From a virus, in IMG/VR virus record IMGVR_UViG_3300010157_000059, positions 1 to 64,000 of that record: 64,000 bases of DNA, one strand, 5' to 3'. The notes under the pieces are model-generated. The model saw only the letters and a program-made list of their open reading frames with translations, was not told where the DNA came from and did no database searches. A program made the translations under genes and the position numbers. Below, in pieces: positions 1 to 64,000 of this stretch. Every line of letters starts with the position of its first letter. Within the stretch, counting starts at the first letter, position 1.

Positions 1-746
1 CAGAACTTCTTCTGAACGCTTCTTTCGATGACGTTATGGCTTCGGCTTCACGTCTTCTTGGTCGCAACATGGCTCTGTACCTTGATGGTCAGGCTCGTGA
101 CACCCTTATGGCAGCTTCTTCCGTAATCTACGGTGAAGATCGCACAGGTAACACAGCAGTTAATGCTTGGTACGCTGACGGTACAACTGCATCTTCACGT
201 GCAGGCCTTACTGGCTCTAGCTACCTTTCGACACACACCATCAAGGATGCTGTCGAAACACTCGCAACCAAGAACATTCCGAGACTAGGCGAAACCTACG
301 TTGCGTTCGTTCATCCTCACCAGAGCCGTCGTCTTCGCGACAATCCTGAGTTCATTGAAGTAACGAAGTACGCTGCCCCAGGTAACTTCATGCTTGGTGA
401 AATCGGTCGTTTGTACGACACGGTCTTCATTGAGACAACTCAGGTACAGAAGGTACCTAATGGTGCTGGCGCTGGCTACACAACAGATTCATCTGTAAAC
501 AACGTTGTTTACCCAACTGGCGGTGGCTACACCACTCCAGTAACCAAGCAGGGTAACGGTTCACAGGATCGCTACTCAGCAATCTTCATTGGTGACAACG
601 CCTTTGGTCACGCTATCTCATTGCCAGTTGAACTGCGCGATGGTGGTATTCTTGACTTTGGTCGTGAGCATGCTTTGGCATGGTACTCAATCTACGGTCT
701 AGGCCTGATCACTGATCAGTCTGTAGTTATCGCAGAAACCAACTAA
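1..746 (+). CDS. Major capsid protein, 5' end cut by the window
   Basis: The frame is open from the first bases (first full codon at 3), so this is the C-terminal part of a longer protein; the ATG at 36 is probably internal. The visible part carries a stretch around YVAFVHPHQ, followed by an LRDNPEF and GEIGRLYDTVFIETT pattern. I recognise this as the signature of N4-gp56/HK97-fold major capsid proteins. It would form the icosahedral shell. It is followed by a strong terminator, which fits a very highly expressed gene with its own transcript end. The family assignment rests on motif memory, not on a search. Confidence 0.85.
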   Translation, partial: ELLLNASFDDVMASASRLLGRNMALYLDGQARDTLMAASSVIYGEDRTGNTAVNAWYADGTTASSRAGLTGSSYLSTHTIKDAVETLATKNIPRLGETYVAFVHPHQSRRLRDNPEFIEVTKYAAPGNFMLGEIGRLYDTVFIETTQVQKVPNGAGAGYTTDSSVNNVVYPTGGGYTTPVTKQGNGSQDRYSAIFIGDNAFGHAISLPVELRDGGILDFGREHALAWYSIYGLGLITDQSVVIAETN

Positions 747-759
747 GCTATACCCCTTT

Positions 760-800
760 TAGTGGGGGAGTGCGTTTGAAGGCCTCCCCCACTATTTCTA
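760..800 (+). terminator. Rho-independent terminator after the capsid gene
   Basis: A perfect 11-bp inverted repeat (left arm 760-770, right arm 784-794) rich in G/C is followed by a short T-rich stretch. It lies 14 bases after the capsid stop codon. Confidence 0.85.
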
Positions 801-836
801 CAATAAATATCGAGCTATTCATTAGGAGAATATATT

Positions 837-1208
837 ATGGCTGTAAAAGCTAAAGCAGGTGACGTCACCGGACGTCAGCGCGAAGAACTAATTAAAGACC
901 AGGCCGCCGAGCTTGCTCGTCGTGCAGACGAAGTAACTATGGCAACTGTTGATAAAGCAGCACGCCTAGAGACTGAGGTACTAGACCTCTCAACAAAGCC
1001 AGATCAGCCAACACTCATTGATGAGGTTGAAGATTTGGGTGTTGACCTAGCGGACAATACAACTATCATTCGTGTCGCAGAAGACATGGACATGGTAACT
1101 ATTGGCTCTGGAAATCACTATAGTTTTAAAGCCGGGCAAAAGTACAAGGTACCTGCTAACGTGGCAGCACACCTTCAGGAAAAGGGATACCTCTACGAGC
1201 GTCTCTAA
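837..1208 (+). CDS. Hypothetical protein downstream of capsid (123 aa)
   Basis: Not recognised. The N-terminal half (about residues 1-60) is charged and Ala/Glu-rich, likely helical. The C-terminal half (about 75-123) looks like a compact beta domain, with a pattern around SGNHYSFKAGQKYKVP and a final AHLQEKGYLYERL. A short protein with this design right after the major capsid gene is often a head or head-tail accessory protein, but that is inference. The start has a good ribosome-binding site (TTAGGAGAA) upstream. It is bracketed by terminators on both sides, so it may be a single-gene transcript or a read-through product. Confidence 0.75.
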   Translation: MAVKAKAGDVTGRQREELIKDQAAELARRADEVTMATVDKAARLETEVLDLSTKPDQPTLIDEVEDLGVDLADNTTIIRVAEDMDMVTIGSGNHYSFKAGQKYKVPANVAAHLQEKGYLYERL

Positions 1209-1227
1209 CCCAGGCTTTTAATAAGCT

Positions 1228-1270
1228 GCTCGCATCCACGACCGCCCTCCCGTGGGTGCGAGCTTCTTTT
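1228..1270 (+). terminator. Rho-independent terminator
   Basis: A 13-bp stem (1228-1240 with 1251-1263, one G-T wobble) with a 10-base loop is followed by TTCTTTT. It lies 20 bases after the preceding stop codon. Confidence 0.85.
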
Positions 1271-1330
1271 ATATAGATAATTATTCAATTTAAATAGATA
1301 ATGTATCTAGTAGCTAACAAAGGAATGTAA

Positions 1331-2755
1331 ATGGCAACTACCACAGATCTAGCAAGTCGTTTAAGAAGTGAACTTGGTGATGTTGGCAAAACCTTTGTAC
1401 AAACGTTAACTGGAGACGGCACAACTAAAAGATTTAATCTTGACTATTACCCAGTATTGGGAAGCAGCATAACTATCTTAGTAGGGGGCGCTAATGTCTC
1501 CTCTTCTTCTACGGTAGAAGAAACCCCAGGCGTTATTACCCTATCTTCTGCCCCCGCAGTGGGCGCAGTCATTACTGTAGCCGGTACTTACTACCGCTAC
1601 TTTACAGATGCAGAAATTACTAACTACGTTAATATCGCGTTTCTACAGCATGCTGGAACAGAAACTAATGCTTACGGTTCCAGAATTGTGCTTTCTAATC
1701 TGCCGGCAGTTGAAGAGTACCCCATAATCTTGCTAGCAGCCACTCTGGCTTTGTTTACGTTGGCAACTGATGCTGCGTATGACATTGACATTCAAGCCCC
1801 TGACGGAGTGTCTATCCCCCGTGCTGAGCGTTACCGCCAGCTTATGGAGATTATTCAGACCCGTAAAGAGCAGTACCGTGAGCTTTGCAACCTTCTTAAC
1901 ATTGGTTTGCACCGAATTGAGGTTGCTACCTTACGCCGCAACTCTACTCGTACAAACCGTTACGTACCTGTATACAAGCCTCAAGAACTTGACGATGGCA
2001 GCCGTCCACAGCGCCTACACGTACCTATACCTAACTACATGGATCAGACACCGGATACTATTCCTACTTATGACATTAATATTTACAGAGGCGACTCATT
2101 TGAAGTTGATTTGGATTTCCCATTCAGTTTGGCAGATTACGCTTTCTTAGCTCAAATCCGAGCCTACTCAGGTGCCGTTCTTCAATTAGCAAACTTTACA
2201 GTTACTATAACTAGCATTGCTAATGGAACTGCCACTCTTACTTTGACCTCAGATCAGACTACAGAGCTTCCTGCGCGTGCTATGTGGGATGTACAGATAA
2301 TTAAGCAAGCTACAAGACCTCTTATTACAACTGCTGCTACGGCCGTTAAACCAGGATACAAGGGTACCGTAGCTAAGGCCGGGTACGTTACTTACACTAC
2401 TGCCTCTGCCCATGGTTTTGTAACTGGCGAAAAAGTTACAATTGCTAATGTGGCGGTGCTTGATAGCAATGGTGTTAAGACTCTTAAGAATGCTTATAAT
2501 AATGAGTTTGTTATTACAGTATTTAATACCAATAGCTTCTATGTAGAAAATACTTATACCGCTACCCCTGTAGACACTGATGGTTACAGCATTACTGACC
2601 CAGATACTGGGGTTGTTCTATCGACAGTAGGCGCTGCTACTGCTACGTACACTGACCCAGATTACACAAAGACCTACGTACGGGGCGCGGTAATTGTTCA
2701 AGAACAAATCTCTAATTACAATAATGATCCCTACGCTCCAGGATGGCAAGGATGA
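1331..2755 (+). CDS. Virion structural protein, multi-domain, connector/fibre-like (474 aa)
   Basis: At least three regions are visible. Residues 1-215 are a mixed domain with a helical part that resembles head-tail connector or adaptor proteins. Residues about 235-325 (INIYRGDSFEVDLDF ... DQTTELPARAMWDVQI) resemble the N-terminal domain of BppU-type baseplate proteins. Residues about 336-435 carry a beta module (KPGYKG, AGYVTYTT, AHGF, NSFYVEN) that recurs inside the tail sheath of this phage. The start ATG has AAAGGAATGTAA upstream. The stop overlaps the next gene. The exact place in the virion is unknown; a connector/fibre-network role is inferred from the domains and position. Confidence 0.7.
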   Translation: MATTTDLASRLRSELGDVGKTFVQTLTGDGTTKRFNLDYYPVLGSSITILVGGANVSSSSTVEETPGVITLSSAPAVGAVITVAGTYYRYFTDAEITNYVNIAFLQHAGTETNAYGSRIVLSNLPAVEEYPIILLAATLALFTLATDAAYDIDIQAPDGVSIPRAERYRQLMEIIQTRKEQYRELCNLLNIGLHRIEVATLRRNSTRTNRYVPVYKPQELDDGSRPQRLHVPIPNYMDQTPDTIPTYDINIYRGDSFEVDLDFPFSLADYAFLAQIRAYSGAVLQLANFTVTITSIANGTATLTLTSDQTTELPARAMWDVQIIKQATRPLITTAATAVKPGYKGTVAKAGYVTYTTASAHGFVTGEKVTIANVAVLDSNGVKTLKNAYNNEFVITVFNTNSFYVENTYTATPVDTDGYSITDPDTGVVLSTVGAATATYTDPDYTKTYVRGAVIVQEQISNYNNDPYAPGWQG

Positions 2756-3237
2756 CAGACATAATTAATGTTTCTTCGGGTAGCCCTGAAATAGTAGTAG
2801 TTGGCGTTGGCCAAGGCGGGGCAGTAGGACCTGCTGGGCCTGTAGGGCAAACTGGAAATACCGGTCCCACTGGTCTTGTTGGGGTTGCCTTCCAAGGTAG
2901 CGCACCAAGTATTACTCAGTTGTGGGCTGACACGTCTACAGTATCGGCACAGGTCGGAGTGTTTGACGGTGGAACACCTTCAACGCAGTTAACGTCTATT
3001 CGTATGCGTCGTGGCACAACTGAACAGTGGGCTAGCAACCCAATTTTGGATGCCGGAGAGTTTGGTTACAATTCATCACTTAATCAGTTTAAGATTGGTG
3101 ATGGCGTTAAGACTTGGTCATTGTTGCCATATGTAACAGCCGAAGCAAACTTGAACAATGTGAGAGTGACTGGAGAGACTTTTACAATGACTGGCGTGAC
3201 TGTTGTAAATGGAACTATTGATGGGGGCCAAGCATGA
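2752..3237 (+). CDS. Tail fibre protein with Mtd_N-like domain
   Basis: I place the start at 2752, where ATG overlaps the previous stop (ATGA) with GGA eight bases upstream; an in-frame ATG at 2743 is possible but lacks a spaced ribosome-binding site. After the N-terminus there is a short collagen-like Gly-X-Y run (GPAGPVGQTGNTGPTG). Then comes a domain with IRMRRGTTEQW, ILDAGEFGYN and FKIGDGVKTW. This is the pattern of the N-terminal domain of the Bordetella phage major tropism determinant (Mtd_N). Such domains attach receptor-binding modules to tail fibres. It is the first gene of a fibre cassette whose last member (6848-8005) carries the same domain. Confidence 0.75.
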   Translation: MTDIINVSSGSPEIVVVGVGQGGAVGPAGPVGQTGNTGPTGLVGVAFQGSAPSITQLWADTSTVSAQVGVFDGGTPSTQLTSIRMRRGTTEQWASNPILDAGEFGYNSSLNQFKIGDGVKTWSLLPYVTAEANLNNVRVTGETFTMTGVTVVNGTIDGGQA

Positions 3238-3416
3238 CCGCTCTGAAGTATTGGGATGCCACCGCCAACAACAACAATGGCGCATGGGTGTCGATGACAC
3301 TCACCCAGCAAAACAATGTGAAGGTGTCTGCATCTGAGCCTCAAGACAAGTCTCAGCTGTGGGCCGACCCGAATGATGTGACTTACATCAACGCTATTGA
3401 CGGAGGTTCAGCATGA
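3234..3416 (+). CDS. Short fibre-attachment module protein (60 aa)
   Basis: The ATGA overlap with the gene before and the ATGA overlap with the gene after show tight translational coupling. The N-terminus MTALKYWDATANNNNGAW is a near copy of the first residues of the next two fibre genes. The middle (ASEPQDKSQLWADPND) also resembles the SAPSITQLWADTS segment of the preceding gene. So this looks like a stand-alone attachment or adaptor module, possibly a shortened paralogue of a fibre protein. Function is inferred. Confidence 0.7.
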   Translation: MTALKYWDATANNNNGAWVSMTLTQQNNVKVSASEPQDKSQLWADPNDVTYINAIDGGSA

Positions 3417-5068
3417 GTGCTTTGAAGTTCTGGGATCAGTCTGCGAACAGTGGCGCTGGCGCTTGGAAGTATTTGGCGCAAGGTGTCAAGGGTGACACTG
3501 GCAACACGGGCATTGTTGCCCAGTCGACTGAACCAGATAAAGGCGTGTTGTGGCTTGATACGTCTGTGGTAGGTAGTTCGGGCAGCGTCCCTGTCAAAGG
3601 CACAACCAACCAGGTGCTAGCGAAGGCATCTAATGCGGACTATGACACACAGTGGGTTTCGGCAGGTTCAGGTACTGTCACTAGTGTTGCGGTCACCGCA
3701 CCTCTTACGGGTGGTCCAGTTACAACGTCAGGCACTATTGGTATTGCTGATGCTTCTACTACAGATAAGGGTGCAGTTCAACTTAACGACACGGTTGGAT
3801 CAACCAGCATCACACAAGCCGCCACAGCCAATAGTGTTAGGACTGCGTATGAGGCAGCAACTACAGCAAATACTTTAGCCAATAATGCACAAAGCACAGC
3901 AGATGGCAAGGTAGCTTCAGTAACTGCAGCTGATGCAACAATTACTATTGGTGGTGTAGATTCTCTCAATCCTACTATCGCGGTGGGTACTGTCCCTGCT
4001 GCTTCGGTTTCTGGCCTTGCCACATCAGCAACAACTGACACCACTAATGCCTCAAACATTACTTCTGGAACTTTGCCTAATGCACGTCTAGTATCTGTTC
4101 CTGATTCTGCTCTTGCTACTATCTCTACCGCAGGTAAAGTTTCTAACTCTGCCACTACTGCAACTAATGCTAATACTGCATCTGCCATTGTTGCCCGTGA
4201 TGCTTCAGGTAACTTTACTGCCGGCACTATTAGTGCTGCTTTGACAGGCAACGTGACAGGCAACGTGACAGGTAACGTGACAGGTAGCGTTTCTGGATCG
4301 TCAGGTAGCACTACGGGTAATGCTGCGACTGCGACAACACTTCAAACTTCGCGAAACATTAACGGGCAACCTTTTAACGGTTCGGCAGACATTACTGTGA
4401 CTGCAACTCCTACTGCTGGAACAGTTGTTGATGCAAGCATTACTTCAAGTGGTTTGAGTGCCTCAAAGATTACTGGCACGGCGTACACAATGACTAATCG
4501 TACTAATGATCAGTATCAACCATCTACTGGTCTTGACATTATGTCTCGTATGTTAGCAACTGGTACACGTAGCTTAACCAACGGAACTGTTTGGCTAACT
4601 ACTTTTGTACCAGCGGTATCTACAACTATTAGTAAAATATCTACCACATGTTACACGGGTACAACAGATAGTGGTGGTACATTTATTCGACGTATGGGTT
4701 TGTTTACGGTCGATAATACGGTACCAACAGCACCTACTGTAACTTTGGTTGCTCGTACTGCAGGTAATGATGCCACGTTGTGGGCTACATCTTTTACCAC
4801 TTACACAAGAGCGCTGGATACTACTGGCAGTTTCCCCTCAACATACACGCTAAACGCTGGCACTACATACGCTATTGGGGTTATTGGATATAACACGGGT
4901 GGTACTTATACTGCGCCTTTAATAGTAGGGGGTCCAGGACTTGCCGTAATACATTCTGTTGCTCCAGTTATTTATTGTCAGGTTACTAGCCAATCTGATT
5001 TACCTACTGCTGCTAATACTGCCGTAATTCTTACAAATGGCTCTGGACCTTACGCAAGGTTGACGTAA
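3413..5068 (+). CDS. Tail fibre protein (551 aa)
   Basis: Residues 1-22 carry the LKFWDQSAN...GAW attachment motif. A short collagen-like GVKGDTGNTG follows. A long Ser/Thr/Ala-rich region (about 60-360) has the low-complexity heptad-like character of trimeric fibres (TDKGAVQLND, IAVGTVP, SSGLSASKITG). It includes four tandem TGNV/TGSV repeats encoded by 12-bp DNA repeats. The C-terminal domain (about 375-551) is beta-rich and resembles the C-terminal region of the fibre at 6848-8005 (LNAGTTYAIGVIG versus LAAGTTYAVAMLA), so these two probably share a receptor-binding fold. Start by ATGA overlap. Confidence 0.8.
   Translation: MSALKFWDQSANSGAGAWKYLAQGVKGDTGNTGIVAQSTEPDKGVLWLDTSVVGSSGSVPVKGTTNQVLAKASNADYDTQWVSAGSGTVTSVAVTAPLTGGPVTTSGTIGIADASTTDKGAVQLNDTVGSTSITQAATANSVRTAYEAATTANTLANNAQSTADGKVASVTAADATITIGGVDSLNPTIAVGTVPAASVSGLATSATTDTTNASNITSGTLPNARLVSVPDSALATISTAGKVSNSATTATNANTASAIVARDASGNFTAGTISAALTGNVTGNVTGNVTGSVSGSSGSTTGNAATATTLQTSRNINGQPFNGSADITVTATPTAGTVVDASITSSGLSASKITGTAYTMTNRTNDQYQPSTGLDIMSRMLATGTRSLTNGTVWLTTFVPAVSTTISKISTTCYTGTTDSGGTFIRRMGLFTVDNTVPTAPTVTLVARTAGNDATLWATSFTTYTRALDTTGSFPSTYTLNAGTTYAIGVIGYNTGGTYTAPLIVGGPGLAVIHSVAPVIYCQVTSQSDLPTAANTAVILTNGSGPYARLT
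4243..4290 (+). repeat. Four tandem 12-bp repeats in a fibre gene
   Basis: Four consecutive 12-bp units of GACAGG(C/T)A(A/G)CGT at 4243, 4255, 4267 and 4279 encode TGNV-TGNV-TGNV-TGSV. The units differ at two positions only. Such runs can change copy number by slippage and alter fibre length. Confidence 0.9.
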
Positions 5069-5081
5069 TGAAGGGTTTCAC

Positions 5082-6845
5082 ATGTCACAGTTAAAAATTT
5101 GGGATGCAACTGCAAACAATAACCAAGGTGCTTGGGTTCCTGCTGTTATTGGTGCAATCGGTCAGACTGGTCCTAAGGGCGATGCTGGTCAGGGTGTTCC
5201 TGCTGGCGGAACTAACGGGCAGGTTCTTACAAAAGTTGGAAGTGGTTCAGGTACTGACTATCAGACCGAATGGAGAGCAAGCACTGGAGGTGGTTCAAGT
5301 GTTTCAACTAAGTTTAATGATTTCTTAGCTAGTACTAATGGGCCAATTAATGCATTTCCTAAGTTTGACACTACATTAGCTAGTATCTCTTACTCAGCAA
5401 GCCCAGCTATATCAGGTGCAACTGTTGTTGCATGTACTAGCGATAACTTTACTTATCGTGGGTTGATTAAAAATCCTATCACTATTAGTGGCACAACCTA
5501 TTACAGAAACTCTATATCTGGACAAGATTCAGCCAGACCATATGAACTTCTTTCATTCAATGTTTTTTGGGTTGAGTTTGACCATTATGGTACTCAATTT
5601 GATATACGTTATGCCAGCACTATTTCTACACAATACTCACAAATTTGGGTATGGGTTGACGGCGTTCCTATAACGGAAAAACCCGTGTATAGTGGCCCAT
5701 CAGTAGGCGCTATGCGTTACCAAACTGTTACTTTGGCTGGGTCAACTGCAAAGCAGCGTCGTATTCGTGTCATGATAGGTGCCTCAGATTTTGCGGGTAT
5801 CGGTTTAGCTAATAGCACTGACACTATTTTTCCTGTTGAACAAAAGTTGTTAAAAGTAGTTTTTTATGATGGTTCCTGGTTCCAAGGTGGTTCAGGTCTT
5901 AGTGACGCATATACTACTGGAGGAACACTTTCCGCCACATATAATTCCAATGTAGTTAGTATTGCAATTTCTAGTGGCACACAACTTGTTAATCAAGGTG
6001 ACACTATCAATGTCACAGGTCTTACATACGCCAATGCAACAGGTTCTACTACAAACCCATTTACAGTGACATCTGTTAAAAATGCTACAACACTTACTTT
6101 TGCAGCCCCTACTGGAACAACTGGGGTTTCAGGTATTCCAGTCGTTACAGTTTCTGGAGCAAAGGCATATCTTAATGAACAACTGTCTGTTCAATTGGGA
6201 GAAATGATGAACGTAGATTATTACGTTAATGCTCTTGGTGGCACTGGGTATGTCAATGGAAGCAACTTAGACCCAATTTTAGGGTATGTGGTTGCCCCAT
6301 TAGTACCACCAGACATTACTGAAAATCCTAATTGGTGCGACCCTGGACGTTTAGCCGCAGTTAAAGCTTTTAATCCAGATCTTGTTATATTCTGTGGAAC
6401 AACTAATGATGATTATTTTACTGATAGTTCCTACCAGTTAGGTAACCATGCAAAATATGCCTACGATTATATTAAAACTAATCTGCCAAATGCAAGAGTT
6501 ATTGTGTTTACCCGTCAATCAAATGGAACACCAACAGAGTCTGTTGGTACTGCGGGTAAACCACAGTATACAGCTAACGCTACTACTGTTAGGAATGCGG
6601 CAACTGAGCGGTTAACTACTAATGGCGGAAATGTTATTGGCATAGTAAATCCTTTTCTTGAAGGTTGGGTAAATGGGCTCGCTCCTACAGTGGCTAGCGG
6701 TTCAATAGCTGCTAGCCCAGGTTCAGGTAATGCCTCAATATTTATTGCTACAGATGCACATCCAAACCCTACTGGCAATCATTATTATGCAAATAGAATG
6801 TTTAATAGGATTGTAGACATTATCAAAGACTATACAAGGAGCTAA
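5082..6845 (+). CDS. Tail fibre with C-terminal SGNH/GDSL-type esterase domain
   Basis: Residues 1-21 carry the LKIWDATAN...GAW attachment motif, followed by a collagen-like segment and a linker with QVLTKVGSGSGTDYQTEW as in other fibres. The C-terminal part has the blocks of SGNH hydrolases. Block I is YDGSWFQGG (candidate nucleophile Ser265). Block III is CGTTNDD (Asn442). Block V is TDAHPNPTG (Asp558, His560). In block V the Asp sits two residues before the His rather than the usual three. A beta module of about 85 residues (about 275-359) is inserted between block I and the next blocks. Known relatives deacetylate or de-esterify host surface glycans, so a receptor-processing role is inferred. 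Confidence 0.75.
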   Translation: MSQLKIWDATANNNQGAWVPAVIGAIGQTGPKGDAGQGVPAGGTNGQVLTKVGSGSGTDYQTEWRASTGGGSSVSTKFNDFLASTNGPINAFPKFDTTLASISYSASPAISGATVVACTSDNFTYRGLIKNPITISGTTYYRNSISGQDSARPYELLSFNVFWVEFDHYGTQFDIRYASTISTQYSQIWVWVDGVPITEKPVYSGPSVGAMRYQTVTLAGSTAKQRRIRVMIGASDFAGIGLANSTDTIFPVEQKLLKVVFYDGSWFQGGSGLSDAYTTGGTLSATYNSNVVSIAISSGTQLVNQGDTINVTGLTYANATGSTTNPFTVTSVKNATTLTFAAPTGTTGVSGIPVVTVSGAKAYLNEQLSVQLGEMMNVDYYVNALGGTGYVNGSNLDPILGYVVAPLVPPDITENPNWCDPGRLAAVKAFNPDLVIFCGTTNDDYFTDSSYQLGNHAKYAYDYIKTNLPNARVIVFTRQSNGTPTESVGTAGKPQYTANATTVRNAATERLTTNGGNVIGIVNPFLEGWVNGLAPTVASGSIAASPGSGNASIFIATDAHPNPTGNHYYANRMFNRIVDIIKDYTRS

Positions 6846-6847
6846 TA

Positions 6848-8005
6848 ATGGCACGTATTACACAAATTCAAGTGCGCAGAAGCGTCTCAGGGCCTAGCAC
6901 TGTTACCGGTACTTGGGCACAAGTTAACCCGATTCTTGCAGCTGGTGAGATTGGTTTAGAAACTGATACGGGCAAGTTTAAAATTGGTGACGGAAGCACT
7001 CTTTGGAACGCGCTTGGTTATTCAACTGACGTAGCTAAACTAAATGGCACTGTTCCTGTTCTTAAGGGCGGCACTGGCAAAACTACTTTTGGTGCTACGG
7101 CTGGCGTGCTAAAGACTAATGGTTCTGACGTGTTGTCTGCTTCACTTGTTGCAGACGCTGACCTTGCTGGATCAATTGACCCTAAAAAAATTGTTGGCAC
7201 TGCGTCCACGTTGGCTCAAGTTCGTGCAAGAAACTATCAAGGATCTAATACTCTTGATGTTCCTCCACGTCAGTTTTGCACAGGAACCTCTGCTATTGTT
7301 TCTGGTTCTTTGCGTGGCTATTTGTTTACTCCAGATTCAGACATTATTGTTAACAAAATTTACAATTATGTTGGAACAGCAAGGATTGATACCGCAACAA
7401 ATAGTAATAACGCAGTAGTTTCTAACACTTCAAACACTATTACGTTTACAAATGGAACGTGGAGTCCAACACTTACCCCTGCTGTTGGCGCTACTGTTAT
7501 TGCATCTGGCGTTGGAACTGGCGCAAAAATTACTGCATACAACTCTGCAACTTTTACAATTACTGTAGATACTACAATTACGGGAAATGTGCCAACTACT
7601 TTAGGTGCAGTTCAATTGGGTAACGCAACTAATGTTCAAGCTAAAGCTGCTTTGTTTACTGTAAGTGGCAATATGTATACCCCTATTGCTGTGTCAGCAT
7701 GGCAAACAAACCCTTTTGCAACTGCGTCATCATTGTATTCATTTGACATTTCATCAACACCAGTCACACTTGCTGCTGGAACAACATATGCTGTGGCTAT
7801 GCTTGCTAGTTGGACTGGAACACCTGCTATTACTCCAACACACGCTATTCAAAACCTTGCAGGAGCTAACTTTGCTGGCTACGCCACAGGTCCTGCAATG
7901 ACATTTGCATATACAACATCTGATGTTGTCATTACCACTCCTGCTACTACTATAACAACTTCTACTGGTAATAACACCCCTCAATTTATGAGGTTGTCAA
8001 CATGA
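6848..8005 (+). CDS. Tail fibre with Mtd_N-like N-terminal domain (385 aa)
   Basis: Residues 1-58 match the Mtd_N pattern (IQVRRSVSG, ILAAGEIGLETDTGKFKIGDGSTLWNALGY). This is followed by fibre-type linker sequence (VPVLKGGTGKTTFGATAGVLKTNG). A beta module at about 185-250 (NTITFTNGTW, GATVIASGVGTGAKIT, TFTITVDTT) resembles the one in the baseplate J protein. The C-terminal part resembles that of the fibre at 3413-5068. It ends in an ATGA overlap with a 33-codon Cys-rich ORF. The protein probably binds a host receptor. Confidence 0.75.
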   Translation: MARITQIQVRRSVSGPSTVTGTWAQVNPILAAGEIGLETDTGKFKIGDGSTLWNALGYSTDVAKLNGTVPVLKGGTGKTTFGATAGVLKTNGSDVLSASLVADADLAGSIDPKKIVGTASTLAQVRARNYQGSNTLDVPPRQFCTGTSAIVSGSLRGYLFTPDSDIIVNKIYNYVGTARIDTATNSNNAVVSNTSNTITFTNGTWSPTLTPAVGATVIASGVGTGAKITAYNSATFTITVDTTITGNVPTTLGAVQLGNATNVQAKAALFTVSGNMYTPIAVSAWQTNPFATASSLYSFDISSTPVTLAAGTTYAVAMLASWTGTPAITPTHAIQNLAGANFAGYATGPAMTFAYTTSDVVITTPATTITTSTGNNTPQFMRLST

Positions 8006-8103
8006 GTTGCCGTACTGGATGCCCTACTCAAGACTGTGACTCTTATGCTGACTGCTGTAAAAGCATCAGTATTGATCGTACAAGCCTTCAAGTTAGAGGC
8101 TGA
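8002..8103 (+). CDS. Cys-rich micro-protein (33 aa)
   Basis: The ATG at 8002 overlaps the stop of the fibre gene (ATGA). The peptide begins MSCRTGCPTQDCDSYADCC and has five Cys (3, 7, 12, 18, 19). Short peptides starting MSCRTGCPTQD are, as I recall, common in tailed-phage genomes near fibre genes, which is why I call it a real gene. Metal binding or disulfide pairing is inferred. The function is unknown. Confidence 0.65.
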   Translation: MSCRTGCPTQDCDSYADCCKSISIDRTSLQVRG

Positions 8104-8159
8104 AAATTAAGCCCAAATCGGGTACCGTTTAGTTAGACTATTAAGGAAAGGCCCTATTC

Positions 8160-8528
8160 ATGGCTACATCATATAAAATTTTAGGCCAAAAAGTAATTGC
8201 TACCACCAATACAGGGCTAGTCCTTTATGTAGCAACACCAGCTAGCTTAACTTGTCAGACTATTGTTTCTACTATTACAGTATGTAACACTAACAGTACT
8301 ACATCTACTTACTCAATTGCTGTAAAGCAATTAGACGCAGCTACTAACCCAGTAGATCTTTTGCCATCTCTCACTAATGAGAGTTACGTAGTGTATAGCG
8401 CGTCAATTGCTCCTAATGAAACTGTTTCCTACACCCTAGGACTGACTCTAGACAAGTTTGACAAAATAGTTGTAAATGGAACGGCAGGAGTATCCTTTAA
8501 CGCGTATGGTTCGGAGACCCAAGCATGA
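8160..8528 (+). CDS. Beta-rich virion protein (122 aa)
   Basis: The sequence is almost all beta-type: a first strand YKILGQKV, then TLTC-like and STITVCNTNSTTSTYSIAV, then ESYVVYSASIAPNETVSYTLGLTLDKFDKIVVNG. This 'vcN.....tysiav' layout is familiar from small phage decoration or fibre-tip proteins placed next to fibre genes. It is separated from the cassette by about 56 bases after the Cys-rich ORF, and its start has GGAAAGG upstream. ATGA overlap with the next gene shows coupling. Decoration or attachment role is inferred. Confidence 0.65.
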   Translation: MATSYKILGQKVIATTNTGLVLYVATPASLTCQTIVSTITVCNTNSTTSTYSIAVKQLDAATNPVDLLPSLTNESYVVYSASIAPNETVSYTLGLTLDKFDKIVVNGTAGVSFNAYGSETQA

Positions 8529-8926
8529 GCGTAAAATCTAATGGCGATAGCTCTAAGCCAGATATTTTTTCTGGATCGGTAGTTTTTCCTTCAACAGCTT
8601 CCTGGCCAACTGGAGGAAGTGCAAACTTTTACACCTATACGGGCGTTGGAGGCACTCTTTACAGAAGTTGTTCAGTAGTCTTTGTATCCACAGGAACTTA
8701 CGTTTTTAAAAATTACCCAATTATTACTGCAACGATTAGTAATGGTGATTCGGCAACTTTTAGGCTAATTCCAAGAATAGCTAATGTTGGTAAAGACGGA
8801 TTTGTACTCTATGTATATAACTCAGGAACTTCTGGGGTTGAACTAGCCAACCCACTAACTGTCAACTGGGTAGCTAGAGAAGCAACTATTGGTAAATCTG
8901 CCGAAGCTCCAAATCCAAACCAATGA
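8525..8926 (+). CDS. Hypothetical virion protein (133 aa)
   Basis: Not recognised. It has a beta-rich composition with many Ser/Thr/Gly, no Cys clusters apart from one Cys, no membrane segment, and an ending with Pro/Asn. It starts by ATGA overlap with the gene before and its stop overlaps the next start, so all three (8160, 8525, 8923) are expressed together. A structural role is inferred from position and composition. Confidence 0.65.
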   Translation: MSVKSNGDSSKPDIFSGSVVFPSTASWPTGGSANFYTYTGVGGTLYRSCSVVFVSTGTYVFKNYPIITATISNGDSATFRLIPRIANVGKDGFVLYVYNSGTSGVELANPLTVNWVAREATIGKSAEAPNPNQ

Positions 8927-9432
8927 AAGCTAGCAGCCCAGGCGGTAGATTTAGTATCCCTTTTGAGCGTCGTTCAATACTCTCAGGGATTACTCAAGAT
9001 CTACGCATACCCGTAGGCCAGACAGTAAATTGGTGGAGATGGGACGCTACCGCTACTGGAGTAGACGATGTATATGATGTTGGCTCTCTAGGGACTGGTC
9101 GTGTATGGAAAACCGGATTTAATGTTCCTGCTGTAAATGCTGTCGTCTTTCAGGGCGTTACCCTTCAGGATGAGCGTGGGTTCTACAACACTGATGTTCT
9201 TAGAATTACTCTTAATATGGAAGATGTAGAGCGCCTACTTCCCACTCTCCCTACATCCCCAGATGATTTCCTAAGAGATCGAATTGTCTACCGCAACGAG
9301 GTTTTTAGGCCTACACACTTCTTCCCACGTGGTTTAATTAAGGGTAAATACACGTTGTTTACGTTGGACGCTTCTCAGGTCAACCCAGAAGAAATGGTCA
9401 ACGACGATCAATTTACAGCATATTCAAACTAA
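8923..9432 (+). CDS. Head-tail connector-like protein (169 aa)
   Basis: The central pattern VNWWRWD, YDVGSLGTGRVWKTGFNVPAV, and the final LIKGKYTLFTLDASQVNPEEMVNDDQF resemble small neck or head-completion proteins that many actinophages encode between capsid and tail genes. I recall the pattern but cannot name a protein family. Start by ATGA overlap. The protein has no membrane segment and no Cys. Joining of capsid to tail is the likely job but is inference. Confidence 0.6.
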   Translation: MKASSPGGRFSIPFERRSILSGITQDLRIPVGQTVNWWRWDATATGVDDVYDVGSLGTGRVWKTGFNVPAVNAVVFQGVTLQDERGFYNTDVLRITLNMEDVERLLPTLPTSPDDFLRDRIVYRNEVFRPTHFFPRGLIKGKYTLFTLDASQVNPEEMVNDDQFTAYSN

Positions 9433-9450
9433 AGGAAAAGGTAATAAATA

Positions 9451-9759
9451 ATGGCTCTTGACCATATCCCAGTACAGCCCGCTTCTGGTAAAAGTGTACT
9501 ATTCACTGTTCCAAAGGGTACTCCACAGTGCCAAGTTACCATCCAAAATAGAAGTGCAACCATTGATATTGCTATTGGTGACGACACTATTGGTGCAGTG
9601 ACTGGCGCTAACGCTGGTATTAAGATAGCGGCTGGTGGACAACTTCAGTTATTCTTAAACAGTGAAGATATTGTGTATGCTTACTCAGGTTCTGCATTTA
9701 CTACAGAATATGTAGTTGTTTTGTTTTCATACGTACCCACGTGGGATGGGCGTAAATAA
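9451..9759 (+). CDS. Small beta-rich structural protein (102 aa)
   Basis: A compact protein with strands SVLFTVPKG, CQVTIQNRSATIDIAIGDD, GIKIAAGGQLQLFLNSEDIVYAYSGS. The arrangement resembles small phage decoration or fibre-base proteins that present a charged 'NSEDiVYay' loop. The start has AAAGGAAAAGG upstream. No catalytic residues are apparent. Virion decoration is inferred. Confidence 0.6.
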   Translation: MALDHIPVQPASGKSVLFTVPKGTPQCQVTIQNRSATIDIAIGDDTIGAVTGANAGIKIAAGGQLQLFLNSEDIVYAYSGSAFTTEYVVVLFSYVPTWDGRK

Positions 9760-9764
9760 CAGGT

Positions 9765-9959
9765 ATGAAGCCTAAAAGTTCTCAGATTCGCATAGACGGT
9801 CAGACCCATAGAGTATATAAAAAAGGTTCTGACATATATGTGGATCATGTTGAAAAGCATGGTGGAGACTGGGATGTAATAAACTTGACTGATAAGTCAG
9901 GAGCAAAAACGATTTTACAGGGTGTAAAAGCGGTAAAAGATTGGCACGAGGAGCATTAA
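9765..9959 (+). CDS. Small hypothetical protein (64 aa)
   Basis: Not recognised. It is a basic, beta-rich mini-protein (IRIDGQTHRVYKKGSDIYVDHVEKHGGDWDVINLT) with the look of an SH3-like barrel. It begins five bases after the previous stop, and the next start overlaps its stop, so it is part of the same transcript. Function unknown. Confidence 0.6.
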   Translation: MKPKSSQIRIDGQTHRVYKKGSDIYVDHVEKHGGDWDVINLTDKSGAKTILQGVKAVKDWHEEH

Positions 9960-10076
9960 ATGTGTGCAACATGTGGCTGTGGAGCCCCAAAAAACAAGCA
10001 CGGCGAAAAGACCCTAGCGGCTGCTAACAAGAAGTTCGCTAAGAAAACTACTACAAAGAAAGCTGGTAAGAAGTAA
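9960..10076 (+). CDS. Cys-knuckle, Lys-rich micro-protein (38 aa)
   Basis: The ATG overlaps the previous stop region (TAAATG) with a GGAGCATTAA ribosome-binding site. The N-terminus MCATCGCG has three Cys (2, 5, 7) in CxxCxC spacing. The rest is rich in Lys/Ala (KKFAKKTTTKKAGKK). I recall short 'MCATCGCG'-type peptides in other phages. The Cys motif suggests a metal site and the basic tail suggests nucleic-acid contact, both inferred. The stop overlaps the start of a second protein of the same design. Confidence 0.65.
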   Translation: MCATCGCGAPKNKHGEKTLAAANKKFAKKTTTKKAGKK

Positions 10077-10216
10077 TGTGTAAAAAGTGTAAAAAAGCTA
10101 AGTGCGTATGCAAGAACAGCAAGTGCACAAATTGTGGAAAAGCCAGTTGCTCTTGCAGCAAGAAGGCTCCAGCTAAGAAGGCAGTAGCCAAGAAGGCTCC
10201 AGCTAAAAAGAAATAA
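10076..10216 (+). CDS. Cys-rich protein with histone-H1-like Lys/Ala tail (46 aa)
   Basis: TAATG overlap with the previous micro-gene. Residues 2-27 hold eight Cys (2, 5, 10, 12, 17, 20, 25, 27) in CxxC, CxC, CxxC and CxC pairs, sufficient for two zinc sites. Residues 29-46 are a KKAPAKKAVAKKAPAKKK tail, encoded by an imperfect 30-bp DNA repeat, and resemble histone-H1-type DNA-binding tails. A DNA- or RNA-binding role is inferred. Its position between structural genes leaves open packaging into the head. Confidence 0.65.
   Translation: MCKKCKKAKCVCKNSKCTNCGKASCSCSKKAPAKKAVAKKAPAKKK
10160..10206 (+). repeat. Direct repeat encoding AKKAPAKK units
   Basis: A 17-bp unit (AAGAAGGCTCCAGCTAA) occurs at 10160 and again at 10190, with a period of 30 bp. 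It builds the Lys/Ala tail of the 46-aa protein. Confidence 0.8.
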
Positions 10217-10220
10217 GTTA

Positions 10221-10295
10221 AGCAGGATTATTTAATAGTTTGGCAGTACATTCATAGTGACGCCGGATTTATCCGGAACCTGCTGAAGTACTGCC
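10221..10295 (+). other. Structured non-coding leader between 10216 and 10317
   Basis: The 100-base gap holds an 8-bp perfect inverted repeat (10242-10249 with 10288-10295) enclosing a small hairpin (10263-10267 with 10272-10276). A 6-bp match (10221-10226 with 10279-10284) crosses it, so a pseudoknot or two exclusive folds are possible. There is no T-tract, so it is not a plain terminator. A role in controlling the next gene or in RNA processing is inference. Confidence 0.4.
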
Positions 10296-10316
10296 CCTCA
10301 AGAAGAGGATTTTGCG

Positions 10317-10472
10317 ATGTTAAATCTAGCCGAGCGCTTAGCTCGTATGGAAAGTGATGCCGACCGCCGAGAGTTTCTCGTTGGTTTGCGAGGCACTGAC
10401 CGAGTAAATCTTTTGTCTTTAGCAGCAGGTTGGGTTGGTACGTCCTTGCTGTTAAAGGCGATAAAAAAGTGA
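10317..10472 (+). CDS. Small hypothetical protein (51 aa)
   Basis: The ATG has AGAAGAGGA eight bases upstream and the TGA overlaps the GTG start of the next gene (GTGA). Residues 1-30 are charged and helical (LAERLARMESDADRREFL). Residues about 31-50 are hydrophobic (VNLLSLAAGWVGTSLLLKA) and may form a weak membrane or hydrophobic helix. Not recognised; the coupling argues that it is a real gene made together with the next protein. Confidence 0.55.
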   Translation: MLNLAERLARMESDADRREFLVGLRGTDRVNLLSLAAGWVGTSLLLKAIKK

Positions 10473-10798
10473 CTGACATTCCAAAATTAGCAGCTAATTT
10501 TAAAGCTACAGGTGACTGGTCAGAAAGAAAATTGACCGCTAGACTTCGACGCCATGCCTATGAAAGTGGCTGGCCAGTAGAACTAGGGCACGCTTTAGAG
10601 GTAAAGCATAATGACAGTGGCGATTTTAACATTCAGTACCCTGAACACTTAGAAGGTCAGATTCTTGGCATTGAGTACGGAAACCAAGAGGTAGTTCAAA
10701 ATCCTGCCATGCTAAGAGTAAGTAATCGCTCTGACGATATATTTGATGAGCACTTATCTCGTATCTCCACCGCACTGAGTGAGGTGAAGTATATCTAA
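10469..10798 (+). CDS. Probable head-tail joining/neck protein (109 aa)
   Basis: I set the start at GTG 10469, which overlaps the upstream TGA; the frame is open further upstream (GTG-type start at 10430) but that region is used by the other gene. The protein has a basic first part (LAANFKATGDWSERKLTARLRRHAYESGWP) and then HALEVKHNDSGDFNIQYPEHLEGQILGIEYGNQ. The latter has the flavour of HK97-gp10-like tail-completion proteins ('yp......leyG......p'). Position before the sheath and next to a terminator-like protein supports a neck role. Inferred. Confidence 0.55.
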   Translation: MTDIPKLAANFKATGDWSERKLTARLRRHAYESGWPVELGHALEVKHNDSGDFNIQYPEHLEGQILGIEYGNQEVVQNPAMLRVSNRSDDIFDEHLSRISTALSEVKYI

Positions 10799-11391
10799 TG
10801 CCATTTTTACTTAGTGAAGATAAAGCTTTAAAAACACTTTTAAAAAGCAGAGTTGCAGTAACAGACTCTAAGAATAACCTACGTACTGTAGGTGTATGGT
10901 TTGGTCAACCAGATGTTGAAATCCGCGACCAGTCTTACCCATACATGACTATTGAGTTATCTGACATTTCTCACGCTAAAGATCGTCAGCACAGCGGAGT
11001 TACAGAACTTAACTACATCCCTGAAGCAAAAGACCTTAATGGAAATATACTTACAGCGTCTGCTAAAAGATGGACTGAGAGCCCTACTCCAGTAAATCTT
11101 GACTACCAAATTGTTTCTTACTGCCGTCAGCCATTGCATGATCGCCAGATCTTGTCAACAGTGCTAACGGACCTATTGCCGTTTAGATTCGGCATGCTAG
11201 AGATTCCAGAAGACAATACTGCCCGCAGAATTGAACTTCTTGGATACGCCAAAAGAGATACGACTGAGCAAGGGAAAAGGCTGTTTGTTAATGTCTTTTC
11301 CATTAGAGTTAATGCTGAGCTCTTTAGTACTGGAATTGTTCAGGAACTAAACTCTATTGGCAATATTAAATATTCGAGTGAAAATTTATAG
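10798..11391 (+). CDS. Probable tail-terminator/completion protein (197 aa)
   Basis: TAATG overlap with the preceding gene. The pattern of an N-terminal 'LKSRVAVTDSKNNLRTVGVWFGQPDVEIRD' strand-rich segment, PYMTIELSDI, and later LDYQIVSYCRQPLHDRQILSTVLTDLLP is like small tail-completion proteins found just before sheath genes in myoviruses. No motif proves it. It would cap the tail tube and join it to the neck. About 73 bases separate it from the sheath gene; that gap contains no ORF I can support. Confidence 0.55.
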   Translation: MPFLLSEDKALKTLLKSRVAVTDSKNNLRTVGVWFGQPDVEIRDQSYPYMTIELSDISHAKDRQHSGVTELNYIPEAKDLNGNILTASAKRWTESPTPVNLDYQIVSYCRQPLHDRQILSTVLTDLLPFRFGMLEIPEDNTARRIELLGYAKRDTTEQGKRLFVNVFSIRVNAELFSTGIVQELNSIGNIKYSSENL

Positions 11392-11464
11392 CAGCAGCAA
11401 TGTTGTACCGCGCATAATTCCTAAACCTAAGATTAAAACACAACTATTAACTTAAGGAGTTAAA

Positions 11465-13603
11465 ATGGCTTCATTAGGCCGTCCTGGTGTATACATCCAG
11501 GAAACAACTGTGCAGCAGACGACCCCGTTAACGGCTCGTACTGATGCAATTGCTGCTTTCGTAGGCAGTACTGCAAGAGGACCACTTACCCCAGGTATTG
11601 TTTCTTCTTGGTCAGACTTTGTAAAAGCATACGGTGGCTTGGATTACAACTACCCAACAACTGTTGCTGCTTACATGTTCTTTTCAAATGGTGGTCGTGA
11701 CGCATACGTACGTCGTGTAGTTGCCACTGACTCAGCTGTCGCTTCAAGAACCCTAAAGCAGGCAGACGGTAGCACGGATGCCGTAACAGTAAAGGCAACT
11801 AACGCAGGTGCTTGGGGAAACGCTCTAAGTGTTCAGGTTACTTCTTCTGATGTTACTTCAAAGAAGTTTAGCCTTGCAGTGTTTGGTGCTCCACTATCCA
11901 TTTCTGGAGGTAGCGGAACGTCTAACCTTCTAGAGCAGTTTAATGATTTGAGTTTGGATTCAACAAACCCTCGTTATGCGCTTGCAATTGTTAACACATT
12001 CTCAAACTACATCTCACTTACTGCAGTTTCAGGTAATACAACGTTTATTCCTCCGGCATACTCAGCTGTAGTAGCTCAGTTATCAAGTGGATCTGATGGT
12101 TCAGCTGTTGCTGGCACAGACATTACGTTAGCCCTTTCAGACTTTGACGTAGTTAATGCCCCTATGCTGTTCAATGCCCCAGATATTGCTACTCTTGCTA
12201 GCGCATCAGCAACAAAGTCAGCAGCTATTACTGCTCAGGCTGCATTGCTACGTTACGCTGAAGCTCGTGGAGATGGATTTGTTATTGTAGACACTCCTTC
12301 AGGCCTAAGCGCATTTGACGCTCAGACTTACGCAAGCGATGTATACAATGCTGCAACTGCTGCTTCTTCTACAGTTTCTTCATTCACAGTATCTGCTGCC
12401 GCTCCAAGCACTCCATCTGCTGGTTCGGTTACCTACACAACTGGTACTACCCCGCATAACTTCATTGCTGGTCAGACAGTAACTCTTGCTGGTATGACTA
12501 ACTCTGCAAACATTACAGGTACTGCTGCATCAGTAGTTCGCCCAGGCTACCAGGGAGCTACTCAGGTTGCAGGCTTTGTAACTATTACAACTGGCGCTGC
12601 CCATGGCTTCAAGAATAACGATACGGTAGTAGTTTCAGGTATTACAAATACTGCAGATGGAAACTCAACAGGAACCTCCGCATACAACGGTACTTACACA
12701 ATCACTGTTGTTGATACTACTAACTTCTACTTTGCTAACGCAAACACTGGAACAGTTACAACTTTGACATCTGCAAAGGCAATTAGCCAAGGTTACTCAG
12801 GTAAGTTCACAATTACTTCGGTGCCTACAACTGTAACCTTTGTAACAAGTAACACTGAGAGTGGAACCGCTATCCTTTCAAGTGCTAGCGCTTCCGTAAC
12901 CAATACTTGGACTACAAGTACTGCTAGTGGCGCTAACGCGGCTATCTACTACCCATGGATTGCAATTCCAGATACAAGCAAGTCAGTTCCTGGTGTTACC
13001 AAAAATGTTGCTCCTGGTGGCGCTATCCTAGGCGTTTACCAAGATACCGATGCTTCTCGTGGCGTATTTAAGTCCCCTGCAGGTTATTCAGCAAACATTA
13101 ACATTGCTGTGGATCTTGAATACGATACTACAGGCAAGCCACGTCGCTTGACTAATGATCAATTGGATACGCTAAACACTGCAGCCTATCCAGTTAACCC
13201 AATTCGTGTTGCCCCTGGTGCAGGTATTGTGGTTATGGGTGCCCGCACACTTAACAACGTATCTCCTAACCGCTACGTCAACATGCGTCGAAGCATGATT
13301 TACATCAAGAAGCAAATTGAACTTCGTTCCCAGTTTGCAGTATTTGAGAACAATGATGAATGGTTGTGGCGCCAATTGCGTTCAAGCCTCAGCAACTTCT
13401 TGAATATGTACTGGCAGCAAGGTGGCCTTCGTGGTGCAACTCCTGAGCAAGCTTTCTATGTCAAGTGTGACGGCGTGACAACTGGCGATGTTGACATTGC
13501 CAATGGTCAGGTTAACATTCAGGTTGGTGTGGCTCTTGAGTACCCTGCCGAGTTTGTTGTTATCAATATTGGTCAGCTAACCGGTAGCGCGACCGCGTTC
13601 TAA
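11465..13603 (+). CDS. Contractile tail sheath protein (712 aa)
   Basis: The N-terminus (GRPGVYIQETTVQQTTPL, then AAFVGSTARGPLTPGIVSSW) and the C-terminal third (RYVNMRRSMIYIKKQIEL, NNDEWLWRQLRSSLSNFL, YPAEFVVINIGQL) are classic for phage sheath proteins. A beta-rich insertion (about residues 320-480) carries two copies of a module (VTYTTGTTPHNF...; GFVTITTGAAHGF...NFYFAN) that also occurs in the 474-aa protein at 1331. The insertion lies between sheath domains and probably sits on the outer tail surface. The start has TTAAGGAGTTAAA upstream. It is followed after 16 bases by the tube gene. Confidence 0.93.
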   Translation: MASLGRPGVYIQETTVQQTTPLTARTDAIAAFVGSTARGPLTPGIVSSWSDFVKAYGGLDYNYPTTVAAYMFFSNGGRDAYVRRVVATDSAVASRTLKQADGSTDAVTVKATNAGAWGNALSVQVTSSDVTSKKFSLAVFGAPLSISGGSGTSNLLEQFNDLSLDSTNPRYALAIVNTFSNYISLTAVSGNTTFIPPAYSAVVAQLSSGSDGSAVAGTDITLALSDFDVVNAPMLFNAPDIATLASASATKSAAITAQAALLRYAEARGDGFVIVDTPSGLSAFDAQTYASDVYNAATAASSTVSSFTVSAAAPSTPSAGSVTYTTGTTPHNFIAGQTVTLAGMTNSANITGTAASVVRPGYQGATQVAGFVTITTGAAHGFKNNDTVVVSGITNTADGNSTGTSAYNGTYTITVVDTTNFYFANANTGTVTTLTSAKAISQGYSGKFTITSVPTTVTFVTSNTESGTAILSSASASVTNTWTTSTASGANAAIYYPWIAIPDTSKSVPGVTKNVAPGGAILGVYQDTDASRGVFKSPAGYSANINIAVDLEYDTTGKPRRLTNDQLDTLNTAAYPVNPIRVAPGAGIVVMGARTLNNVSPNRYVNMRRSMIYIKKQIELRSQFAVFENNDEWLWRQLRSSLSNFLNMYWQQGGLRGATPEQAFYVKCDGVTTGDVDIANGQVNIQVGVALEYPAEFVVINIGQLTGSATAF

Positions 13604-13619
13604 TTAAGGAGAATATACA

Positions 13620-14282
13620 ATGTTAACATCCCCAGGTGGACCCGGAAGTGGCGGTAACGCTTCAGGCGCTTCCAGCGTAAACATTTTTCCTTTCAGTAGC
13701 GTAGCTACGGACCCAATCCGTAACTTTAGGTTCTTGGTAGAATTTCTACCTCATGACCAAACGTCGACTGCTAAGGTTAAATTTAAGAAGACTCTAGGCT
13801 TTACTAACGTGTCAGGTTTTGGCATGCAGGTAGACCCTATTGCCTATCGTGAAGGCGGATACAACACCGCTGTTCACCAGTTGCCAGGTCAGACCACTTT
13901 TGAGCCAATTAACTTTACAAGAGGTCAGACTCTAGGCAGCACCCAAAATAGCGACTGGATGCGTCAGTTGTTCTCGGTTATCTCAGGCCGCGCCCAAGCG
14001 GGTGCCGGACATGACTTCCGCTGTAACATTGATGTGTCGGTACTAAGTCATCCAAACCCTGCGGGTACCACTGCAGAAAATGGGGCAGCTGCTAAGAACC
14101 CATGGGAACTTCACGTTTCTATGCGTTTCCGTATCTACAATGCGTGGATTCAGAGACTGGTTTACGGCGATCTTCAGGCAGCAGGCAGCCTAATGGTTGA
14201 AGGCATGACAGTAGTACACGAAGGCTTTGACGTTAACTACGCTAACGATTACAAGACTTCAGCCGCAACATTCACGATCTAA
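13620..14282 (+). CDS. Tail tube protein, T4 gp19-like (220 aa)
   Basis: After a Gly/Ser-rich N-terminus comes the tube domain: DPIRNFRFLVEF, then TLGFTNVSGFGMQVDPIAYREGG, HQLPGQTTFEPINFTRG, and a C-terminal WELHVSMRFRIYNAWIQRLVYGDLQ...MVEGMTVVHEGFDV. This matches the gp19/tube family that stacks inside the sheath. Starts with TAAGGAGAATATACA as ribosome-binding site. Tube after sheath is the standard order. Confidence 0.92.
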   Translation: MLTSPGGPGSGGNASGASSVNIFPFSSVATDPIRNFRFLVEFLPHDQTSTAKVKFKKTLGFTNVSGFGMQVDPIAYREGGYNTAVHQLPGQTTFEPINFTRGQTLGSTQNSDWMRQLFSVISGRAQAGAGHDFRCNIDVSVLSHPNPAGTTAENGAAAKNPWELHVSMRFRIYNAWIQRLVYGDLQAAGSLMVEGMTVVHEGFDVNYANDYKTSAATFTI

Positions 14283-14307
14283 AACCTAAATTAAGAGGGA
14301 ACACAAT

Positions 14308-15156
14308 ATGTCAACTGAAACCGTAAGTGCACTCGATAACCCTGAACTAGCTGCACAGTTAGCTCAGGCCGCCATAGCAATGTCTAACTCCGTAGAGGAG
14401 GAGGAGACACAGGCTTCGCCTGTGGATGGTCCTGTAGAGATCACTCCTCCTCCTTCCGGAGATGTCAAGCTACTAGCGGGAATCTACAACTCCTTTAATG
14501 GGGAACTTGTAGATACCGCGGAAATCCGCGAACTGACTGGGGTAGATGAAGAAGCTATTGCAAAGATCAACGACTATGGTCGTAGTCTTATGGCAATTCT
14601 TGATCGTGCAACAGTCAAAATTGGAGAAGAAAAGGCAACCCCAGCAGTACTAGATCGTCTCCTAGCCGGAGATCGTGAATATTTAATTATTCAGATTCGA
14701 ATTGCTACTTTTGGAAATGAGCTTGCTCTAAAGGCCAAATGTGCAGATTGTAATGAAATTTACGATTTTACAATTGATTTGAATACTGATGTACCAATTA
14801 ATCGTTTTGAAGACCCAATCTCGGATAGATCAATTGTGGTTAATTGTAAGGTAGGCGAGGTACTTGTAGAGTTCCCTAATGGAGCTGTACAACGCAAGCT
14901 AATTAATCTTCAAGACCGTACTGCAGCCGAAATGGATACCGTACTTCTTAAAGAGTGCATCATTGAAATTAATGATCAGCCAGTAATTAGTGTGGATCAG
15001 GTTAAAAACTTGGGTATGCAAGATCGTCGTAAGATTTTAGCTGAACTCTCAGATAAAAACCCAGGACCAGATCTTTCCAAGTTGGTTAAAGATTGCCCTT
15101 CTTGTGGGCTGGAGGTACCACTTCCGCTTACCCTAGCGGATCTGTTTCTTCTTTAA
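14308..15156 (+). CDS. Zinc-binding tail assembly chaperone / baseplate-hub chaperone-like (282 aa, zero frame)
   Basis: Residues about 1-60 are acidic and disordered (EEEETQASPVDG, ITPPPSGD). A central helical domain follows. Two CxxC pairs (KCADCNEIYDF and DCPSCGLEVPLP) probably bind one zinc. This layout resembles T4 gp26/gp51-type hub assembly chaperones and tail chaperones placed between the tube and the tape-measure gene. The zero-frame reading ends CTT CTT TAA TAG. The +1 frame is open across this stop and continues for 52 codons, ending exactly at the tape-measure start, so a frameshifted longer form is likely (see next entries). Confidence 0.75.
   Translation: MSTETVSALDNPELAAQLAQAAIAMSNSVEEEETQASPVDGPVEITPPPSGDVKLLAGIYNSFNGELVDTAEIRELTGVDEEAIAKINDYGRSLMAILDRATVKIGEEKATPAVLDRLLAGDREYLIIQIRIATFGNELALKAKCADCNEIYDFTIDLNTDVPINRFEDPISDRSIVVNCKVGEVLVEFPNGAVQRKLINLQDRTAAEMDTVLLKECIIEINDQPVISVDQVKNLGMQDRRKILAELSDKNPGPDLSKLVKDCPSCGLEVPLPLTLADLFLL
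15151..15156 (+). other. Candidate +1 programmed frameshift site CTT-TAA
   Basis: The last sense codon CTT (15151-15153) is followed by TAA. A peptidyl-tRNA-Leu on CUU can re-pair one base forward on UUU, as in bacterial prfB (CUU UGA), while the stop codon pauses the ribosome. No strong Shine-Dalgarno-like stimulator is visible three bases upstream, so efficiency cannot be judged. Confidence 0.55.
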
Positions 15157-15313
15157 TAGAAAAGAACAATACGAGTACTTGTTATTTTCATATGAAATAA
15201 TAAGTAAGTATTTTCCCGGATGGGGCTTAATGGAAATTAAGTCTTTAAGCCGCCGGGAGAGGGAAATTTGGTTAAAGCTAGCTTTGCTTAGATTAGGACA
15301 TGGAGTTAAATAA
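15155..15313 (+). CDS. +1-frame extension of the tail chaperone (52 codons)
   Basis: Read in the +1 frame from 15155, the sequence is open for 52 codons and reaches TAA at 15311, which overlaps the tape-measure ATG (TAATG). It contains QYEYLLFSYEIISKYFPGW and SLSRREREIWLKLALLRL, an amphipathic helical design typical of the second domain of two-part tail chaperones. Joined to the zero frame it gives a product of about 334 residues. Alternative: a separate 27-aa peptide from ATG 15230 with weak GGGG upstream. The -1 frame closes at 15198, so only +1 fits. Confidence 0.55.
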   Translation, partial: NRKEQYEYLLFSYEIISKYFPGWGLMEIKSLSRREREIWLKLALLRLGHGVK

Positions 15314-18300
15314 TGGCACTCAATGAAAATTTGCCTAAAGCTACCTCCCCTAATAGCATGACGGCCCCTACCCGTCCATCTCAAGAAATTGAGCGTGTAG
15401 ACAAGCTGTACGACAGCATCCTAATGAAGGTTACAAAGATGGAGACATCTTTGAAAAAATCTGCTGAGTACATGCAACAGATGGGTGGGGGCAAAGATTC
15501 TAATGTAAATATTGGCTCAAATAGTAACGTTTTTAGTAAAGTAAATGACGTTACTAATGCCACTATGGAGCAACTTAATAAGATAGTTCCTCCTGGCGAA
15601 GGACCTTCTGGTTGGGACAGATTTAAAGCTGGGGTATCTAGCACTGCATACTATGCAGCTGCAATGATGCCTAATACTCTTGATGCAGTAACTCAAAGAA
15701 TTAGCACTCAGGGTGTTGCTTCTATGATTGGGCGAGATCCTAACGCTCTTATTCGCCAAAGCAACCAGTTGCTCAAAGGTGGCATGACTGGTCCTTACTC
15801 TGCCCAAACTTCTACAGCTATTCTAGCCAGCCAGGGCATTATCCCAACTATGGGTTCATACGGAAACATTATGAACCAAGTTGGTGGTCTAAGCGTCCTT
15901 ACCGGTATGAGCAATGAGCAAACAGCTTCGGGTATGGGCGGCATTAATGGCATGAACTTCCTAAGAATGGGAATTAATGCTCGTAATGCAAATGGGAGCT
16001 TAAGAGACCCTGCCTCTCTTTCTAGTGACCTTTACAAACGCATGTTTGGGGCCAAGAATATTACGGCTGAACAAGCTGCGCAGGTCTTTAATAGAAATTC
16101 CCGTTCTTACCAAGATATTGCTATGGCTGCCGGTGGCGACGAAAACTTGATGGCAACTCTTCAGAATACTATCTATTATCAAGCTAGAAATGGCGGGAAA
16201 AAACTAGATCTTAATGCTGAGAATGTTAAGAATAATATTCTTAAACTGCCTAAAGATGATCCTATGCGGGCTATGTACCACTACCAGGGCTCTGAAGCTA
16301 ACAAGCTGGAAGCAACTGGTACAGGTCTTGTAGGCGGCTACAGCGGTGCTTTGAACTCTACGGCAACTGTGAATGACCAATTTGCTAAACTTGCAAGAAT
16401 TCTACCAGCATTGACTACCGCATTTGGTAACCTAAAAGGATTCTTAGACACTTTACCTACTGCCGGTAATACTGGTGCCGCTATGTATGGGGGCATCTCC
16501 CAGGTTGCTCAAAAATTCCTTGATGGTAAGTCGGCGCAGTTTACATCTAAAGCTTTAGATAAACTCTTTGGAACAAACACCTCAGGGCAAGGACAGCCAG
16601 GAGTATCAAACCAGTTAGCAATAACATCAGGGCCAGGCCAACTGGCAATAACAGCAGGTCCACACCAGGCCGCAAATACTCCTATGGGAGCGGCTACAAA
16701 CGTTGCTAATCAACTTGCAGATAAAGGCCTACACGCTATGTGGGGCAAACTTACTGGTAAAGAAGGCCAAAGCAGCCTTATGCAAGATATTAAAAAATCT
16801 GGCGGTATGAAAGCATGGGGTAAAAACCTTTTTTCGGCAGTTAAAGATGCAACTGTAGGGTACGCAAAAGGTGGAGTTAAAGGCGCAGTTACGGCTGCCG
16901 CTAAAGATTTAGCACCTAAACTTGGACGAGCAGTAATGTCTGCAGGAGATGCTGCATTTGGGTACGGAGATCAAACTCAAACGGGTGGTTGGTCAAACCA
17001 AACCTCTATGCAGCCAATTGCAGGAGTTGCAGGACCTTATGAGCCTAGCGGACCTTCTCAGGGTAGTGCTATTCAGTATCCGGAGGATTACCCAGGGGCG
17101 TACCGAGGAGATCCTAACGACCCATCAAAAGTTACTTGGGTTCCCGGAAGTGTTCAAGACCCTGTAACAGGTAAATTTGTCAGTAACATGGAAGCTCGCA
17201 ATGCTTGGCTTGCCAGCCAAGGGCAAAAGCAGGGTGGAGACAGTGGGGGAGGCAGTAACACTCTTCTTGCACCAGGCAGTATGAAGAACCTCCTTACTAA
17301 AGGTCGATCCTTTATGAAAAGCCCAATGGGCAAAATGGCTGGAAGAGTTGCTTTAGGTGCGGCAACTGTTATGGCTACAAACTGGGCCGTGCCTAAACTT
17401 CGTGCATGGGGTGCCAAGCATGGTATTAAAGACCATAGTTTAAAAGATAATATAGGTACTACAGCGGCATACATGGGCGGATATGCTGCGGCTGGAGCAA
17501 TGGTAGCTGGGCCAGCTGGAGCAGTAGTAGGGGCTTTAGCAGGACTTGCTAGAGGTCTTTGGTATTCAACTCATAAACCTGAAAAAGAAGAAAAGCCTAA
17601 GAAAGTTAAGCATGATAGGTGGGGTCAAATTTATGACCCTGTTACTGGTAATGCACTACTACCTATTAACCAAACTACTGGTCAATTTGACTCAGACGAA
17701 TTTGATCGTACAGGGTATGGTCAAGCAAACCCAGACCTAAAGCGTTGGCAACAAGGTGGGTATCCAACCCCAAGTACTAGCTGGCTTAATGAAGGTAAGG
17801 GCTCCTCAGAGAGTAGCCTTACAAACATTATTAAAAAGGCAGGCTTTGGGCCACGTGCTACTGACATTGCTTATGCTGTTGCAATGGCGGAATCTGGCGG
17901 TAAAGCAACCGCGCACAATACTAATAAAAAAACTGGTGACAACTCATACGGGCTATTCCAAATTAATATGATTGGAGATATGGGCCCTAACCGACGTAAA
18001 CAATTCCACCTTAAGTCCAACGATGAACTACTTGACCCCTTAACAAATGCTAAGGCCGCTTACGCTATCTCTAATAAAGGAACAAATTGGAGTCCTTGGT
18101 CTACCTACAAGACTGGCGCATATAAAAAACATTTGCACAAGTCTGGGGCTAATGACAGCACAGACCTATCTAAGTTAAAAGCCAATCAAAACAATGAGAC
18201 TAAGTCAGATCTTCCACGTAATGCTCGTGAAGCTGCACAATGGGCTATTCAACAAGTTAAGAGTGGATCAAGTGGTTGGAATAATTACTGTGAAAGATTT

Positions 18301-19017
18301 ACAGAAACTGCTTGGGGTAAACCTGGCCGTTACAAGAGTGCACTTGCTGGATGGGAAGCGGCTAAAAAAGAAGGACGTGCTTACCAAGGTAAAACTCCTC
18401 CTCCAGGAGCTATGGTGTACTGGGGTGGAGGAGAGTATGGCCACGCCGCAGTCTCTATTGGCGGTGGAAAGATTGTGTCTACTGATATCAAGCGTAAGGG
18501 CAAAGCTGATATTGTAACTATTGACTACTTAACAAAGCAGTGGAGTAAACCATACCTTGGTTGGGCAGACCCAGATAAGGGTACAAAGCTAAATGCAAGC
18601 GCATCACCTATTGACCCTGGCAGCGTCAACACGGACACCTCGGTAATAAGCGCACAGCAACACGCAAATAATGGGGATAAACCTTGGTGGAAAGATCTTG
18701 CAAATAGCGTAGGTAATTTTTTTGGTAGCAATACCAATAATAATAATAGCGCTAGTAGCTCTAACAGCAGTTCTGGTAATGAGCTAGCCACACTTTTGAA
18801 TGTTACTGGTACTGGATTTAGTGTTAACTCAGCTTCAACCTCTGCGATGTTAGGTATGGGCAGTTCTCCAAGTATGAGCGGATCAGATGGCGGGATAACT
18901 ATCAATATGAATGTTAATATTGCAAGTGCAAGTACTGGGGATGCTCAAAGACTGGCACGTCAAGTTAAAGACATTCTTCAAAGAGAACTAAGAACAGATA
19001 GCATAAGGAATTACTAA
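15313..19017 (+). CDS. Tape-measure protein with lytic transglycosylase and CHAP/NlpC-like domains (1234 aa)
   Basis: The N-terminal 650 residues are long, Ala/Gly/Gln-rich and helical, as in tape measures. Residues about 675-735 are hydrophobic (RVALGAATVMATNWAVPKL, AAGAMVAGPAGAVVGALAGL). About 845-955 form a transglycosylase-like domain with AVAMAESGG (candidate catalytic Glu860) and NSYGLFQINMIGD. About 975-1090 form a cysteine-peptidase-like domain with candidate Cys993 (NNYCERFTETAWGK) and His1044 (GEYGHAAVSIGGG). The same domain stands alone at 41420-41836. The protein sets tail length and probably cuts the host wall during injection. TAATG overlap at the start. Confidence 0.85.
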   Translation: MALNENLPKATSPNSMTAPTRPSQEIERVDKLYDSILMKVTKMETSLKKSAEYMQQMGGGKDSNVNIGSNSNVFSKVNDVTNATMEQLNKIVPPGEGPSGWDRFKAGVSSTAYYAAAMMPNTLDAVTQRISTQGVASMIGRDPNALIRQSNQLLKGGMTGPYSAQTSTAILASQGIIPTMGSYGNIMNQVGGLSVLTGMSNEQTASGMGGINGMNFLRMGINARNANGSLRDPASLSSDLYKRMFGAKNITAEQAAQVFNRNSRSYQDIAMAAGGDENLMATLQNTIYYQARNGGKKLDLNAENVKNNILKLPKDDPMRAMYHYQGSEANKLEATGTGLVGGYSGALNSTATVNDQFAKLARILPALTTAFGNLKGFLDTLPTAGNTGAAMYGGISQVAQKFLDGKSAQFTSKALDKLFGTNTSGQGQPGVSNQLAITSGPGQLAITAGPHQAANTPMGAATNVANQLADKGLHAMWGKLTGKEGQSSLMQDIKKSGGMKAWGKNLFSAVKDATVGYAKGGVKGAVTAAAKDLAPKLGRAVMSAGDAAFGYGDQTQTGGWSNQTSMQPIAGVAGPYEPSGPSQGSAIQYPEDYPGAYRGDPNDPSKVTWVPGSVQDPVTGKFVSNMEARNAWLASQGQKQGGDSGGGSNTLLAPGSMKNLLTKGRSFMKSPMGKMAGRVALGAATVMATNWAVPKLRAWGAKHGIKDHSLKDNIGTTAAYMGGYAAAGAMVAGPAGAVVGALAGLARGLWYSTHKPEKEEKPKKVKHDRWGQIYDPVTGNALLPINQTTGQFDSDEFDRTGYGQANPDLKRWQQGGYPTPSTSWLNEGKGSSESSLTNIIKKAGFGPRATDIAYAVAMAESGGKATAHNTNKKTGDNSYGLFQINMIGDMGPNRRKQFHLKSNDELLDPLTNAKAAYAISNKGTNWSPWSTYKTGAYKKHLHKSGANDSTDLSKLKANQNNETKSDLPRNAREAAQWAIQQVKSGSSGWNNYCERFTETAWGKPGRYKSALAGWEAAKKEGRAYQGKTPPPGAMVYWGGGEYGHAAVSIGGGKIVSTDIKRKGKADIVTIDYLTKQWSKPYLGWADPDKGTKLNASASPIDPGSVNTDTSVISAQQHANNGDKPWWKDLANSVGNFFGSNTNNNNSASSSNSSSGNELATLLNVTGTGFSVNSASTSAMLGMGSSPSMSGSDGGITINMNVNIASASTGDAQRLARQVKDILQRELRTDSIRNY

Positions 19018-20396
19018 TGGCAGACGATACTGTTATACCTGTTGATTTTCAACACAATATCCAACCTACTGTTCCTACAACTCTGCAAGATGGTCAGTTT
19101 GGTCTTGTTCATAATGGTAAAACTTACTGGTACCAGGTTAGCGAAAACGGTAAAAACGTAGAGTTTTACACTAATAGTTACCTATTTGGGCAAATGATTA
19201 GTCCAACTCCAGATAATGGCATGTTTAATATGCGTGTAGACAGAAGCAGCGGCTTTGTTGAATCGCAAGCAGACAACTGGTTTCCTAAAAACGGTACTTT
19301 TCCTGTAGGTACTATTGTAAAATTAGAAGAATTTGATGTAGAAACAAAAGCTGACGGCACATTATCTAAAGTAAATTATGATGGCACGCACGCTATCTAT
19401 GCTCAAACTGTGAGCCGAGTTGAAGGTGTTGAGACTAATCCATTTACTGGGCAAACTTATGACAACAAACGCCCATCTGATTTTTTCTCTGTTGCTAACG
19501 CTTTAAGTTACTCTGCAAAATTTGGCACGTTTAACCCTCCTCCTCATAAATCTAGTAGAACTATTGCCCCAACTGCTTTTCCAAATCTTAAAGTAGGCCA
19601 AGGCGTAAGTGCTTCTACAATTGCAAACTTACAAAAAGTAAATAAAAGAGGGTTTTTTTATCAAGATGTAGATACTGCATTTGATAATGATGGGCATAAA
19701 AAACACCGAGGGCATCTTTGGGGGTTTCAATTTATGTACAACCCAACAACTATTAATTACACAAATAGTGTTTCTACCGGTATTGATTGGACTAATACCC
19801 AAGATGTTGCTACAGCTCTTTCTGGAAGCCAGCAATTTAACTTTACTTTATTTTTAAATAGGCTTATAGACGTGTCTATGTTGAAGGGCTACGACACAAC
19901 TATGGTATCAAAACAAAGTCGTGGTTCAGCACTGAACAATCCTTTAAATTACCTAGCTACTGGAACAGATGGTTCTTATGAGAGGACCCTTACAGCGGCT
20001 GACGCAACAGGTATCTTAACGCGAGGAACTGAGTATGACCTTGAGTATTTTTACCGAGTTATGAATGGTGACCCTTCTTTAGGACCTACTATGACTGCGC
20101 CAACTTCAGATTTTGGTTTTATGTCTGGCGTACCTGTTTGGCTTAAATTTAATGATAATGTTAGATATAAAGTAACTATCCAATCTATTTCAGTAAACCA
20201 TGTAATGTTTACTGAAGATATGGTCCCAGTTGTCACGGAAGTAACTCTGTCAATGATTCGTATTCCTACGCCAAAGCTCGGCCCTACTTCGGATATACAA
20301 ACTTGGTACGATCAACAATTTGGTATTAAGAAAGACGCTACTTGGCCTGGCATGCCTTACACTACAGGTACAGATTCTACAGATAGCGGAAACTAA
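19017..20396 (+). CDS. Baseplate/tail protein preceding the LysM gene (459 aa)
   Basis: TAATG overlap with the tape measure. The protein has an N-terminal beta domain (DGQFGLVHNGKTYWYQVSENGK) and a C-terminal region (GHLWGFQFMYNPTTINYTNS ... VWLKFNDNVRYKVTIQSISVNHVMFTEDMVPVVTEVTLSM). That C-terminal pattern is familiar from the protein that precedes LysM baseplate proteins in contractile systems; it resembles tube-like domains that start the inner tube or link it to the hub. No enzyme motif is seen. A baseplate role is inferred from order and pattern. Confidence 0.65.
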   Translation: MADDTVIPVDFQHNIQPTVPTTLQDGQFGLVHNGKTYWYQVSENGKNVEFYTNSYLFGQMISPTPDNGMFNMRVDRSSGFVESQADNWFPKNGTFPVGTIVKLEEFDVETKADGTLSKVNYDGTHAIYAQTVSRVEGVETNPFTGQTYDNKRPSDFFSVANALSYSAKFGTFNPPPHKSSRTIAPTAFPNLKVGQGVSASTIANLQKVNKRGFFYQDVDTAFDNDGHKKHRGHLWGFQFMYNPTTINYTNSVSTGIDWTNTQDVATALSGSQQFNFTLFLNRLIDVSMLKGYDTTMVSKQSRGSALNNPLNYLATGTDGSYERTLTAADATGILTRGTEYDLEYFYRVMNGDPSLGPTMTAPTSDFGFMSGVPVWLKFNDNVRYKVTIQSISVNHVMFTEDMVPVVTEVTLSMIRIPTPKLGPTSDIQTWYDQQFGIKKDATWPGMPYTTGTDSTDSGN

Positions 20397-20674
20397 TGAT
20401 AGATAACACAGGTCGCTATTCCGGCGGAATAATTGGAAACGTTTACGATAAGAGATCCCCCTCTGCAAGTACGTATGTTTATAGAGATTTTAAAGTTCCT
20501 TTTAATAACTCTTATGCTGAACACATCTTTAGAGAAGGTGACAGATTAGATGTTATTGCAGCTAAGATATACGGTGACTCAAAACTATGGGCAAAAATAA
20601 TGGACATTAATCCTGAAATTGCTGACCCTTTTTATATTAAACCAGGAACCGTTGTAAGGATCCCAGTTGACTAG
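20396..20674 (+). CDS. LysM baseplate wedge protein, gp53-like (92 aa)
   Basis: The C-terminal half has the LysM pattern: HIFREGDRLDVIAAKIYGDSK, then KIMDINPEIADPFYIKPGTVVRIPV. In contractile tails such small LysM proteins (T4 gp53 type) bind other baseplate parts or peptidoglycan. TAATG overlap at the start; the stop overlaps the TTG start of the hub gene. Confidence 0.85.
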   Translation: MIDNTGRYSGGIIGNVYDKRSPSASTYVYRDFKVPFNNSYAEHIFREGDRLDVIAAKIYGDSKLWAKIMDINPEIADPFYIKPGTVVRIPVD

Positions 20675-21485
20675 TGCAAAAGATAGAAAAGTTTTTTGGA
20701 GGATTAACTTTCCTAAATCCCCAAGTTTTAATATGTTTCTTCACTATGCTGAGGTACACCAGACACAAGCCCAGCATGATGTTTTAGTACTCTCTTTTAA
20801 AGGTTCGATACAAAATCACAGTACTAACAAAATTAAGGGTGGAGACCCAGTTAAATTTAACTGGTCTACGGGCCAAAACTTAGAACAAGAGTTTGTAGGT
20901 TTTGTGCACACTGTAGAAAAAAACGTAACCCCAAATAACACTTTTACAAAAGTTATCTGTGTAAATAACTCAGAACTATTAAAAGAATCCAGCAAACAAG
21001 TTCATCGTCCCCAAACTGCTGACAAGATCGTGTACAACCTTGCTCATAAGAGCGGGTTTTATCCAGACGTAGTAAAGCATTCTCTGATTAATGAGAGTAT
21101 TGCACAAGCAGGCCAATCGCATTGGCAGGTAATGCGTCAACTATCTTCTAAGACGGGGTATGCTTTGCGGGCTTCAAATACTACGGTAATTTTTAAACCA
21201 AAAGAACACATTATTAAAGAAAAATACCGATATGCCCCAGTATTTAGGCACTATGTCATGGGGCCTAGAGGCATAATTGGTCAGCAAACTCTTTTAAGTT
21301 TTACTGCTCAAGACTCTACTAGAACCCCAGAGCATGGTTCTCAGGGAGACTTACCTTTAGTACTACATAACAGTGATGGTAAAGAATACCGTTTTAAGCC
21401 TAATTGGAAAACCCAAAATGTATCAAGTCATAGCGTGTTTACTTACGCACCTATGGGTTGGAATGACGTTTATGAAGGACACTGA
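20667..21485 (+). CDS. Baseplate hub, N-terminal part (gpD/gp27-like, 272 aa)
   Basis: Start is TTG at 20667, with GTAAGGAT ten bases upstream; no ATG or GTG is in frame nearby. Strand-rich content (VLVLSFKGSIQ, GDPVKFNWSTG, EFVGFVHTVEKNV) and then TADKIVYNLAHKSGF and HWQVMRQLSSKTGYALRASNTTVIFKP match the first domains of gpD/VgrG-type hub proteins. It ends before the last hub domain, which is found in the next ORF. Hub proteins form the trimer between tube and spike. Confidence 0.75.
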   Translation: MTSAKDRKVFWRINFPKSPSFNMFLHYAEVHQTQAQHDVLVLSFKGSIQNHSTNKIKGGDPVKFNWSTGQNLEQEFVGFVHTVEKNVTPNNTFTKVICVNNSELLKESSKQVHRPQTADKIVYNLAHKSGFYPDVVKHSLINESIAQAGQSHWQVMRQLSSKTGYALRASNTTVIFKPKEHIIKEKYRYAPVFRHYVMGPRGIIGQQTLLSFTAQDSTRTPEHGSQGDLPLVLHNSDGKEYRFKPNWKTQNVSSHSVFTYAPMGWNDVYEGH

Positions 21486-22057
21486 TGTTAGAGCAACATG
21501 ATCTTCACATTACGCATGAAGTTGTTAATGACCCTAGAAAAGCTGAAAGCATAGCAAAAGCTAAAGCTAGTCAATCTAGATACAGGTACTTGGCAAACGC
21601 CTTACTATTGGGGTACCCCAAATTAGAGCCCTATGACCCTATTTACCTAAAAGGTTTGCCTGATGGTATGGAAGGTATCTGGGTTGTTATCTCAGTTGTT
21701 CACACAATTAACAAAGGCATGCCGTACACAATGTCTGTTCATATTGGCTCTAATGACGAGTTATTGGCTCTTAAACCAGACTCTTTTGGAGATATCCTAG
21801 ATACCCGCCACCATATTAGGGCAGTAATTAATAGTGACCCGTTTAAAAAAACTGGGAACCACGTATTAAAGTCTAATGAGTTTACAATTACCCCTCTTTC
21901 AAAAGACCAGTCAACGCATGTTTCTAGTAGTCAAACTGCATTGTACAAAGTAGCAAATAAGACTGACACTGGAGAACAGGCAATTGTTCCTAACCCAACT
22001 ACTTACATCCCAGATATTGCTAGTAAAAAAGCACATATTCAATGGGTAAGGCAGTAA
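21485..22057 (+). CDS. Baseplate hub, C-terminal part (190 aa)
   Basis: ATG overlaps the TGA of the preceding hub ORF. It begins with the typical hub segment EVVNDPRKAESIAKAKASQS, RYRYLANALLLGYPKLEPYDPIYLKG and GIWVVISVVHTINKGMPYTM, which in most gpD-like proteins is in the same chain as the preceding domains. So the hub is encoded by two coupled ORFs here. The last 70 residues are low-complexity and may be a linker to the spike. I saw no single shift that would cleanly rejoin them, but did not test every position. Confidence 0.7.
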   Translation: MLEQHDLHITHEVVNDPRKAESIAKAKASQSRYRYLANALLLGYPKLEPYDPIYLKGLPDGMEGIWVVISVVHTINKGMPYTMSVHIGSNDELLALKPDSFGDILDTRHHIRAVINSDPFKKTGNHVLKSNEFTITPLSKDQSTHVSSSQTALYKVANKTDTGEQAIVPNPTTYIPDIASKKAHIQWVRQ

Positions 22058-22058
22058 A

Positions 22059-22355
22059 ATGGCATATTCAGATTACACAAAATATTCACTAGATCCTACG
22101 GATAAGCCAAGGTTTTTTGGAATCTACAGAGGTATTGTTAAAAACAATAACGACCCTTTAAACTCTAATAGGTTACAAGTTTCTGTCCCCCAGATCACAG
22201 GTACAGAGTCATTGGATTGGGCAGAACCATGCTTACCACCATTTTCTGGGACAATTTCTATTCCATTAGTTGGGGATAGAGTATGGGTTAGTTTTGAATC
22301 TGGTGATACTAGTTATCCCGTATGGGTGGGAATTCATACTGTAACTGCAGTATAG
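22059..22355 (+). CDS. Baseplate spike OB-fold protein (gpV/gp5 N-terminal-like, 98 aa)
   Basis: The sequence FFGIYRGIVKNNNDP, NRLQVSVPQITG, WAEPCLPPFSGTISIPLVGDRVWVSFESGD and YPVWVG is the OB-fold of gpV/gp5-type spike bases. The usual beta-helix tip is absent at only 98 aa, so another protein must provide the tip. It starts two bases after the hub stop. Confidence 0.88.
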   Translation: MAYSDYTKYSLDPTDKPRFFGIYRGIVKNNNDPLNSNRLQVSVPQITGTESLDWAEPCLPPFSGTISIPLVGDRVWVSFESGDTSYPVWVGIHTVTAV

Positions 22356-22374
22356 ATTAAGGATTACATACATT

Positions 22375-22434
22375 ATGGGTTCAGGTACACTTAGAAAAGC
22401 ATACTTTGTCAAAAAATTGGGAGTTCAATTGTGA
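22375..22434 (+). CDS. Possible 19-aa leader peptide ORF
   Basis: ATG 22375 to TGA 22434 encodes MGSGTLRKAYFVKKLGVQL. Its stop overlaps the GTG start of the gp25-like gene (GTGA), and AAGGA lies 12 bases upstream. It fills the 75-base gap between the spike and wedge genes. Too short to judge; it may serve translation coupling. Confidence 0.3.
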   Translation: MGSGTLRKAYFVKKLGVQL

Positions 22435-22829
22435 AAGCTATTCGTTTTCCCTTTGAGATAGATAAATCTGGGAAGATTGTTTCTACTACTAATTCTATTA
22501 AAATTTACCAGGATAGAGTATTAACTCTTCTTTCTACGGTCGTATACCAACGCCCAATGATGCCAGAATATGGAGTAGACATTGCCAGAAGTCTCTACGA
22601 GACAATGGACAATGTGTATGGGTCAATTGGTGAGGCTATAACAAGGGCAATAGGCTATTCGCTTCCTTACATTAAACTTCAAGATGTATTAATTGACTTA
22701 AATTCACCAATAGAAACTGGAACAAACGTTACCGTGTTAATAGCCCTTCCGGACGGATCTGCTAGTGAGGTTAACGTTGCTTCCTCTACCTTCTTACCTA
22801 ATGGCGAAAAATATGGGAGAACATTATGA
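22431..22829 (+). CDS. Baseplate wedge protein, gpW/gp25-like (132 aa)
   Basis: GTG start with GGGAG seven bases upstream. The protein shows FPFEIDKSGKI, KIYQDRVLTLLSTVVYQRPMMPEYGVDI and AITRAIGYSLPYIKLQDVLI, the gp25/W family core including the E-Y-G patch that in contractile systems binds the sheath-initiation region. It overlaps the next wedge gene by four bases, as W and J genes usually do. Confidence 0.9.
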   Translation: MKAIRFPFEIDKSGKIVSTTNSIKIYQDRVLTLLSTVVYQRPMMPEYGVDIARSLYETMDNVYGSIGEAITRAIGYSLPYIKLQDVLIDLNSPIETGTNVTVLIALPDGSASEVNVASSTFLPNGEKYGRTL

Positions 22830-24634
22830 AAATTCCACAAATTGATTACACTTCAAGAGACTATTTAACTATTAGAGATGATCTTATAAAAGTTGTTAAA
22901 AACAGAATTCCTGAATGGCAAGCAAATGAGGAATCTGACTTTACCCTTGCTTTAGTGGAAGCTTTTGCTTATCTAGGCGATAACTTGTCTTATTACCTAG
23001 ATCGTGCTGCAAATGAAGGTACTGTGCAATCTGCAACACAATTACAGAATATTCTTAACTTTGCTGAAGTTTCGGGATACCACGTATCTGGACGATCACC
23101 TTCGTACATTTCACTAACTTTTACAAATACTAGCGGCTCTACACTGAATCTTCCGATTGGAACTCAGGTTCGGGGGTATGTTGATACAGACACTTTTACG
23201 GAAATTTATTTTGAAACTTCCGCCCCAATTACGTCTCTGGCCAATGGCGCAAGCTCAACTGTTACTGCATTTGAAGGCTACGTCTCAAATACCTTATCAA
23301 GTAGCGGCCTAGACACTAACAACCTCCCACTTCCTGTTACTTTAGGAACTGCAAGTGGATACGCATATGCTGAGTTTATACTTCCTGAAGTTGGAATTAT
23401 TGATCTTTCTGTATCTGTTTACACAGGGCAAAGCACCTCATTTACTAAATGGCAATACGTATTAAATCTTTCCGAATACGGCCCATTAGATAGAGTCTTT
23501 ACAACTCGTGTAAATGCGGATAACACTGTGTCAGTTTTATTTGGCGATGGCGTTAATGGAAAAATTCCTGAAGTAGGTACCCCTGTAAGCGCACTGTACC
23601 GAGTAAGTGTCGGTATTTCTGGGAACTTAGCCCTGAATAGCCCGTCTTTGATTAATGCGGATGGAACCAGCGCCCTGTCCCTTACTTACGTTCCAGGACT
23701 ATCGCTATCTGGGGTAGGGGCGTTAGCTACAGTAATGCCAGTAAGTGCTTCAATTGGTGGCACAAATGGTGATATGCAAGAGCCTTATTACTCTATTCGT
23801 GGAAATATTCGCAAAGCTTTAAAGACTAAAAATCGCGCAGTTACCTTAAAAGATTACGAAGATTTAGCAGTTCTTGTACCTCGTGTTGGTAGGGCATCAG
23901 CAACTGCAAGCGTGTACACACAAGTTAATCTTTTTGTACAGCCACTTAATGATGGATCATCTACCCCCGGAGTTAAAAACGGAATTGAAGACACAACAGT
24001 ATTTAGTCCAATTAGGAATGCTTTAACAAGTTTTGTGGGTACACGATGCCCAGTAAACACCAAAATAAACATTAATCCCCCAACGTATGTCCCAATTTAT
24101 TTACACATGACTGTGTATATCAGGGACGGTTTTTCTCAGTCTGATGTACAGCTAGCTGTAGGCAGCCTTATGTTAGACAAAGACACAGGGCTATTTTCTT
24201 ATAATGGCTACGCTTTTGGTGAGGATGTAGTTCTTTCCGCAATCACCTATGAAGTTATGCGCCACCCAGCTGTAACTAACGTAATTATTAATGGGCTAGG
24301 TAAAATTTCTACGGGGTATGGGACTACCACAGTAAATGGAACAGGTGCCTCAAATTATACGCTTACCCTTAATAATATTGTAACAAGTACTTCTCCAGTA
24401 GCTGTTGGGCAATATATTTATGGAACAGGTATTCAAGCGGGAGCAAAAGTTGCTACAGTCACGCCATCAACTAACACCACTTCGGTAACCGTAGATAAAC
24501 TTCATACCGGTGCTGTATCGGGCACTGTGACGTTTTTTACTGGTGCGCCTGCAGATATCCCAATAGCGGTTTCAGAAATCCCTAGCTTGACAAATACGTA
24601 TACAACAATCGTGCTTTCAGGCGGTATTTCCTAA
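22826..24634 (+). CDS. Baseplate wedge protein, gpJ/gp6-like (602 aa)
   Basis: The first residues (IDYTSRDYLTIRDDLIKVVKNRIPEW) and EAFAYLGDNLSYYLDRAANEG are hallmark baseplate-J sequences. The middle includes VLFGDGVNGKIPEVG and the C-terminal half RGNIRKALKTKNRAVTLKDYEDLA. A beta module (about residues 497-575: GTGASNYTLTLNN, GQYIYGTGIQAGAKV, TSVTVDKLHTGAVSGTVTF) interrupts the usual C-terminal end before ADIPIAVSEIPSL. This looks like a surface insertion. It forms the ring of wedges with the gp25-like protein. Confidence 0.92.
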   Translation: MKIPQIDYTSRDYLTIRDDLIKVVKNRIPEWQANEESDFTLALVEAFAYLGDNLSYYLDRAANEGTVQSATQLQNILNFAEVSGYHVSGRSPSYISLTFTNTSGSTLNLPIGTQVRGYVDTDTFTEIYFETSAPITSLANGASSTVTAFEGYVSNTLSSSGLDTNNLPLPVTLGTASGYAYAEFILPEVGIIDLSVSVYTGQSTSFTKWQYVLNLSEYGPLDRVFTTRVNADNTVSVLFGDGVNGKIPEVGTPVSALYRVSVGISGNLALNSPSLINADGTSALSLTYVPGLSLSGVGALATVMPVSASIGGTNGDMQEPYYSIRGNIRKALKTKNRAVTLKDYEDLAVLVPRVGRASATASVYTQVNLFVQPLNDGSSTPGVKNGIEDTTVFSPIRNALTSFVGTRCPVNTKININPPTYVPIYLHMTVYIRDGFSQSDVQLAVGSLMLDKDTGLFSYNGYAFGEDVVLSAITYEVMRHPAVTNVIINGLGKISTGYGTTTVNGTGASNYTLTLNNIVTSTSPVAVGQYIYGTGIQAGAKVATVTPSTNTTSVTVDKLHTGAVSGTVTFFTGAPADIPIAVSEIPSLTNTYTTIVLSGGIS

Positions 24635-24698
24635 GTTTAAAAAGACTTATTTACAAAAATAAGTAATTATAGAAAAGATAAGTTTTTAAGGAGACTTT

Positions 24699-24974
24699 AT
24701 GACCACATTTCCCGGAGCAATAGTATCGTTTGGGCAAAATCACGTAGATTATTCTGACACAATTTATGCCGCACACGTTAATAACTTGCAAGATGAAGTG
24801 GTAGCTATTGAAACAAAACTAGGCACAGCCCTAGTTACCTCCACTTGGTCGGGTACTCCTAGTGAAGTTACTACTACTTGGACAAATGTTGCAGAACGTA
24901 TTAATAATATTGAAATTGGATTAAAAGCGTACGGGGGCTTTGCTCCTCATCCGTTTTTGCTGTCAGGAATGTAG
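24699..24974 (+). CDS. Small tail/baseplate accessory protein (91 aa)
   Basis: The segment YSDTIYAAHVNNLQDEVVAIETKLG is a common phage fibre-base motif ('D.I.A.hvN.Lq.EV.AIE..LG'). It likely forms a short coiled coil that trimerises at the fibre attachment point. AAGGAGACTTT precedes the ATG. A 64-base gap before it has an A/T-rich 7-bp hairpin (ACTTATT...AATAAGT) but no clear terminator. Confidence 0.65.
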   Translation: MTTFPGAIVSFGQNHVDYSDTIYAAHVNNLQDEVVAIETKLGTALVTSTWSGTPSEVTTTWTNVAERINNIEIGLKAYGGFAPHPFLLSGM

Positions 24975-24979
24975 GAAAA

Positions 24980-25291
24980 ATGGACATATCTTTACTCGCT
25001 AGTATTGTTGAAGTAGTTTCAGTAACTGTCGCTTTAATAGCGGCAATATGGGGCATCTGGCGAAGACTTGATCAAAGAAACACAGAATCTCGACTAGAAG
25101 TAGCAATTATTCAAGAAAGACTTGAATTTATTCAAACTCAATTTGGACCAAATGGCGGTGGTTTACGCCAAGCAGTAAACGAGATGTCTAGCAAGGTCGA
25201 TAATATTGAAGAAAAAGTGTACAATATTAGTCAGGACGTATCAAAGTTGTCTGGTGAATTTCACCAGCACATTGTTGAAACCAATAAATAA
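24980..25291 (+). CDS. Membrane-anchored coiled-coil protein (103 aa)
   Basis: Residues about 5-27 (LLASIVEVVSVTVALIAAIWGIW) form one membrane helix. About 40-100 form a coiled coil (AIIQERLEFIQTQF, MSSKVDNIEEKVYNISQDVSKL). This is the design of small holin-like or spanin-like proteins, or of tail proteins that act at the membrane. It starts five bases after the preceding stop. A holin accessory role is possible but not proven. Confidence 0.6.
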   Translation: MDISLLASIVEVVSVTVALIAAIWGIWRRLDQRNTESRLEVAIIQERLEFIQTQFGPNGGGLRQAVNEMSSKVDNIEEKVYNISQDVSKLSGEFHQHIVETNK

Positions 25292-25310
25292 TCACTAGAA
25301 GGTATAACAC

Positions 25311-28300
25311 ATGAGCCTATATGGCAGCAGTATCTATGGAATATCTACCTATGGTGACTCAAAGTCTATTCCGTACAATATTGGGTTTACCGCAAACACT
25401 ATTGATTACAGAACTGTAATTCTTTCGTGGAAAACTACTGCTGTAAATGATGCAGATATAGTTTATGCCTGGAAAATTATTAAAACAGCTGGCGGAGCCC
25501 CAGATTACCCTAATCAAGGACAGCTAGTAACACAATTTGTTGATACAACTCCTTATGCAGGTAAGTCCATTACCTACTACTCACCTTACAAAGATGTAGA
25601 TGCCGTATTTCTTTCAAGCTCAATTATTACATATTCTTTTTGGGGACTAATTGGCGTTAACTCTACGGTAGCTACCTGGCAACTTTTAGGGGCTTCTGAT
25701 GCTGTCATTGTGGATGCTTTTACAGACGATACAACTCTAAGAATTTTAAAACTTCTTCCAGGAGCCTGGACTAGCAATGCTTCAGAAGCTTTGGGAGAGC
25801 CAGATACAGACACCCAGCTTTACAACTTTGTGGGCGCATTTGCTTTTTACTACGACAAGCTTCGGGCTCAAGCAGGAGCTATTAACAATCTTTCTGATTA
25901 TAGAAAATACCCTAAAGAATTGCTACCTTCTGCAGTCGTATCTCTAGGGTTTACCTATGAGCCTAAACTTGGAGATAGCTTTCATAGGTCTTTGTACAAA
26001 AATGGCCATCTTATTAATTCCCTTAAAGGAACTTACCTTGGTATTAATAACTACATTAAATCGTTGACACATTTTAAATCAATGATTTCTGTAGGTAGAA
26101 ATATGATGCTTGATTACTTACAGTCTTCTTTTGAAGGAGATGTAGGTACTTGGAAAGCTGACTCTATTAGCACGTTTGTTGCCGGAAGTCGTGCACAAAC
26201 GTCTTTATCTAAACCTACGTTAAGTCTTGCAGGGACGTACCTAACAGATGGTTATGGTGTACTCACTAGAACTTCAGCAGCTACAGGTAACCCAACTATA
26301 CTTTCCTATGGATCTTTAGCAGTAACCGACGTAACTACTAAAGGACTATTAGTTACCCCTGGCACACCATATTCATTTTCAGGATGGGCTTTATCACAGT
26401 CCAATAGCTCTATTACAGTTCAAGCTCAAATTCAATGGTTTGACTCAACAGGAAACTTATTAAGCACCTCGTCAGGAACTGCAGTTACCCTATCCACGTC
26501 TTCTTGGACAAAATTTGAATCTTCTAATACTTATTCTGCAGTCTTTGCACCAACAAAGGCTATGTATGCGGGGGTTAAAATTGTTACTTCCGCGATGGTT
26601 ATAACTAACTCTATCTACTTTGATAATTTTATGTTTTCTCCATATCCAGGTCTTATTGGTAATAGAGAGTTTGGTTCAGGTGACGCAATTTATGAAGACG
26701 CAAAAAATATCAATATAAATTTAGAAGGCTATCGTACAAATCTTGTTAGTAACCCTGGATTTGAAGATGGGGTTGGTTTTTGGAATTCCATAAATGGTAC
26801 TCTTCTATCTGACGATTCTCCAATAACAACCATTATGGCTGGAAGCACTAACGTAGGTAAGTTTATTTCTACCGCAGCGGATTCAAGCGCAGTTTATACC
26901 AACTGGATTAGAAATCTTAAACCTGGTACACAGTACACTTTTAGCGTATACGTCTTAGCCCCTTACAATAACTATAGAGCAACAGTAGGTATAGAATTTG
27001 ATATGCCTCAAAGCATAGAAGATCAAACTAAAGTTATTACGTCAACAACAACTGGCTATGAGGGTAAATACGTAGCGGCTGACCCTTCTTCTTGGAAAAC
27101 AAGTTCTTTACCAACTAGTTTGACTAATAACTCTTGGACACGAATATCAGTTACCGCTACTGCACCTGAATTTACAAAAATGAACGGCTTTAGCTCAGCA
27201 ATGCTTTCTGTTGAATTTAACGCTACTGCAGCAGATCAAATTTGGTATTTAGATTGCGCGTTATTTGAAGAAAGCCCCACAATAAACACTTATTTCCAGG
27301 GTAACGGAGGAGCTATTCCATCTTCCGTTGTTCCTCCTGGGGGAGCTATTGCCCCTATCATTACTGATGATCTTATCCCTGTAGGAGACACTGCTTGGGA
27401 AACTAAGGCACGTACTAATCTTATTGACAACCCTAGTTTTGAGGGCAACGTAACCACAGGGTGGACAGCTAAGGCTAACACAACAACATCATTTACTGTA
27501 GGTACGGCTAATCCTTCAGCTAAGTTTGGTACAAAAAGAGCAGAAATTGCTTACACCGGCACTACCATGCATAACTATGGTAGTCCTGAAGTATCTACAA
27601 CTTTTAACTACCCTTCAAAGGCTTCTACAGGAGGAGTACCTCCTTTTCCTACGGGCGGGGAATTAATAACAGCTTCAGCTTATATAGCACATGACTCTAT
27701 TTATACAATGACTGTTACGGTTACTTTTACAGATAACACTGCGTCTAGGACCAGTAGCCAAGTATTTAAAATACCTCCAGCAAGCACCACTACATCAACT
27801 GTTTCAAAATGGTACAGGGTAAACGTAACTGGAATAGTAGACAAGCCTTTATACGCTGGCCCTGCAGGAACACTGACTATTAACTTTAACTTCCCTTACG
27901 AATCAAATGGGAAAATTTACATTGACGGTGCTCAAGCTGAGTTTGGTAGCTACCCAACTACTTTTGTAAATATTCAGCCAGACGCCGCAGCTTTATCAGG
28001 AACTACCCAATACGCGACAAATTCAATTATGACTGGCGTAGGTAGAAGTTACTACTGGCCAAATATTGATTTAAAGTACTCTCGGTTAATAAATACTATT
28101 TCTGCGTATCTACCTATTGGTAGCACATACAAAGTTAATAAAGGCGTTTCTGCTACCCCTAAAGATGAAAATATCTCCTCAATTGCTCCGTCATATTCAT
28201 TTGAGAATAATCTTTATGGTTGGTCGGCATTAGAAAATAACACCATAATTAGGTACGTATCTAAAGGGTTTTTAAATGGCATAAAAGGGTACTCAAGTAC

Positions 28301-28697
28301 TTCTTGGCTACGTGCTCGAAACAGTTCTGGGTCAGGGGTTATTGGAGCTAAAGCTGAATTCCATGTCAATCCTGGAACTAAGTATCAGTTTGCCGCAAAA
28401 ATGTATGCCCCAACTACGTACCTAACACCTAGTAGAACAGGAACACCTAAAATTCAAGTAACTTTCTATACTGATAGTACTAAAGCTACAGCTGTAGGAT
28501 CAACAGTAGTTCTTACATCAGAAGTCTCTTCACGTAATCCAGAAGATAGATGGGCAGCATTATTTGGACAAACAGCTGCACCTACTCCAACAGCGTATTA
28601 CGCAGTATTAGAAATTATCTACACCCCTAGTGCGTTTAGCGGAACTGCTAACGACAATATTATTTACATAGACGACGTAATTGTAGTACCTGTGTAA
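25311..28697 (+). CDS. Large tail protein with gpI-like base and carbohydrate-binding-like modules (1128 aa)
   Basis: Residues about 120-255 (DDTTLRILKLLPGAW, FVGAFAFYYDKLRAQAGAINN, LLPSAVVSLGFTYEP, LKGTYLGINNYIKSLTHF) resemble the wedge-to-fibre protein gpI and put this at the baseplate. Then four modules begin with an 'N.sFE.....W' pattern: about 269 (SSFEGDVGTW), 477 (NLVSNPGFEDGVGFW), 702 (NLIDNPSFEGN) and 958 (SYSFENNLYGW). This is the start signature of CBM4/9-like beta-sandwich sugar-binding domains. It probably binds wall or capsule glycans. The final gene of the tail module. Confidence 0.75.
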   Translation: MSLYGSSIYGISTYGDSKSIPYNIGFTANTIDYRTVILSWKTTAVNDADIVYAWKIIKTAGGAPDYPNQGQLVTQFVDTTPYAGKSITYYSPYKDVDAVFLSSSIITYSFWGLIGVNSTVATWQLLGASDAVIVDAFTDDTTLRILKLLPGAWTSNASEALGEPDTDTQLYNFVGAFAFYYDKLRAQAGAINNLSDYRKYPKELLPSAVVSLGFTYEPKLGDSFHRSLYKNGHLINSLKGTYLGINNYIKSLTHFKSMISVGRNMMLDYLQSSFEGDVGTWKADSISTFVAGSRAQTSLSKPTLSLAGTYLTDGYGVLTRTSAATGNPTILSYGSLAVTDVTTKGLLVTPGTPYSFSGWALSQSNSSITVQAQIQWFDSTGNLLSTSSGTAVTLSTSSWTKFESSNTYSAVFAPTKAMYAGVKIVTSAMVITNSIYFDNFMFSPYPGLIGNREFGSGDAIYEDAKNININLEGYRTNLVSNPGFEDGVGFWNSINGTLLSDDSPITTIMAGSTNVGKFISTAADSSAVYTNWIRNLKPGTQYTFSVYVLAPYNNYRATVGIEFDMPQSIEDQTKVITSTTTGYEGKYVAADPSSWKTSSLPTSLTNNSWTRISVTATAPEFTKMNGFSSAMLSVEFNATAADQIWYLDCALFEESPTINTYFQGNGGAIPSSVVPPGGAIAPIITDDLIPVGDTAWETKARTNLIDNPSFEGNVTTGWTAKANTTTSFTVGTANPSAKFGTKRAEIAYTGTTMHNYGSPEVSTTFNYPSKASTGGVPPFPTGGELITASAYIAHDSIYTMTVTVTFTDNTASRTSSQVFKIPPASTTTSTVSKWYRVNVTGIVDKPLYAGPAGTLTINFNFPYESNGKIYIDGAQAEFGSYPTTFVNIQPDAAALSGTTQYATNSIMTGVGRSYYWPNIDLKYSRLINTISAYLPIGSTYKVNKGVSATPKDENISSIAPSYSFENNLYGWSALENNTIIRYVSKGFLNGIKGYSSTSWLRARNSSGSGVIGAKAEFHVNPGTKYQFAAKMYAPTTYLTPSRTGTPKIQVTFYTDSTKATAVGSTVVLTSEVSSRNPEDRWAALFGQTAAPTPTAYYAVLEIIYTPSAFSGTANDNIIYIDDVIVVPV

Positions 28698-28714
28698 GGG
28701 TGTATAGTGAGGGC

Positions 28715-28993
28715 ATGACTGAATTAATTATTGTCTCTTTGTCCACAGCATTTGTACTTACCGCTGTAGAAGAGTTACTTATTTCACTGGGCAAATGGCG
28801 TGGTCTTTTGGCCTTAGTAGTATCCCTATTTGCATCCTACTTTGTTATAGACCATACTTGGGGTCTCATAGTTTTTACGTCTTTTGCTGCATCCTTTTTA
28901 GGAATGACTTGCACTATGCTCGTAAGGACTTTGCTTGAGGTAAATGATCCACGTACACTACGAGGTGTGCCAAGGCGAGTACCGCCACTTTAA
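28715..28993 (+). CDS. Holin-like membrane protein (92 aa)
   Basis: I choose ATG 28715, with GTGAGGGC just upstream, over a GTG at 28700. Three hydrophobic stretches are visible: IIVSLSTAFVLTAVEELL, LLALVVSLFASYFVI and GLIVFTSFAASFLGMTCTML. The short charged C-terminal tail ends RRVPPL. Small proteins with 2-3 membrane helices after tail genes are often holins, but there is no endolysin next to it. Function inferred. Confidence 0.55.
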   Translation: MTELIIVSLSTAFVLTAVEELLISLGKWRGLLALVVSLFASYFVIDHTWGLIVFTSFAASFLGMTCTMLVRTLLEVNDPRTLRGVPRRVPPL

Positions 28994-29010
28994 ATATCTA
29001 GGAGGGCTAG

Positions 29011-29898
29011 ATGATCGATCCTGCACCATTGCTGGATTCTAAACTATCGCTCCGTGCTAAAGGTATCTGGGCTCTATATATGTCAGCCGGCAAGGCACTC
29101 AGTGCTGCCGAAATATATCCCTTAGTACCTGAGGGCAGGGACGCGGTACGCAAAGCTGTGCGCGAATTGATCTCTGCCGGCTATGTTTCTGAGACCAGTT
29201 TTAGGACAGAAAATGGCCAATGGTCCTACCAGGTACGGGTTACCCAGGCCTGGATTACCGGGGACGGATTTTCAGGCACCCTTTTATACGGTACAGCTAG
29301 TAAGCTAATAACTAATAGTACCTTAGTAGAACTTACTAACGTAAGTTCAACTAATGTATCGGGCGAGCCCGAAGAGGAGTACATAGAAATGGCATGGCCA
29401 GGTTTTGATGAGCCAGAGACTAAGACCAAAGGCGAGGTTGGGGTTGTAGGCAAACTCACAGACCCCGTAGACAAGAAAGAAATGCGTAAACTCAAGTACA
29501 AAAAGACTAGTTTTGAAGCAGTTCCTCCTAGCATGCTTAGGAACGAACGCCCAGAAGATGAGTGGACCACTCAGGACCTAGTAGCTGAGTTTTATGATTT
29601 GACTAGGGAACATGCCAATAGCGCTCCTAGTCAGGTTAACGGTAAGAGCCTTGCATCTTGGATTAACCAACAGGTAGGCAAAGGAGTGCCCCGTCCCGGG
29701 ATTCTAAGGGCTATTAGAGCCTTTTTTAATGACCCTAGGCTAATACGTGACCCAGGGGTTGGTAAGCCTTTCTGGAGGCGGTTTGTGGCTTATTACCCCA
29801 CCGTCCACGGTTTGTTTGCAAATCCAAAAGAAGTTGAGTACGCTGATGATGATTTCTTGGCCCATCAGGCTAAGATGCTAAAACTCTTGGAGGGTTAA
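29011..29898 (+). CDS. Winged-helix replication initiator-like protein (295 aa)
   Basis: Residues 1-75 have the layout LSLRAKGIWALYMSAGKALSAAEIYPLVPEGRDAVRKAVRELISAGYVSE, a winged helix-turn-helix of the type found in phage replication initiators and DnaD-like proteins. Residues 180-290 form a second helical domain (WTTQDLVAEFYDLTREHAN, PGILRAIRAFFNDPR) similar in style to DnaD/helicase-loader partners. It is followed directly by a DnaC-like ATPase, the standard initiator-loader pair. GGAGGGCTAG precedes the ATG. Origin recognition is inferred. Confidence 0.7.
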   Translation: MIDPAPLLDSKLSLRAKGIWALYMSAGKALSAAEIYPLVPEGRDAVRKAVRELISAGYVSETSFRTENGQWSYQVRVTQAWITGDGFSGTLLYGTASKLITNSTLVELTNVSSTNVSGEPEEEYIEMAWPGFDEPETKTKGEVGVVGKLTDPVDKKEMRKLKYKKTSFEAVPPSMLRNERPEDEWTTQDLVAEFYDLTREHANSAPSQVNGKSLASWINQQVGKGVPRPGILRAIRAFFNDPRLIRDPGVGKPFWRRFVAYYPTVHGLFANPKEVEYADDDFLAHQAKMLKLLEG

Positions 29899-30581
29899 TG
29901 TTTGATTTATCTAAACTTCGACCATCTGTACGTGCCCAAATAAACCATTCGGGTATCCCAGATCGTTTTATTGGTAAAGAGCTTGCTGACCTAGCCCCAT
30001 ATAGCCCCGTAGTAACCGCCACAATTAATCAATGGATTGAGTTTGTAGTAGACGGCAAGATTATTCGTGCACGTGGTACAGAATTATGTGGAAAAGGATT
30101 ACTCTTAGTCGGCAAACCAGGACACGGTAAGACAACTCTTGCTAACCTTGTACTACAAGAAGTGTTACGTCGTGCAGATCCTTCAATTTGGGGTCAGTCT
30201 GACTCAATGGTTAAAAATCCCGTTATGTTCGTGGATTATCCCAAGTTACTTCGCATTCAGCAAAGGTCTTGGAAAGATGAGTCAGGAGATGATGCATACC
30301 TTATGGATCGAATTTTTGGCGATAATAAATCCGCAGATAACGTAAGTATTCTTGTATTAGACGATTTAGGTAAAGAACACCGAACAGCATCCGGTTGGGC
30401 AGAGACTACCTTTGACGCAGTATTGCGTTCTAGGTACAATGCCGGTTTACCAACTATAGTTACAACAAACGTTCCACTAAAAAGTTGGGGAGAAGTTTAT
30501 GGGTCGGCAATGGAAAGCTTTGCCCATGAAGCGTTCTTTCCACTTGAAATAGTGTCAGAAGAGGGAGATCGACGAAAATGA
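29898..30581 (+). CDS. DnaC-like helicase loader, AAA+ ATPase (227 aa)
   Basis: Walker A GKPGHGKTT (residues 72-80) and Walker B ILVLDDLGKE (Asp155/Asp156) are present, with sensor-like IVTTNVPLKSW later. The chain begins IPDRFIGKELADLAPY, as DnaC/IstB-type loaders do. It would load the DnaB-like helicase encoded at 31294 on the phage origin. It starts on the last base of the previous stop and overlaps the next gene by ATGA. Confidence 0.85.
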   Translation: MFDLSKLRPSVRAQINHSGIPDRFIGKELADLAPYSPVVTATINQWIEFVVDGKIIRARGTELCGKGLLLVGKPGHGKTTLANLVLQEVLRRADPSIWGQSDSMVKNPVMFVDYPKLLRIQQRSWKDESGDDAYLMDRIFGDNKSADNVSILVLDDLGKEHRTASGWAETTFDAVLRSRYNAGLPTIVTTNVPLKSWGEVYGSAMESFAHEAFFPLEIVSEEGDRRK

Positions 30582-30883
30582 AGGATAAGACAATGGTAAA
30601 GGCAGAATGGCGTACAGTTCAATTCTTTCTTTCCGCCCGTGGAATTTTCGAAGTAAAAATAGATCTCGCAAGTGACGATGTAGAGTGCACCTGTCCAGGG
30701 TTTGAAGCCCGTGGAACTTGCAAGCATACTCGTTTTGTGGTGAAAAAGGCCCAAGAAAATAATGGAACTTACCCACTAAAAATATCAACCCGCGCACCTA
30801 TGAGCGAAAGCAAAGCAATAAATAGTTCTACAGAGCTGTTTAGAGAGTTTGTAGTTAAATACGGGAAAATAGAAGTCTTGTAA
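30578..30883 (+). CDS. SWIM-type zinc-finger protein (101 aa)
   Basis: The motif CTCPGFEARGTCKH (Cys37, Cys39, Cys48, His50) is the CxCx(n)CxH of SWIM domains. SWIM domains bind DNA or partner proteins in recombination mediators, MuDR-type transposases and SWI2/SNF2 helicases. Here it is a stand-alone protein of about 100 aa between the helicase loader and helicase genes. So a role in replication or recombination is inferred. No catalytic motif is visible. Starts by ATGA overlap. Confidence 0.75.
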   Translation: MKDKTMVKAEWRTVQFFLSARGIFEVKIDLASDDVECTCPGFEARGTCKHTRFVVKKAQENNGTYPLKISTRAPMSESKAINSSTELFREFVVKYGKIEVL

Positions 30884-30886
30884 CAC

Positions 30887-31294
30887 ATGCTTGGAGGGGA
30901 TCTTAGCAATGAAACACCTAAGCGTGTAGCAGTTACGACTGATTGTATTATTAAGCGTGTCCCGGTCATTTCTAAAATCTTAGGCGTAATACCTTACGCT
31001 CATGAAGATATTGAATATGACCGGGCTATGCTTTCTCGTCTTTGGAATTATTCTACAAAGAGCGGGTATATTTTAGAACTTGTAGGGTTTGGCGTTAAGC
31101 CAGATGATATGCAAGACTTCATGGATGACCTTGACAATTTAGGTACTAATCCATTTAACTATGCAAAGGCTTACCGCGTTGTATCAGACTTGGTAGCCGA
31201 AATGCCTTACCGCAACGAGTTAGTTTGCGTGATTGATATACCATCACGTAGTCTTCGTTACGGTAGTTGGTACTACGATCTTGGGAGGGTGTAA
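30887..31294 (+). CDS. Conserved-looking hypothetical in replication cluster (135 aa)
   Basis: Not recognised. Mixed alpha/beta with VIPYAHEDIEYDRAMLSRLWNYS, GFGVKPDDMQDFMDDLDNLG and a C-terminal VCVIDIPSRSLRYGSWYYDLG. No Cys cluster, no P-loop. The ATG has no good ribosome-binding site; a GGAGGGG follows it, but the ATG that this would serve (30909) gives only six codons. Its stop overlaps the helicase start (TAATG), so a function in replication is suggested by context only. Confidence 0.6.
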   Translation: MLGGDLSNETPKRVAVTTDCIIKRVPVISKILGVIPYAHEDIEYDRAMLSRLWNYSTKSGYILELVGFGVKPDDMQDFMDDLDNLGTNPFNYAKAYRVVSDLVAEMPYRNELVCVIDIPSRSLRYGSWYYDLGRV

Positions 31295-32508
31295 TGGCTG
31301 CAGATAATGAGTTACGACTTATCAGCCGTGCTATACGCACACGGGACATAGCTGCTGTCCTTGAATACGGTCTTAAAGAAGACTGGTTTTATGTAGATGA
31401 AAATCGCTCAGTATGGAAGTTCATTGTTAGCCATTGGAGCAAGTACTCTGAGGTTCCTACAGCAGTAACGGTAAAGGATAACTTTCCTACCTACCGGTTG
31501 TTAGCTGTTGATGATTCTATTGAGTATCTGTTAGATCAACTAGTTGAGTATCGACGTCGTCAAAAGGCGATTCAGATTATTCAAGATGCTGCAGAGTCAA
31601 TTGCAGAGGGCGATCACGATTTGGCCATTGCAACTATGAGTTCTGGGGTTGCAACAATCTCTGACGAGGGCGTAGGCGCTAGCCGTGATGTAAACCTAAC
31701 TAATTCCCCGTTAGAGCGTTATGACGAGTATCTTGCAGTCAAGACACGCCCTAATGGTTTGATTGGTATGGCTACTGGATTTTCTTTGATTGACCAAGCC
31801 ACCGCAGGTTTACAACCAGGTCAGTTAATTGTGATCATTGCTCCACCAAAGACTGGTAAGTCTGTAGTGGCATTGCAAACAGCAGTTAACTTGCATAACG
31901 ACGGGTTTGTCCCAATGTTTCAATCTTTTGAGATGAGCAGTCACGAGCAACAGACTCGTCACGACGCAATGCGCTCTAACATCTCCCATGCACGTTTGAC
32001 ACGTGGAGCACTTAAGGTAGACGAAGAGGCTCGTTACCAAAAGATGCTTAAGAAGATGGAGACTATGCATAACTTTTATCTGACAGACGGCCCATCAGCA
32101 GACACTATCTCTGGACTTTCAGCAAAGATTGAGAAGCTACAGCCCGACATTATTTTTGTTGACGGCGTTTATCTTATGACCGACGAAATTAGTGGCGAGG
32201 CAAACACTTCCAAGGCTCTTACTAACTTAACTCGCTCATTGAAGAAACTTGCACAGAAAACAAAAAAACCAATTGTAGTTACTACACAGGTTCTTGAATG
32301 GAAGATGAAAAAGAGCCGCGTGTCTGCGTCATCTATTGGGTATTCATCATCGTTCTATCAAGATGCTGACGTTATTTTGGCATTGGAACGGCAAGACGAG
32401 GAAGATGACTCTTCACGTTTGTTCCGTATCGAGGCCAGCCGTAACTGTGGCAAGGTTGAGATGGAACTGCTTTGGGATTGGGAAAACGGAAAGTTTCAGG
32501 AGTATTAA
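31294..32508 (+). CDS. DnaB-like replicative helicase (404 aa)
   Basis: I place the start at ATG 31294 (TAATG overlap, GGGAGGG upstream) and not at the TTG at 31267. An N-terminal helical domain is followed by the RecA-type motor: Walker A as APPKTGKS (183-190), DIIFVDGVYLM (Walker B), KKPIVVTTQVLEWK, and QDADVILALER near the end. The P-loop starts with Ala, which is seen in some phage DnaB relatives. It would unwind the fork with the adjacent loader and primase. Confidence 0.85.
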   Translation: MAADNELRLISRAIRTRDIAAVLEYGLKEDWFYVDENRSVWKFIVSHWSKYSEVPTAVTVKDNFPTYRLLAVDDSIEYLLDQLVEYRRRQKAIQIIQDAAESIAEGDHDLAIATMSSGVATISDEGVGASRDVNLTNSPLERYDEYLAVKTRPNGLIGMATGFSLIDQATAGLQPGQLIVIIAPPKTGKSVVALQTAVNLHNDGFVPMFQSFEMSSHEQQTRHDAMRSNISHARLTRGALKVDEEARYQKMLKKMETMHNFYLTDGPSADTISGLSAKIEKLQPDIIFVDGVYLMTDEISGEANTSKALTNLTRSLKKLAQKTKKPIVVTTQVLEWKMKKSRVSASSIGYSSSFYQDADVILALERQDEEDDSSRLFRIEASRNCGKVEMELLWDWENGKFQEY

Positions 32509-32509
32509 A

Positions 32510-32770
32510 ATGGCCAAAATGCCTATTTTTGATGGAACACAAGCTTGTGTTGATTTAGATATCAATATCTTCTTTCCTGAGCCAGAAAATACTGCAGGAG
32601 TCCAAGCTGCTAAAAATATTTGCAATTCATGCAACCACTTAGAAAAGTGCTTTACTTACGCTGTGTGGGAACCAAGTTTAGAAGGAATTTGGGGGGCAAC
32701 TACCCCTCGTCAACGTGAGTCTTTTAGGGGACGTGCTAGGAAGGCTAAACGTAATGCCATTAACCAGTAA
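32510..32770 (+). CDS. WhiB-family iron-sulfur regulator (86 aa)
   Basis: Starts at ATG 32510 with CAGGAGTATTAA upstream. Four Cys (13, 38, 41, 47) with CxxCx5C spacing, plus a GIWGATTPRQR turn near the C-terminus, define WhiB-like proteins. These bind a 4Fe-4S cluster and partner with the primary sigma factor of actinobacteria. The usual G-[VI]-W-G-G turn has Ala as last residue here. Phage WhiB proteins can rewire host transcription; that role is inferred. It overlaps the primase start by 17 bases. Confidence 0.9.
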   Translation: MAKMPIFDGTQACVDLDINIFFPEPENTAGVQAAKNICNSCNHLEKCFTYAVWEPSLEGIWGATTPRQRESFRGRARKAKRNAINQ

Positions 32771-33734
32771 CGAAGTCAAGTCTTTATTATTCAAGCTTGG
32801 TGTTGAGGCTTGGGCGGAACGTGGTGATGAGATCACCGCTTTATGCCCAGGGCACGAGCTACGTACAGGGGTTGTAGATAACAACCCGTCATGGTCTATT
32901 AATACTGAGAGTGGCGTACATCACTGTTTCTCTTGTGGGTACAAGGGCAATGTTCTAACTCTTATTGCAGAACAAAAAGAATTTAAAACTGAGTGGGGGC
33001 GTTTAGATGTTGATGCTGCCAAGAATTGGCTTCGTGAAAACTCTCAGATTGATCTTGATTTAATTGTTAAAGAAATGGAAGAAGTCAAGTATTCTTACAT
33101 AGCTATACCAAAGCCAGTAGAGATGAGCGAGGCACGCCTTGCTGTTTATACTTCACAAATCCCTGTGTGGGCGTTAAATGCTAGGGGCTTGACAGCGGGC
33201 GCTTGTAGGATGTTCACCGTCAGGTGGGATACTCAGAACGAAGCCTGGATCCTTCCTATTCGTGATTATGAAACTGGCAAACTAATTGGTTGGCAAGAAA
33301 AAGGTCAGGTCATTCGTCATTTTAAGAATAGGCCTACAGGGGTTTTAAAAAGTAGCACGGTGTTTAATTCAGGTAGTTACCCTCAACCTGAGTCTTTTAT
33401 AGTTGTAGAGAGTCCTCTAGATGCTGTACGTTTGCAGTCTTTAGGCATTCCTAATGCGGTAGCTACTTTTGGTGCCTCGGTTAGTCCTGCCCAATTGAAC
33501 ATCATTCGTTCTAACGCTGAAAGTATTGTTTTTGCTTTTGACAACGATACAGCCGGTCAAGCCGCTTCTTTACGTATGTTAGACTTGAGCCGCAAGACAG
33601 GATTTGAATGTAAGTTCTTTAACTACGGGGACTCCGAAGCTAAAGACGTAGGCGATATGTCAGAAGATGCTATACGCTATGGCATAGAGACGGCCAAGCA
33701 CTGTGTACTTGGCAAAGCAGCAATCTTAGGATAA
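32754..33734 (+). CDS. DnaG-like primase (326 aa)
   Basis: I choose ATG 32754 (AGGAAGG upstream) rather than GTG 32715 inside the WhiB gene. CHC2 zinc finger: Cys31, His34, Cys58, Cys61 (CPGH ... HHCFSC). TOPRIM: VVESPLDAV with Glu219 and AFDNDTAG with Asp263/Asp265. The chain lacks the long C-terminal helicase-binding domain of cellular DnaG, as is common in phages with separate helicase genes. It makes RNA primers for lagging-strand synthesis. Confidence 0.88.
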   Translation: MPLTSNEVKSLLFKLGVEAWAERGDEITALCPGHELRTGVVDNNPSWSINTESGVHHCFSCGYKGNVLTLIAEQKEFKTEWGRLDVDAAKNWLRENSQIDLDLIVKEMEEVKYSYIAIPKPVEMSEARLAVYTSQIPVWALNARGLTAGACRMFTVRWDTQNEAWILPIRDYETGKLIGWQEKGQVIRHFKNRPTGVLKSSTVFNSGSYPQPESFIVVESPLDAVRLQSLGIPNAVATFGASVSPAQLNIIRSNAESIVFAFDNDTAGQAASLRMLDLSRKTGFECKFFNYGDSEAKDVGDMSEDAIRYGIETAKHCVLGKAAILG

Positions 33735-33737
33735 CAA

Positions 33738-35291
33738 ATGAGTTTCACTGGCACCTTACTTCCATATCAGGAAGAGGCTGTAGATCTAATGTGTGAACGG
33801 GGCAAAGTTCTTGTTGCGTACGATCTTGGTTTAGGTAAAACTGTTCTAACAATTGCTGCTATAGAACGCTTACGAGATGAAGGAAAAATTAATGGTCCAG
33901 GCCTTGTCATTTGTCTATCCAGCCTTAAATATCAATGGGCTAATGCTATTGATAATTTTACTGGACTCACGTCTTTCCCAGTAGTTATTGACGGTACGCC
34001 TAAGCAGCGTAAAGAACAGTACGAGCAGTTTAAACATTCTCAGGTTGACTACATCATCATGAATTATGAGCAAGTAGTTTCTGATTGGGAAATAGTAAAG
34101 AAGCTGCCAAGGGCTTTTGTTGTAGCTGATGAGGCTACTGCGTTAAAGAGTTTTAAATCAAAGCGTTCAAAAGCAGTAAAAAAATTGACGTGTCCGTACA
34201 TGTTTGCTTTAACTGGAACCCCAGTAGAAAATGGCAAAGCAGAAGAAATTTTTTCAATTATGGAGTTTGTAGATCGCCATGTATTAGGTTCATACCCTAA
34301 TTTTGAAGCTAAATACATTAACCGTAATAATATGGGTTGGATTGATGGGTACAAGAACCTCACGCAACTTCATGATGCTTTAAAGTCTACTTCAGTTCGT
34401 AAACGACAATCAGATTTTGATGTGTCTCCCTATTTGCCAGAAACAATTATGGCTGCCCCACTATTAGTTCCTTTTGACCCCTCTGGTCGCAAACTGTACA
34501 AAGCTATCTGTGAAATGCTTTTAGAAGATCTAGATGACGCTGCCGCATTTATAAATTCTGGTACAAGTATTTATACAAAAGACGGCGGGTTAATTGATGA
34601 GTTTCGTGGTCGCATTATGCCTAAGTTAATTGCTTTGCGTCAGGTGTGTGCCCACCCTCAGCTGTTAAAGAGTAGCGGGTTAAAGTTTGATGGCTTTGCT
34701 GGTAATGGCTCTTTATTTGCAGCAGAACTCTTAGAGTCTGGAGTTCTTGATAAAGAGTTTAAATCTCCAAAGTTAGATACCTTAAAAGAATCTATCTCTT
34801 TATTTCTAGCAGAAGACGTAAAAAACAAAGCAGTTATATTCACTACTTTTGTTAGTATGACAGACATACTTGGTAAGGAATTGAAAGAACATGGGGCTAA
34901 TGTATACACCGGCAAACTAAGCGCAAGGGAGAAAGAGCAGGCTAAAGTTGATTTTCAAACTAATCCAAACACTCGCTTGCTAATTAGTTCTGACGCTGGC
35001 GGTTATGGAGTAGATCTTCCTCAAGCTAATCTTTTGGTTAATTATGATCTTCCTTGGAACGCAGGACTTGCTCTTCAAAGGAACGGGCGCATACAACGAG
35101 CATCTAGCACCTGGGAACACGTTGTAATCCAAGATTTGCTTATGCTAGGTTCTATAGAACAGCGACAATACGACATGCTGCAGCAAAAAATGTCAGTGGC
35201 TAACGCTATTGTTGATGGAGAAGGTATTGGAAAAAATGGTGAGTTAAATCTAACACTTGGTACACTTAGGCAATTCTTGCAAAACAATTAA
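33738..35291 (+). CDS. SNF2-type SF2 helicase/translocase (517 aa)
   Basis: Walker A is DLGLGKT (29-35). Motif II is DEAT (131-134). Motif III-like is ALTGTPVENG. The second RecA domain has VIFTTFVSMTDILGKEL and the motif V/VI region SSDAGGYGVDLPQANLLVNYDLPWN ... QRNGRIQR. This matches SNF2-related helicases found in phage replication modules, which remodel protein-DNA complexes or branch-migrate recombination intermediates. Starts three bases after the primase. Confidence 0.88.
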   Translation: MSFTGTLLPYQEEAVDLMCERGKVLVAYDLGLGKTVLTIAAIERLRDEGKINGPGLVICLSSLKYQWANAIDNFTGLTSFPVVIDGTPKQRKEQYEQFKHSQVDYIIMNYEQVVSDWEIVKKLPRAFVVADEATALKSFKSKRSKAVKKLTCPYMFALTGTPVENGKAEEIFSIMEFVDRHVLGSYPNFEAKYINRNNMGWIDGYKNLTQLHDALKSTSVRKRQSDFDVSPYLPETIMAAPLLVPFDPSGRKLYKAICEMLLEDLDDAAAFINSGTSIYTKDGGLIDEFRGRIMPKLIALRQVCAHPQLLKSSGLKFDGFAGNGSLFAAELLESGVLDKEFKSPKLDTLKESISLFLAEDVKNKAVIFTTFVSMTDILGKELKEHGANVYTGKLSAREKEQAKVDFQTNPNTRLLISSDAGGYGVDLPQANLLVNYDLPWNAGLALQRNGRIQRASSTWEHVVIQDLLMLGSIEQRQYDMLQQKMSVANAIVDGEGIGKNGELNLTLGTLRQFLQNN

Positions 35292-35335
35292 ATATAGAAT
35301 AGTGTATATGCGGGGGCTAGGACCTAGGAGTTACA

Positions 35336-35473
35336 TTGTCCAACCTAACCCCAACAAGAGCCGTAAGAGTTTCTGATGAACTTTGGAATGCTGCAAAAGA
35401 AAAAGCAGTTGAAGAAGGAATTACGGTAACTGACGTACTTATTACAGCGCTTGAAGAATTCATCGAAAGTTAA
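35336..35473 (+). CDS. Ribbon-helix-helix DNA-binding protein (45 aa)
   Basis: TTG start with TAGGAG six bases upstream. The sequence (TPTRAVRVSDELWNAAKEKA, then VTDVLITALEEFIES) matches the RHH pattern: a strand with alternating RAVRV, then two helices. Such proteins bind DNA as dimers and often regulate phage promoters. A new promoter is plausible just upstream because the gap 35291-35336 is A/T-rich (TATAGAATAGTGTATATG). It lies between the SNF2 gene and the next small gene. Confidence 0.7.
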   Translation: MSNLTPTRAVRVSDELWNAAKEKAVEEGITVTDVLITALEEFIES

Positions 35474-35490
35474 TTACCTAGGAGGGTAAC

Positions 35491-35937
35491 ATGGAAGTAA
35501 TTAGTAAAAAGAATCTACCTACTGCAGACGATTTTGGTACAAACGACATTGAGTCGATGTACAAAGAGTACGTACTCCTCAAAAAGAACATTGACGACCT
35601 TACTGCACGTCAGAACGTGATCAAGAAAGAATTAATGTCTTTTGTTGATGGTTACGGTTTAGAAGACGACAAGGGCCATAAGTGGTATGACATGCCTGAG
35701 TACGGCGGGTATAATGGTATGCAAAAGCAGCGCCGCGTATCTCAGTCAGTTGATGAAAATGCCGCCCAGTCTATTCTTGAAGACAAGGGCCTAGCAGAGC
35801 GTTGCTTTGAGGTCAAGCCTGTCCTTAACGAGCAGTCTGTAATGGACTGCGTATACGAAGGCTTGCTAACCGAAGATGACGTGGATACTATGTTCCCTCA
35901 GAAAGTAACTAACGCGTTTGTTTTAAAGAAGGCTTAG
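35491..35937 (+). CDS. Hypothetical protein (148 aa)
   Basis: Not recognised. Residues about 20-55 form a coiled-coil helix (YKEYVLLKKNIDDLTARQNV). Then GYGLEDDKGHKWYDMPEYGGYNGMQKQRRV is a compact segment, followed by helical VDENAAQSILEDKGLAERCFEV. A strong TAGGAGGG precedes the ATG. It could be a recombination accessory protein by position only. Confidence 0.65.
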   Translation: MEVISKKNLPTADDFGTNDIESMYKEYVLLKKNIDDLTARQNVIKKELMSFVDGYGLEDDKGHKWYDMPEYGGYNGMQKQRRVSQSVDENAAQSILEDKGLAERCFEVKPVLNEQSVMDCVYEGLLTEDDVDTMFPQKVTNAFVLKKA

Positions 35938-35938
35938 C

Positions 35939-36052
35939 ATGTTTTGGAAAATTGTATTTTGGTTTTGGCTGTCATTTAACTCACTTGTTGTAGTGCTAGG
36001 ATTTCTAAGCGACAAGCACAAGGACTCTCGTAAAGAAAATTTACATGACTAG
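35939..36052 (+). CDS. Small single-pass membrane protein (37 aa)
   Basis: ATG 35939 to TAG 36052. Residues about 3-23 (WKIVFWFWLSFNSLVVVLGFL) are one hydrophobic helix, followed by a charged tail (SDKHKDSRKENLHD). It starts one base after the preceding stop and its end overlaps the next ORF (ATGACTAG). Function unknown; tiny phage membrane proteins often target host membrane processes. Confidence 0.5.
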   Translation: MFWKIVFWFWLSFNSLVVVLGFLSDKHKDSRKENLHD

Positions 36053-36143
36053 CCGTATGATTCATATTTGTTCGTACTGTGAAGCAGCGTTTCAAGAACT
36101 ACTAGATTTATTTGCACACATAGAGGAACATAAAGATGTTTGA
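36045..36143 (+). CDS. C2H2 zinc-finger micro-protein (32 aa)
   Basis: ATG 36045 overlaps the previous stop; an internal ATG at 36057 is possible. The peptide is almost only one zinc finger: Cys9-x2-Cys12-x12-His25-x3-His29, with Phe and Leu at the classical hydrophobic-core positions (CEAAFQELLDLFAH). This is the eukaryote-type C2H2 spacing, which is uncommon in bacteria and phages. It overlaps the next gene by eight bases. DNA or RNA binding is inferred. Confidence 0.65.
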   Translation: MTSRMIHICSYCEAAFQELLDLFAHIEEHKDV

Positions 36144-36306
36144 GCCAGAACTACCTGATATCACCGAAGAACGCCTTTTGCATTTAGTTGCAGAAGGTTT
36201 AAAAGCTTGGGATCCTATGCTATTCTCTCGTGCAGAAGATAGCCATGGTGCAGCATTCATTGCGCTTGACATTTTTAAAAAAGCTATGCAAGGATTGATT
36301 AGCTAA
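36136..36306 (+). CDS. Small acidic hypothetical protein (56 aa)
   Basis: ATG 36136 has AGAGGAACATAAAG upstream and the TAA overlaps the next ATG (TAATG). It is helical (TEERLLHLVAEGLKAW, HGAAFIALDIFKKAMQGLIS). Not recognised. The chain of three overlapping short genes (35939, 36045, 36136) before a MerR-like gene suggests co-expression. Confidence 0.6.
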   Translation: MFEPELPDITEERLLHLVAEGLKAWDPMLFSRAEDSHGAAFIALDIFKKAMQGLIS

Positions 36307-36782
36307 TGTCTGAGGATAAAATCGACGAGATGTTTGGGCCTCTTAGCGAATTTTATCCAGGGTCTAAGAAAAAGCGACGTGCTGTAAATCCTGAGGTAGA
36401 AGCAAAGAAGAACCAAGTTGCTGAGCAGGACGCATGGGATAAACGCCCAATTGTAAAGAAATTTGCAAATGGTAAAGAAGTTGAGCTATTCTCAGCAGGT
36501 ATGTTTGCAAATGCTTTAGGAAGGCCGCTAGTAACTGTAAGGCTATGGGAACGTAAAGGGTATATCCCTCGCGCCCCATATAGGCTAAGGTCTATAGTAG
36601 TAAAAGGTATAAAAAAGCCCGGATGGCGCATGTACAGCCGAGATATGATAGAGTCAACAGTAGAAAGTTTTCGATCCAGGGATCTTCTTGAAGCCCCTAG
36701 GATTGAATGGGAAAGGGAAAGGGAATTGACAGTAGAACTGTTCAATACTTGGACTCAAATCCACAATCAAGAAACCAATTAA
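36306..36782 (+). CDS. MerR-like HTH DNA-binding protein (158 aa)
   Basis: Residues about 62-118 match the MerR-type winged helix (LFSAGMFANALGRPLVTVRLWERKG, then GWRMYSRDMIE). The first 50 residues are charged linker (KKKRRAVNPEVEAKKN). Such phage proteins may regulate transcription or act as origin- or terminase-type DNA binders. TAATG overlap at the start; a short gap with AAAAAAGGAAATAAA leads to the ssDNA-binding gene. Confidence 0.7.
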   Translation: MSEDKIDEMFGPLSEFYPGSKKKRRAVNPEVEAKKNQVAEQDAWDKRPIVKKFANGKEVELFSAGMFANALGRPLVTVRLWERKGYIPRAPYRLRSIVVKGIKKPGWRMYSRDMIESTVESFRSRDLLEAPRIEWERERELTVELFNTWTQIHNQETN

Positions 36783-36816
36783 CCAAAAGCCACAAGGCCA
36801 TAAAAAAGGAAATAAA

Positions 36817-37500
36817 ATGCCAGTAAACCCAAATGTTTCGTCTTACCTTGATGAAGACGAACTAGAAACCACTTCTCGTGAAGACGCAGTCTTCGAAACA
36901 GAAGATGAAGATGAGTCAGCAGATCGCTCATCTGTAATTCAAGTAGGCTGGGCTGCAGCCAAGAAAGTACAAGCTAAAGTAGCCAAGTCATACGCTAACG
37001 ACTTCAAGTTTGAAGAAGACGTTCAGTTGATCAAGTTCCTCTCTCCAGAACCAATGATCTTCTCTCAACACTGGGTACAGCGCACAGGCAAGAAGTCTTT
37101 TGTCTGTCTCGGTACATCACAGTGCCCACTATGCCGTGCAGGCAACAAGGCCGAAAACAAGTTTGCATTTAGCGTTGTTAACTTGACAGACGAAGACCCA
37201 TCAGTACAGCTAATGACTGTTGGTATGCGTTTGTGCGGTCAGTTGGAAAAGCTGAACGGCGACCCTAAGACCGGTCCTCTAGATCGTATGTTCTGGGCAG
37301 TGAGCAAGTCAGGTCAAAGCACCAAGACTAGCTACTCCATCATGCCTGTTAAGGAACGCGATCTTCCAGAAGATTGGGATCTTGATGCTGATGAGGTTCG
37401 TAAAATCATTAGTTCCTTTAGTCCTCTAGGAACAGACGCGCTACGCATGTCAACCAAGGCTGAACTGGTTGATATTGCTCGCGAAATCCCAGAAGACTAA
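36817..37500 (+). CDS. Single-stranded DNA-binding protein-like (227 aa)
   Basis: The N-terminal 45 residues are acidic. A core of FKFEEDVQLIKFLSPEPMIFS, CLGTSQCPLCRAGNKAENKFAFSVVN, and RMFWAVSKSG resembles the gp32-like phage ssDNA-binding proteins that carry a Cys-based zinc site (Cys-x6-Cys-x2-Cys). It lies directly before the DNA polymerase and has its own strong terminator, which fits a protein needed in large amounts. Assignment by pattern and context. Confidence 0.65.
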   Translation: MPVNPNVSSYLDEDELETTSREDAVFETEDEDESADRSSVIQVGWAAAKKVQAKVAKSYANDFKFEEDVQLIKFLSPEPMIFSQHWVQRTGKKSFVCLGTSQCPLCRAGNKAENKFAFSVVNLTDEDPSVQLMTVGMRLCGQLEKLNGDPKTGPLDRMFWAVSKSGQSTKTSYSIMPVKERDLPEDWDLDADEVRKIISSFSPLGTDALRMSTKAELVDIAREIPED

Positions 37501-37507
37501 TCCCCTA

Positions 37508-37566
37508 GGGGTAGGAAGCTAGGTCTCACCCTCCTTGATTTAGCTTCCTACCCCCTTTTCTTTCTA
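37508..37566 (+). terminator. Strong rho-independent terminator
   Basis: A perfect 14-bp inverted repeat (37508-37521 with 37541-37554) and a following CTTTTCTTTCT tract. It separates the ssDNA-binding gene from the polymerase gene, which must be read through or have its own promoter. Confidence 0.9.
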
Positions 37567-37578
37567 TTGGAGAACAGA

Positions 37579-39558
37579 ATGAAAAACATAGTACTTACTA
37601 CCGATCAACTTCAAGAAGTGGTCGATGCCTACTCGCAAGTAGATGAATTTGTATTTGACGTAGAAACCATGGGAGAAAACCGTGGGGATCCTCGTCAGAA
37701 CCCTGTTGTATGGATTGCTTTGGCCACAGAAGGCCGAGTAGATGTAATTCCTATGGGGCACCCTAACGGCACATATGTGCGCACTGATTACCCTTTGCTT
37801 CCCTCTGCTAAATTGCGACAGTCTAAAGGCATGCTCTTACGTCCACAGGACTACAGCAAAGATGAGCGCAAAGCTACTAAAGTATTCACAGAAGCGCCTG
37901 AGCAGTTAACCCCAGGGGAAGTTTTTAAATCTCTTAAGCCTTTATTTATGAGTGACAAAGTAAAGGTAGGCCATAACGTAAAGTTTGACCTGCAGTCTAT
38001 TTCTAAATACATTGGTGGACTACCGGCACCTACGTTTGCTTGCACCCTTAATGCCGCTTTCATTATTAATAATGAGCACCGTATCAATCTTGGGCTTGCT
38101 GATTGCCTAAAACGTGAGTTTGGCTACGAGATGGTCAAGGGTGTAGGTAAAGAAATTGAAGCGCATAGCTTTGAGGATGTTGCTACTTACGCTGGGTTAG
38201 ATGCTGAATGGACATGGAAGCTGTGGAAGAAACTAGAGTCCCGTCTTAAAGAAGACCGTTTGTCTAAACTCTTTGCTTTAGAAATGGATGTATTAGAAGT
38301 AATCTGTAACATGGAACTTCGTGGTGCAGACATTGATGTATCAGCATTGTCTAAGTTGAAGACAGACATTGAGTTTCAATTAGAAGATTGCAAAGGGCGT
38401 ATTTATAAGTCTGCCGGTAAGTCTTTTAACATTAATAGTGTTAAGGAAAAGCAAATTCTACTTTATACCCCAAAAACAGAGGGAGGCCGAGGCCTAAAGC
38501 CAAAAGTTCCCACTACTAATGGTGAGAAAAAGATCAACCAAGGACAGGCCACTACGGTGTCTGACTTCTCTGTTTCGGAGCCAGCATTAAAAGCATACGC
38601 AGGCAAAGACGATCTTGTAGATGGGTTGCTTGAGTACTCTGACCTTAATAAGTTGCTTACTACATATGTAATCCCATACTTAGGTGGAGATATTACCCGT
38701 ACATTGGCCGGTAAGAGCAAAGTAGTTGCTAAGAAGAGTTTGTTATTAAAAGGGCGGATTCATACTGACTTTGTACAGTATGGGACAGAGACTGGTCGTT
38801 TTAGTAGCCGTAATCCTAATCTTCAAAACGTTCCGGCCCCACATACCTCTAACGGCAAAGCAATTCGTAATTTATTTATTGCCCCCGAAGGCCATTCTTT
38901 AGTGGTAGCTGACTATTCTCAGATTGAGCCACGAGTCATTGCTTCTTTCTCTAAAGACCGCATTATGTGTGGGTCTTACCTAGATGGTGGAGATATTTAT
39001 ACTACTGTTGGTGACACGATGGGTGTGGACCGTAAAGCTGGCAAGGTGTTAGTATTGGCTATGGCATACGGCGTAGGTCCAGATAAGATTGCAGAGCAAA
39101 TTGGGTGTACACCTAGGGAAGCTAAAGATCTGCTAGACAACTTTGTTAAGAAGTTCCCAGCAGTAGGTCGATACAAGCGCACTGTTATAACTCAAAGTCG
39201 TAACCAAACTCCTGTACCATATGCTTCTACTATCTTAAAGCGTCGCAGGTATCTTCCTGATCTTCGTTCAAGTGAGATTTGGAAGCGTTCACGTGCAGAA
39301 CGTCAAGCGTTTAACACTGTTATTCAAGGGTCTGCTGCAGACCTTATTAAAGTAGCAATGGTTCGCGCTAACCGAATGATTCCAAAAGAATCTAATTTAA
39401 TACTTACTGTGCACGATGAACTTGTCACAGTTACCCCTAATCATTTATTAGAGGAAACTGCTGAGGCAATTCGTTCAGCAATGGAGGGAATCAATGTGCT
39501 TAGTATTCCATTACTAGCCGATGTAACAACTGTAGAAAGGTGGGGAGACGCAAAATGA
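37579..39558 (+). CDS. Family A DNA polymerase with 3'-5' exonuclease domain (659 aa)
   Basis: I choose ATG 37579 (TTGGAGAACAG upstream) over TTG 37567. Exo I motif: FDVET with Asp27 and Glu29; further exo residues around NVKFDLQSI and YAGLDAEWTW. Polymerase: TGRFSSRNPNLQNVP, motif A ADYSQIEPRV (Asp445), motif B RKAGKVLVLAMAYGVG, motif C TVHDELV (Asp613, Glu614). Motif A has Pro where most relatives have Leu (ELR). This is the replicative polymerase of the phage. The next gene overlaps by ATGA. Confidence 0.93.
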   Translation: MKNIVLTTDQLQEVVDAYSQVDEFVFDVETMGENRGDPRQNPVVWIALATEGRVDVIPMGHPNGTYVRTDYPLLPSAKLRQSKGMLLRPQDYSKDERKATKVFTEAPEQLTPGEVFKSLKPLFMSDKVKVGHNVKFDLQSISKYIGGLPAPTFACTLNAAFIINNEHRINLGLADCLKREFGYEMVKGVGKEIEAHSFEDVATYAGLDAEWTWKLWKKLESRLKEDRLSKLFALEMDVLEVICNMELRGADIDVSALSKLKTDIEFQLEDCKGRIYKSAGKSFNINSVKEKQILLYTPKTEGGRGLKPKVPTTNGEKKINQGQATTVSDFSVSEPALKAYAGKDDLVDGLLEYSDLNKLLTTYVIPYLGGDITRTLAGKSKVVAKKSLLLKGRIHTDFVQYGTETGRFSSRNPNLQNVPAPHTSNGKAIRNLFIAPEGHSLVVADYSQIEPRVIASFSKDRIMCGSYLDGGDIYTTVGDTMGVDRKAGKVLVLAMAYGVGPDKIAEQIGCTPREAKDLLDNFVKKFPAVGRYKRTVITQSRNQTPVPYASTILKRRRYLPDLRSSEIWKRSRAERQAFNTVIQGSAADLIKVAMVRANRMIPKESNLILTVHDELVTVTPNHLLEETAEAIRSAMEGINVLSIPLLADVTTVERWGDAK

Positions 39559-39965
39559 GTTTCTTTAACCGTAAGAAAAAGAATAAATTAACTGTTACCG
39601 CAATACCGCCACAAGTATTGATTCGTAAAATTATTTACGATAGTGGTTGTAGTGACCCAGAAGCTGTAGCAGTTGCACTTGGGTTATCGCCTGTTTCAGA
39701 AGAGGTAGCCGAAATGGAAGAGCAAGCAAGTTTTGACCGAGTTGCACGAATCGCAGCTTTGCTACCAATACTAGAAGCGCACGCACACATTGCAGCACAA
39801 GTTGCCGCAGCATCTTATACAACAGACTTAGAGGGCGTAGAGTTACCAGAAGAAGTATTGGGGGCATTAGTTACTATCTTTAAGTTTGTTTCTTTTGCCT
39901 CTGCAATGACTTGCTTATCGTCATTAGTAGATATGAACATTCTTAATGAAAAGTATCGATCATGA
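39555..39965 (+). CDS. Hypothetical protein after polymerase (136 aa)
   Basis: ATGA overlap at 39555 (GGGGAGACG upstream) is a better start than the GTG at 39540. A basic N-terminus (FNRKKKNKLTV) is followed by a helical domain (ILEAHAHIAAQVAAASYT, EEVLGALVTIFKFVSFASAMTCLSSL). The last stretch is hydrophobic but also could be a buried helix. Not recognised. It overlaps the following gene, so it is part of the polymerase-RecA operon. Confidence 0.6.
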   Translation: MSFFNRKKKNKLTVTAIPPQVLIRKIIYDSGCSDPEAVAVALGLSPVSEEVAEMEEQASFDRVARIAALLPILEAHAHIAAQVAAASYTTDLEGVELPEEVLGALVTIFKFVSFASAMTCLSSLVDMNILNEKYRS

Positions 39966-40363
39966 GCGATTGGTGGTCTCGTAAATTAGGAGAGCCTACT
40001 CCACAAGTTCCTCAACGTAGTGGTCTTCCTCCTACAAATAACCCAACTATCTCTGTGCGTTACGTACCAGAGGGCAATGTAACAGCTACTCCAGTTGCAT
40101 ACGATAGAGACTCAGACCAGCTAATGACTAAGTCTCAAGCAGCTAAACAAGTAGAGACTTGTCCTAACTGTTACTCAGGCAACTACTTTGCTCCAATGGG
40201 AACTCAACGTAAGCGTTGCTATGACTGTGGGTATCCAATCCTTCAACAAGGCACTGGCGCAGGCATGCCCGGTGGCTCAGCCGGAGGTCCCTCAACACCT
40301 TCAAAACAAGTTTCACAAGGTGGGGGATATAACCCCAACATAATCGTAGACAGGATCGGGTAA
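39962..40363 (+). CDS. Zinc-ribbon protein (133 aa)
   Basis: A CPNC...CYDCG zinc ribbon lies at about residues 67-89. The flanks are low-complexity (PTPQVPQRSGLPPTNN; GAGMPGGSAGGPSTPSK), so the ribbon is probably the only folded part. It overlaps genes on both sides. A nucleic-acid or protein adaptor in the replication-recombination cluster is a guess from context. Confidence 0.65.
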   Translation: MSDWWSRKLGEPTPQVPQRSGLPPTNNPTISVRYVPEGNVTATPVAYDRDSDQLMTKSQAAKQVETCPNCYSGNYFAPMGTQRKRCYDCGYPILQQGTGAGMPGGSAGGPSTPSKQVSQGGGYNPNIIVDRIG

Positions 40364-41418
40364 TGATGGCATTAAACCCAGAAGTACTAAAAGTAGTTGC
40401 ACTTCTTAATAAGAAGCTAGGCCCAGGCACTGTTATTAAAGCAAGCGACGCACAACTTCCTACTCGTATTACTACAGGATCTCTTACTTTAGATGTTGTA
40501 CTAGGAGGGGGATGGCCAGTAAACCAATGGACTGAAATTATTGGTGAGGCGTCTAATGGTAAGACCGCTATTGCTCTTAAAACTGTTGCAGCTAATCAAG
40601 CTAAAGATCCAGACTTTACTACCGTATGGATTGCTGCAGAGCCTTTTGATGTTGGTTATGCGCAAATGTGCGGCATTGATACTGACCGTGTATTTGTAGT
40701 ATCAACAAATATTATGGAAGAAGCATATGAGGCTGCAATTCAATTCTGCGAGTCTAAAGCTGTTGATCTTATTGTTATTGATTCCCTTCCCGCTTTAGTT
40801 CCAACAGCAGAAGATGATAAGAACATGGATGAGATGACAGTAGGACGTGGAGCTTTGCTTACCAATAAGTTTTTCCGCAAGGTTTCTAAAGCCACTAAGC
40901 GTTCTCTCATTGAAAGCGAACGCGGGATTACTTGCCTATTGATTAACCAGTTCCGTATGAAGATTGGGGTAATGCATGGTGACCCCCGTACTACTCCAGG
41001 TGGCTTAGGAAAAGATTATGCTATGGCTATTCGCGTAGAAGTAAAGCGTGATGACTGGCTAGAAGTCGGTGTTGGAGAAGGCAAACGCCGTTGTGGTCAG
41101 ACTATCCGTGTACGTACGATTAAGAACAAGACATTCCCACCACAGCAAACTGCATATCTAGATTTTTGGTTTGCAGATGGTGGTCCGTTAGACGCAGGCT
41201 CTTACGACTCAGCCAAAGAGATTATTTCTCTATCTATTCTCAATGGGATCGTAGAACGTCGTGGAGGCTGGCTATACTATGAAGATAGGAAGTGGCAGGG
41301 TGCTGCTAACATGCTGGAGTCTATCCGTGAGGAACTTGATCTCAAGGATGCATTAACTAAGGAAGTAATGGATACCCTCCGTACTTCCCCACTAATCAAA
41401 ATAGAGGAAGAAGATTAA
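40363..41418 (+). CDS. RecA-like recombinase (351 aa)
   Basis: Walker A GEASNGKT (61-68), Walker B LIVIDSLPALVP, and the C-terminal DNA-loop region LLINQFRMKIGVMHGDPRTTPGG. This is a RecA-type strand-exchange protein with a shorter C-terminus than bacterial RecA (about 350 aa). It probably repairs and recombines replicating phage DNA together with the nucleases and resolvases nearby. The start could also be the ATG at 40366. Confidence 0.9.
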   Translation: MMALNPEVLKVVALLNKKLGPGTVIKASDAQLPTRITTGSLTLDVVLGGGWPVNQWTEIIGEASNGKTAIALKTVAANQAKDPDFTTVWIAAEPFDVGYAQMCGIDTDRVFVVSTNIMEEAYEAAIQFCESKAVDLIVIDSLPALVPTAEDDKNMDEMTVGRGALLTNKFFRKVSKATKRSLIESERGITCLLINQFRMKIGVMHGDPRTTPGGLGKDYAMAIRVEVKRDDWLEVGVGEGKRRCGQTIRVRTIKNKTFPPQQTAYLDFWFADGGPLDAGSYDSAKEIISLSILNGIVERRGGWLYYEDRKWQGAANMLESIREELDLKDALTKEVMDTLRTSPLIKIEEED

Positions 41419-41419
41419 A

Positions 41420-41836
41420 ATGGTACTATCACGTATTACAGGAACGCAGGCATTCTCACACATGAATGTATGGCGGTTGCAACATAAGAGCATTGCTGTA
41501 GGGCATTGTCATGCAACCTGTCAGAATGCCTGGGGACTTCCCGTCAAGTACGCGTCTGCAATTGACGCGTGGAATCATGTGCCTAAAGCTCACCGCCATA
41601 TGGACCCAAAGAAAGCTCCTATTGGAGCTGTTCATTTTTGGGAGGGCGGAAATTATGGGCATGTGGCAATGCAGTCAGATAAGAAAGATGTAGTTATTAC
41701 TACCGATGCTCCTACCCCTGGCTACATTGGGTTAGAGCACATGTCTTTCTTTGAAAAGAGTTGGGGCAAGAAGTATCTTGGTTGGGCTAGCCAGTACAAC
41801 GATGTTGATCTTCAGCTCGGCAAGATGCCTAGCTAA
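41420..41836 (+). CDS. CHAP/NlpC-like cell-wall peptidase domain protein (138 aa)
   Basis: The pattern GHCHATCQNAWG (Cys30) ... GAVHFWEGGNYGHVAMQS (His81) ... KKYLGWASQY closely follows the domain at the end of the tape measure (Cys993, His1044, PYLGWADPD). The Cys-His distance is 51 residues in both. It may be the phage endolysin or a wall-remodelling enzyme; it is oddly placed between RecA and a nuclease gene. It has no membrane segment or signal peptide that I can see. Confidence 0.65.
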   Translation: MVLSRITGTQAFSHMNVWRLQHKSIAVGHCHATCQNAWGLPVKYASAIDAWNHVPKAHRHMDPKKAPIGAVHFWEGGNYGHVAMQSDKKDVVITTDAPTPGYIGLEHMSFFEKSWGKKYLGWASQYNDVDLQLGKMPS

Positions 41837-42210
41837 TGAAGTCGGAAGGTCAAAAGCAGTCTCTAAAGCACGAAAAGCGTTTAGAGAAAGCCCTCGGAGG
41901 CCAGCGTTCTGCTGGCTCCGGGGCCTTCTGGTCTCGTAAGGGTGATGTCAGGACTAATGACTTCTTGATTGAACACAAGTGGACAGGTAAGAAGTCTTTC
42001 ACTCTTAAATCAGATGTACTAGAAAAGATAGTTATGGAAGCTATCTTAGATAGTCGCATAGCCGCATTGGGGATATCTTTGAACGGCAAAAATTACGTGC
42101 TCTTGGAGGAACACGATTTTATTGAACTCCGAGAATTTAGAAATGAGCACGTATGTATGACGACAACGTCCCTTGGGCATGGCGATACGACGCCAAATGC
42201 AGAGGACTAG
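41836..42210 (+). CDS. PD-(D/E)xK nuclease, Holliday-junction-resolvase-like (124 aa)
   Basis: The core is KRLEKALGGQRSAGSGAFW, RKGDVRTNDFLIEHKWTG (Asp37, Glu46, Lys48) and YVLLEEHDFIEL. This is the active-site layout (D...ExK) of small phage resolvase/endonuclease proteins. The C-terminal 20 residues run into the overlapping WhiB gene and may be non-essential. It lies beside RecA, fitting junction resolution or DNA trimming. It may act with the RuvC-like protein at 45455. Confidence 0.7.
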   Translation: MKSEGQKQSLKHEKRLEKALGGQRSAGSGAFWSRKGDVRTNDFLIEHKWTGKKSFTLKSDVLEKIVMEAILDSRIAALGISLNGKNYVLLEEHDFIELREFRNEHVCMTTTSLGHGDTTPNAED

Positions 42211-42455
42211 ACACTGAACTTTTCTTTCCCCCCAGGGATAAGAATCTTTACGCACCCATAGCAGAAAAAGCTAAAGCAATTTGTTTTGGTTACGACGGTG
42301 AGCCGCCTTGCCCAGTCCGTAAAGACTGCCTAAAAGAGGCAATTAAAAATGACGAGCAACATGGTATCTTTGGCGGTTTGTCTCATCGTGAAAGAAACGC
42401 TATGGTTAGAAAATATAAAGATTCCGGTAAAACTTTGGATGAATGGTTGGAGTAA
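42153..42455 (+). CDS. WhiB-like regulator with widened Cys spacing (100 aa)
   Basis: WhiB features: WRYDAKCRGLDTELFFPP, four Cys (16, 44, 53, 59), and GIFGGLSHRER in place of G-[VI]-W-G-G. Between the second and third Cys there are eight residues (CFGYDGEPPC) and not the usual two. Iron-sulfur binding may still be possible. The ATG at 42153 overlaps the preceding nuclease gene by 58 bases. A second WhiB in one phage suggests different targets or timing. Confidence 0.8.
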   Translation: MYDDNVPWAWRYDAKCRGLDTELFFPPRDKNLYAPIAEKAKAICFGYDGEPPCPVRKDCLKEAIKNDEQHGIFGGLSHRERNAMVRKYKDSGKTLDEWLE

Positions 42456-42457
42456 AA

Positions 42458-43357
42458 ATGTCGCCTAAGCCGCAGACGATTGCAAGTAAAGAATTAAAAG
42501 CGTACCTAAATGCTAATAAAAGGGTCACACGTCTGACGGGGCCATTAGAGCGTTACATACTTACCCGTGACCCCGAATTTCGGGATCAATCATATCTACA
42601 TCCAAGTGACTTGATTAAGTCTGAATGGTGTGCACTACATGCCTATCATCAATTGACTGGCAATTATGTTGCCACCCAAGAGAAACCAACGCTTCGCTTA
42701 CAGTCAATCTTTGACGAAGGCCATGCCATCCACCACAAGTGGCAGTCATGGATCACAAAGATGGGCAACATGTACGGCCTTTGGGAATGCGTGTACTGCA
42801 ATGAATCTTTCTACGGTATTGCTCCAGATGGCTGCCAATTCTGTGATGAAGGCGGTTTAATCTACAAGGAAGTACCTTTATCGTCTGAAAAACATATGAT
42901 CCGGGGCCACTCCGATGGTTGGGTTAAAGGTTTGGGAGATGATTTCCTCATTGAAATTAAATCAATGGGGGCTGGCACAATTCGGATAGAAGCCCCAGGG
43001 CTACTAGCTGGTGCCAACGGTGACCTGGAAGCCGCGTGGAGGGCCATCAAACAGCCTTTCAGGTCACATATGCTTCAGGGTCAGGTTTACTTACACCTAT
43101 GCCACTTAATGGTAGAAGAAGGACTTGCGGAGTCCGCACCAGAGTCAATAGTATTTCTATACGAACTCAAAGCTAATCAGGACTACAAAGAGTTTGAGGT
43201 CCAGTATGACCCTGAATATGTAGCCGATGTATTTGAGAACGCTCTGGATGTAAAGTGGGCAGTTGACAACAAGCGCCCACCTGCATGTAATATAGACCCA
43301 GTCAAGGGTTGCAAGCGTTGCTCAACCTTTAGGGAGGAATCTAATGAAGTGGTCTGA
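42458..43357 (+). CDS. Cas4/RecB-like PD-(D/E)xK nuclease with zinc motifs (299 aa)
   Basis: ATG 42458 follows TTGGAGTAAAA. The nuclease core has IRGHSDGWVKG (Asp153), DFLIEIKSM (Glu166, Lys168) and a later LQGQVYLHL helix typical of RecB/Cas4. A CVYCNESFYG...CQFCDE knuckle sits before the core, and the C-terminus ends with CKRCSTF, so a metal cluster like that in Cas4 is possible. It would act as an exonuclease in recombination or end processing. There are no other Cas genes and no array. Confidence 0.75.
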   Translation: MSPKPQTIASKELKAYLNANKRVTRLTGPLERYILTRDPEFRDQSYLHPSDLIKSEWCALHAYHQLTGNYVATQEKPTLRLQSIFDEGHAIHHKWQSWITKMGNMYGLWECVYCNESFYGIAPDGCQFCDEGGLIYKEVPLSSEKHMIRGHSDGWVKGLGDDFLIEIKSMGAGTIRIEAPGLLAGANGDLEAAWRAIKQPFRSHMLQGQVYLHLCHLMVEEGLAESAPESIVFLYELKANQDYKEFEVQYDPEYVADVFENALDVKWAVDNKRPPACNIDPVKGCKRCSTFREESNEVV

Positions 43358-43526
43358 AGTAGATAATAGCCTTGAATATGCTTGGGAAGAAACTCGTCTC
43401 CTCAAAGAGGCTATAAAAAATATTCACAAAAAAATGACGCATATCTATGGTAAAGTTGCATGCACTGAGTGCGGACAAGCTTGGCCATGTCGTACAATTC
43501 AAGCTATAGGGGATACAAATGAGTAA
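43344..43526 (+). CDS. CxxC...PCxTI mini-protein, copy 1 (60 aa)
   Basis: GGGAGGAATCTA precedes the ATG, inside the end of the nuclease gene. A helical N-terminus (LEYAWEETRLLKEAIKNIHKK) is followed by ACTECGQAWPCRTIQAIGD. The Cys pattern CxxC-x5-C and the PCxTI end recur in two proteins at 45001 and 45255. A small zinc-binding protein of unknown function. Confidence 0.65.
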   Translation: MKWSEVDNSLEYAWEETRLLKEAIKNIHKKMTHIYGKVACTECGQAWPCRTIQAIGDTNE

Positions 43527-43998
43527 CAGTTCACACGCATTAAACTCACTCAGCACTAAGGGGTTTAAGATTCCGATTAAACCTACATACGAAATTCCAG
43601 ATCTTCCTAGGGACATTACAGAACTTGATGATGATGATCTTATGGAACTTTTTGTTACACTAACTAGTTGGACAGACTACGTTGCCCCACAAGTTGCTGT
43701 GTCAGCAATTGACGAGCGTGAGTGCGATCGTCTAGTATCTGTATTAGAGGCAACAGCCATGATTAATAATTGGAAAGGTGGTAGCGGTGATCGCATTACT
43801 ATTGCTAAAGCACATATTCTCCTCGACCCACGGGTTACGGACGCACGTAAAGAACTTGATGAAAAACATGCCTACCGAAAATTGGTAGAAACCTTGTTAC
43901 AAAATCTAGAACGCGATGCCGCATTAGTTTCTCGTGAACTAACCCGGCGTACATCAGACAATGGAGTTAAGAACCGCTCACGGAGGTACACGGTATAG
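43519..43998 (+). CDS. Conserved-looking phage hypothetical (159 aa)
   Basis: The segment ITELDDDDLMELFVTLTSWTDYVAPQVA followed by a long helical coil (AHILLDPRVTDARKELDEKHAYRKL) is a pattern I have seen in other actinophage recombination clusters, but no function is known to me. Overlaps the genes on both sides. It could be a recombination mediator or DNA-end accessory protein; this is context only. Confidence 0.65.
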   Translation: MSNSSHALNSLSTKGFKIPIKPTYEIPDLPRDITELDDDDLMELFVTLTSWTDYVAPQVAVSAIDERECDRLVSVLEATAMINNWKGGSGDRITIAKAHILLDPRVTDARKELDEKHAYRKLVETLLQNLERDAALVSRELTRRTSDNGVKNRSRRYTV

Positions 43999-44477
43999 TG
44001 AATGCAAAAATTTCAACGACTTACGCTACTAGTACTAGTAGAAGTACTATTAGTAGTTCTAGCTATAAACAGGCACAATACGCCACCGCTACTGTCGTCG
44101 CCCCAGCAGTTGATGTAAAAGGGGTTAAAGTTTTAACGGTAGAGGATGTTGAAGAGGTGGCACAGATGTTACACAATCTTTTGCAAGATTCATTAATTAC
44201 TTGTGAGGAAGATTGTTGCATTGAGGAGAGTAATAAAATAGACTTTACTGATATAAGCCTTAATATAATTAAGCTCATTACTGCCGATTACTCTATTGGT
44301 GTAGAAGAAAAACAACAATTAATGAGTAAGTTAGCAGCTACTCAACTTGACCTTAGTAACCTTAAAAAACAAATGATTATGTCTAATCATAAAGAAGCCG
44401 AGGGTTTGCACGAAAAACGGTTAAATAATTTTAAAAGCCGTAGTTATAACAACCCTTATATTGAAGAAAAGCAATGA
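43998..44477 (+). CDS. Hypothetical protein (159 aa)
   Basis: GTG start overlapping the previous TAG, with CGGAGGTACACGGTATA upstream. The N-terminus is Ser/Thr-rich (TSTSRSTISSSSYKQAQY), and the rest is helical (VEDVEEVAQMLHNLLQDSL, KQQLMSKLAATQLDLSNLKKQ). The protein contains a CEEDCC cluster in the middle. Not recognised. Overlaps the kinase gene by four bases. Confidence 0.6.
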   Translation: MNAKISTTYATSTSRSTISSSSYKQAQYATATVVAPAVDVKGVKVLTVEDVEEVAQMLHNLLQDSLITCEEDCCIEESNKIDFTDISLNIIKLITADYSIGVEEKQQLMSKLAATQLDLSNLKKQMIMSNHKEAEGLHEKRLNNFKSRSYNNPYIEEKQ

Positions 44478-45004
44478 TAATTGGGGTGTCAGGTTACGCT
44501 CAGTCCGGTAAGGATGAGATAGCTAAATTTGCTTTAGAATACGGGTTTAATCGTGCAGCTTTTGCAGATACCCTGCGGGAAGCTATTGTAGCTTTAAACC
44601 CTTTGATTGGTGTAGGGGTGCGTGCTAACGATCTTGTAATGTTAATGGGTTGGGAAAAAGCTAAACGTCTGAGCCCAGAACTACGTATGCTATTACAACG
44701 TATGGGTACAGAAGCTGGTCGTGAAATCTTTGGGGAAAACATTTGGGTTGATAAAACTCTAGGAGGGTTAGATCCTTCTAAGAACTACATCATTACCGAT
44801 GTACGCTATAAGAATGAGGCAGACGCTATCCGTAACCTAGGTGGTCAGATGTGGCGTGTAAAGCGTCCAGGCACTGGCCCAGTAAACAAGCACAAGTCTG
44901 AGGTAGACCTAGACGATTATACTTTTGACTTTACAATTAAAAATGACGGTGACTTAGAAAATCTAAAGCACCTAGTAGACAAGATGATGTTGGTAGTAGC
45001 ATGA
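44474..45004 (+). CDS. Deoxynucleoside monophosphate kinase-like (176 aa)
   Basis: P-loop GYAQSGKD (residues 7-14), then FADTLREAI and LRMLLQRMGTEAGREIFGENIWV, and YIITDVRYKNEADAI. This is the T4 gp1-type dNMP kinase pattern. It would phosphorylate dNMPs from degraded host DNA or de novo synthesis for phage replication, along with the B12-dependent reductase at 60865. ATGA overlaps on both sides. Confidence 0.82.
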   Translation: MIIGVSGYAQSGKDEIAKFALEYGFNRAAFADTLREAIVALNPLIGVGVRANDLVMLMGWEKAKRLSPELRMLLQRMGTEAGREIFGENIWVDKTLGGLDPSKNYIITDVRYKNEADAIRNLGGQMWRVKRPGTGPVNKHKSEVDLDDYTFDFTIKNDGDLENLKHLVDKMMLVVA

Positions 45005-45258
45005 GTGACAAGATTGAAACTATTGATGTAGGCAAAGTGGATTGGAACAAGACGGCTGTTCAGTACATGGAACTAAACAAGCAAAAGACTGAAGCCATTC
45101 AGCGTGTGCGTGAATTGCATAAATCAGTTACGCAAGACAACGCTGCTTGTGGTGACATAGATTGCTGTGGCAGTTATGAAGAGTACGAACAATGTGCTGA
45201 CTGCTTTAGTGCCTACCCCTGCGACACTATCAAAGCGTTAGACGGTGAGCAGGAATGA
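45001..45258 (+). CDS. CxxC...PCxTI mini-protein, copy 2 (85 aa)
   Basis: A helical start (VQYMELNKQKTEAIQRVREL) leads to a Cys-rich end: CGDIDCCGSYEEYEQCADC and PCDTIKALDGEQ. It shares the VRELHK stretch and the PCDTI(K/R)ALDGEQ end with the next gene, so the two arose by tandem duplication. Probably zinc-binding. ATGA overlap with both neighbours. Confidence 0.7.
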   Translation: MSDKIETIDVGKVDWNKTAVQYMELNKQKTEAIQRVRELHKSVTQDNAACGDIDCCGSYEEYEQCADCFSAYPCDTIKALDGEQE

Positions 45259-45455
45259 CGATTAAAAGCGAGGGACTCGCAAAAGAATATATTCAAATGG
45301 CAAAATCTATTCATCGTGTGCGTGAACTGCATAAGCCAAGTGAAACGCTTGGAATTTGGGATGTAGTTTGTTCAGTCTGCATGGAGGGCGATGACCCTGC
45401 TGATTATGTTGAATACCCATGCGACACCATTAGAGCGTTAGACGGTGAACAGTAA
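45255..45455 (+). CDS. CxxC...PCxTI mini-protein, copy 3 (66 aa)
   Basis: It has SIHRVRELHKPSETLG, CSVCMEGDDPADYVEY and PCDTIRALDGEQ. It is a direct tandem paralogue of the previous gene, about 200 bp apart, with matching DNA stretches around 45217-45250 and 45417-45450. A CxxC pair plus a third Cys can make part of a zinc site. Function unknown. Confidence 0.7.
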   Translation: MTIKSEGLAKEYIQMAKSIHRVRELHKPSETLGIWDVVCSVCMEGDDPADYVEYPCDTIRALDGEQ

Positions 45456-46000
45456 TGGGCGTTAAAGTATTTGGAGTTCCAAACCTTAAAGGCCCAGTAT
45501 GGGTTGGGGTCGATCAGTCATACTCAGGGTTTGCCATTACTGCTATAGACAAAGATGGAAACTACTACACGGAGGTAAAAAAGATTGAAGGAACTGGCGT
45601 GGAGCGTCTTCACCGGGCTCGTCTCTTTTTACTTGGGTTTCTTAGTGGGTACATGGTTGATGCGATTGCCATTGAAGGGTACGCGTTTGGGAGCCAAATG
45701 GCAAACATGGCAGGAGAACTCGGAGGAATGATCCGACTAGCATTGTTTGACAGCTATAGGTTTGTTAATGAATCCTCAGCGTTCCCACTAGTTGTTCCTC
45801 CTACTAGTCTAAAGAAGTACATCACAGGTAAAGGTACTGGCATTAAAAAAAATCAAATCTTACTATCTGTGTACAAAAAATGGGATGTAGAGTTTCACGA
45901 CGACAATGCCGCAGACTCCTATGGCCTAGCTCGCATAGTTCGTAACCAGCATGACTTTGAGTATGAAAAAGAAGTTTACGATAAGTTAACTGGCAAATAA
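45455..46000 (+). CDS. RuvC-like Holliday-junction resolvase (181 aa)
   Basis: RNase H-fold motifs: VWVGVDQSYSG (Asp20), AIAIEGYAFG (Glu74), and HDDNAADSYGLA (Asp149/150 and Asp154). A PTSLKKYITGKGTGIKKNQI segment is typical of RuvC relatives of phages and of poxvirus-type resolvases. It cuts four-way junctions before packaging. Starts by TAATG overlap. Confidence 0.82.
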   Translation: MGVKVFGVPNLKGPVWVGVDQSYSGFAITAIDKDGNYYTEVKKIEGTGVERLHRARLFLLGFLSGYMVDAIAIEGYAFGSQMANMAGELGGMIRLALFDSYRFVNESSAFPLVVPPTSLKKYITGKGTGIKKNQILLSVYKKWDVEFHDDNAADSYGLARIVRNQHDFEYEKEVYDKLTGK

Positions 46001-46055
46001 TGGTAGGGTTTCCTTGAGGGCGCTCCAATAATCGAAACCATAAGGAATACTAATC

Positions 46056-46337
46056 GTGAGCGAAACACAAGAAGAAGAAAAATTTTTGCGGGTAAGCGGT
46101 GGATCTAATCCACAAGCTGTAGGGTCTGCTATAGCCCATGCGTTATATGAAAACCCTGTAATTAAAGTTCGTGCAGTAGGTGCTTCGGCAGTAAATCAAG
46201 CTGTTAAAGCTATTGCAATTGCCCGAGGGTATGTGGCCCCAAGAGGTTTAGATTTAGTTTGTAAGCCTGGATTTACATCTGTTGACTCCAGAGAAGGCAC
46301 CATATCAGCAATTGTGTTTACAATTACTGCAAGTTAA
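46056..46337 (+). CDS. SpoVS-like protein (93 aa)
   Basis: GTG start with TAAGGAATAC upstream. The chain has LRVSGGSNPQAVGSAIAHAL, then IKVRAVGASAVNQAVKAIAI, ARGYVAPRGLDL and GTISAIVFTITAS. This is the SpoVS family, an Alba-like fold, named for a Bacillus protein that affects sporulation and septation. In hosts it is thought to bind nucleic acid. A copy in a phage may modulate host nucleoid or RNA; that is inference. The conservation of the AVNQAVKAIAIARG core is striking. Confidence 0.88.
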   Translation: MSETQEEEKFLRVSGGSNPQAVGSAIAHALYENPVIKVRAVGASAVNQAVKAIAIARGYVAPRGLDLVCKPGFTSVDSREGTISAIVFTITAS

Positions 46338-46403
46338 CGCTGATAATATGCCTGGTAAAGCTTACGGTTTAGGTATCAACTCTCTATTTAGAATGAGGTA
46401 AAA

Positions 46404-46772
46404 ATGGCTAATTCGTCAGAAGACGTTGACGCAGCCCTGGCCGGTATGGCACAGGTTGGTGCTCCCCGTGAGCCAATGGGTACATCTGCAATTGACACTA
46501 CTTACTACGCTTCAGGAAATACTGGTAATCAGCACCTAATGCCACGTGGTAATGTTCAAGCAGGAGACCCTACAATTTCTAACAAGGCTATCCGTCCACA
46601 GGTTATGCTTGGTGCAGATCGTATGGGCGCTAAGTACACCGTCTTTACTAACCTAGTTCAGTCAAACGCCCCAGAAGCAGGCGCAACTCAGGCAAATGGC
46701 CGCATTGTTAAAGCCTCTACAAACCGTAGCCGTGGTGGATTCGATGATGGTATGGGTACGTCTTACCTGTAA
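46404..46772 (+). CDS. Hypothetical protein, disordered (122 aa)
   Basis: Gly/Ala/Asn-rich and likely unfolded in isolation (TTYYASGNTGNQHLMPRGN, AGATQANGRIVKASTNRSRGG). Not recognised. Composition resembles virion-associated accessory proteins. A GATGAGGTAAAA-type ribosome-binding site precedes the ATG. It has a hairpin after it and stands between the SpoVS-like gene and the next transcript. Confidence 0.55.
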   Translation: MANSSEDVDAALAGMAQVGAPREPMGTSAIDTTYYASGNTGNQHLMPRGNVQAGDPTISNKAIRPQVMLGADRMGAKYTVFTNLVQSNAPEAGATQANGRIVKASTNRSRGGFDDGMGTSYL

Positions 46773-46795
46773 GATATAAGTAAATACATATGTGA

Positions 46796-46815
46796 GGTAG
46801 CCCTTCGGGGCTATC
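46796..46815 (+). other. UUCG-capped hairpin
   Basis: An 8-bp stem (46796-46803 with 46808-46815, one G-T wobble) closed by a TTCG tetraloop 24 bases after a stop codon. No T-tract follows (TACACTAATC), so it is either a weak terminator or an RNA stabiliser. Confidence 0.55.
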
Positions 46816-46848
46816 TACACTAATCGGGATAATAATTGGAGGTATACT

Positions 46849-47088
46849 GTGCTATCAACCGCACTTAGGGCATATAGAACTAGTAAGAAGAACGAGCGCA
46901 AGCTCTGTGTAATAGCCCAATGGGTAGAAACGCTTTTAGAAGAAGATACTTCAAGTTTTGAAGAAGCATTAACAGATTATTCTATTTCTAATAGACAATT
47001 ACTTAATATTTTAAAATCAGTGGGGGCTCCATTTAGCTTAGAAGCACTCCGTAAACACCGTAATCAGGAGTGCCCATGCCAAGCTTAG
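46849..47088 (+). CDS. Small HTH-like protein (79 aa)
   Basis: GTG start with TGGAGGTATACT upstream. The chain is helical (RKLCVIAQWVETLLEEDT, FEEALTDYSISNRQLLNILKSVG, then FSLEALRKHRNQECPC). The second and third helices look like a helix-turn-helix, as in small DNA-binding adaptors, and the C-terminus has a CPC pair. Overlaps the phosphoesterase gene. DNA binding is inferred; I considered a small-terminase role but nothing in the surroundings supports it. Confidence 0.55.
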   Translation: MLSTALRAYRTSKKNERKLCVIAQWVETLLEEDTSSFEEALTDYSISNRQLLNILKSVGAPFSLEALRKHRNQECPCQA

Positions 47089-48089
47089 GCGTTGAACTAG
47101 CCAAGCTACGTAAAGAGATGGCGTTTGATGGTCCAGAGTGGCCAGTAGTACAGCCAGCAAAGCCTATAGTAATCAAGCAACCTGCAAAACCTAAGAAAAC
47201 TCCTGCCCTAACAGGTGGCTGGAAGACTGCAGTTATCTTGCCTGACCCACAGATTGGTTACCGCCAGTTTGAGGATAGCACTCTAGATCCTTTTCATGAT
47301 GAAGCTGCTATGAATGTAGCCCTGCAGATTCTTAATGCTGAACAGCATGAGAGTGGTGTGCACCAGGTAGTAAATCTGGGGGATTACATTGATCTTCCAG
47401 CACAGGGCAAGTATGAGCAGGAAGCTGCTTTTGCCTTTACTACTCAGCATGCAATTGACCGTGGTAGTTTATTTGCTGCTCAACAACGTGCTTATGCTCC
47501 ATATGCAAAAATTATTATCCTTGAGGGTAATCACGATCGCCGTATGCAGAAGTTTGTACAGGCTAATGCACTGTCAGCTTTTGGCCTACGCCGTGCTAAC
47601 ACACCCACGTCTTGGCCGGTAATGTCTATGCCTTACCTGCTACGCCTAGAGGACTTTGACGTAGACTACATTGATGCCTACCCAGCAGGTATGTGGTGGA
47701 TTAACGACAAGCTACGTGCTATCCATGGTGACAAGGTGAACTCTGGTGGCTCAACAGCCATGAAGTACACCAATGAGATGCCACATATCTCTACAGTATT
47801 TGGGCACATTCACCGCCAAGAGATCCAGTCAAAGACTACCTTTGACCGTGAGGGTAAAGTTAAAGCTATGGCTATTAGCCCAGGCTGCCTATGCCGTATC
47901 GATGGTCACGTACCTAGTGTCAAGGGCTCTACAGATTCTAACGGCAAGCCAGTAACATACTGGGAGAACTGGCAGCAAGGTATTGCAGTCATTCGTTACA
48001 AGGATGAAGGCTCATTCCATGTGGATCTAGTCCATATTGATGAAGGCAAAACTCTCTATAAAGGACAAGAATTTATCTCTAAAGTCTGA
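47076..48089 (+). CDS. Metallophosphoesterase (337 aa)
   Basis: I choose ATG 47076 (CAGGAG six bases upstream) over GTG 47070. Calcineurin-like motifs are present: LPDPQIGYR (Asp57), NLGDYID (Asp103), EGNHDRR (Asn152, His153), IHGDK, and FGHIHR (His244, His246). The first 45 residues are a Lys/Pro linker (AKPIVIKQPAKPKKTP). Phage enzymes of this type may act on DNA ends, nucleotides or protein phosphates; the substrate is not visible. Confidence 0.85.
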   Translation: MPSLGVELAKLRKEMAFDGPEWPVVQPAKPIVIKQPAKPKKTPALTGGWKTAVILPDPQIGYRQFEDSTLDPFHDEAAMNVALQILNAEQHESGVHQVVNLGDYIDLPAQGKYEQEAAFAFTTQHAIDRGSLFAAQQRAYAPYAKIIILEGNHDRRMQKFVQANALSAFGLRRANTPTSWPVMSMPYLLRLEDFDVDYIDAYPAGMWWINDKLRAIHGDKVNSGGSTAMKYTNEMPHISTVFGHIHRQEIQSKTTFDREGKVKAMAISPGCLCRIDGHVPSVKGSTDSNGKPVTYWENWQQGIAVIRYKDEGSFHVDLVHIDEGKTLYKGQEFISKV

Positions 48090-48108
48090 TAAAGTATAAA
48101 TAATTGTT

Positions 48109-48133
48109 GGGCCCGGTCTTAGGATGCGGGCCC
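48109..48133 (+). other. GC-rich hairpin upstream of tRNA-like RNA
   Basis: A 7-bp perfect stem GGGCCCG/CGGGCCC (48109-48115 with 48127-48133), 11-base loop, sits between the phosphoesterase stop and the tRNA-like element. No T-tract follows. It may be part of the same RNA, a processing signal, or a pause site. Confidence 0.5.
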
Positions 48134-48139
48134 GATCTC

Positions 48140-48211
48140 GGCATAGTAGTCCAAGTTAGAGACCGCCTATACAACGGAGGGAATGTGCAGGTTCAAGTCC
48201 TGCCTATGCCA
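48140..48211 (+). ncRNA. tRNA-like element (possible degenerate tRNA)
   Basis: The ends look exactly like a tRNA: a perfect 7-bp acceptor stem (48140-48146 with 48204-48210), a perfect 5-bp T stem (48187-48191 with 48199-48203) with a TTCAAGT loop, TA at positions 8-9 and a following A. The middle does not fit: the D stem has three pairs (GTC/GAC) with no GG in its loop, and the anticodon stem has mismatches or an eight- or nine-base loop. No CCA is encoded. So it is either a decayed tRNA, an atypical tRNA, or a tRNA mimic. A terminator follows within six bases, so it is likely transcribed. Confidence 0.55.
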
Positions 48212-48216
48212 CTCAG

Positions 48217-48253
48217 ACCCACACCTCTGTACGCATGTGTGGGTTTCTTTTTA
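48217..48253 (+). terminator. Rho-independent terminator after tRNA-like RNA
   Basis: A perfect 8-bp stem (48217-48224 with 48237-48244), a 12-base loop, and TTCTTTTT. Marks the end of the transcript that carries the tRNA-like element. Confidence 0.88.
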
Positions 48254-48290
48254 GCCGTACAACTCTCAATAATTAAAGGAAAATGAGAGT

Positions 48291-49586
48291 ATGGCTAAGG
48301 CAATTTTTGAACCCCCGGGCATACCACACATGTCTCAAAAAACTGACCCGACGTTTGATGCCCCAGTAACTGTTAAAAGAAAAGATCTTGACAGTGTTGA
48401 AGACTCTTCCTCTAAAGCTTTTAGTGTAAAAGGTGCTGGTGGAAAAGCTATAGCTAAAGTTGTTCCCAAAGACGCTAAACCAATATACAGTAGTTCAGGC
48501 CGTACTGTTTCTGTAGCACCAGCTTCAATGACTGTTTATACACCAAGTGCAGGAGATATGGCTGCGCACATTCGTAAGCAAATGGGTGCAGCGCCTGCCG
48601 TATCAGAACCTTCTCCTTCAATTACCCCTGTACGAAATATAAATCGTGAATCAAGTTCCAATCGCGTTAGTGTAAGTGGGCCTTTGCGTAATACCACTGC
48701 TTACCGTCCAGGAAGTACACCAGGTACTGTTTACAGAAGTATGGGTGAAAACGAAGGGTATCAAAGAGGATACAACCCAGAACAAATGCGTAACGTACGT
48801 GACGCAGAAAATGCAGGGCATTTAACAATTGAATCTAGCGCGTCTACCATGCCTGATCGACGCATTGGTAGAGGGCATCATGAGTTTGAAGAACACTTAA
48901 CTCGTGAAGCGCTAGCCCGTAGCAGACAGCCTATACACGAAATTGCTAATGCTTCTAACCCTCTTACCATTAATTTAGTAGATGCCCCTTCATCAGGAGC
49001 CGGCGGGCATTACGAACCTGTGCCAGATAACAATGGTAGATACAATATTTTTATAAAAGCGCAAAACGGTAGTATTAGAGCAGATGATGAAAAACGTGTT
49101 AGAGAAACTTTTGGTCACCGTAGCAAAACTATTATACACGAATTGGGTCACCATGCTGACCCTGATTTAAAAAAGTATTACGCTAACCCGTATAATTCTG
49201 GTAAAAAAGGCGTTTCTGAGTATGGGCGTGGAGAAGGTTTTGCTGATGCCTACCAAGATAAAAACCATGTGCCAGATCCTAGATCTACAACTACTAGTAG
49301 ATCTTTGTACCCATATTATGCTCAAATTTTACATCATTCTACTGATCCAGAAACTAAGAGTTGGTCTACGTCTTATGTTTCAGCTGGCGGAGAACTTGGG
49401 CCAACTAGATCGCCGTTATATGACCAAGTTTCTCTTGATACTCTACCTAAATATGCAGATGCTTTGGGTAACGCTGACAAGAATGAAAAAGAAATTGCTA
49501 CTCACCAGCTTGATTTTATTCACCCAAAAACTGGGCGCCCTACTACCTACAATTTCTTAATACATCATTTAGCTAGGAATCAATAA
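48291..49586 (+). CDS. HExxH zinc metallopeptidase-like protein (431 aa)
   Basis: Residues 1-190 are Ser/Pro/Arg-rich and probably disordered. The C-terminal domain has FGHRSKTIIHELGHHADP (His283, Glu284, His287) and 28 residues on GRGEGFADAYQD (Glu315). That is the HExxH + E layout of gluzincin-type zinc peptidases. It could be a virion-associated peptidase, a maturation enzyme or an anti-host toxin; context gives no substrate. First gene of the unknown block. AAGGAAAATGAGAGT precedes the ATG. Confidence 0.65.
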   Translation: MAKAIFEPPGIPHMSQKTDPTFDAPVTVKRKDLDSVEDSSSKAFSVKGAGGKAIAKVVPKDAKPIYSSSGRTVSVAPASMTVYTPSAGDMAAHIRKQMGAAPAVSEPSPSITPVRNINRESSSNRVSVSGPLRNTTAYRPGSTPGTVYRSMGENEGYQRGYNPEQMRNVRDAENAGHLTIESSASTMPDRRIGRGHHEFEEHLTREALARSRQPIHEIANASNPLTINLVDAPSSGAGGHYEPVPDNNGRYNIFIKAQNGSIRADDEKRVRETFGHRSKTIIHELGHHADPDLKKYYANPYNSGKKGVSEYGRGEGFADAYQDKNHVPDPRSTTTSRSLYPYYAQILHHSTDPETKSWSTSYVSAGGELGPTRSPLYDQVSLDTLPKYADALGNADKNEKEIATHQLDFIHPKTGRPTTYNFLIHHLARNQ

Positions 49587-50299
49587 TGTCTGGACCAACT
49601 CCAAGCCCTAAACAAGAATACCAATGCCCAGGTTGTCCCTTAAAAATCCGTGGGCAAGCTGCTGCTATTCTTCATAGAGATCGTGAACATCCTGACTCCT
49701 CTTTGGGACCCATAGAACATGGCGGGGTGTCTTTAATGCAAATTCCTCACAACCCTAAAGTTCCAGGATTAGCTACTCCAGGACCTACTTCGCATGCGCC
49801 AATCATTGACCATGCTGGGAGAAAAATGGTTGTAGCTAAGTACCACGATGTACAAGTACCTTTTTACCTTAGCAGTGGAAAAGCTGGAAAAGATAGTGAA
49901 AACGTACACCCAGAAGATAGAGTTGCTGCAGGTAAATGGTACCCATTTTTTGGAATTGGTTCGGATGGATGGATTAATAAGGGTAATTCAGATCAAATTA
50001 ACCATCATTATGGTAGCCCAGAATTAGAACATATTGCTAAAACGCTTGATGAGCATATTGGTGATGTTAGGGACGATACCTCACACCCAGTTGTGGATCA
50101 TTCGTATCGAGCACCGGGTAGTGAGCATCAACACGTATCTTTTATTAACTCTACTATGCCAAATGAACCTGCCATTCACCCCAATTATGAAGACGTCCCT
50201 AAGTTTAGGGATCAAGCTATTGAAGGAAAAGAAACCCGCAAACAAAATATGTGGCATATTATCCGTGCTTTAAAAAACTCAAGGATGAGAAGTGCCTAG
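49586..50299 (+). CDS. Hypothetical protein with C2H2-like knuckle (237 aa)
   Basis: TAATG overlap with the metallopeptidase gene. The N-terminus YQCPGCPLKIRGQAAAILHRDREH has Cys-x2-Cys followed by two His (HRDREH), a zinc-finger-like layout. The middle (MVVAKYHDVQVPFYLSSGKAG, GKWYPFFGIGSDGWINKG) is beta-rich and resembles a compact phage accessory domain I cannot name. Shares transcript and perhaps function with its neighbours. Confidence 0.6.
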   Translation: MSGPTPSPKQEYQCPGCPLKIRGQAAAILHRDREHPDSSLGPIEHGGVSLMQIPHNPKVPGLATPGPTSHAPIIDHAGRKMVVAKYHDVQVPFYLSSGKAGKDSENVHPEDRVAAGKWYPFFGIGSDGWINKGNSDQINHHYGSPELEHIAKTLDEHIGDVRDDTSHPVVDHSYRAPGSEHQHVSFINSTMPNEPAIHPNYEDVPKFRDQAIEGKETRKQNMWHIIRALKNSRMRSA

Positions 50300-50822
50300 T
50301 TCGCATCAAAATTGGCAGTACCTGGGTGGTAATGGGTTTGTAGGTTCGTACACCACCACAGGTGGAGGTGGTACGCCCGTAACTGGTCGTAGCGAGATGG
50401 ACTTTGCCCGTATGGGTGTGGGTAAAACTCCCAATGCTGAGTACCCAGATGGTTACCTAGGAACAATCCGCTCACGCCGCGATGACCGTGGTAATGGTAC
50501 CGACACGGTACTAGATTCTCTTAAGAATCGCCAAAATCAAAGAGCTTACCAGCGTGGAGTTCACAAGGGTGAGCGTATTGATCCAGGGCAATACTACTGG
50601 CCGGAGGGATTAGACCCAGATCGCAGCCTTTTAAACCGTCCAAAGATCATAGATAATAACGGAGCAGTCAATATGATGATGCCTCGATACGCCCCAGAGT
50701 CCGTATTAGCTCCTGCTCCATCTCTTGTTAATGACGGTAAGGCTAATATCAAGGGCAACGATCCAATAGAAATTAATCAGTCTAGGGCGCATGTCCTTAA
50801 ACATTTAGCACCGAAGTGGTAA
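50292..50822 (+). CDS. Hypothetical protein (176 aa)
   Basis: GTG start eight bases inside the previous gene with AAGGATGAG upstream. Gly/Arg/Asn-rich, mostly without clear secondary structure (GGGGTPVTGRSEMDF, IRSRRDDRGNGTDTVLDSLK). Not recognised. Composition is like virion scaffolding, tail or internal head proteins. No motifs. Confidence 0.6.
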   Translation: MPSSHQNWQYLGGNGFVGSYTTTGGGGTPVTGRSEMDFARMGVGKTPNAEYPDGYLGTIRSRRDDRGNGTDTVLDSLKNRQNQRAYQRGVHKGERIDPGQYYWPEGLDPDRSLLNRPKIIDNNGAVNMMMPRYAPESVLAPAPSLVNDGKANIKGNDPIEINQSRAHVLKHLAPKW

Positions 50823-50826
50823 TCTA

Positions 50827-51048
50827 ATGCATCCAAAAGTAGCGCAAATAGTAAAAAGAGTTGGCTCTGACGCCATTGAAGCCGTGCAAACACGTGATTT
50901 AGGAAAAGGCTTAGGAGTTATTGCAGCCGGAGCTGCTATTGCTGCCCACCCTATTATTGGTACAGCATTAGCTCCAAAGATTACTGAAGGAACTGAAGCG
51001 GTAGTAAATAACGTAAGAGACCGCATTAGAAATAGAAGAGAGTCCTAA
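50827..51048 (+). CDS. Small protein with one hydrophobic segment (73 aa)
   Basis: A charged N-terminus (VAQIVKRVGSDAIEAV), then an Ala/Gly-rich hydrophobic stretch at about residues 26-48 (LGKGLGVIAAGAAIAAHPII) that could insert in a membrane, and a basic end (RDRIRNRRES). Not recognised. The next gene starts on its stop (TAATG). Confidence 0.55.
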   Translation: MHPKVAQIVKRVGSDAIEAVQTRDLGKGLGVIAAGAAIAAHPIIGTALAPKITEGTEAVVNNVRDRIRNRRES

Positions 51049-51302
51049 TGTCAACTCGATCAGAAGAATTTTTAAATTCTATACATGTATCAAAAGGCGG
51101 GTTTACGGTTGACTCCTCAGGTGAGGCGACTCGCCGAGGTACTGAGTTAACTCCTGGGGGCATGGCTCTTATGATTAAACAGCATAAAGAAGGAAAACAT
51201 GACCCTTTAAACACTAGTCTTAGATGGAAAGACGGCAGCCCCGTAAGCACCGACGATTTATTAACAGTAAGATCAGTTTGCCCATTATGTAAGGGAGAGT
51301 AG
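51048..51302 (+). CDS. Small CxxC-ended protein (84 aa)
   Basis: Basic and Gly-rich, ending in VRSVCPLCKGE. The C-terminal CPLC pair alone is only half of a zinc site, so a dimer or partner would have to complete it. A short segment GGMALMIKQHKEGKHDP is helical. Not recognised; coupled to both neighbours. Confidence 0.55.
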   Translation: MSTRSEEFLNSIHVSKGGFTVDSSGEATRRGTELTPGGMALMIKQHKEGKHDPLNTSLRWKDGSPVSTDDLLTVRSVCPLCKGE

Positions 51303-51305
51303 TCA

Positions 51306-51674
51306 ATGGACGCAGCAGATACAGTATATGGACGTAGGCCTTGGAATAGAGGGCCAGATGACAAAGAAACTGAGGATGACTCAGAACATACCAGATATGA
51401 TTATTTAGGCCCTCATTCAAGTCGTGATCAAGCCATGATAGCTCAAGCTCTTGCCTCTAATACAACTCCTGGGCAATACTTAACAGATATTGTTCGACCA
51501 CCCCTACCTCAAGTTCAACTATTTAGATCTCGTTATGGGTATAGGACTCGGGAAATAGGTATTTCTGACATTATGAATGTAGATGAGATCTATGCGGAGC
51601 CACGCACAGAAGTAACTGGAGCTGCTGGTTTTGAGGGCTCAAGCAGGAATTCATCCGGAAACGCTTCTTACTAA
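51306..51674 (+). CDS. Hypothetical protein (122 aa)
   Basis: Starts three bases after the previous stop. Asp/Arg/Gly-rich (GRRPWNRGPDDKETEDDSEH), then SRDQAMIAQALASNTTPGQYLTDI, which resembles the helical end-segments of virion proteins. Ends Ser/Gly-rich. Not recognised. Confidence 0.55.
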   Translation: MDAADTVYGRRPWNRGPDDKETEDDSEHTRYDYLGPHSSRDQAMIAQALASNTTPGQYLTDIVRPPLPQVQLFRSRYGYRTREIGISDIMNVDEIYAEPRTEVTGAAGFEGSSRNSSGNASY

Positions 51675-51684
51675 GGATAAATAA

Positions 51685-52632
51685 ATGGGAATTAAAAAAA
51701 ATCTGTCAGGCGCTGACATTCAAGTACTCGGTGAAGCCGAATTACGACGTCGCAAAGCTACTCAAGGTACTTGTCCTAATTGTTTTTTGAAAGCAAAGCT
51801 TACCCCTATGGGTGTTTGCCAAGACTGCGATGACGCAGTACGTCCTGCAACACGTCAAGAACAAGCTCCTGAACCTGAAGCTACTAGCTCTACACTTCGT
51901 AGGTATCCCTATGATGAAACAAAGAGCTGGATGGGTCGAGCAACTTATACAGAAGAGCGTGAATCAAGAACGGGAGGGGGAAGCCGTACTATCTACAAAT
52001 TAGAAGGTCCTAAACATTCCCCGGCCTATTTAGGGTCTTGTGCACAGCACACAGCTCCAGAAAATCCTTCAAATCTAGAACCACACCCTAATGCATTGGG
52101 AACTTTGCCTATTAACGCAACTCTAGATGATTATGAGCACTATGCAGCTGCTCGTGGTGGGCGAGTACTAGGCGGGGTTATGCATGTTGATCTTAGAACT
52201 CCAGAGCAGCGCGACCCTAGTCATCGTTCTTACGTTCCAACTCCAATGCTTGTTAGCCAAAAAATTAATCACAACCCTACGCGCCCTACTTCAAAAGATA
52301 ATAATTGGGGTGAAGATGCTCCTAAAATTACAACATGGACAGAATATACAACGCAAAAAGATTTCCATATTAATGCTTGGAGAGCTCACGAACTTTTAGA
52401 AGATGCTAGAGCTAGACTAACCCCAGAAGAACTAGAAGATCATAATATTAAGCATGGTGGTATTCTTGATTCAGATTCACCAGGTCAGCGTGACGAAAAG
52501 GGCATTCCTTGGAGAAATAAGCCAGATACTTGCCCATTATGTCGTGCAGTTGAGCAAGTTAAGACTGCTGAATACGAACACGACACTGGCCAGCACACAC
52601 GGGATGTCCATCCATTATGTCCAAAGTGCTAA
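51685..52632 (+). CDS. Zinc-ribbon protein of the unknown block (315 aa)
   Basis: An N-terminal ribbon (TCPNCFLKAKLTPMGVCQDC) and C-terminal Cys pairs (TCPLCRAVEQV and HPLCPKC) flank a 230-residue middle with GTLPINATLDDYEHYAAARGG and HINAWRAHELLEDARARLTPEELEDHN. The middle shows no known fold. Two zinc sites at the ends could tie it to DNA or to partners. Its 3' end overlaps the next small zinc gene by 16 bases. Confidence 0.6.
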   Translation: MGIKKNLSGADIQVLGEAELRRRKATQGTCPNCFLKAKLTPMGVCQDCDDAVRPATRQEQAPEPEATSSTLRRYPYDETKSWMGRATYTEERESRTGGGSRTIYKLEGPKHSPAYLGSCAQHTAPENPSNLEPHPNALGTLPINATLDDYEHYAAARGGRVLGGVMHVDLRTPEQRDPSHRSYVPTPMLVSQKINHNPTRPTSKDNNWGEDAPKITTWTEYTTQKDFHINAWRAHELLEDARARLTPEELEDHNIKHGGILDSDSPGQRDEKGIPWRNKPDTCPLCRAVEQVKTAEYEHDTGQHTRDVHPLCPKC

Positions 52633-52781
52633 AAGGAACTATTAATACTAGTAATGCAGATTGCAAACTTTGCGGAAAACCTGTAGGAACTGTAGAAAAT
52701 ATATGGTCCCGAACTCCCAATAAGTGTGTAAACTGTAAGAATAAAGAATTTAAGAAAAAAGTAATGCAAGGCATGTTCTAA
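52617..52781 (+). CDS. Four-Cys zinc-ribbon mini-protein (54 aa)
   Basis: ATG 52617 to TAA 52781, overlapping the preceding gene. Two CxxC pairs (DCKLCGKPVG at 16-24 and KCVNCKNKEF at 37-45) with a 17-residue spacer form a complete zinc ribbon. The C-terminus is basic (KNKEFKKKVMQG). Nucleic-acid binding is inferred. The next gene has a strong TTAGGAGAA. Confidence 0.65.
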   Translation: MSKVLKGTINTSNADCKLCGKPVGTVENIWSRTPNKCVNCKNKEFKKKVMQGMF

Positions 52782-52793
52782 TTAGGAGAACTC

Positions 52794-53069
52794 ATGGAAA
52801 GATCAAAAACAGAAGAACTTAACGAAGGCGCTACTGACGGTAAGTACCGTAAGGTTCGTCCTAATACTCATGTTGCCCAGGGGCTGGGAGATGAAATTGT
52901 TACGGCTAACCGTGCAGGCCTTCACCCGTTCTACAACTATGGCTTTATTGATACTGAGACTCCTTCAAAGGTATCTCCAGGAGCATCTAACGTCAAGACT
53001 GGTGCAGTCCCTTCATACAACAACACACCAGTTGCTGATCTCAACAACTATATGGGAGCAGGTCAGTAA
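52794..53069 (+). CDS. Hypothetical protein (91 aa)
   Basis: Polar, with a segment VRPNTHVAQGLGDEIVTANRAGLHPFYNYGF. Not recognised and no Cys. Ribosome-binding site TTAGGAGAA is strong, hinting at high expression. Lies between two zinc mini-proteins. Confidence 0.55.
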   Translation: MERSKTEELNEGATDGKYRKVRPNTHVAQGLGDEIVTANRAGLHPFYNYGFIDTETPSKVSPGASNVKTGAVPSYNNTPVADLNNYMGAGQ

Positions 53070-53071
53070 TA

Positions 53072-53281
53072 ATGGCTTTTTTCTCAAGAGCGGGTAAGAC
53101 CTCAGGAGTATGCAAAAGCTGCAAAAGAATTAAGAATGTAGAAGGAGAATGCTCCTGTAACTCTGGAGGCACGGACGCCGAATGTGGAAACTGTGGAGCT
53201 ATAGGATATATTCCAGATCGTAGTGCTCCTGAAGCAGTTATTCGCCAAAAGATCGGCTGCACTTGCGGGTCGGCAGAATAA
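53072..53281 (+). CDS. Cys-rich zinc-binding mini-protein (69 aa)
   Basis: Nine Cys: VCKSCKRIKN, ECSCNSGG, ECGNCGAIG and GCTCGSAE. Enough ligands for two zinc sites in alternating CxxC/CxC style, similar in manner to the 46-aa protein at 10076. Starts two bases after the previous stop and its TAA overlaps the next ATG. Confidence 0.65.
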   Translation: MAFFSRAGKTSGVCKSCKRIKNVEGECSCNSGGTDAECGNCGAIGYIPDRSAPEAVIRQKIGCTCGSAE

Positions 53282-53427
53282 TGTTTTACGAGGAGGACGA
53301 GTACGAAACTTTAACCCATAAAGAAAGACAACTAAAAGAGTTACATGCAAGAAGGACTGAAGATGAGCTTTATGTCCTACTAAATGAAGCTTTAGATAAG
53401 TTACATAATAATTTTCAGGAAGAGTAA
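53281..53427 (+). CDS. Short charged helical protein (48 aa)
   Basis: TAATG overlap at both ends (53279-53283 and 53425-53429) strongly supports a gene. The peptide is acidic-helical: FYEEDEYETLTHKERQLKEL and ELYVLLNEALDKLHNNFQEE. It may be a coiled-coil partner of the 686-aa protein that follows. Unknown function. Confidence 0.6.
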   Translation: MFYEEDEYETLTHKERQLKELHARRTEDELYVLLNEALDKLHNNFQEE

Positions 53428-55487
53428 TGGAAGAACAACCGAAAGCTGCTCCAAATTATCGCGATGCCGCGGACGAGTTAGCAGTACTTCCAGAAAACAG
53501 TCAAAAATTAATTTTAAGAACCCACCATGGCTGCGATTACGCCGGTGTGGATGATCATGGTGTTAGGACTACCTGTAGTAATCCTGCAGATACCGTTGTT
53601 TTTGCTACCGTACAACGCCCAGAAAGAGATGAAACTAACGCGTTAACGGGAAACTTAACTCAGCCCAAAGTAATTTTGCCTTCTGAAGAAATTAAAGCGT
53701 ATTGCCCTCTTCACGACCATATGGCTGTTGATGACCTTCACACAAAGCTAAGAAAAGGTTCTAATGAAAAATATAGGGAAACTTATATAGATGAAGATGG
53801 TACTCCTACCCACACTCATACTGCGGATGCATTGCCTATTTCTGTACTTTCAGAAGATAACCCAAAAACACATGCTTGGAATCGTCAAAACGCTAATTTG
53901 GTAAAAAAACTTCGTGAAGGCCTATTGCTAAATACTCTTAGGCATTCTGGAAGAATTAAAAACGTACCCTCAAGAGGATTTGCCCGTGGAGCCTTTGATG
54001 ACAGTGAAGACCTCTTCGAAGATGTTACTCGCGAAGAGTTTGGTACAACTGGTTTTGAAGAAGCTACTGGGTCTACTATCCAAGATATTGTTGAAGGCAG
54101 TGTGCACCAAGCACTTAATCCTAATTTTGTGCAAGATACAAAACCTACCGCTATTGAAAGTGCAAGGTTTGAAGATGAAGAATCTCAAACAACAAAGCAA
54201 GCTCAAGCACATAGAAATAAAATTGCTGCCGCTTTGTCAAGAGCTAAAAACAAAGGGCATAGATGGTGCACTAAATGCCAAAAGTCTACTAAGACAGACC
54301 CTTACTGCGATACTTGTTTCTCAGAAACTGTAGACTCCGGGTCTGTACCAAAAAAGAGTGCCGGAAGACCAATGAGGGTAGATGAAGAAAACCACGTAGT
54401 TGTCACTACAAATAGCACTACTAAAGCTGTACAAGCTGCTATTGGTAACGCTGTTCCAGTACCCGGACCAAATGGCACTAGCGTTACTCTTCCAAGTACT
54501 GTGGATAACACAAGAGACTTTCTTAAAGGAACTGGTTATGCGCCAGATTACCGTGCAATTGAAGGTGCGCACGAGAAGTCTGATTTTACTGTCTCACATT
54601 TTGCTCCAACAGAAGATTACGAAGACCCAGAAACTATGGTTCCCTCTTTAGGAAAAGGAGGTAGTCAGTATGTTTCACGTACTGGAGCTCTTTCTGAGAG
54701 TGAAAGCAGAGCAGCTGTATTTCAAGGCCCGTCAAAAGCTGATACAGGCCCATTATTAGGAACTAATGCACGCCCTGGAGTTACGCAGAATTCTGAAACA
54801 GGAGAATATGAGCCTATTACAGCAACTTCTGAAGGTAAACTTATTGATTTTACAGATGGTTCTATAGAAAACGTTGATCCTAATAAGAGCGTTAAGTCTA
54901 GAGAAAGAACATACGGGCTTAATGTAAAATTTGTTAACCATGTGGCTCCTTCTACTACGTGCCATGAGTGCTCAATTACTGGAGAAGCATCCCCCGTAGT
55001 TAGAAAATTTGTTAAAGATCATAATGGAGAACTAAAAGGCGTTTGTGCCAAAGGTCATAGAATGCCTACAAGCAATATCCCCGTTGCTTGGCATGAGGGC
55101 CGTGCTGTACACGTATATCCTCGCCCAACTGGTACTGAAGATAACCAAGGCCGTCCTGAATACAAATGGATTCCTACAGAAGAACCTGCAGTTCACAAAA
55201 GAGAAGATGGGGTTCGGGTTCTTGTTTCTCGTGATGAGGTAGTAAAAGCTGCTCCTTTTAGGCATAGTCAGGAAGCTTTTAGTAGAAGAAACCCATCAAC
55301 AAGAGCTAGAATGGTCAGTGCAGCTCTTTGGAGAGTTCAAAACCGAAATGTTTTAGCTCCTACTGGGGCTGATTCATTGGTAGAACAACAAAAACTATTG
55401 TTGTTAAGAGAACATAACGCTAATTTCTTACAAGGCCAGCAAGAAGCTTCTCAAACTCCGCCTACAGAGGGAAACACTAATGGCTGA
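53427..55487 (+). CDS. Large unknown protein with three Cys-motif regions (686 aa)
   Basis: Not recognised. Region 1 (about 33-95): HHGCDYAGVDDHGVRTTCSN with later YCPLHDHM. Region 2 (about 270-295): RWCTKCQKSTKTDPYCDTC, a classical zinc ribbon. Region 3 (about 510-545): TTCHECSITGEA and GVCAKGHRM. Linkers are acidic or Ser/Thr-rich; the C-terminus is basic (SRRNPSTRARMVSAALWRVQ). Its size, multi-zinc design and position in a coupled string suggest a scaffold or adaptor. Overlaps the next gene by eight bases. Confidence 0.6.
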   Translation: MEEQPKAAPNYRDAADELAVLPENSQKLILRTHHGCDYAGVDDHGVRTTCSNPADTVVFATVQRPERDETNALTGNLTQPKVILPSEEIKAYCPLHDHMAVDDLHTKLRKGSNEKYRETYIDEDGTPTHTHTADALPISVLSEDNPKTHAWNRQNANLVKKLREGLLLNTLRHSGRIKNVPSRGFARGAFDDSEDLFEDVTREEFGTTGFEEATGSTIQDIVEGSVHQALNPNFVQDTKPTAIESARFEDEESQTTKQAQAHRNKIAAALSRAKNKGHRWCTKCQKSTKTDPYCDTCFSETVDSGSVPKKSAGRPMRVDEENHVVVTTNSTTKAVQAAIGNAVPVPGPNGTSVTLPSTVDNTRDFLKGTGYAPDYRAIEGAHEKSDFTVSHFAPTEDYEDPETMVPSLGKGGSQYVSRTGALSESESRAAVFQGPSKADTGPLLGTNARPGVTQNSETGEYEPITATSEGKLIDFTDGSIENVDPNKSVKSRERTYGLNVKFVNHVAPSTTCHECSITGEASPVVRKFVKDHNGELKGVCAKGHRMPTSNIPVAWHEGRAVHVYPRPTGTEDNQGRPEYKWIPTEEPAVHKREDGVRVLVSRDEVVKAAPFRHSQEAFSRRNPSTRARMVSAALWRVQNRNVLAPTGADSLVEQQKLLLLREHNANFLQGQQEASQTPPTEGNTNG

Positions 55488-56676
55488 TGATTATAATTTT
55501 GATATACCTGAGACCGGAGATAAAGGTCAAGAAGCGGTTGATCGTGAAAAAGGCAGAAAAAGTAAAAGCCGTCAATTTAAATTAGTTTCTCCAACACAGC
55601 GAGCACGTGCTGGTCGTACACGAGTACGCCTTGTTATTGACCCAAATGCTGAACTAAATGACCGAGGTATTCCTCAAGGAAACCCAGCAGCAGTTGTGCG
55701 AGACGTCCCAGCATTGCCTTCTCGTATGTCGGATGTAGTGCCCAGCTCAGGGGTAGTTTCTGATACTGAGAATGTATTTTTTAATGCAGATCACGTTGCT
55801 GGAAACCATGCTGAAACCCCTGACTTAGAAAATTGCGCAGCTTGTCAACGTTCAGCTAGAAAAACAGCTAAGAATAGTGCTATTTTTGGGCACGCAGGCA
55901 ATGAAGCTAAGTATCGTGCACACCCTGAACATGTACGAGAACACATTGATTCTATGATGCAAAAAGGCGTAAGTTTAAAAAACGCTTTAGAGTATGTAAA
56001 GAAAAATCATTTTCTCTTTGGGTTAGATGAAGAAGACGAAGAGTCCGGTGCTGGAACTGCGGGCGCTGGAAAAGTGTTAGGGCCAACAAGACCAAGACAT
56101 CTTCGTCGTAGTAAACACATTGATTACGCTGAACAATTTCTTATAGAAAAAGGCGCTAGAACTAAAGGGTTTGAGCCTTGGGAAATTACGGCACATCAAG
56201 GTAAAACTGCACAACAAATTATTTTTGAGGCTATGCCTGAGTTAAAAGAACAAATCTATAAAACTCCACCATCTACAACGGTTACTTTTTTGCCAATGGA
56301 AGGTGTGGAGCTAAAGCCTTTAGAAATGTACCATACTAGGTCAGATGGTACTAAAGTACCTTATTCTCCTGCAGACTATGTAGATCACCATACGGCTGAG
56401 CATAAAAAAGCTGTAGCCATGGGTGATACAAGAGGGGCAAGATTTCATCAAGACCAAATTAGAAAACATCAAAACCAAGCTCCTATATATGCTACAGTAA
56501 CCCCAGATCCTAATGGAAAAGTATGGAAAAAGGGTATTATTAGCCGCGATGATGCCTGGGCAAGCCTAGCTAAAGCAGAAGAAACTGGAAACCCAGAGTG
56601 CGATTTAAAATGTGATTTAGGTACCCAACACGCTCAATGCCCAAAACATGGTCAACTGCTATTTCCTGAAGAATAA
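55480..56676 (+). CDS. Large unknown protein (398 aa)
   Basis: Not recognised. The N-terminus is basic (GRKSKSRQFKLVSPTQRARA). A CAACQRSARKTAKN knuckle near residue 115 and a C-terminal CDLKCDLGTQHAQCPKHGQ give two possible zinc sites. The middle has YRAHPEHVREHIDSMMQKG, similar in style to the HTH-like helices of DNA adaptors. Last gene of the 48.3-56.7 kb block. Confidence 0.6.
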   Translation: MADDYNFDIPETGDKGQEAVDREKGRKSKSRQFKLVSPTQRARAGRTRVRLVIDPNAELNDRGIPQGNPAAVVRDVPALPSRMSDVVPSSGVVSDTENVFFNADHVAGNHAETPDLENCAACQRSARKTAKNSAIFGHAGNEAKYRAHPEHVREHIDSMMQKGVSLKNALEYVKKNHFLFGLDEEDEESGAGTAGAGKVLGPTRPRHLRRSKHIDYAEQFLIEKGARTKGFEPWEITAHQGKTAQQIIFEAMPELKEQIYKTPPSTTVTFLPMEGVELKPLEMYHTRSDGTKVPYSPADYVDHHTAEHKKAVAMGDTRGARFHQDQIRKHQNQAPIYATVTPDPNGKVWKKGIISRDDAWASLAKAEETGNPECDLKCDLGTQHAQCPKHGQLLFPEE

Positions 56677-56751
56677 AATAACAATCAGTAATTGCGGATA
56701 ATCCTACAAACTGCATGTACAGTAGTACGTGTAACCTACGTAGGAGAGCTA

Positions 56752-57336
56752 ATGAGCATACCGATTATTGGGCAGGGTCAGCGACCCTCTGCCGATAGCG
56801 GGCCTGTTAAAGAAATTATTGACAATGGCCCTAAAATTCGTATTCTTTACTGCTGGAATTGCAAAACTATTGAAGAGCTTCCAGACTTTGAGGGTAACCC
56901 AGAAGATGATCTTTTATTAGAGATCTTAATTGAGCCTCATCAAAGTGCTGGCGTACCTCACAAGGGCACAGTATTTAAAGTACCCGTGGGTATTTGGTCT
57001 GTACAATCACAGCGTGAAGAAATTATCCGCCAAATGCGTGATCAGATCTCAGGCGGTCTAGATAACCTAGACGCAGGTTACTACGAGACTCGTGCTACCT
57101 TCTATGAAGATGCAATGACGTGTTACGCAACCCATCTTCGCCCTACAGATAGCTGCTCTGACTGGAAGTCAGAAACTAAGCGTCTGTTACCTAAGACAGA
57201 TGCCCTGCGTAAAGATGCAGGGCTAATGTCAGCCAAGAGTTCAGCAAGCACAAGGGTGTACCTTTGTGACTTCTGTCCAGTAAAATCCGTAGTAATGACT
57301 AAGCAGCGCAATGCTGCTGGAATGTATAAGGAATAA
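56752..57336 (+). CDS. Zinc-motif protein (194 aa)
   Basis: I place the start at ATG 56752 (TAGGAGAGC upstream), not at 56692. Two CxxC pairs far apart (LYCWNCKTIEELPDF and YLCDFCPVKSVVM) may bind one zinc. The middle is helical (QREEIIRQMRDQISGGL, TFYEDAMTCYATHLRP). I recall this two-CxxC layout in actinophage genomes without known function. A 75-base gap before it has a CCTACGTAGG palindrome overlapping the ribosome-binding site. Confidence 0.65.
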   Translation: MSIPIIGQGQRPSADSGPVKEIIDNGPKIRILYCWNCKTIEELPDFEGNPEDDLLLEILIEPHQSAGVPHKGTVFKVPVGIWSVQSQREEIIRQMRDQISGGLDNLDAGYYETRATFYEDAMTCYATHLRPTDSCSDWKSETKRLLPKTDALRKDAGLMSAKSSASTRVYLCDFCPVKSVVMTKQRNAAGMYKE

Positions 57337-57337
57337 A

Positions 57338-57631
57338 ATGTCAGAGATTAAGAATGAAGTTATTGACGCTATTGAAGAAGAACTAGCAGTAGAAGCAGAT
57401 AAGCCTGTAATTGAGGCAGCTTTTATTGTAGCAATTGGTGAGGGTGGCCAGGTTTACTTGGAACGTAATACCGAAGCTCTACGTCTTGATGTAAAGCGCG
57501 AAGCAACAATGATTGAAGTTCGCCGTTACATCTCAGAGATTCTCATGGATCTTCAGGCACAAGCAGCCGGTGAGTACACCCTCACAGCTCTTATGTCCGC
57601 ACAAAATAACTCTGCACCAGCTGCAGAATAA
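57338..57631 (+). CDS. Small acidic protein (97 aa)
   Basis: ATG 57338 follows AAGGAATAAA. Acidic helical first part (IKNEVIDAIEEELAVEADKP), then an alpha/beta stretch AAFIVAIGEGGQVYLER, VKREATMIEVRRYISEILMDLQ. No motifs. Coupled to the genes around it. Unknown function. Confidence 0.6.
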   Translation: MSEIKNEVIDAIEEELAVEADKPVIEAAFIVAIGEGGQVYLERNTEALRLDVKREATMIEVRRYISEILMDLQAQAAGEYTLTALMSAQNNSAPAAE

Positions 57632-57645
57632 CCTATTCGGATTGG

Positions 57646-57876
57646 ATGCCAAATATGTACGTTGAAATGGCTTGTTCATGTACCTCTTCTTTCTCTTTGG
57701 ATACGCAAGAGGAGTATGTCGAGCCTATTTGGCATCTAATCTGGAGGTTTGCTAATGCCCACATTCGTTGTGGCTATGTTACTCCAGTAGTTAATGTTGA
57801 TGAGGAAATTGACGCAGAGTTAGATAAAAAGAAGGCTAAGGTAACCTCAGCTCATGAAGAAGAGGATGATGAGTAA
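57646..57876 (+). CDS. Small CxC protein (76 aa)
   Basis: ACSCTSSFSLD near the N-terminus and an acidic Lys/Glu-rich end (KKKAKVTSAHEEEDDE). The middle WHLIWRFANAHIRCGYV is helical and the third Cys may complete a metal site. Not recognised. The next ATG lies directly after its stop (TAAATG). Confidence 0.55.
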   Translation: MPNMYVEMACSCTSSFSLDTQEEYVEPIWHLIWRFANAHIRCGYVTPVVNVDEEIDAELDKKKAKVTSAHEEEDDE

Positions 57877-58812
57877 ATGTCATATCTTAATTCTTTTAAT
57901 GGAGATGATGTAAATGTTTCACCCAGCTCAACATCTTATTTTAGCGACCCATCCTCAGGATTAGATCCTAATCTTTTTGAGGGGATGCATATTCGCTCTT
58001 GGGTCAGAAATAGCATTCTAAGAATGTTGTTTGAACACCTTGCTGTTCTTTACCAAGACCCAAATCGTTGGATATCTGCCTGGCTTGCAGGGTCTGGAGT
58101 CTCATATCAATGGGAAAGTGCTAGATCCCCTGGAGATCTAGATTGTCTAGTGGGCATTGATTATGTTACTTTTAGGCGTTTTAATTCTGATTACTCAGGT
58201 TTAAGTGACGTTGAAATCTCTAAGATGTTTAACGAGTCTTTTCACAGAGATTTAATGCCAGACACCTCGAACTGGGAGGGTTACGAGCTAACTTTTTACG
58301 TAAATTCCCAGTCAAATATTGTTGACATCAACCCTTATGCAGCGTATGACCTAATTAATGACACCTGGACTGTAGAGCCTAGTCGTTCCCAAAACCCTCC
58401 CTACTCAAAAATGTGGGAACAGCGTACTTCTAAAGACGAAGAAACTGCTGTTGGGTTAGTAAAAAAGTATTCTCAGGCATACTCAGAGTTTAAAAACTCT
58501 CTTAATAACCCTATAACAAGAGCTAATGCCGAGCGTAAGCTCAGGATGGCAATTGATCAGTCTGCCGCTTTTTATGAGGAACTACACACTGGTCGTAAGA
58601 CTGCTTTTAGTAAGACTGGGGCAGGTTACGCAGACTTTAACAATTACCGCTGGCAAGCAGGTAAACAATCTGGGATTGTACAAGCGCTTAAGTTAATTAA
58701 AAATTACCGCGACGAGGCTATTAAGAACAATGATTTGGAAATGTATGGCGTAGAGATGCCTAGCCCAGACGTATTGATTCGCCGCAGCGCCACCTACAGG
58801 ATTACTCAATGA
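57877..58812 (+). CDS. Nucleotidyltransferase-fold protein (311 aa)
   Basis: The core GSGVSYQWESARSPGDLDCLVGID shows Gly72-Ser73 followed by Asp87-x-Asp89 and Asp95, the active-site layout of minimal nucleotidyltransferases. The following region DYVTFRRFNSDYSG and VDINPYAAYDLINDTWTVEP is familiar from actinophage proteins that I have seen annotated as nucleotidyltransferases. The C-terminal half is helical. It could add NMP to a protein, RNA or small molecule; the target is unknown. Overlaps the HAD-like gene by four bases. Confidence 0.7.
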   Translation: MSYLNSFNGDDVNVSPSSTSYFSDPSSGLDPNLFEGMHIRSWVRNSILRMLFEHLAVLYQDPNRWISAWLAGSGVSYQWESARSPGDLDCLVGIDYVTFRRFNSDYSGLSDVEISKMFNESFHRDLMPDTSNWEGYELTFYVNSQSNIVDINPYAAYDLINDTWTVEPSRSQNPPYSKMWEQRTSKDEETAVGLVKKYSQAYSEFKNSLNNPITRANAERKLRMAIDQSAAFYEELHTGRKTAFSKTGAGYADFNNYRWQAGKQSGIVQALKLIKNYRDEAIKNNDLEMYGVEMPSPDVLIRRSATYRITQ

Positions 58813-59279
58813 CCATTTTAATGAGCATAGAAGGTGTTTTAAAGAAAGAAAACGGTGACCCTATTCCTGAGGGGTTTAAGCTTTATAGAACGCTTCTATC
58901 TTCTTACAGAATTGTTTTATCTATAGATGATGACCTTAAAAAAACGGATCATTGGTTAAAAACTAATTATTTATTTGATTACGCAGACGTGCTCACCAAT
59001 AAAAACTTCTACAGTGGGCAAGAGTTGCGTCTTCGACACATAGATCTAGTAAAGCAGGGAGAAAAGTTAGAGTTATTTATTGATTCTGACCCCGAAATGT
59101 GCGCCAAAGTACTTGCTGATGGAATACCCACTTTGCTAGTTTCTACACCTAAATATTTTCAAACCCATAAAGATATTAAACCTTGGGATGTAATTACTAA
59201 AGAACAAGAACGACAAAAAGAAATTCTTGCCGAGATGTACACAAAGCAGATGAATGAAGAAGGGCAGCGTTGGGAGTAG
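58809..59279 (+). CDS. HAD-like phosphatase-family protein (156 aa)
   Basis: MSIEGVLKKENGDPIPEGFKLYRTL resembles the first strand of HAD proteins, but Asp of the DxD motif is replaced (SIEGVL). Later strands VLSIDDDLKKTDHWLK and LFIDSDPEMCAKVLADGIPTLLVS match HAD motifs III-IV. So it looks like a HAD-fold protein that may lack the nucleophile. It could be a regulatory or binding variant. Coupled to the nucleotidyltransferase-fold gene, hinting at a joint role. Confidence 0.6.
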   Translation: MTILMSIEGVLKKENGDPIPEGFKLYRTLLSSYRIVLSIDDDLKKTDHWLKTNYLFDYADVLTNKNFYSGQELRLRHIDLVKQGEKLELFIDSDPEMCAKVLADGIPTLLVSTPKYFQTHKDIKPWDVITKEQERQKEILAEMYTKQMNEEGQRWE

Positions 59280-59282
59280 GCC

Positions 59283-60746
59283 ATGGAGATTATATTTCTG
59301 GGCGGTGAAGTACCTTCTAACCGAGAACTGCTCATCCGTAATAACGTTAAAGCTATTGGGCTTAACTACTGGGCCCTGAAGCGTAGGGGTTTACCTAAGA
59401 CCAAAGACTATCTATTATCAGAAAGATATCCTGATGATGTCAAGGTGTACGTGGACGGCGGAACTACAGCTGCGGCTAAAGCTGGGCTATCTGTACTAGA
59501 GCTCGAAGAATACTGTGAGGAATACCAAGACTGGGTATCTCTCAATGAGGATAGAATTTCTGGAGCTACCGAATTTACTAACCCAGCTCTTGGAGATGCC
59601 TGGACTAAAACTCAGCGGGAAACTTTCTGGGAATACACTCCTGAAGGCATGTTTTGGCCGGTATGGTCAGGTGGTCATATTGACTTAGCGCATTTGGCTA
59701 AAAATTATAGTAATTTTGCTATTCCAGGTGAGTTTGTAGAATCTGATAAAGCTCTAGCAGCTAAGGTGCGAGCTTTAGGGCATCAGTACGAATTTAACGT
59801 GCATGTTATTGCTTGTGCAAAACCCGATAATATGCGTCAAGTTCCCTTTGAAACGGCCAGCACTTTGTCATGGCTAAGTCCTATGATGAGGGGCGAGACT
59901 ATCGTATGGGATGGTAAAAAGTTAGTTCGTTACCCAAAAAAGATGAAGGATCAAGCCCGTCCACGTTACAAAAGGATCATTGAGGAAGCAGGCTTAGATT
60001 TTGATAAGATACTTGAAGATGATCCTAATGAGGTAACTAACCTCGCAATTTGGTCATACTTAGAATTGGAGAAGACATTGGACAACAATGACCCACTGTT
60101 ATCTGATAACAGCGATTACATAGATGATCCCGGTGACGCGGAAACAGGGGGTAATAACCCTGATAACAGTGTGGTTCAGGTGCGGAAAGAACTTGCACAA
60201 ATTCCTCTATCAGAGATGAAAACTTTGCCCGTTTTTGGGGTAGAAAATCGTACTGTAGTAGACCATGATTCAGACGGTAGAACAGTCATAAAGAGTGTCC
60301 CAGTACTCAGTTCTAATAGTGTATCTTTACGCCAATGTGACACCTGTTTTGTGGCATCAAACTGCCCTGCATTCAAGCCTCAAAGCGCTTGTTCTTTTAG
60401 TCTTCCAGTAGAGGTAAAAACCAAAGATCAACTACGCGCATTGCTTAATGCAATCATTGAAATGCAGGGCGCTCGTGTAGCATTTGCAAGGTTTTCTGAG
60501 GAATTAAATGGTGGCTACCCTGACCCAAATACTGGTCAAGAAATTGATAGACTATTCAAGTTAGTAGAACAGCTAAAGAAGTTAGAATCTAACAATGAGT
60601 TCGTTAGGATGACTGTTGAACGTCAAACTAGCGGGGGCGTTTTAAGTAATTTATTTGGTGATAAAGCAGCCCCTTTAAAGGACCTTCCTAACGGGGGTTT
60701 GGGCGAAGAACAGGTTACTAGAATCATCTCTGATTCTATAGATTAA
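59283..60746 (+). CDS. Large unknown with TIM-barrel-like part and four-Cys cluster (487 aa)
   Basis: The first 260 residues (MEIIFLGGEVPSNRELL, VKVYVDGGTTAAAKAGLSVL, VHVIACAKPDNMRQVPFETA, STLSWLSPMMRGETIVWDG) are reminiscent of tRNA-guanine-transglycosylase-like barrels such as DpdA, but key acidic residues cannot be placed with certainty. Around residues 355-373 a cluster C-x2-C-x5-C-x7-C (CDTCFVASNCPAFKPQSAC) could hold zinc or an iron-sulfur cluster. The C-terminal 110 residues are helical. No preQ0 pathway genes are in the window. Function not assigned. Confidence 0.6.
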   Translation: MEIIFLGGEVPSNRELLIRNNVKAIGLNYWALKRRGLPKTKDYLLSERYPDDVKVYVDGGTTAAAKAGLSVLELEEYCEEYQDWVSLNEDRISGATEFTNPALGDAWTKTQRETFWEYTPEGMFWPVWSGGHIDLAHLAKNYSNFAIPGEFVESDKALAAKVRALGHQYEFNVHVIACAKPDNMRQVPFETASTLSWLSPMMRGETIVWDGKKLVRYPKKMKDQARPRYKRIIEEAGLDFDKILEDDPNEVTNLAIWSYLELEKTLDNNDPLLSDNSDYIDDPGDAETGGNNPDNSVVQVRKELAQIPLSEMKTLPVFGVENRTVVDHDSDGRTVIKSVPVLSSNSVSLRQCDTCFVASNCPAFKPQSACSFSLPVEVKTKDQLRALLNAIIEMQGARVAFARFSEELNGGYPDPNTGQEIDRLFKLVEQLKKLESNNEFVRMTVERQTSGGVLSNLFGDKAAPLKDLPNGGLGEEQVTRIISDSID

Positions 60747-60803
60747 GACTTGCACTGCTACCTGATAACAGTGCTATAACCACGTGAATTAAGTTTGTCT
60801 AAT

Positions 60804-60831
60804 TTGACATTTTATAAAGTGCTACTAGAGT
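60804..60831 (+). promoter_or_regulatory. Possible sigma-70-type promoter before the RNR gene
   Basis: TTGACA (60804-60809) and a weak TAGAGT (60826-60831), 16-base spacing, in a 118-base gap with no ORF. The -35 match is perfect, the -10 is poor. Located 34 bases before the GTG start of the reductase. Confidence 0.35.
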
Positions 60832-60864
60832 TATGAACTCAGCAACTAAAAATAAGGAGTAAGT

Positions 60865-62889
60865 GTGTTTTCTTTTCGACTAACCGATGACTTTGTCGCT
60901 TCATATGAGGGCCAACCGGTGCCTTGGGGTTACACCGACGCAGGTAAAAACTCCATTGGAGAAATTACTTTTATGCGCACGTATTCTCGTTTAAAAGCTG
61001 ACGGTACCAAGGAAACTTGGGTAGATGTATGTCGTCGTGTTATTGAGGGTATGTACTCAATTCAGAAAGATCATTGTTGGAATAGCCGTCTGCCATGGAA
61101 TGGTGTACAGGCTCAGGCATCTGCGCAAGAAGCGTTTGACCGCATGTTTAACCTCAAGTGGACACCTCCAGGTCGTGGACTTTGGATGATGGGTACTGAG
61201 TATGTAATGGAAAAGAAGAACTCGGCTGCTCTGCAGAACTGTGCTTTTGTTTCTACTGATTCAATGACCAAGCACAATCCTGCCAAACCATTTGCGTTCC
61301 TAATGGAAGCATCTATGCTCGGAATTGGGGTAGGTTTTGACACTAAGGGTAAGGACAAGGGATTCACAGTCCACAAGCCAACAGATAAAACTTACGAGAT
61401 GAAGATTCTTGACTCTCGTGAGGGTTGGCGCGACTCTACAGCTCTTTTGATCAATACGTATTTAAAGGCGGATATGCCAACTATGGTCTTTGATTATAGT
61501 GAGATTCGTGAAGCTGGTCTCCCAATCAAGGGATTTGGTGGAACATCCTCAGGCCCTGAGCCATTGATTAAGTTGCACAAGCAATTGGTAGATCTCTTTG
61601 AGTCTAAGATTGGTCAGTCAGTAGATTCAATTATGATTACTGATATTGCTAATCTCATTGGAGTCTGTGTTGTATCCGGTAACGTTCGCCGCTCAGCCGA
61701 GCTAGCTCTTGGCCAGCCAGATGATGTGGACTTTATCAATGCTAAGAATGCAGAGGTATTCCCAACCCGTAACTCTTACGATCCAAAAAAGCCAGGTTGG
61801 GGTTGGATGTCTAACAACTCTTTAGAAGCTACAGTTGGTATGGATTACACCCCATTTGTAGAGAATATTGCGCTAAACGGTGAGCCAGGATTCATTTGGC
61901 TTGATGTATCTCGTAAGTATGGGCGTTTAAATGACCCAATTAATAACAAAGACACTCGTGTAGCAGGGTACAACCCTTGCGCAGAGCAAAGCCTAGAGTC
62001 ATACGAATGCTGTACTTTGGTAGAAACATATATCAACCGTCACGACAGCCTAGAAGATTTCCACCGTACTCTTAAGTTTGCATATCTTTATGCCAAGACT
62101 GTTACGCTTCTACCTACACATTGGGAAGAAACTAACGCAATCATGCAGCGTAACCGTCGTATTGGCTGCTCAGTATCTGGCTTAGCAGCGTTTGCTGACG
62201 TCAAGGGCCTTCCAGTTCTTCGTGACTGGCTAGACAAGGGCTACGATGTAGTACAGAAGTGGGACACTATGTACTCTGAATGGTTGTGTATCCGTGAGTC
62301 AGTAAAGACTACAACCGTAAAGCCATCCGGCACGGTATCAATTCTTGCTGGTGAAACTCCTGGAGTTCACTGGCCTGTAGGTGGGCAATACGTACTCCGC
62401 TCCATTAGGTTCTCTAAACTAGACCCTATGGTTCCCCTATTTGAAAAGGCAGGTTACCTTGTTGAAGATTCTATTACAGATCCCGAGAACACTGTGGTGG
62501 TATATTTCCCAGTTAAATCGGTAGCAGTGCGCCCTGAGGGTGACGTTTCATTGTTTGAAAAGGCTAACCTGGCAGCATTCGCGCAGCAGTATTGGTCAGA
62601 CAACTCAGTGTCAGTAACTCTCAGCTTTAATAAAGAAGAAGAGGCCAAGCATGTGGGTACAATTCTACACATGTACGAAGGCCGGTTGAAGACGGTATCG
62701 TTCCTGCCACAGGGTAAGGACGTTTACCCACAGCAGCCATACACTGAAATTTCAGAAGACGAATACAAGAATTATGTAGGTACCCTGAAGAAGATCAGCC
62801 TAGCTAGCATCTACAAGAAGAACGCGCTAGATGCTGCTGGTGAAGCCTACTGCACCACAGACACATGCGAGATCCCTAGCAAGCCCTAA
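60865..62889 (+). CDS. nrdJ: Class II (B12-dependent) ribonucleoside-triphosphate reductase (674 aa)
   Basis: GTG start with AAGGAGTAAG upstream. Key Cys align with monomeric class II reductases: Cys126 (NCAFVST), Cys372 and Glu374 (NPCAEQSLESYECC), Cys383, and the C-terminal pair CTTDTC. The FLMEASMLGIGVGFDTKG and VSGNVRRSAELALG segments match the family. Length is a little under Lactobacillus RTPR (about 739 aa). It converts NTPs to dNTPs with adenosylcobalamin, so the host must supply B12. A strong terminator follows. Confidence 0.92.
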   Translation: MFSFRLTDDFVASYEGQPVPWGYTDAGKNSIGEITFMRTYSRLKADGTKETWVDVCRRVIEGMYSIQKDHCWNSRLPWNGVQAQASAQEAFDRMFNLKWTPPGRGLWMMGTEYVMEKKNSAALQNCAFVSTDSMTKHNPAKPFAFLMEASMLGIGVGFDTKGKDKGFTVHKPTDKTYEMKILDSREGWRDSTALLINTYLKADMPTMVFDYSEIREAGLPIKGFGGTSSGPEPLIKLHKQLVDLFESKIGQSVDSIMITDIANLIGVCVVSGNVRRSAELALGQPDDVDFINAKNAEVFPTRNSYDPKKPGWGWMSNNSLEATVGMDYTPFVENIALNGEPGFIWLDVSRKYGRLNDPINNKDTRVAGYNPCAEQSLESYECCTLVETYINRHDSLEDFHRTLKFAYLYAKTVTLLPTHWEETNAIMQRNRRIGCSVSGLAAFADVKGLPVLRDWLDKGYDVVQKWDTMYSEWLCIRESVKTTTVKPSGTVSILAGETPGVHWPVGGQYVLRSIRFSKLDPMVPLFEKAGYLVEDSITDPENTVVVYFPVKSVAVRPEGDVSLFEKANLAAFAQQYWSDNSVSVTLSFNKEEEAKHVGTILHMYEGRLKTVSFLPQGKDVYPQQPYTEISEDEYKNYVGTLKKISLASIYKKNALDAAGEAYCTTDTCEIPSKP

Positions 62890-62901
62890 GAGCCCAACAT
62901 A

Positions 62902-62939
62902 AACAATAGCCCCCGGCCTTATGGTCGGGGGCTATTGTT
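62902..62939. terminator. Strong bidirectional terminator between convergent genes
   Basis: A perfect 14-bp stem (62902-62915 with 62926-62939), extendable to 17 bp with a G-T pair and a four-base loop, flanked by TTTT on the right and A-rich sequence on the left. It ends the reductase transcript and probably the minus-strand transcript. Confidence 0.92.
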
Positions 62940-62946
62940 TTAGCGG

Positions 62947-63120
62947 TTAATCTTTAAAGCCTTGATCATTTATTTCTATGTAATTGTCATACAACTTAAC
63001 GTCACCATCTTCCCATAGAGTGGTGTTAATCTTGTTATGCTCTTGCCACTTTATAGCGGCAGCAGCATCTGACTCAGCTTCAACCCAATAGTACTGTACA
63101 TGCATAATTTTATGCTTCAT
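62947..63120 (-). CDS. Small hypothetical protein (57 aa)
   Basis: I take the start at 63120 (MKHKIMHV), next to the stop of the upstream gene; an in-frame start at 63132 is possible. The chain is alpha/beta (MHVQYYWVEAESDAAAAIKWQEHN, LYDNYIEIND). Not recognised. Last gene of the minus-strand operon. Confidence 0.55.
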   Translation of the reverse strand: MKHKIMHVQYYWVEAESDAAAAIKWQEHNKINTTLWEDGDVKLYDNYIEINDQGFKD

Positions 63121-63122
63121 TA

Positions 63123-63227
63123 TTATTCCCATTCTTGTAGATAGTAGGTATCGGTGCGAGCACCGTCTTCTCCGTCTTTAACTCCTAGAGCCCAGTTATA
63201 AATCCAACTATATAAACGATTCAGCAC
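63123..63227 (-). CDS. Micro-protein overlapping the glycosylase gene (34 aa)
   Basis: GTG start at 63227 with a perfect GGAGG seven bases upstream, inside the end of the pyrimidine-dimer glycosylase-like gene. The peptide is MLNRLYSWIYNWALGVKDGE then GARTDTYYLQEWE, aromatic-rich. Its stop sits against the next start. The strong ribosome-binding site argues for a real gene. Function unknown. Confidence 0.6.
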   Translation of the reverse strand: MLNRLYSWIYNWALGVKDGEDGARTDTYYLQEWE

Positions 63228-63732
63228 GTAGCACCTCCAAAGTATGTTCGTCTAAGTCTTGAACGCGTAGTACTTTATCTAAGTTACCTTGTACTACTCG
63301 TATAGGCCCAGGCTCAGGCCATATGTAGTCAAGGTTGTCGGGCACGTCCCAGCCGTACCTGCCGTAGAACACAGGGTCTTTGCGTAGTAAGTTAGATTGA
63401 TGGGATCTATGTAAGTACTCGTTACTATACCAATGAGGCATGACAACCCTACGGTTGGTATGCTCATCTATTAAAGCATTTATCTTGTCAGTGCAAGAGT
63501 CTTTGAACCCACGATCGATCCACTCTTCACACATTGCTATGCCGTACAAGCCAAGAGCTACTTCATGCCCCCGCCACATTACAGCAGCTGGGTGATTTAC
63601 CCAACCCTTGGTTAAGCCAAAGTTAGCTTTTAGTAACTGTAGTACTTCTACACGTTGCTTACCTAAACGACGATAGTCTAGTAATTTAGCTGACTCTTCG
63701 TAGTCAGCTACAGGTAAAAAAGTATTAACCAT
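63208..63732 (-). CDS. Pyrimidine-dimer DNA glycosylase-family protein (174 aa)
   Basis: MVNTFLPVADYEESAKLLDYRRLGKQRVEVLQLL, WVNHPAAVMWRGHEVAL, YGIAMCEEWIDRG and VVMPHWYSNEYLHRSHQSNLLRKDP follow the pattern of the pyrimidine-dimer DNA glycosylase family (Pyr_excise, DenV-related). T4 DenV cuts at UV dimers; the phage member probably protects or repairs its DNA. Overlaps the gene upstream by eight bases. Confidence 0.78.
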   Translation of the reverse strand: MVNTFLPVADYEESAKLLDYRRLGKQRVEVLQLLKANFGLTKGWVNHPAAVMWRGHEVALGLYGIAMCEEWIDRGFKDSCTDKINALIDEHTNRRVVMPHWYSNEYLHRSHQSNLLRKDPVFYGRYGWDVPDNLDYIWPEPGPIRVVQGNLDKVLRVQDLDEHTLEVLRAESFI

Positions 63733-63925
63733 TGTCCCTCTTGTTAATTGTTGTTTTAGCGCTTTCTATGACGCCAATCAGGTTAAGAACTGATACTTGA
63801 CGTTCTCCATTTACGTCAATTGTTGAGAATTCAATTGCGCTTTTCATTACTACATCTAACACGCTAGTTACTAGATCGTTAGATGCTTTAACAATCTTGA
63901 TCATGATTTCTTCTGTGTTATCCAT
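63725..63925 (-). CDS. Small hypothetical protein (66 aa)
   Basis: Start chosen at 63925 (MDNTEEIMIKIVKAS) with AGGAAAAGACAG upstream; an upstream in-frame ATG at 63976 gives a basic extension that overlaps the next gene and is less likely. Helical, with a regular hydrophobic pattern (NDLVTSVLDVVMKSAIEF, SVLNLIGVIESAKT). Not recognised. Confidence 0.55.
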   Translation of the reverse strand: MDNTEEIMIKIVKASNDLVTSVLDVVMKSAIEFSTIDVNGERQVSVLNLIGVIESAKTTINKRDNG

Positions 63926-64000
63926 CTGTCTTTTCCTTTTTCTTCTGGTTGGTACCCTTGAGTGTTGACACGTCAAAGCCTACTTGGCGTAGTGACATGT
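63918..64000 (-). CDS. C-terminal end of a minus-strand gene cut by the window
   Basis: An open frame runs from the window edge to TAA at 63918 and ends LRQVGFDVSTLKGTNQKKKE followed by KTDG. A basic tail is seen. It overlaps the next start by eight bases as neighbours in this operon do. The ATG at 63998 may be internal. Identity unknown. Confidence 0.45.
   Translation of the reverse strand, partial: MSLRQVGFDVSTLKGTNQKKKEKTDG

What the first reader, a model, noticed from the sequence alone, without database searches (positions are those of the whole stretch)
15140..15313. Candidate programmed +1 frameshift (CUU-UAA) in the tail chaperone gene
The zero frame of the zinc-binding tail chaperone ends CTT CTT TAA. 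The +1 frame is open across this stop for 52 codons and closes exactly at the tape-measure start (TAATG). The slip site has the form used by bacterial prfB (CUU followed by a stop). Tail chaperones made as short and frameshifted forms are common before tape-measure genes, but most use -1 shifts on heptamers; a +1 shift at a stop codon would be unusual. The -1 frame closes within 45 bases.
Basis: partly seen in the sequence, partly recalled or inferred. Interest (0 to 1): 0.8.

Follow-up and report, generated by a model that had tools for sequence, protein, structure and literature searches.

The report
Conserved +1 frameshift in tail chaperone
A large family of viruses that infect bacteria appears to make the long form of its tail-building helper protein by having the ribosome skip one RNA letter at a fixed UUU-pyrimidine site, the same kind of site that influenza A virus uses, where most known phages of this sort step one letter backwards.

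Summary
After the gp26-like gene (14308-15156) stops, the +1 frame stays open to 15313 and encodes a domain (PGWsLxEIRxLSxRERxxWL) found in the same frame in 104 related loci (78 distinct junctions, 42 lineages below 80% identity). It is under strong purifying selection (dN/dS 0.03-0.07) and in 37 of 43 sequences has no start codon of its own. A programmed +1 frameshift is by far the best reading. What never changes is a UUU codon followed by a pyrimidine, 0-3 codons before the stop, usually UUU_CGN, the +1 site of influenza PA-X; in the window it is UUU_CUU at 15145. Synonymous constraint also reveals a GGAGGU Shine-Dalgarno sequence 28 nt upstream and a small hairpin between it and the slip site, resembling T4's 'split' gene 25 ribosome-binding site. 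The protein is a tail assembly chaperone of the T4 gp26/gp51 family; in T4 the long form is a separate in-frame gene (gp51). New variant of a known kind; TTT-CGC was proposed before in tail chaperones of six haloarchaeal viruses. No experimental proof exists.

The parts
13620..14282 (+). tail tube protein (T4 gp19-like), gene upstream
   Evidence: PF06841 E 9e-19, phrog_4542 E 1e-24
14308..15156 (+). short form of the tail assembly chaperone (T4 gp26-like, 282 aa, two CxxC pairs)
   Evidence: PF12322 E 1.5e-11, phrog_150; AlphaFold2 model pLDDT 88; best PDB fold match is the HK97 tail assembly chaperone 2ob9 (prob 0.94, E 0.15)
15111..15116 (+). GGAGGT, perfect Shine-Dalgarno sequence inside the gene, 28 nt before the slip codon; candidate stimulator
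   Evidence: 37/42 lineages against 4.8 expected from synonymous recoding, maximum 12 in 2000
15123..15140 (+). hairpin TCCGCT-TACCCT-AGCGGA between the Shine-Dalgarno sequence and the slip site; candidate stimulator
   Evidence: 5-bp stem in 26/42 lineages against 0.3 expected, no in-place compensatory pairs, also scored as terminator-like
15145..15148 (+). predicted +1 slip site UUU_C (P-site Phe codon TTT, next base C)
   Evidence: TTT at the invariant Phe in 42/42 lineages, next base C or T in 42/42
15151..15156 (+).
   Evidence: CTT before the stop only in the window's subclade
15149..15313 (+). +1-frame extension read after the shift (54 residues plus stop), three-helix C-terminal domain of the long form
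   Evidence: conserved in 42 lineages, dN/dS 0.03-0.07, AlphaFold2 pLDDT 87, no start codon before the domain in 37/43
15313..19017 (+). tape measure protein with SLT and CHAP-like domains; its ATG overlaps the +1-frame stop (TAATG)
   Evidence: PF18896 E 1e-23

Best explanation
The gp26-like gene makes a short tail assembly chaperone by normal termination. It also makes a minor long form by programmed +1 ribosomal frameshifting. Shown by sequence: with UUU at 15145-15147 in the P site, tRNA-Phe (anticodon GAA) can re-pair one base forward on UUC. Inferred: it does so in a fraction of passages, helped by slow A-site decoding (CGN in most relatives, CUU here) and by upstream signals, namely a GGAGGU sequence that a 16-18 nt hairpin brings from 28 to about 10-12 nt of the slip codon. 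The ribosome then reads ...LADLF-FFNRKEQ... to the TAA that overlaps the tape-measure start. Inferred from lambda G/GT: the short form coats the tape measure and the few long forms use the extra three-helix domain to recruit tail-tube subunits. T4 reaches the same two-form state with two paralogous genes, gp26 (short) and gp51 (long, in frame).
For: Same-frame conserved extension in all 104 loci; dN/dS 0.03-0.07. No ATG, GTG or TTG before the domain in 37/43 and no Shine-Dalgarno-supported start in 42/43. Invariant Phe is TTT in 42/42, P about 1e-12 from locus codon usage, including nine higher-GC lineages where TTT is only 4-29% of Phe codons. UUU followed by CG occurs at 0 of 145 other TTT codons of these genes. 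Synonymous constraint on GGAGGT and on the hairpin. T4 gp26 and gp51 are both PF12322, gp51 with an in-frame extension; joining the frames extends the window's phrog_150 match from position 225 to 274. Best PDB fold match of the short form is the HK97 tail chaperone. UUU_CGU is experimentally a +1 site in influenza PA-X (PMC3498833).
Against: No protein or reporter evidence. In Escherichia coli UUU_U is less shifty than CUU_U before a stop (PMC5009743). CGN codons are not especially rare in these genes, so what slows the A site is unclear. The hairpin shows no in-column compensatory change and its register shift has too few independent events to test. Sequence similarity of the extension to the gp51 tail alone is not significant, and the HK97 fold match has E 0.15.
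Confidence: 0.87

Rival explanations
1. prfB-like +1 shift: the ribosome slips on CUU with UAA in the A site, alone or as a second chance after UUU_C.
For: CUU_U is the most efficient known bacterial +1 site before a stop (PMC5009743). CTT precedes the stop in several lineages of the window's subclade (L001, L005, L017, L019, L025).
Against: Not conserved: GAG, CAA, CGT, CGC, TCA or CTC precede the stop in other lineages, which keep the same +1 extension; at least 26 changes on the tree.
Confidence: 0.08
2. The downstream ORF is a separate small gene started by reinitiation or coupling after the gp26-like stop.
For: Public records annotate separate downstream CDSs in BRock, GiJojo, LuckySocke and SP-15. 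In phage LR756511 the domain is in another frame with an ATG overlapping the stop.
Against: No start codon before the domain in 37/43 and no Shine-Dalgarno support in 42/43. The annotated starts are TTG or ATG codons inside the domain, cutting off its first helix or more. Frame and slip motif would not need to be conserved. T4 gp51 has an extension fused in frame.
Confidence: 0.04
3. The GGAGGT, hairpin and T-rich stretch (15111-15150) are not a frameshift stimulator but an intrinsic terminator or RNA-processing signal that limits tape-measure mRNA; the frameshift occurs on UUU_Y unaided.
For: The hairpin followed by TCTGTTTCTT was scored as terminator-like in the window.
Against: Most relatives lack a T run after the hairpin (for example GATTTGTTTCGC). 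A terminator does not explain the perfect GGAGGT.
Confidence: 0.2
4. A -2 shift or transcriptional slippage gives the same frame.
For: Phage Mu reaches this frame by -2 (PMC5009743).
Against: No plausible -2 re-pairing at NUN UUU C. No homopolymer longer than three bases at the site in the window; a fourth T occurs only in lineages with UUU followed directly by a stop.
Confidence: 0.02

Closest known systems
Tail assembly chaperones G/GT of lambda and relatives (TAC-N/TAC-NC)
   Same: Gene between tail tube and tape measure; short form plus a frameshifted long form with a small C-terminal domain; best PDB fold match is the HK97 chaperone
   Different: Direction +1 instead of the usual -1, slip site UUU_Y rather than a heptamer, larger T4 gp26-like protein with two CxxC pairs
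T4 gp26 and gp51 (PF12322)
   Same: Same Pfam family; short and long forms; gp51 carries an in-frame extension with a similar SL..I..m...ER pattern
   Different: T4 uses two paralogous genes, no frameshift; here one gene and a +1 shift
Proposed TTT-CGC +1 frameshift in the HF1-group haloarchaeal virus tail chaperone (PMC7230728)
   Same: Same slip motif, same gene position, +1 extension, prediction only
   Different: Chaperone with no evident sequence resemblance, archaeal hosts, six genomes; no split Shine-Dalgarno reported
UUU_CGN +1 sites of influenza A PA-X and plant amalgaviruses (PMC3498833, PMC5052127)
   Same: UUU in the P site, C next, CGN in the A site in most lineages
   Different: Eukaryotic ribosomes; here bacterial, with a strong Shine-Dalgarno sequence upstream, and A-site codon sometimes CUU, CAR, CUC, CCG or a stop
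prfB (release factor 2) +1 frameshift
   Same: Bacterial +1 shift; a GGA-like element also lies at about the prfB spacing (3' arm of the hairpin)
   Different: Slip codon UUU not CUU; stop in the A site not required; the strong GGAGGU is 28 nt away, not 3
Split ribosome-binding site of T4 gene 25, in the 3' end of gene 26 (PMC3014915)
   Same: Shine-Dalgarno sequence in the 3' end of a gp26 gene, spacing 27 reduced to 11 nt by a hairpin; here 28 reduced to 10-12
   Different: In T4 it starts translation at an AUG; here there is no start codon in the +1 frame and the target is a slip codon. The review says the T4 arrangement arose within T-even phages, so convergence is likely
Listeria phages PSA, A118 and A500 +1 frameshifts (PMC5009743)
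   Same: Known +1 frameshifts in phage structural genes
   Different: Major capsid or tail proteins; the PSA site is a proline codon before a stop or pseudoknot

Membership tests
Phage tail assembly chaperone with frameshifted long form (TAC-N/TAC-NC) | Gene directly upstream of the tape measure and downstream of the tail tube | tested here: met
   same order in BRock, GiJojo, LuckySocke, LIS04, SP-15
Phage tail assembly chaperone with frameshifted long form (TAC-N/TAC-NC) | Conserved alternative-frame extension at the 3' end | tested here: met
   104 loci, 78 junctions
Phage tail assembly chaperone with frameshifted long form (TAC-N/TAC-NC) | Chaperone fold | tested here: inconclusive
   Best PDB match 2ob9 HK97 chaperone, prob 0.94 but E 0.15, TMt 0.51; 3klu also listed
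Phage tail assembly chaperone with frameshifted long form (TAC-N/TAC-NC) | Both forms made at a fixed ratio and absent from the virion | not testable with these tools
   Needs proteomics
PF12322 T4_baseplate (gp26/gp51) | Score above the curated cut-off | tested here: met
   44.8 bits against 24.5
UUU_CGN +1 frameshift class | UUU followed by C in zero frame | tested here: met
   UUU_C in 39/42 lineages and the window, UUU_U in the other 3
UUU_CGN +1 frameshift class | CGN in the A site | tested here: not met
   29/42 lineages have CGN, but the window has CUU
UUU_CGN +1 frameshift class | Frameshifting demonstrated | not testable with these tools
   Needs reporter or MS
prfB-type CUU-stop frameshift | CUU directly before a stop, conserved | tested here: not met
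   Present in the window, not conserved
prfB-type CUU-stop frameshift | Shine-Dalgarno-like sequence about 3 nt upstream of the slip codon | tested here: not met
   Strong GGAGGU is 28 nt upstream; only a GGA-like element lies at prfB-like spacing before UUU
Split (hairpin-accommodated) ribosome-binding site, T4 gene 25 type | Shine-Dalgarno sequence, hairpin, then target codon | tested here: met
Split (hairpin-accommodated) ribosome-binding site, T4 gene 25 type | Start codon as target | tested here: not met
   No start codon in the +1 frame before the domain in 37/43
Split (hairpin-accommodated) ribosome-binding site, T4 gene 25 type | Hairpin supported by covariation | tested here: inconclusive
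   Stem enriched over synonymous recoding but no compensatory columns

The most novel reading that the evidence does not exclude
A bacterial +1 frameshift at a sense codon (UUU_CGN, the influenza PA-X site) stimulated by a 'split' Shine-Dalgarno sequence that a hairpin folds to within about 10-12 nt of the slip codon. It would be a stimulator arrangement that I found described for no frameshift, in a chaperone family that reaches the same long form by +1 shift, -1 shift or gene duplication in different phage lineages.
Probability: 0.5. Interest if true: 0.8.

Novelty: new variant of a known kind. Interest (0 to 1): 0.68.

Why it matters
Tail chaperone frameshifts are nearly always -1, and few natural bacterial +1 shifts are known (prfB, some Listeria phage genes). 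A +1 site conserved across a large family of actinophage-like viruses, with the motif used by influenza and amalgaviruses, suggests UUU_Y slippage works across domains of life and gives a natural bacterial system, with cultured Streptomyces phages, in which to test it. It links the T4 exception (two genes, gp26 and gp51) to the frameshifting rule. It also means that public annotations of these phages miss or mis-start the C-terminal domain.

Tried and rejected
CUU-UAA as conserved site: rejected, not conserved. Independent downstream gene: rejected on start codons. Promoter in the region: none found. Homology of the extension to the gp51 tail by single-template hhalign: not significant, although joining the frames extends the phrog_150 match. 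Hairpin by in-place covariation: none; RNAalifold preferred a weak GGAGG-CCGCU pairing. Downstream RNA structure: modest overall (mean z -1.3 against -0.5 for a control stretch) though strong in the window; left open. T4 gene 26 itself: no +1 ORF. HF2 halovirus chaperone: same TTT CGC motif, no evident sequence resemblance, so likely convergent. L103 (Sulfidibacter) is too distant and has no conserved extension. Vladimirov et al. 2022 on T4 chaperones is not held and is known only through citing papers.

Full report
WHAT IS THERE. The window is part of a 72-kb IMG/VR virus record. Between a T4 gp19-like tail tube gene and a tape measure lies a 282-aa gene, 14308-15156, that matches PF12322 (T4_baseplate, 44.8 bits against a cut-off of 24.5) and phrog_150. 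Its zero frame ends GAT CTG TTT CTT CTT TAA. The +1 frame is open for 52 codons past the stop and closes at TAATG, overlapping the tape-measure ATG; the -1 frame closes after 15 codons.

IS IT MORE THAN CHANCE. Searches gave relatives from IMG/VR (12 loci, then 80 kept of 531), GTDB genomes (7) and phage records (Streptomyces phages BRock, GiJojo, LuckySocke, Alone3, pSt2308). Leaving out one distant hit (L103) and the Firmicutes-phage branch, 104 loci give 78 distinct junctions and 42 lineages below 80% amino-acid identity. In every one the +1 frame is open for 42-76 codons and encodes the same domain, xxExxYxxLxxxYxxLSxxYPGWSLxEIRxLSxRERxxWL, with W, E and R invariant; the -1 frame closes within 27 codons. 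dN/dS in the +1 frame is 0.07, 0.04 and 0.03 for three near pairs, and pN/pS is 0.16 over 158 pairs. AlphaFold2 folds the 54-residue extension as three helices with mean pLDDT 87. It is a real coding region.

WHY NOT A SEPARATE GENE. Between the preceding +1-frame stop and the start of the domain there is no ATG, GTG or TTG in 37 of 43 sequences, and no Shine-Dalgarno-supported start before the central Trp in 42 of 43. Public annotators who called a separate gene used TTG or ATG codons inside the domain, removing its first helix or more, or called none (pSt2308; LIS04).

WHERE THE SHIFT OCCURS. The codon before the stop varies (CTT, CTA, TTA, GTT, GAG, GAA, GAC, CAA, TCA, GCA, CGT, CGC, CTC, CTG and others), so the prfB-like CUU-stop is not the conserved element. 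What is fixed is the Phe of LADLF (invariant F280), always TTT, followed by C in 39 lineages and T in 3. (In some scripts the TTT was located by walking back from the stop; the printed codons confirm that it is the aligned, invariant Phe in every row, and one search counted TTT and TTC without that assumption, its single TTC being an extra downstream Phe in L100.) Under each locus's own Phe codon usage the probability of TTT throughout is about 1e-12 if lineages are treated as independent; the nine higher-GC lineages, where TTT is 4-29% of Phe codons, alone give about 4e-8 (my product of its figures). The A-site codon is CGN in 29 of 42, otherwise CAG/CAA, CTC, CTT, CCG or a stop. On a tree that leaves out the motif, the codon before the stop changes at least 26 times, the stop 17 times and the distance to the stop 8 times. 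tRNA-Phe (GAA) can pair with UUU and, one base forward, with UUC or UUU. UUU followed by CG occurs at none of the 145 other TTT codons in these genes. I therefore place the shift at 15145-15148.

UPSTREAM SIGNALS. A scan for complementarity to the 16S 3' end found a perfect GGAGGT 28 nt before the slip codon, at 15111-15116. The amino acids there (E-V) are conserved, but so is the DNA: GAG in 33 of 33 Glu codons of the low-GC set, and GGAGGT in 37 of 42 lineages against 4.8 (maximum 12 in 2000) after synonymous recoding. Between it and the slip site lies CCGCU-6 nt-AGCGG, a 5-bp stem in 26 of 42 lineages against 0.3 expected; 40 of 42 have this stem (at least 4 pairs) or a shifted CCA/UGG form. 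In the window it is a 6-bp hairpin, 15123-15140. No column shows compensatory change and the shifted form has too few independent origins to test, so the hairpin is likely but not proven. If it forms, the spacing between GGAGGU and UUU drops from 28 to 10-12 nt. The split ribosome-binding site of T4 gene 25 goes from 27 to 11 (PMC3014915), and T4's GAGG-hairpin-ATG can be seen at the 3' end of gene 26. There it serves an AUG; here there is no start codon in the +1 frame. That it stimulates the shift is inference.

WHAT THE PROTEIN IS. T4 gp26 and gp51 are both PF12322 (E 9e-64 and 4e-52), and gp51 carries an in-frame extension (phrog_150 to position 280, gp26 only to 235). Joining the window's two frames extends its phrog_150 match from 225 to 274; in two other lineages tested the match did not extend, so this is modest support. 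Published work cited by PRFect reports that some T4-like phages carry one short and one longer, fused chaperone gene instead of frameshifting (PMC10885494). The best PDB fold match of the short form is the HK97 tail assembly chaperone 2ob9 (prob 0.94, E 0.15). In more distant gp26-like genes the extension is in the +1 frame in SP-15, LIS04, an IMG/VR relative and Streptococcus phage GXN1 (TTT followed by C in three, by T or A in LIS04), in the -1 frame at TTT TTC or TTT TTG in Rhizobium, Agrobacterium and Sinorhizobium phages, and in an ATG-started -1 frame in LR756511. The same long form is thus apparently reached by +1 shift, -1 shift and duplication, as expected if it is functionally required.

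WHAT IS KNOWN. Frameshifted tail chaperones are general and mostly -1, except in T4 (PMC5009743). UUU_CGU is an experimentally mapped +1 site in influenza PA-X (PMC3498833) and UUU_CGN is prevalent in plant amalgaviruses (PMC5052127). The closest precedent is the HF1 group of haloarchaeal viruses, where a TTT-CGC +1 shift was proposed for the tail chaperone from six genomes (PMC7230728); I confirmed the motif and +1 ORF in HF2, whose chaperone shows no evident sequence resemblance. So the motif in a tail chaperone is not new. New here, as far as the searches reach, are the bacterial T4-gp26 family, the depth of conservation and the split Shine-Dalgarno arrangement. Literature coverage is limited to open papers.

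VERDICT. A programmed +1 frameshift is strongly supported by comparative evidence (0.87); the slip site is UUU_Y rather than CUU-UAA; the stimulator model is at about 0.5. No experiment has been done.

Noticed in passing
15311-15315: The +1-frame stop overlaps the tape-measure ATG (TAATG), with GGAG just upstream. Frameshifted ribosomes could re-start on the tape measure, coupling the long chaperone form to tape-measure synthesis.
   Followed up: no
15154-15265: RNA downstream of the slip site folds well in the window (z about -5 for 111 nt); across lineages the mean is only -1.3 against -0.5 for a control stretch.
   Followed up: partly
15313-19017: Tape measure carries an SLT lysozyme-like domain (PF18896) and a CHAP-like domain.
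   Followed up: no
L116, L117, L118 (Rhizobium Y68, Agrobacterium Atu_ph07, Sinorhizobium Phosso): gp26-like genes carry FF or FL near the end at TTT TTC / TTT TTG and a chaperone C-domain-like stretch is open in the -1 frame, suggesting -1 frameshifts; in Atu_ph07 the whole domain is not annotated.
   Followed up: partly
L016, L105, L106, L115: Bacillus, Listeria and Streptococcus phage relatives also have a conserved +1 extension; the exact slip site there is ambiguous between TTT-Y and a nearby NCC-CGA.
   Followed up: partly
window 48140-48212: ARAGORN reports one tRNA, called Cys with anticodon aca, an odd anticodon that may be mis-called.
   Followed up: no
L113 (Halorubrum phage HF2, 50001-77672): Chaperone gene ends AAG TTT CGC AGA TAG with an open +1 ORF, matching the published proposal.
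   Followed up: yes
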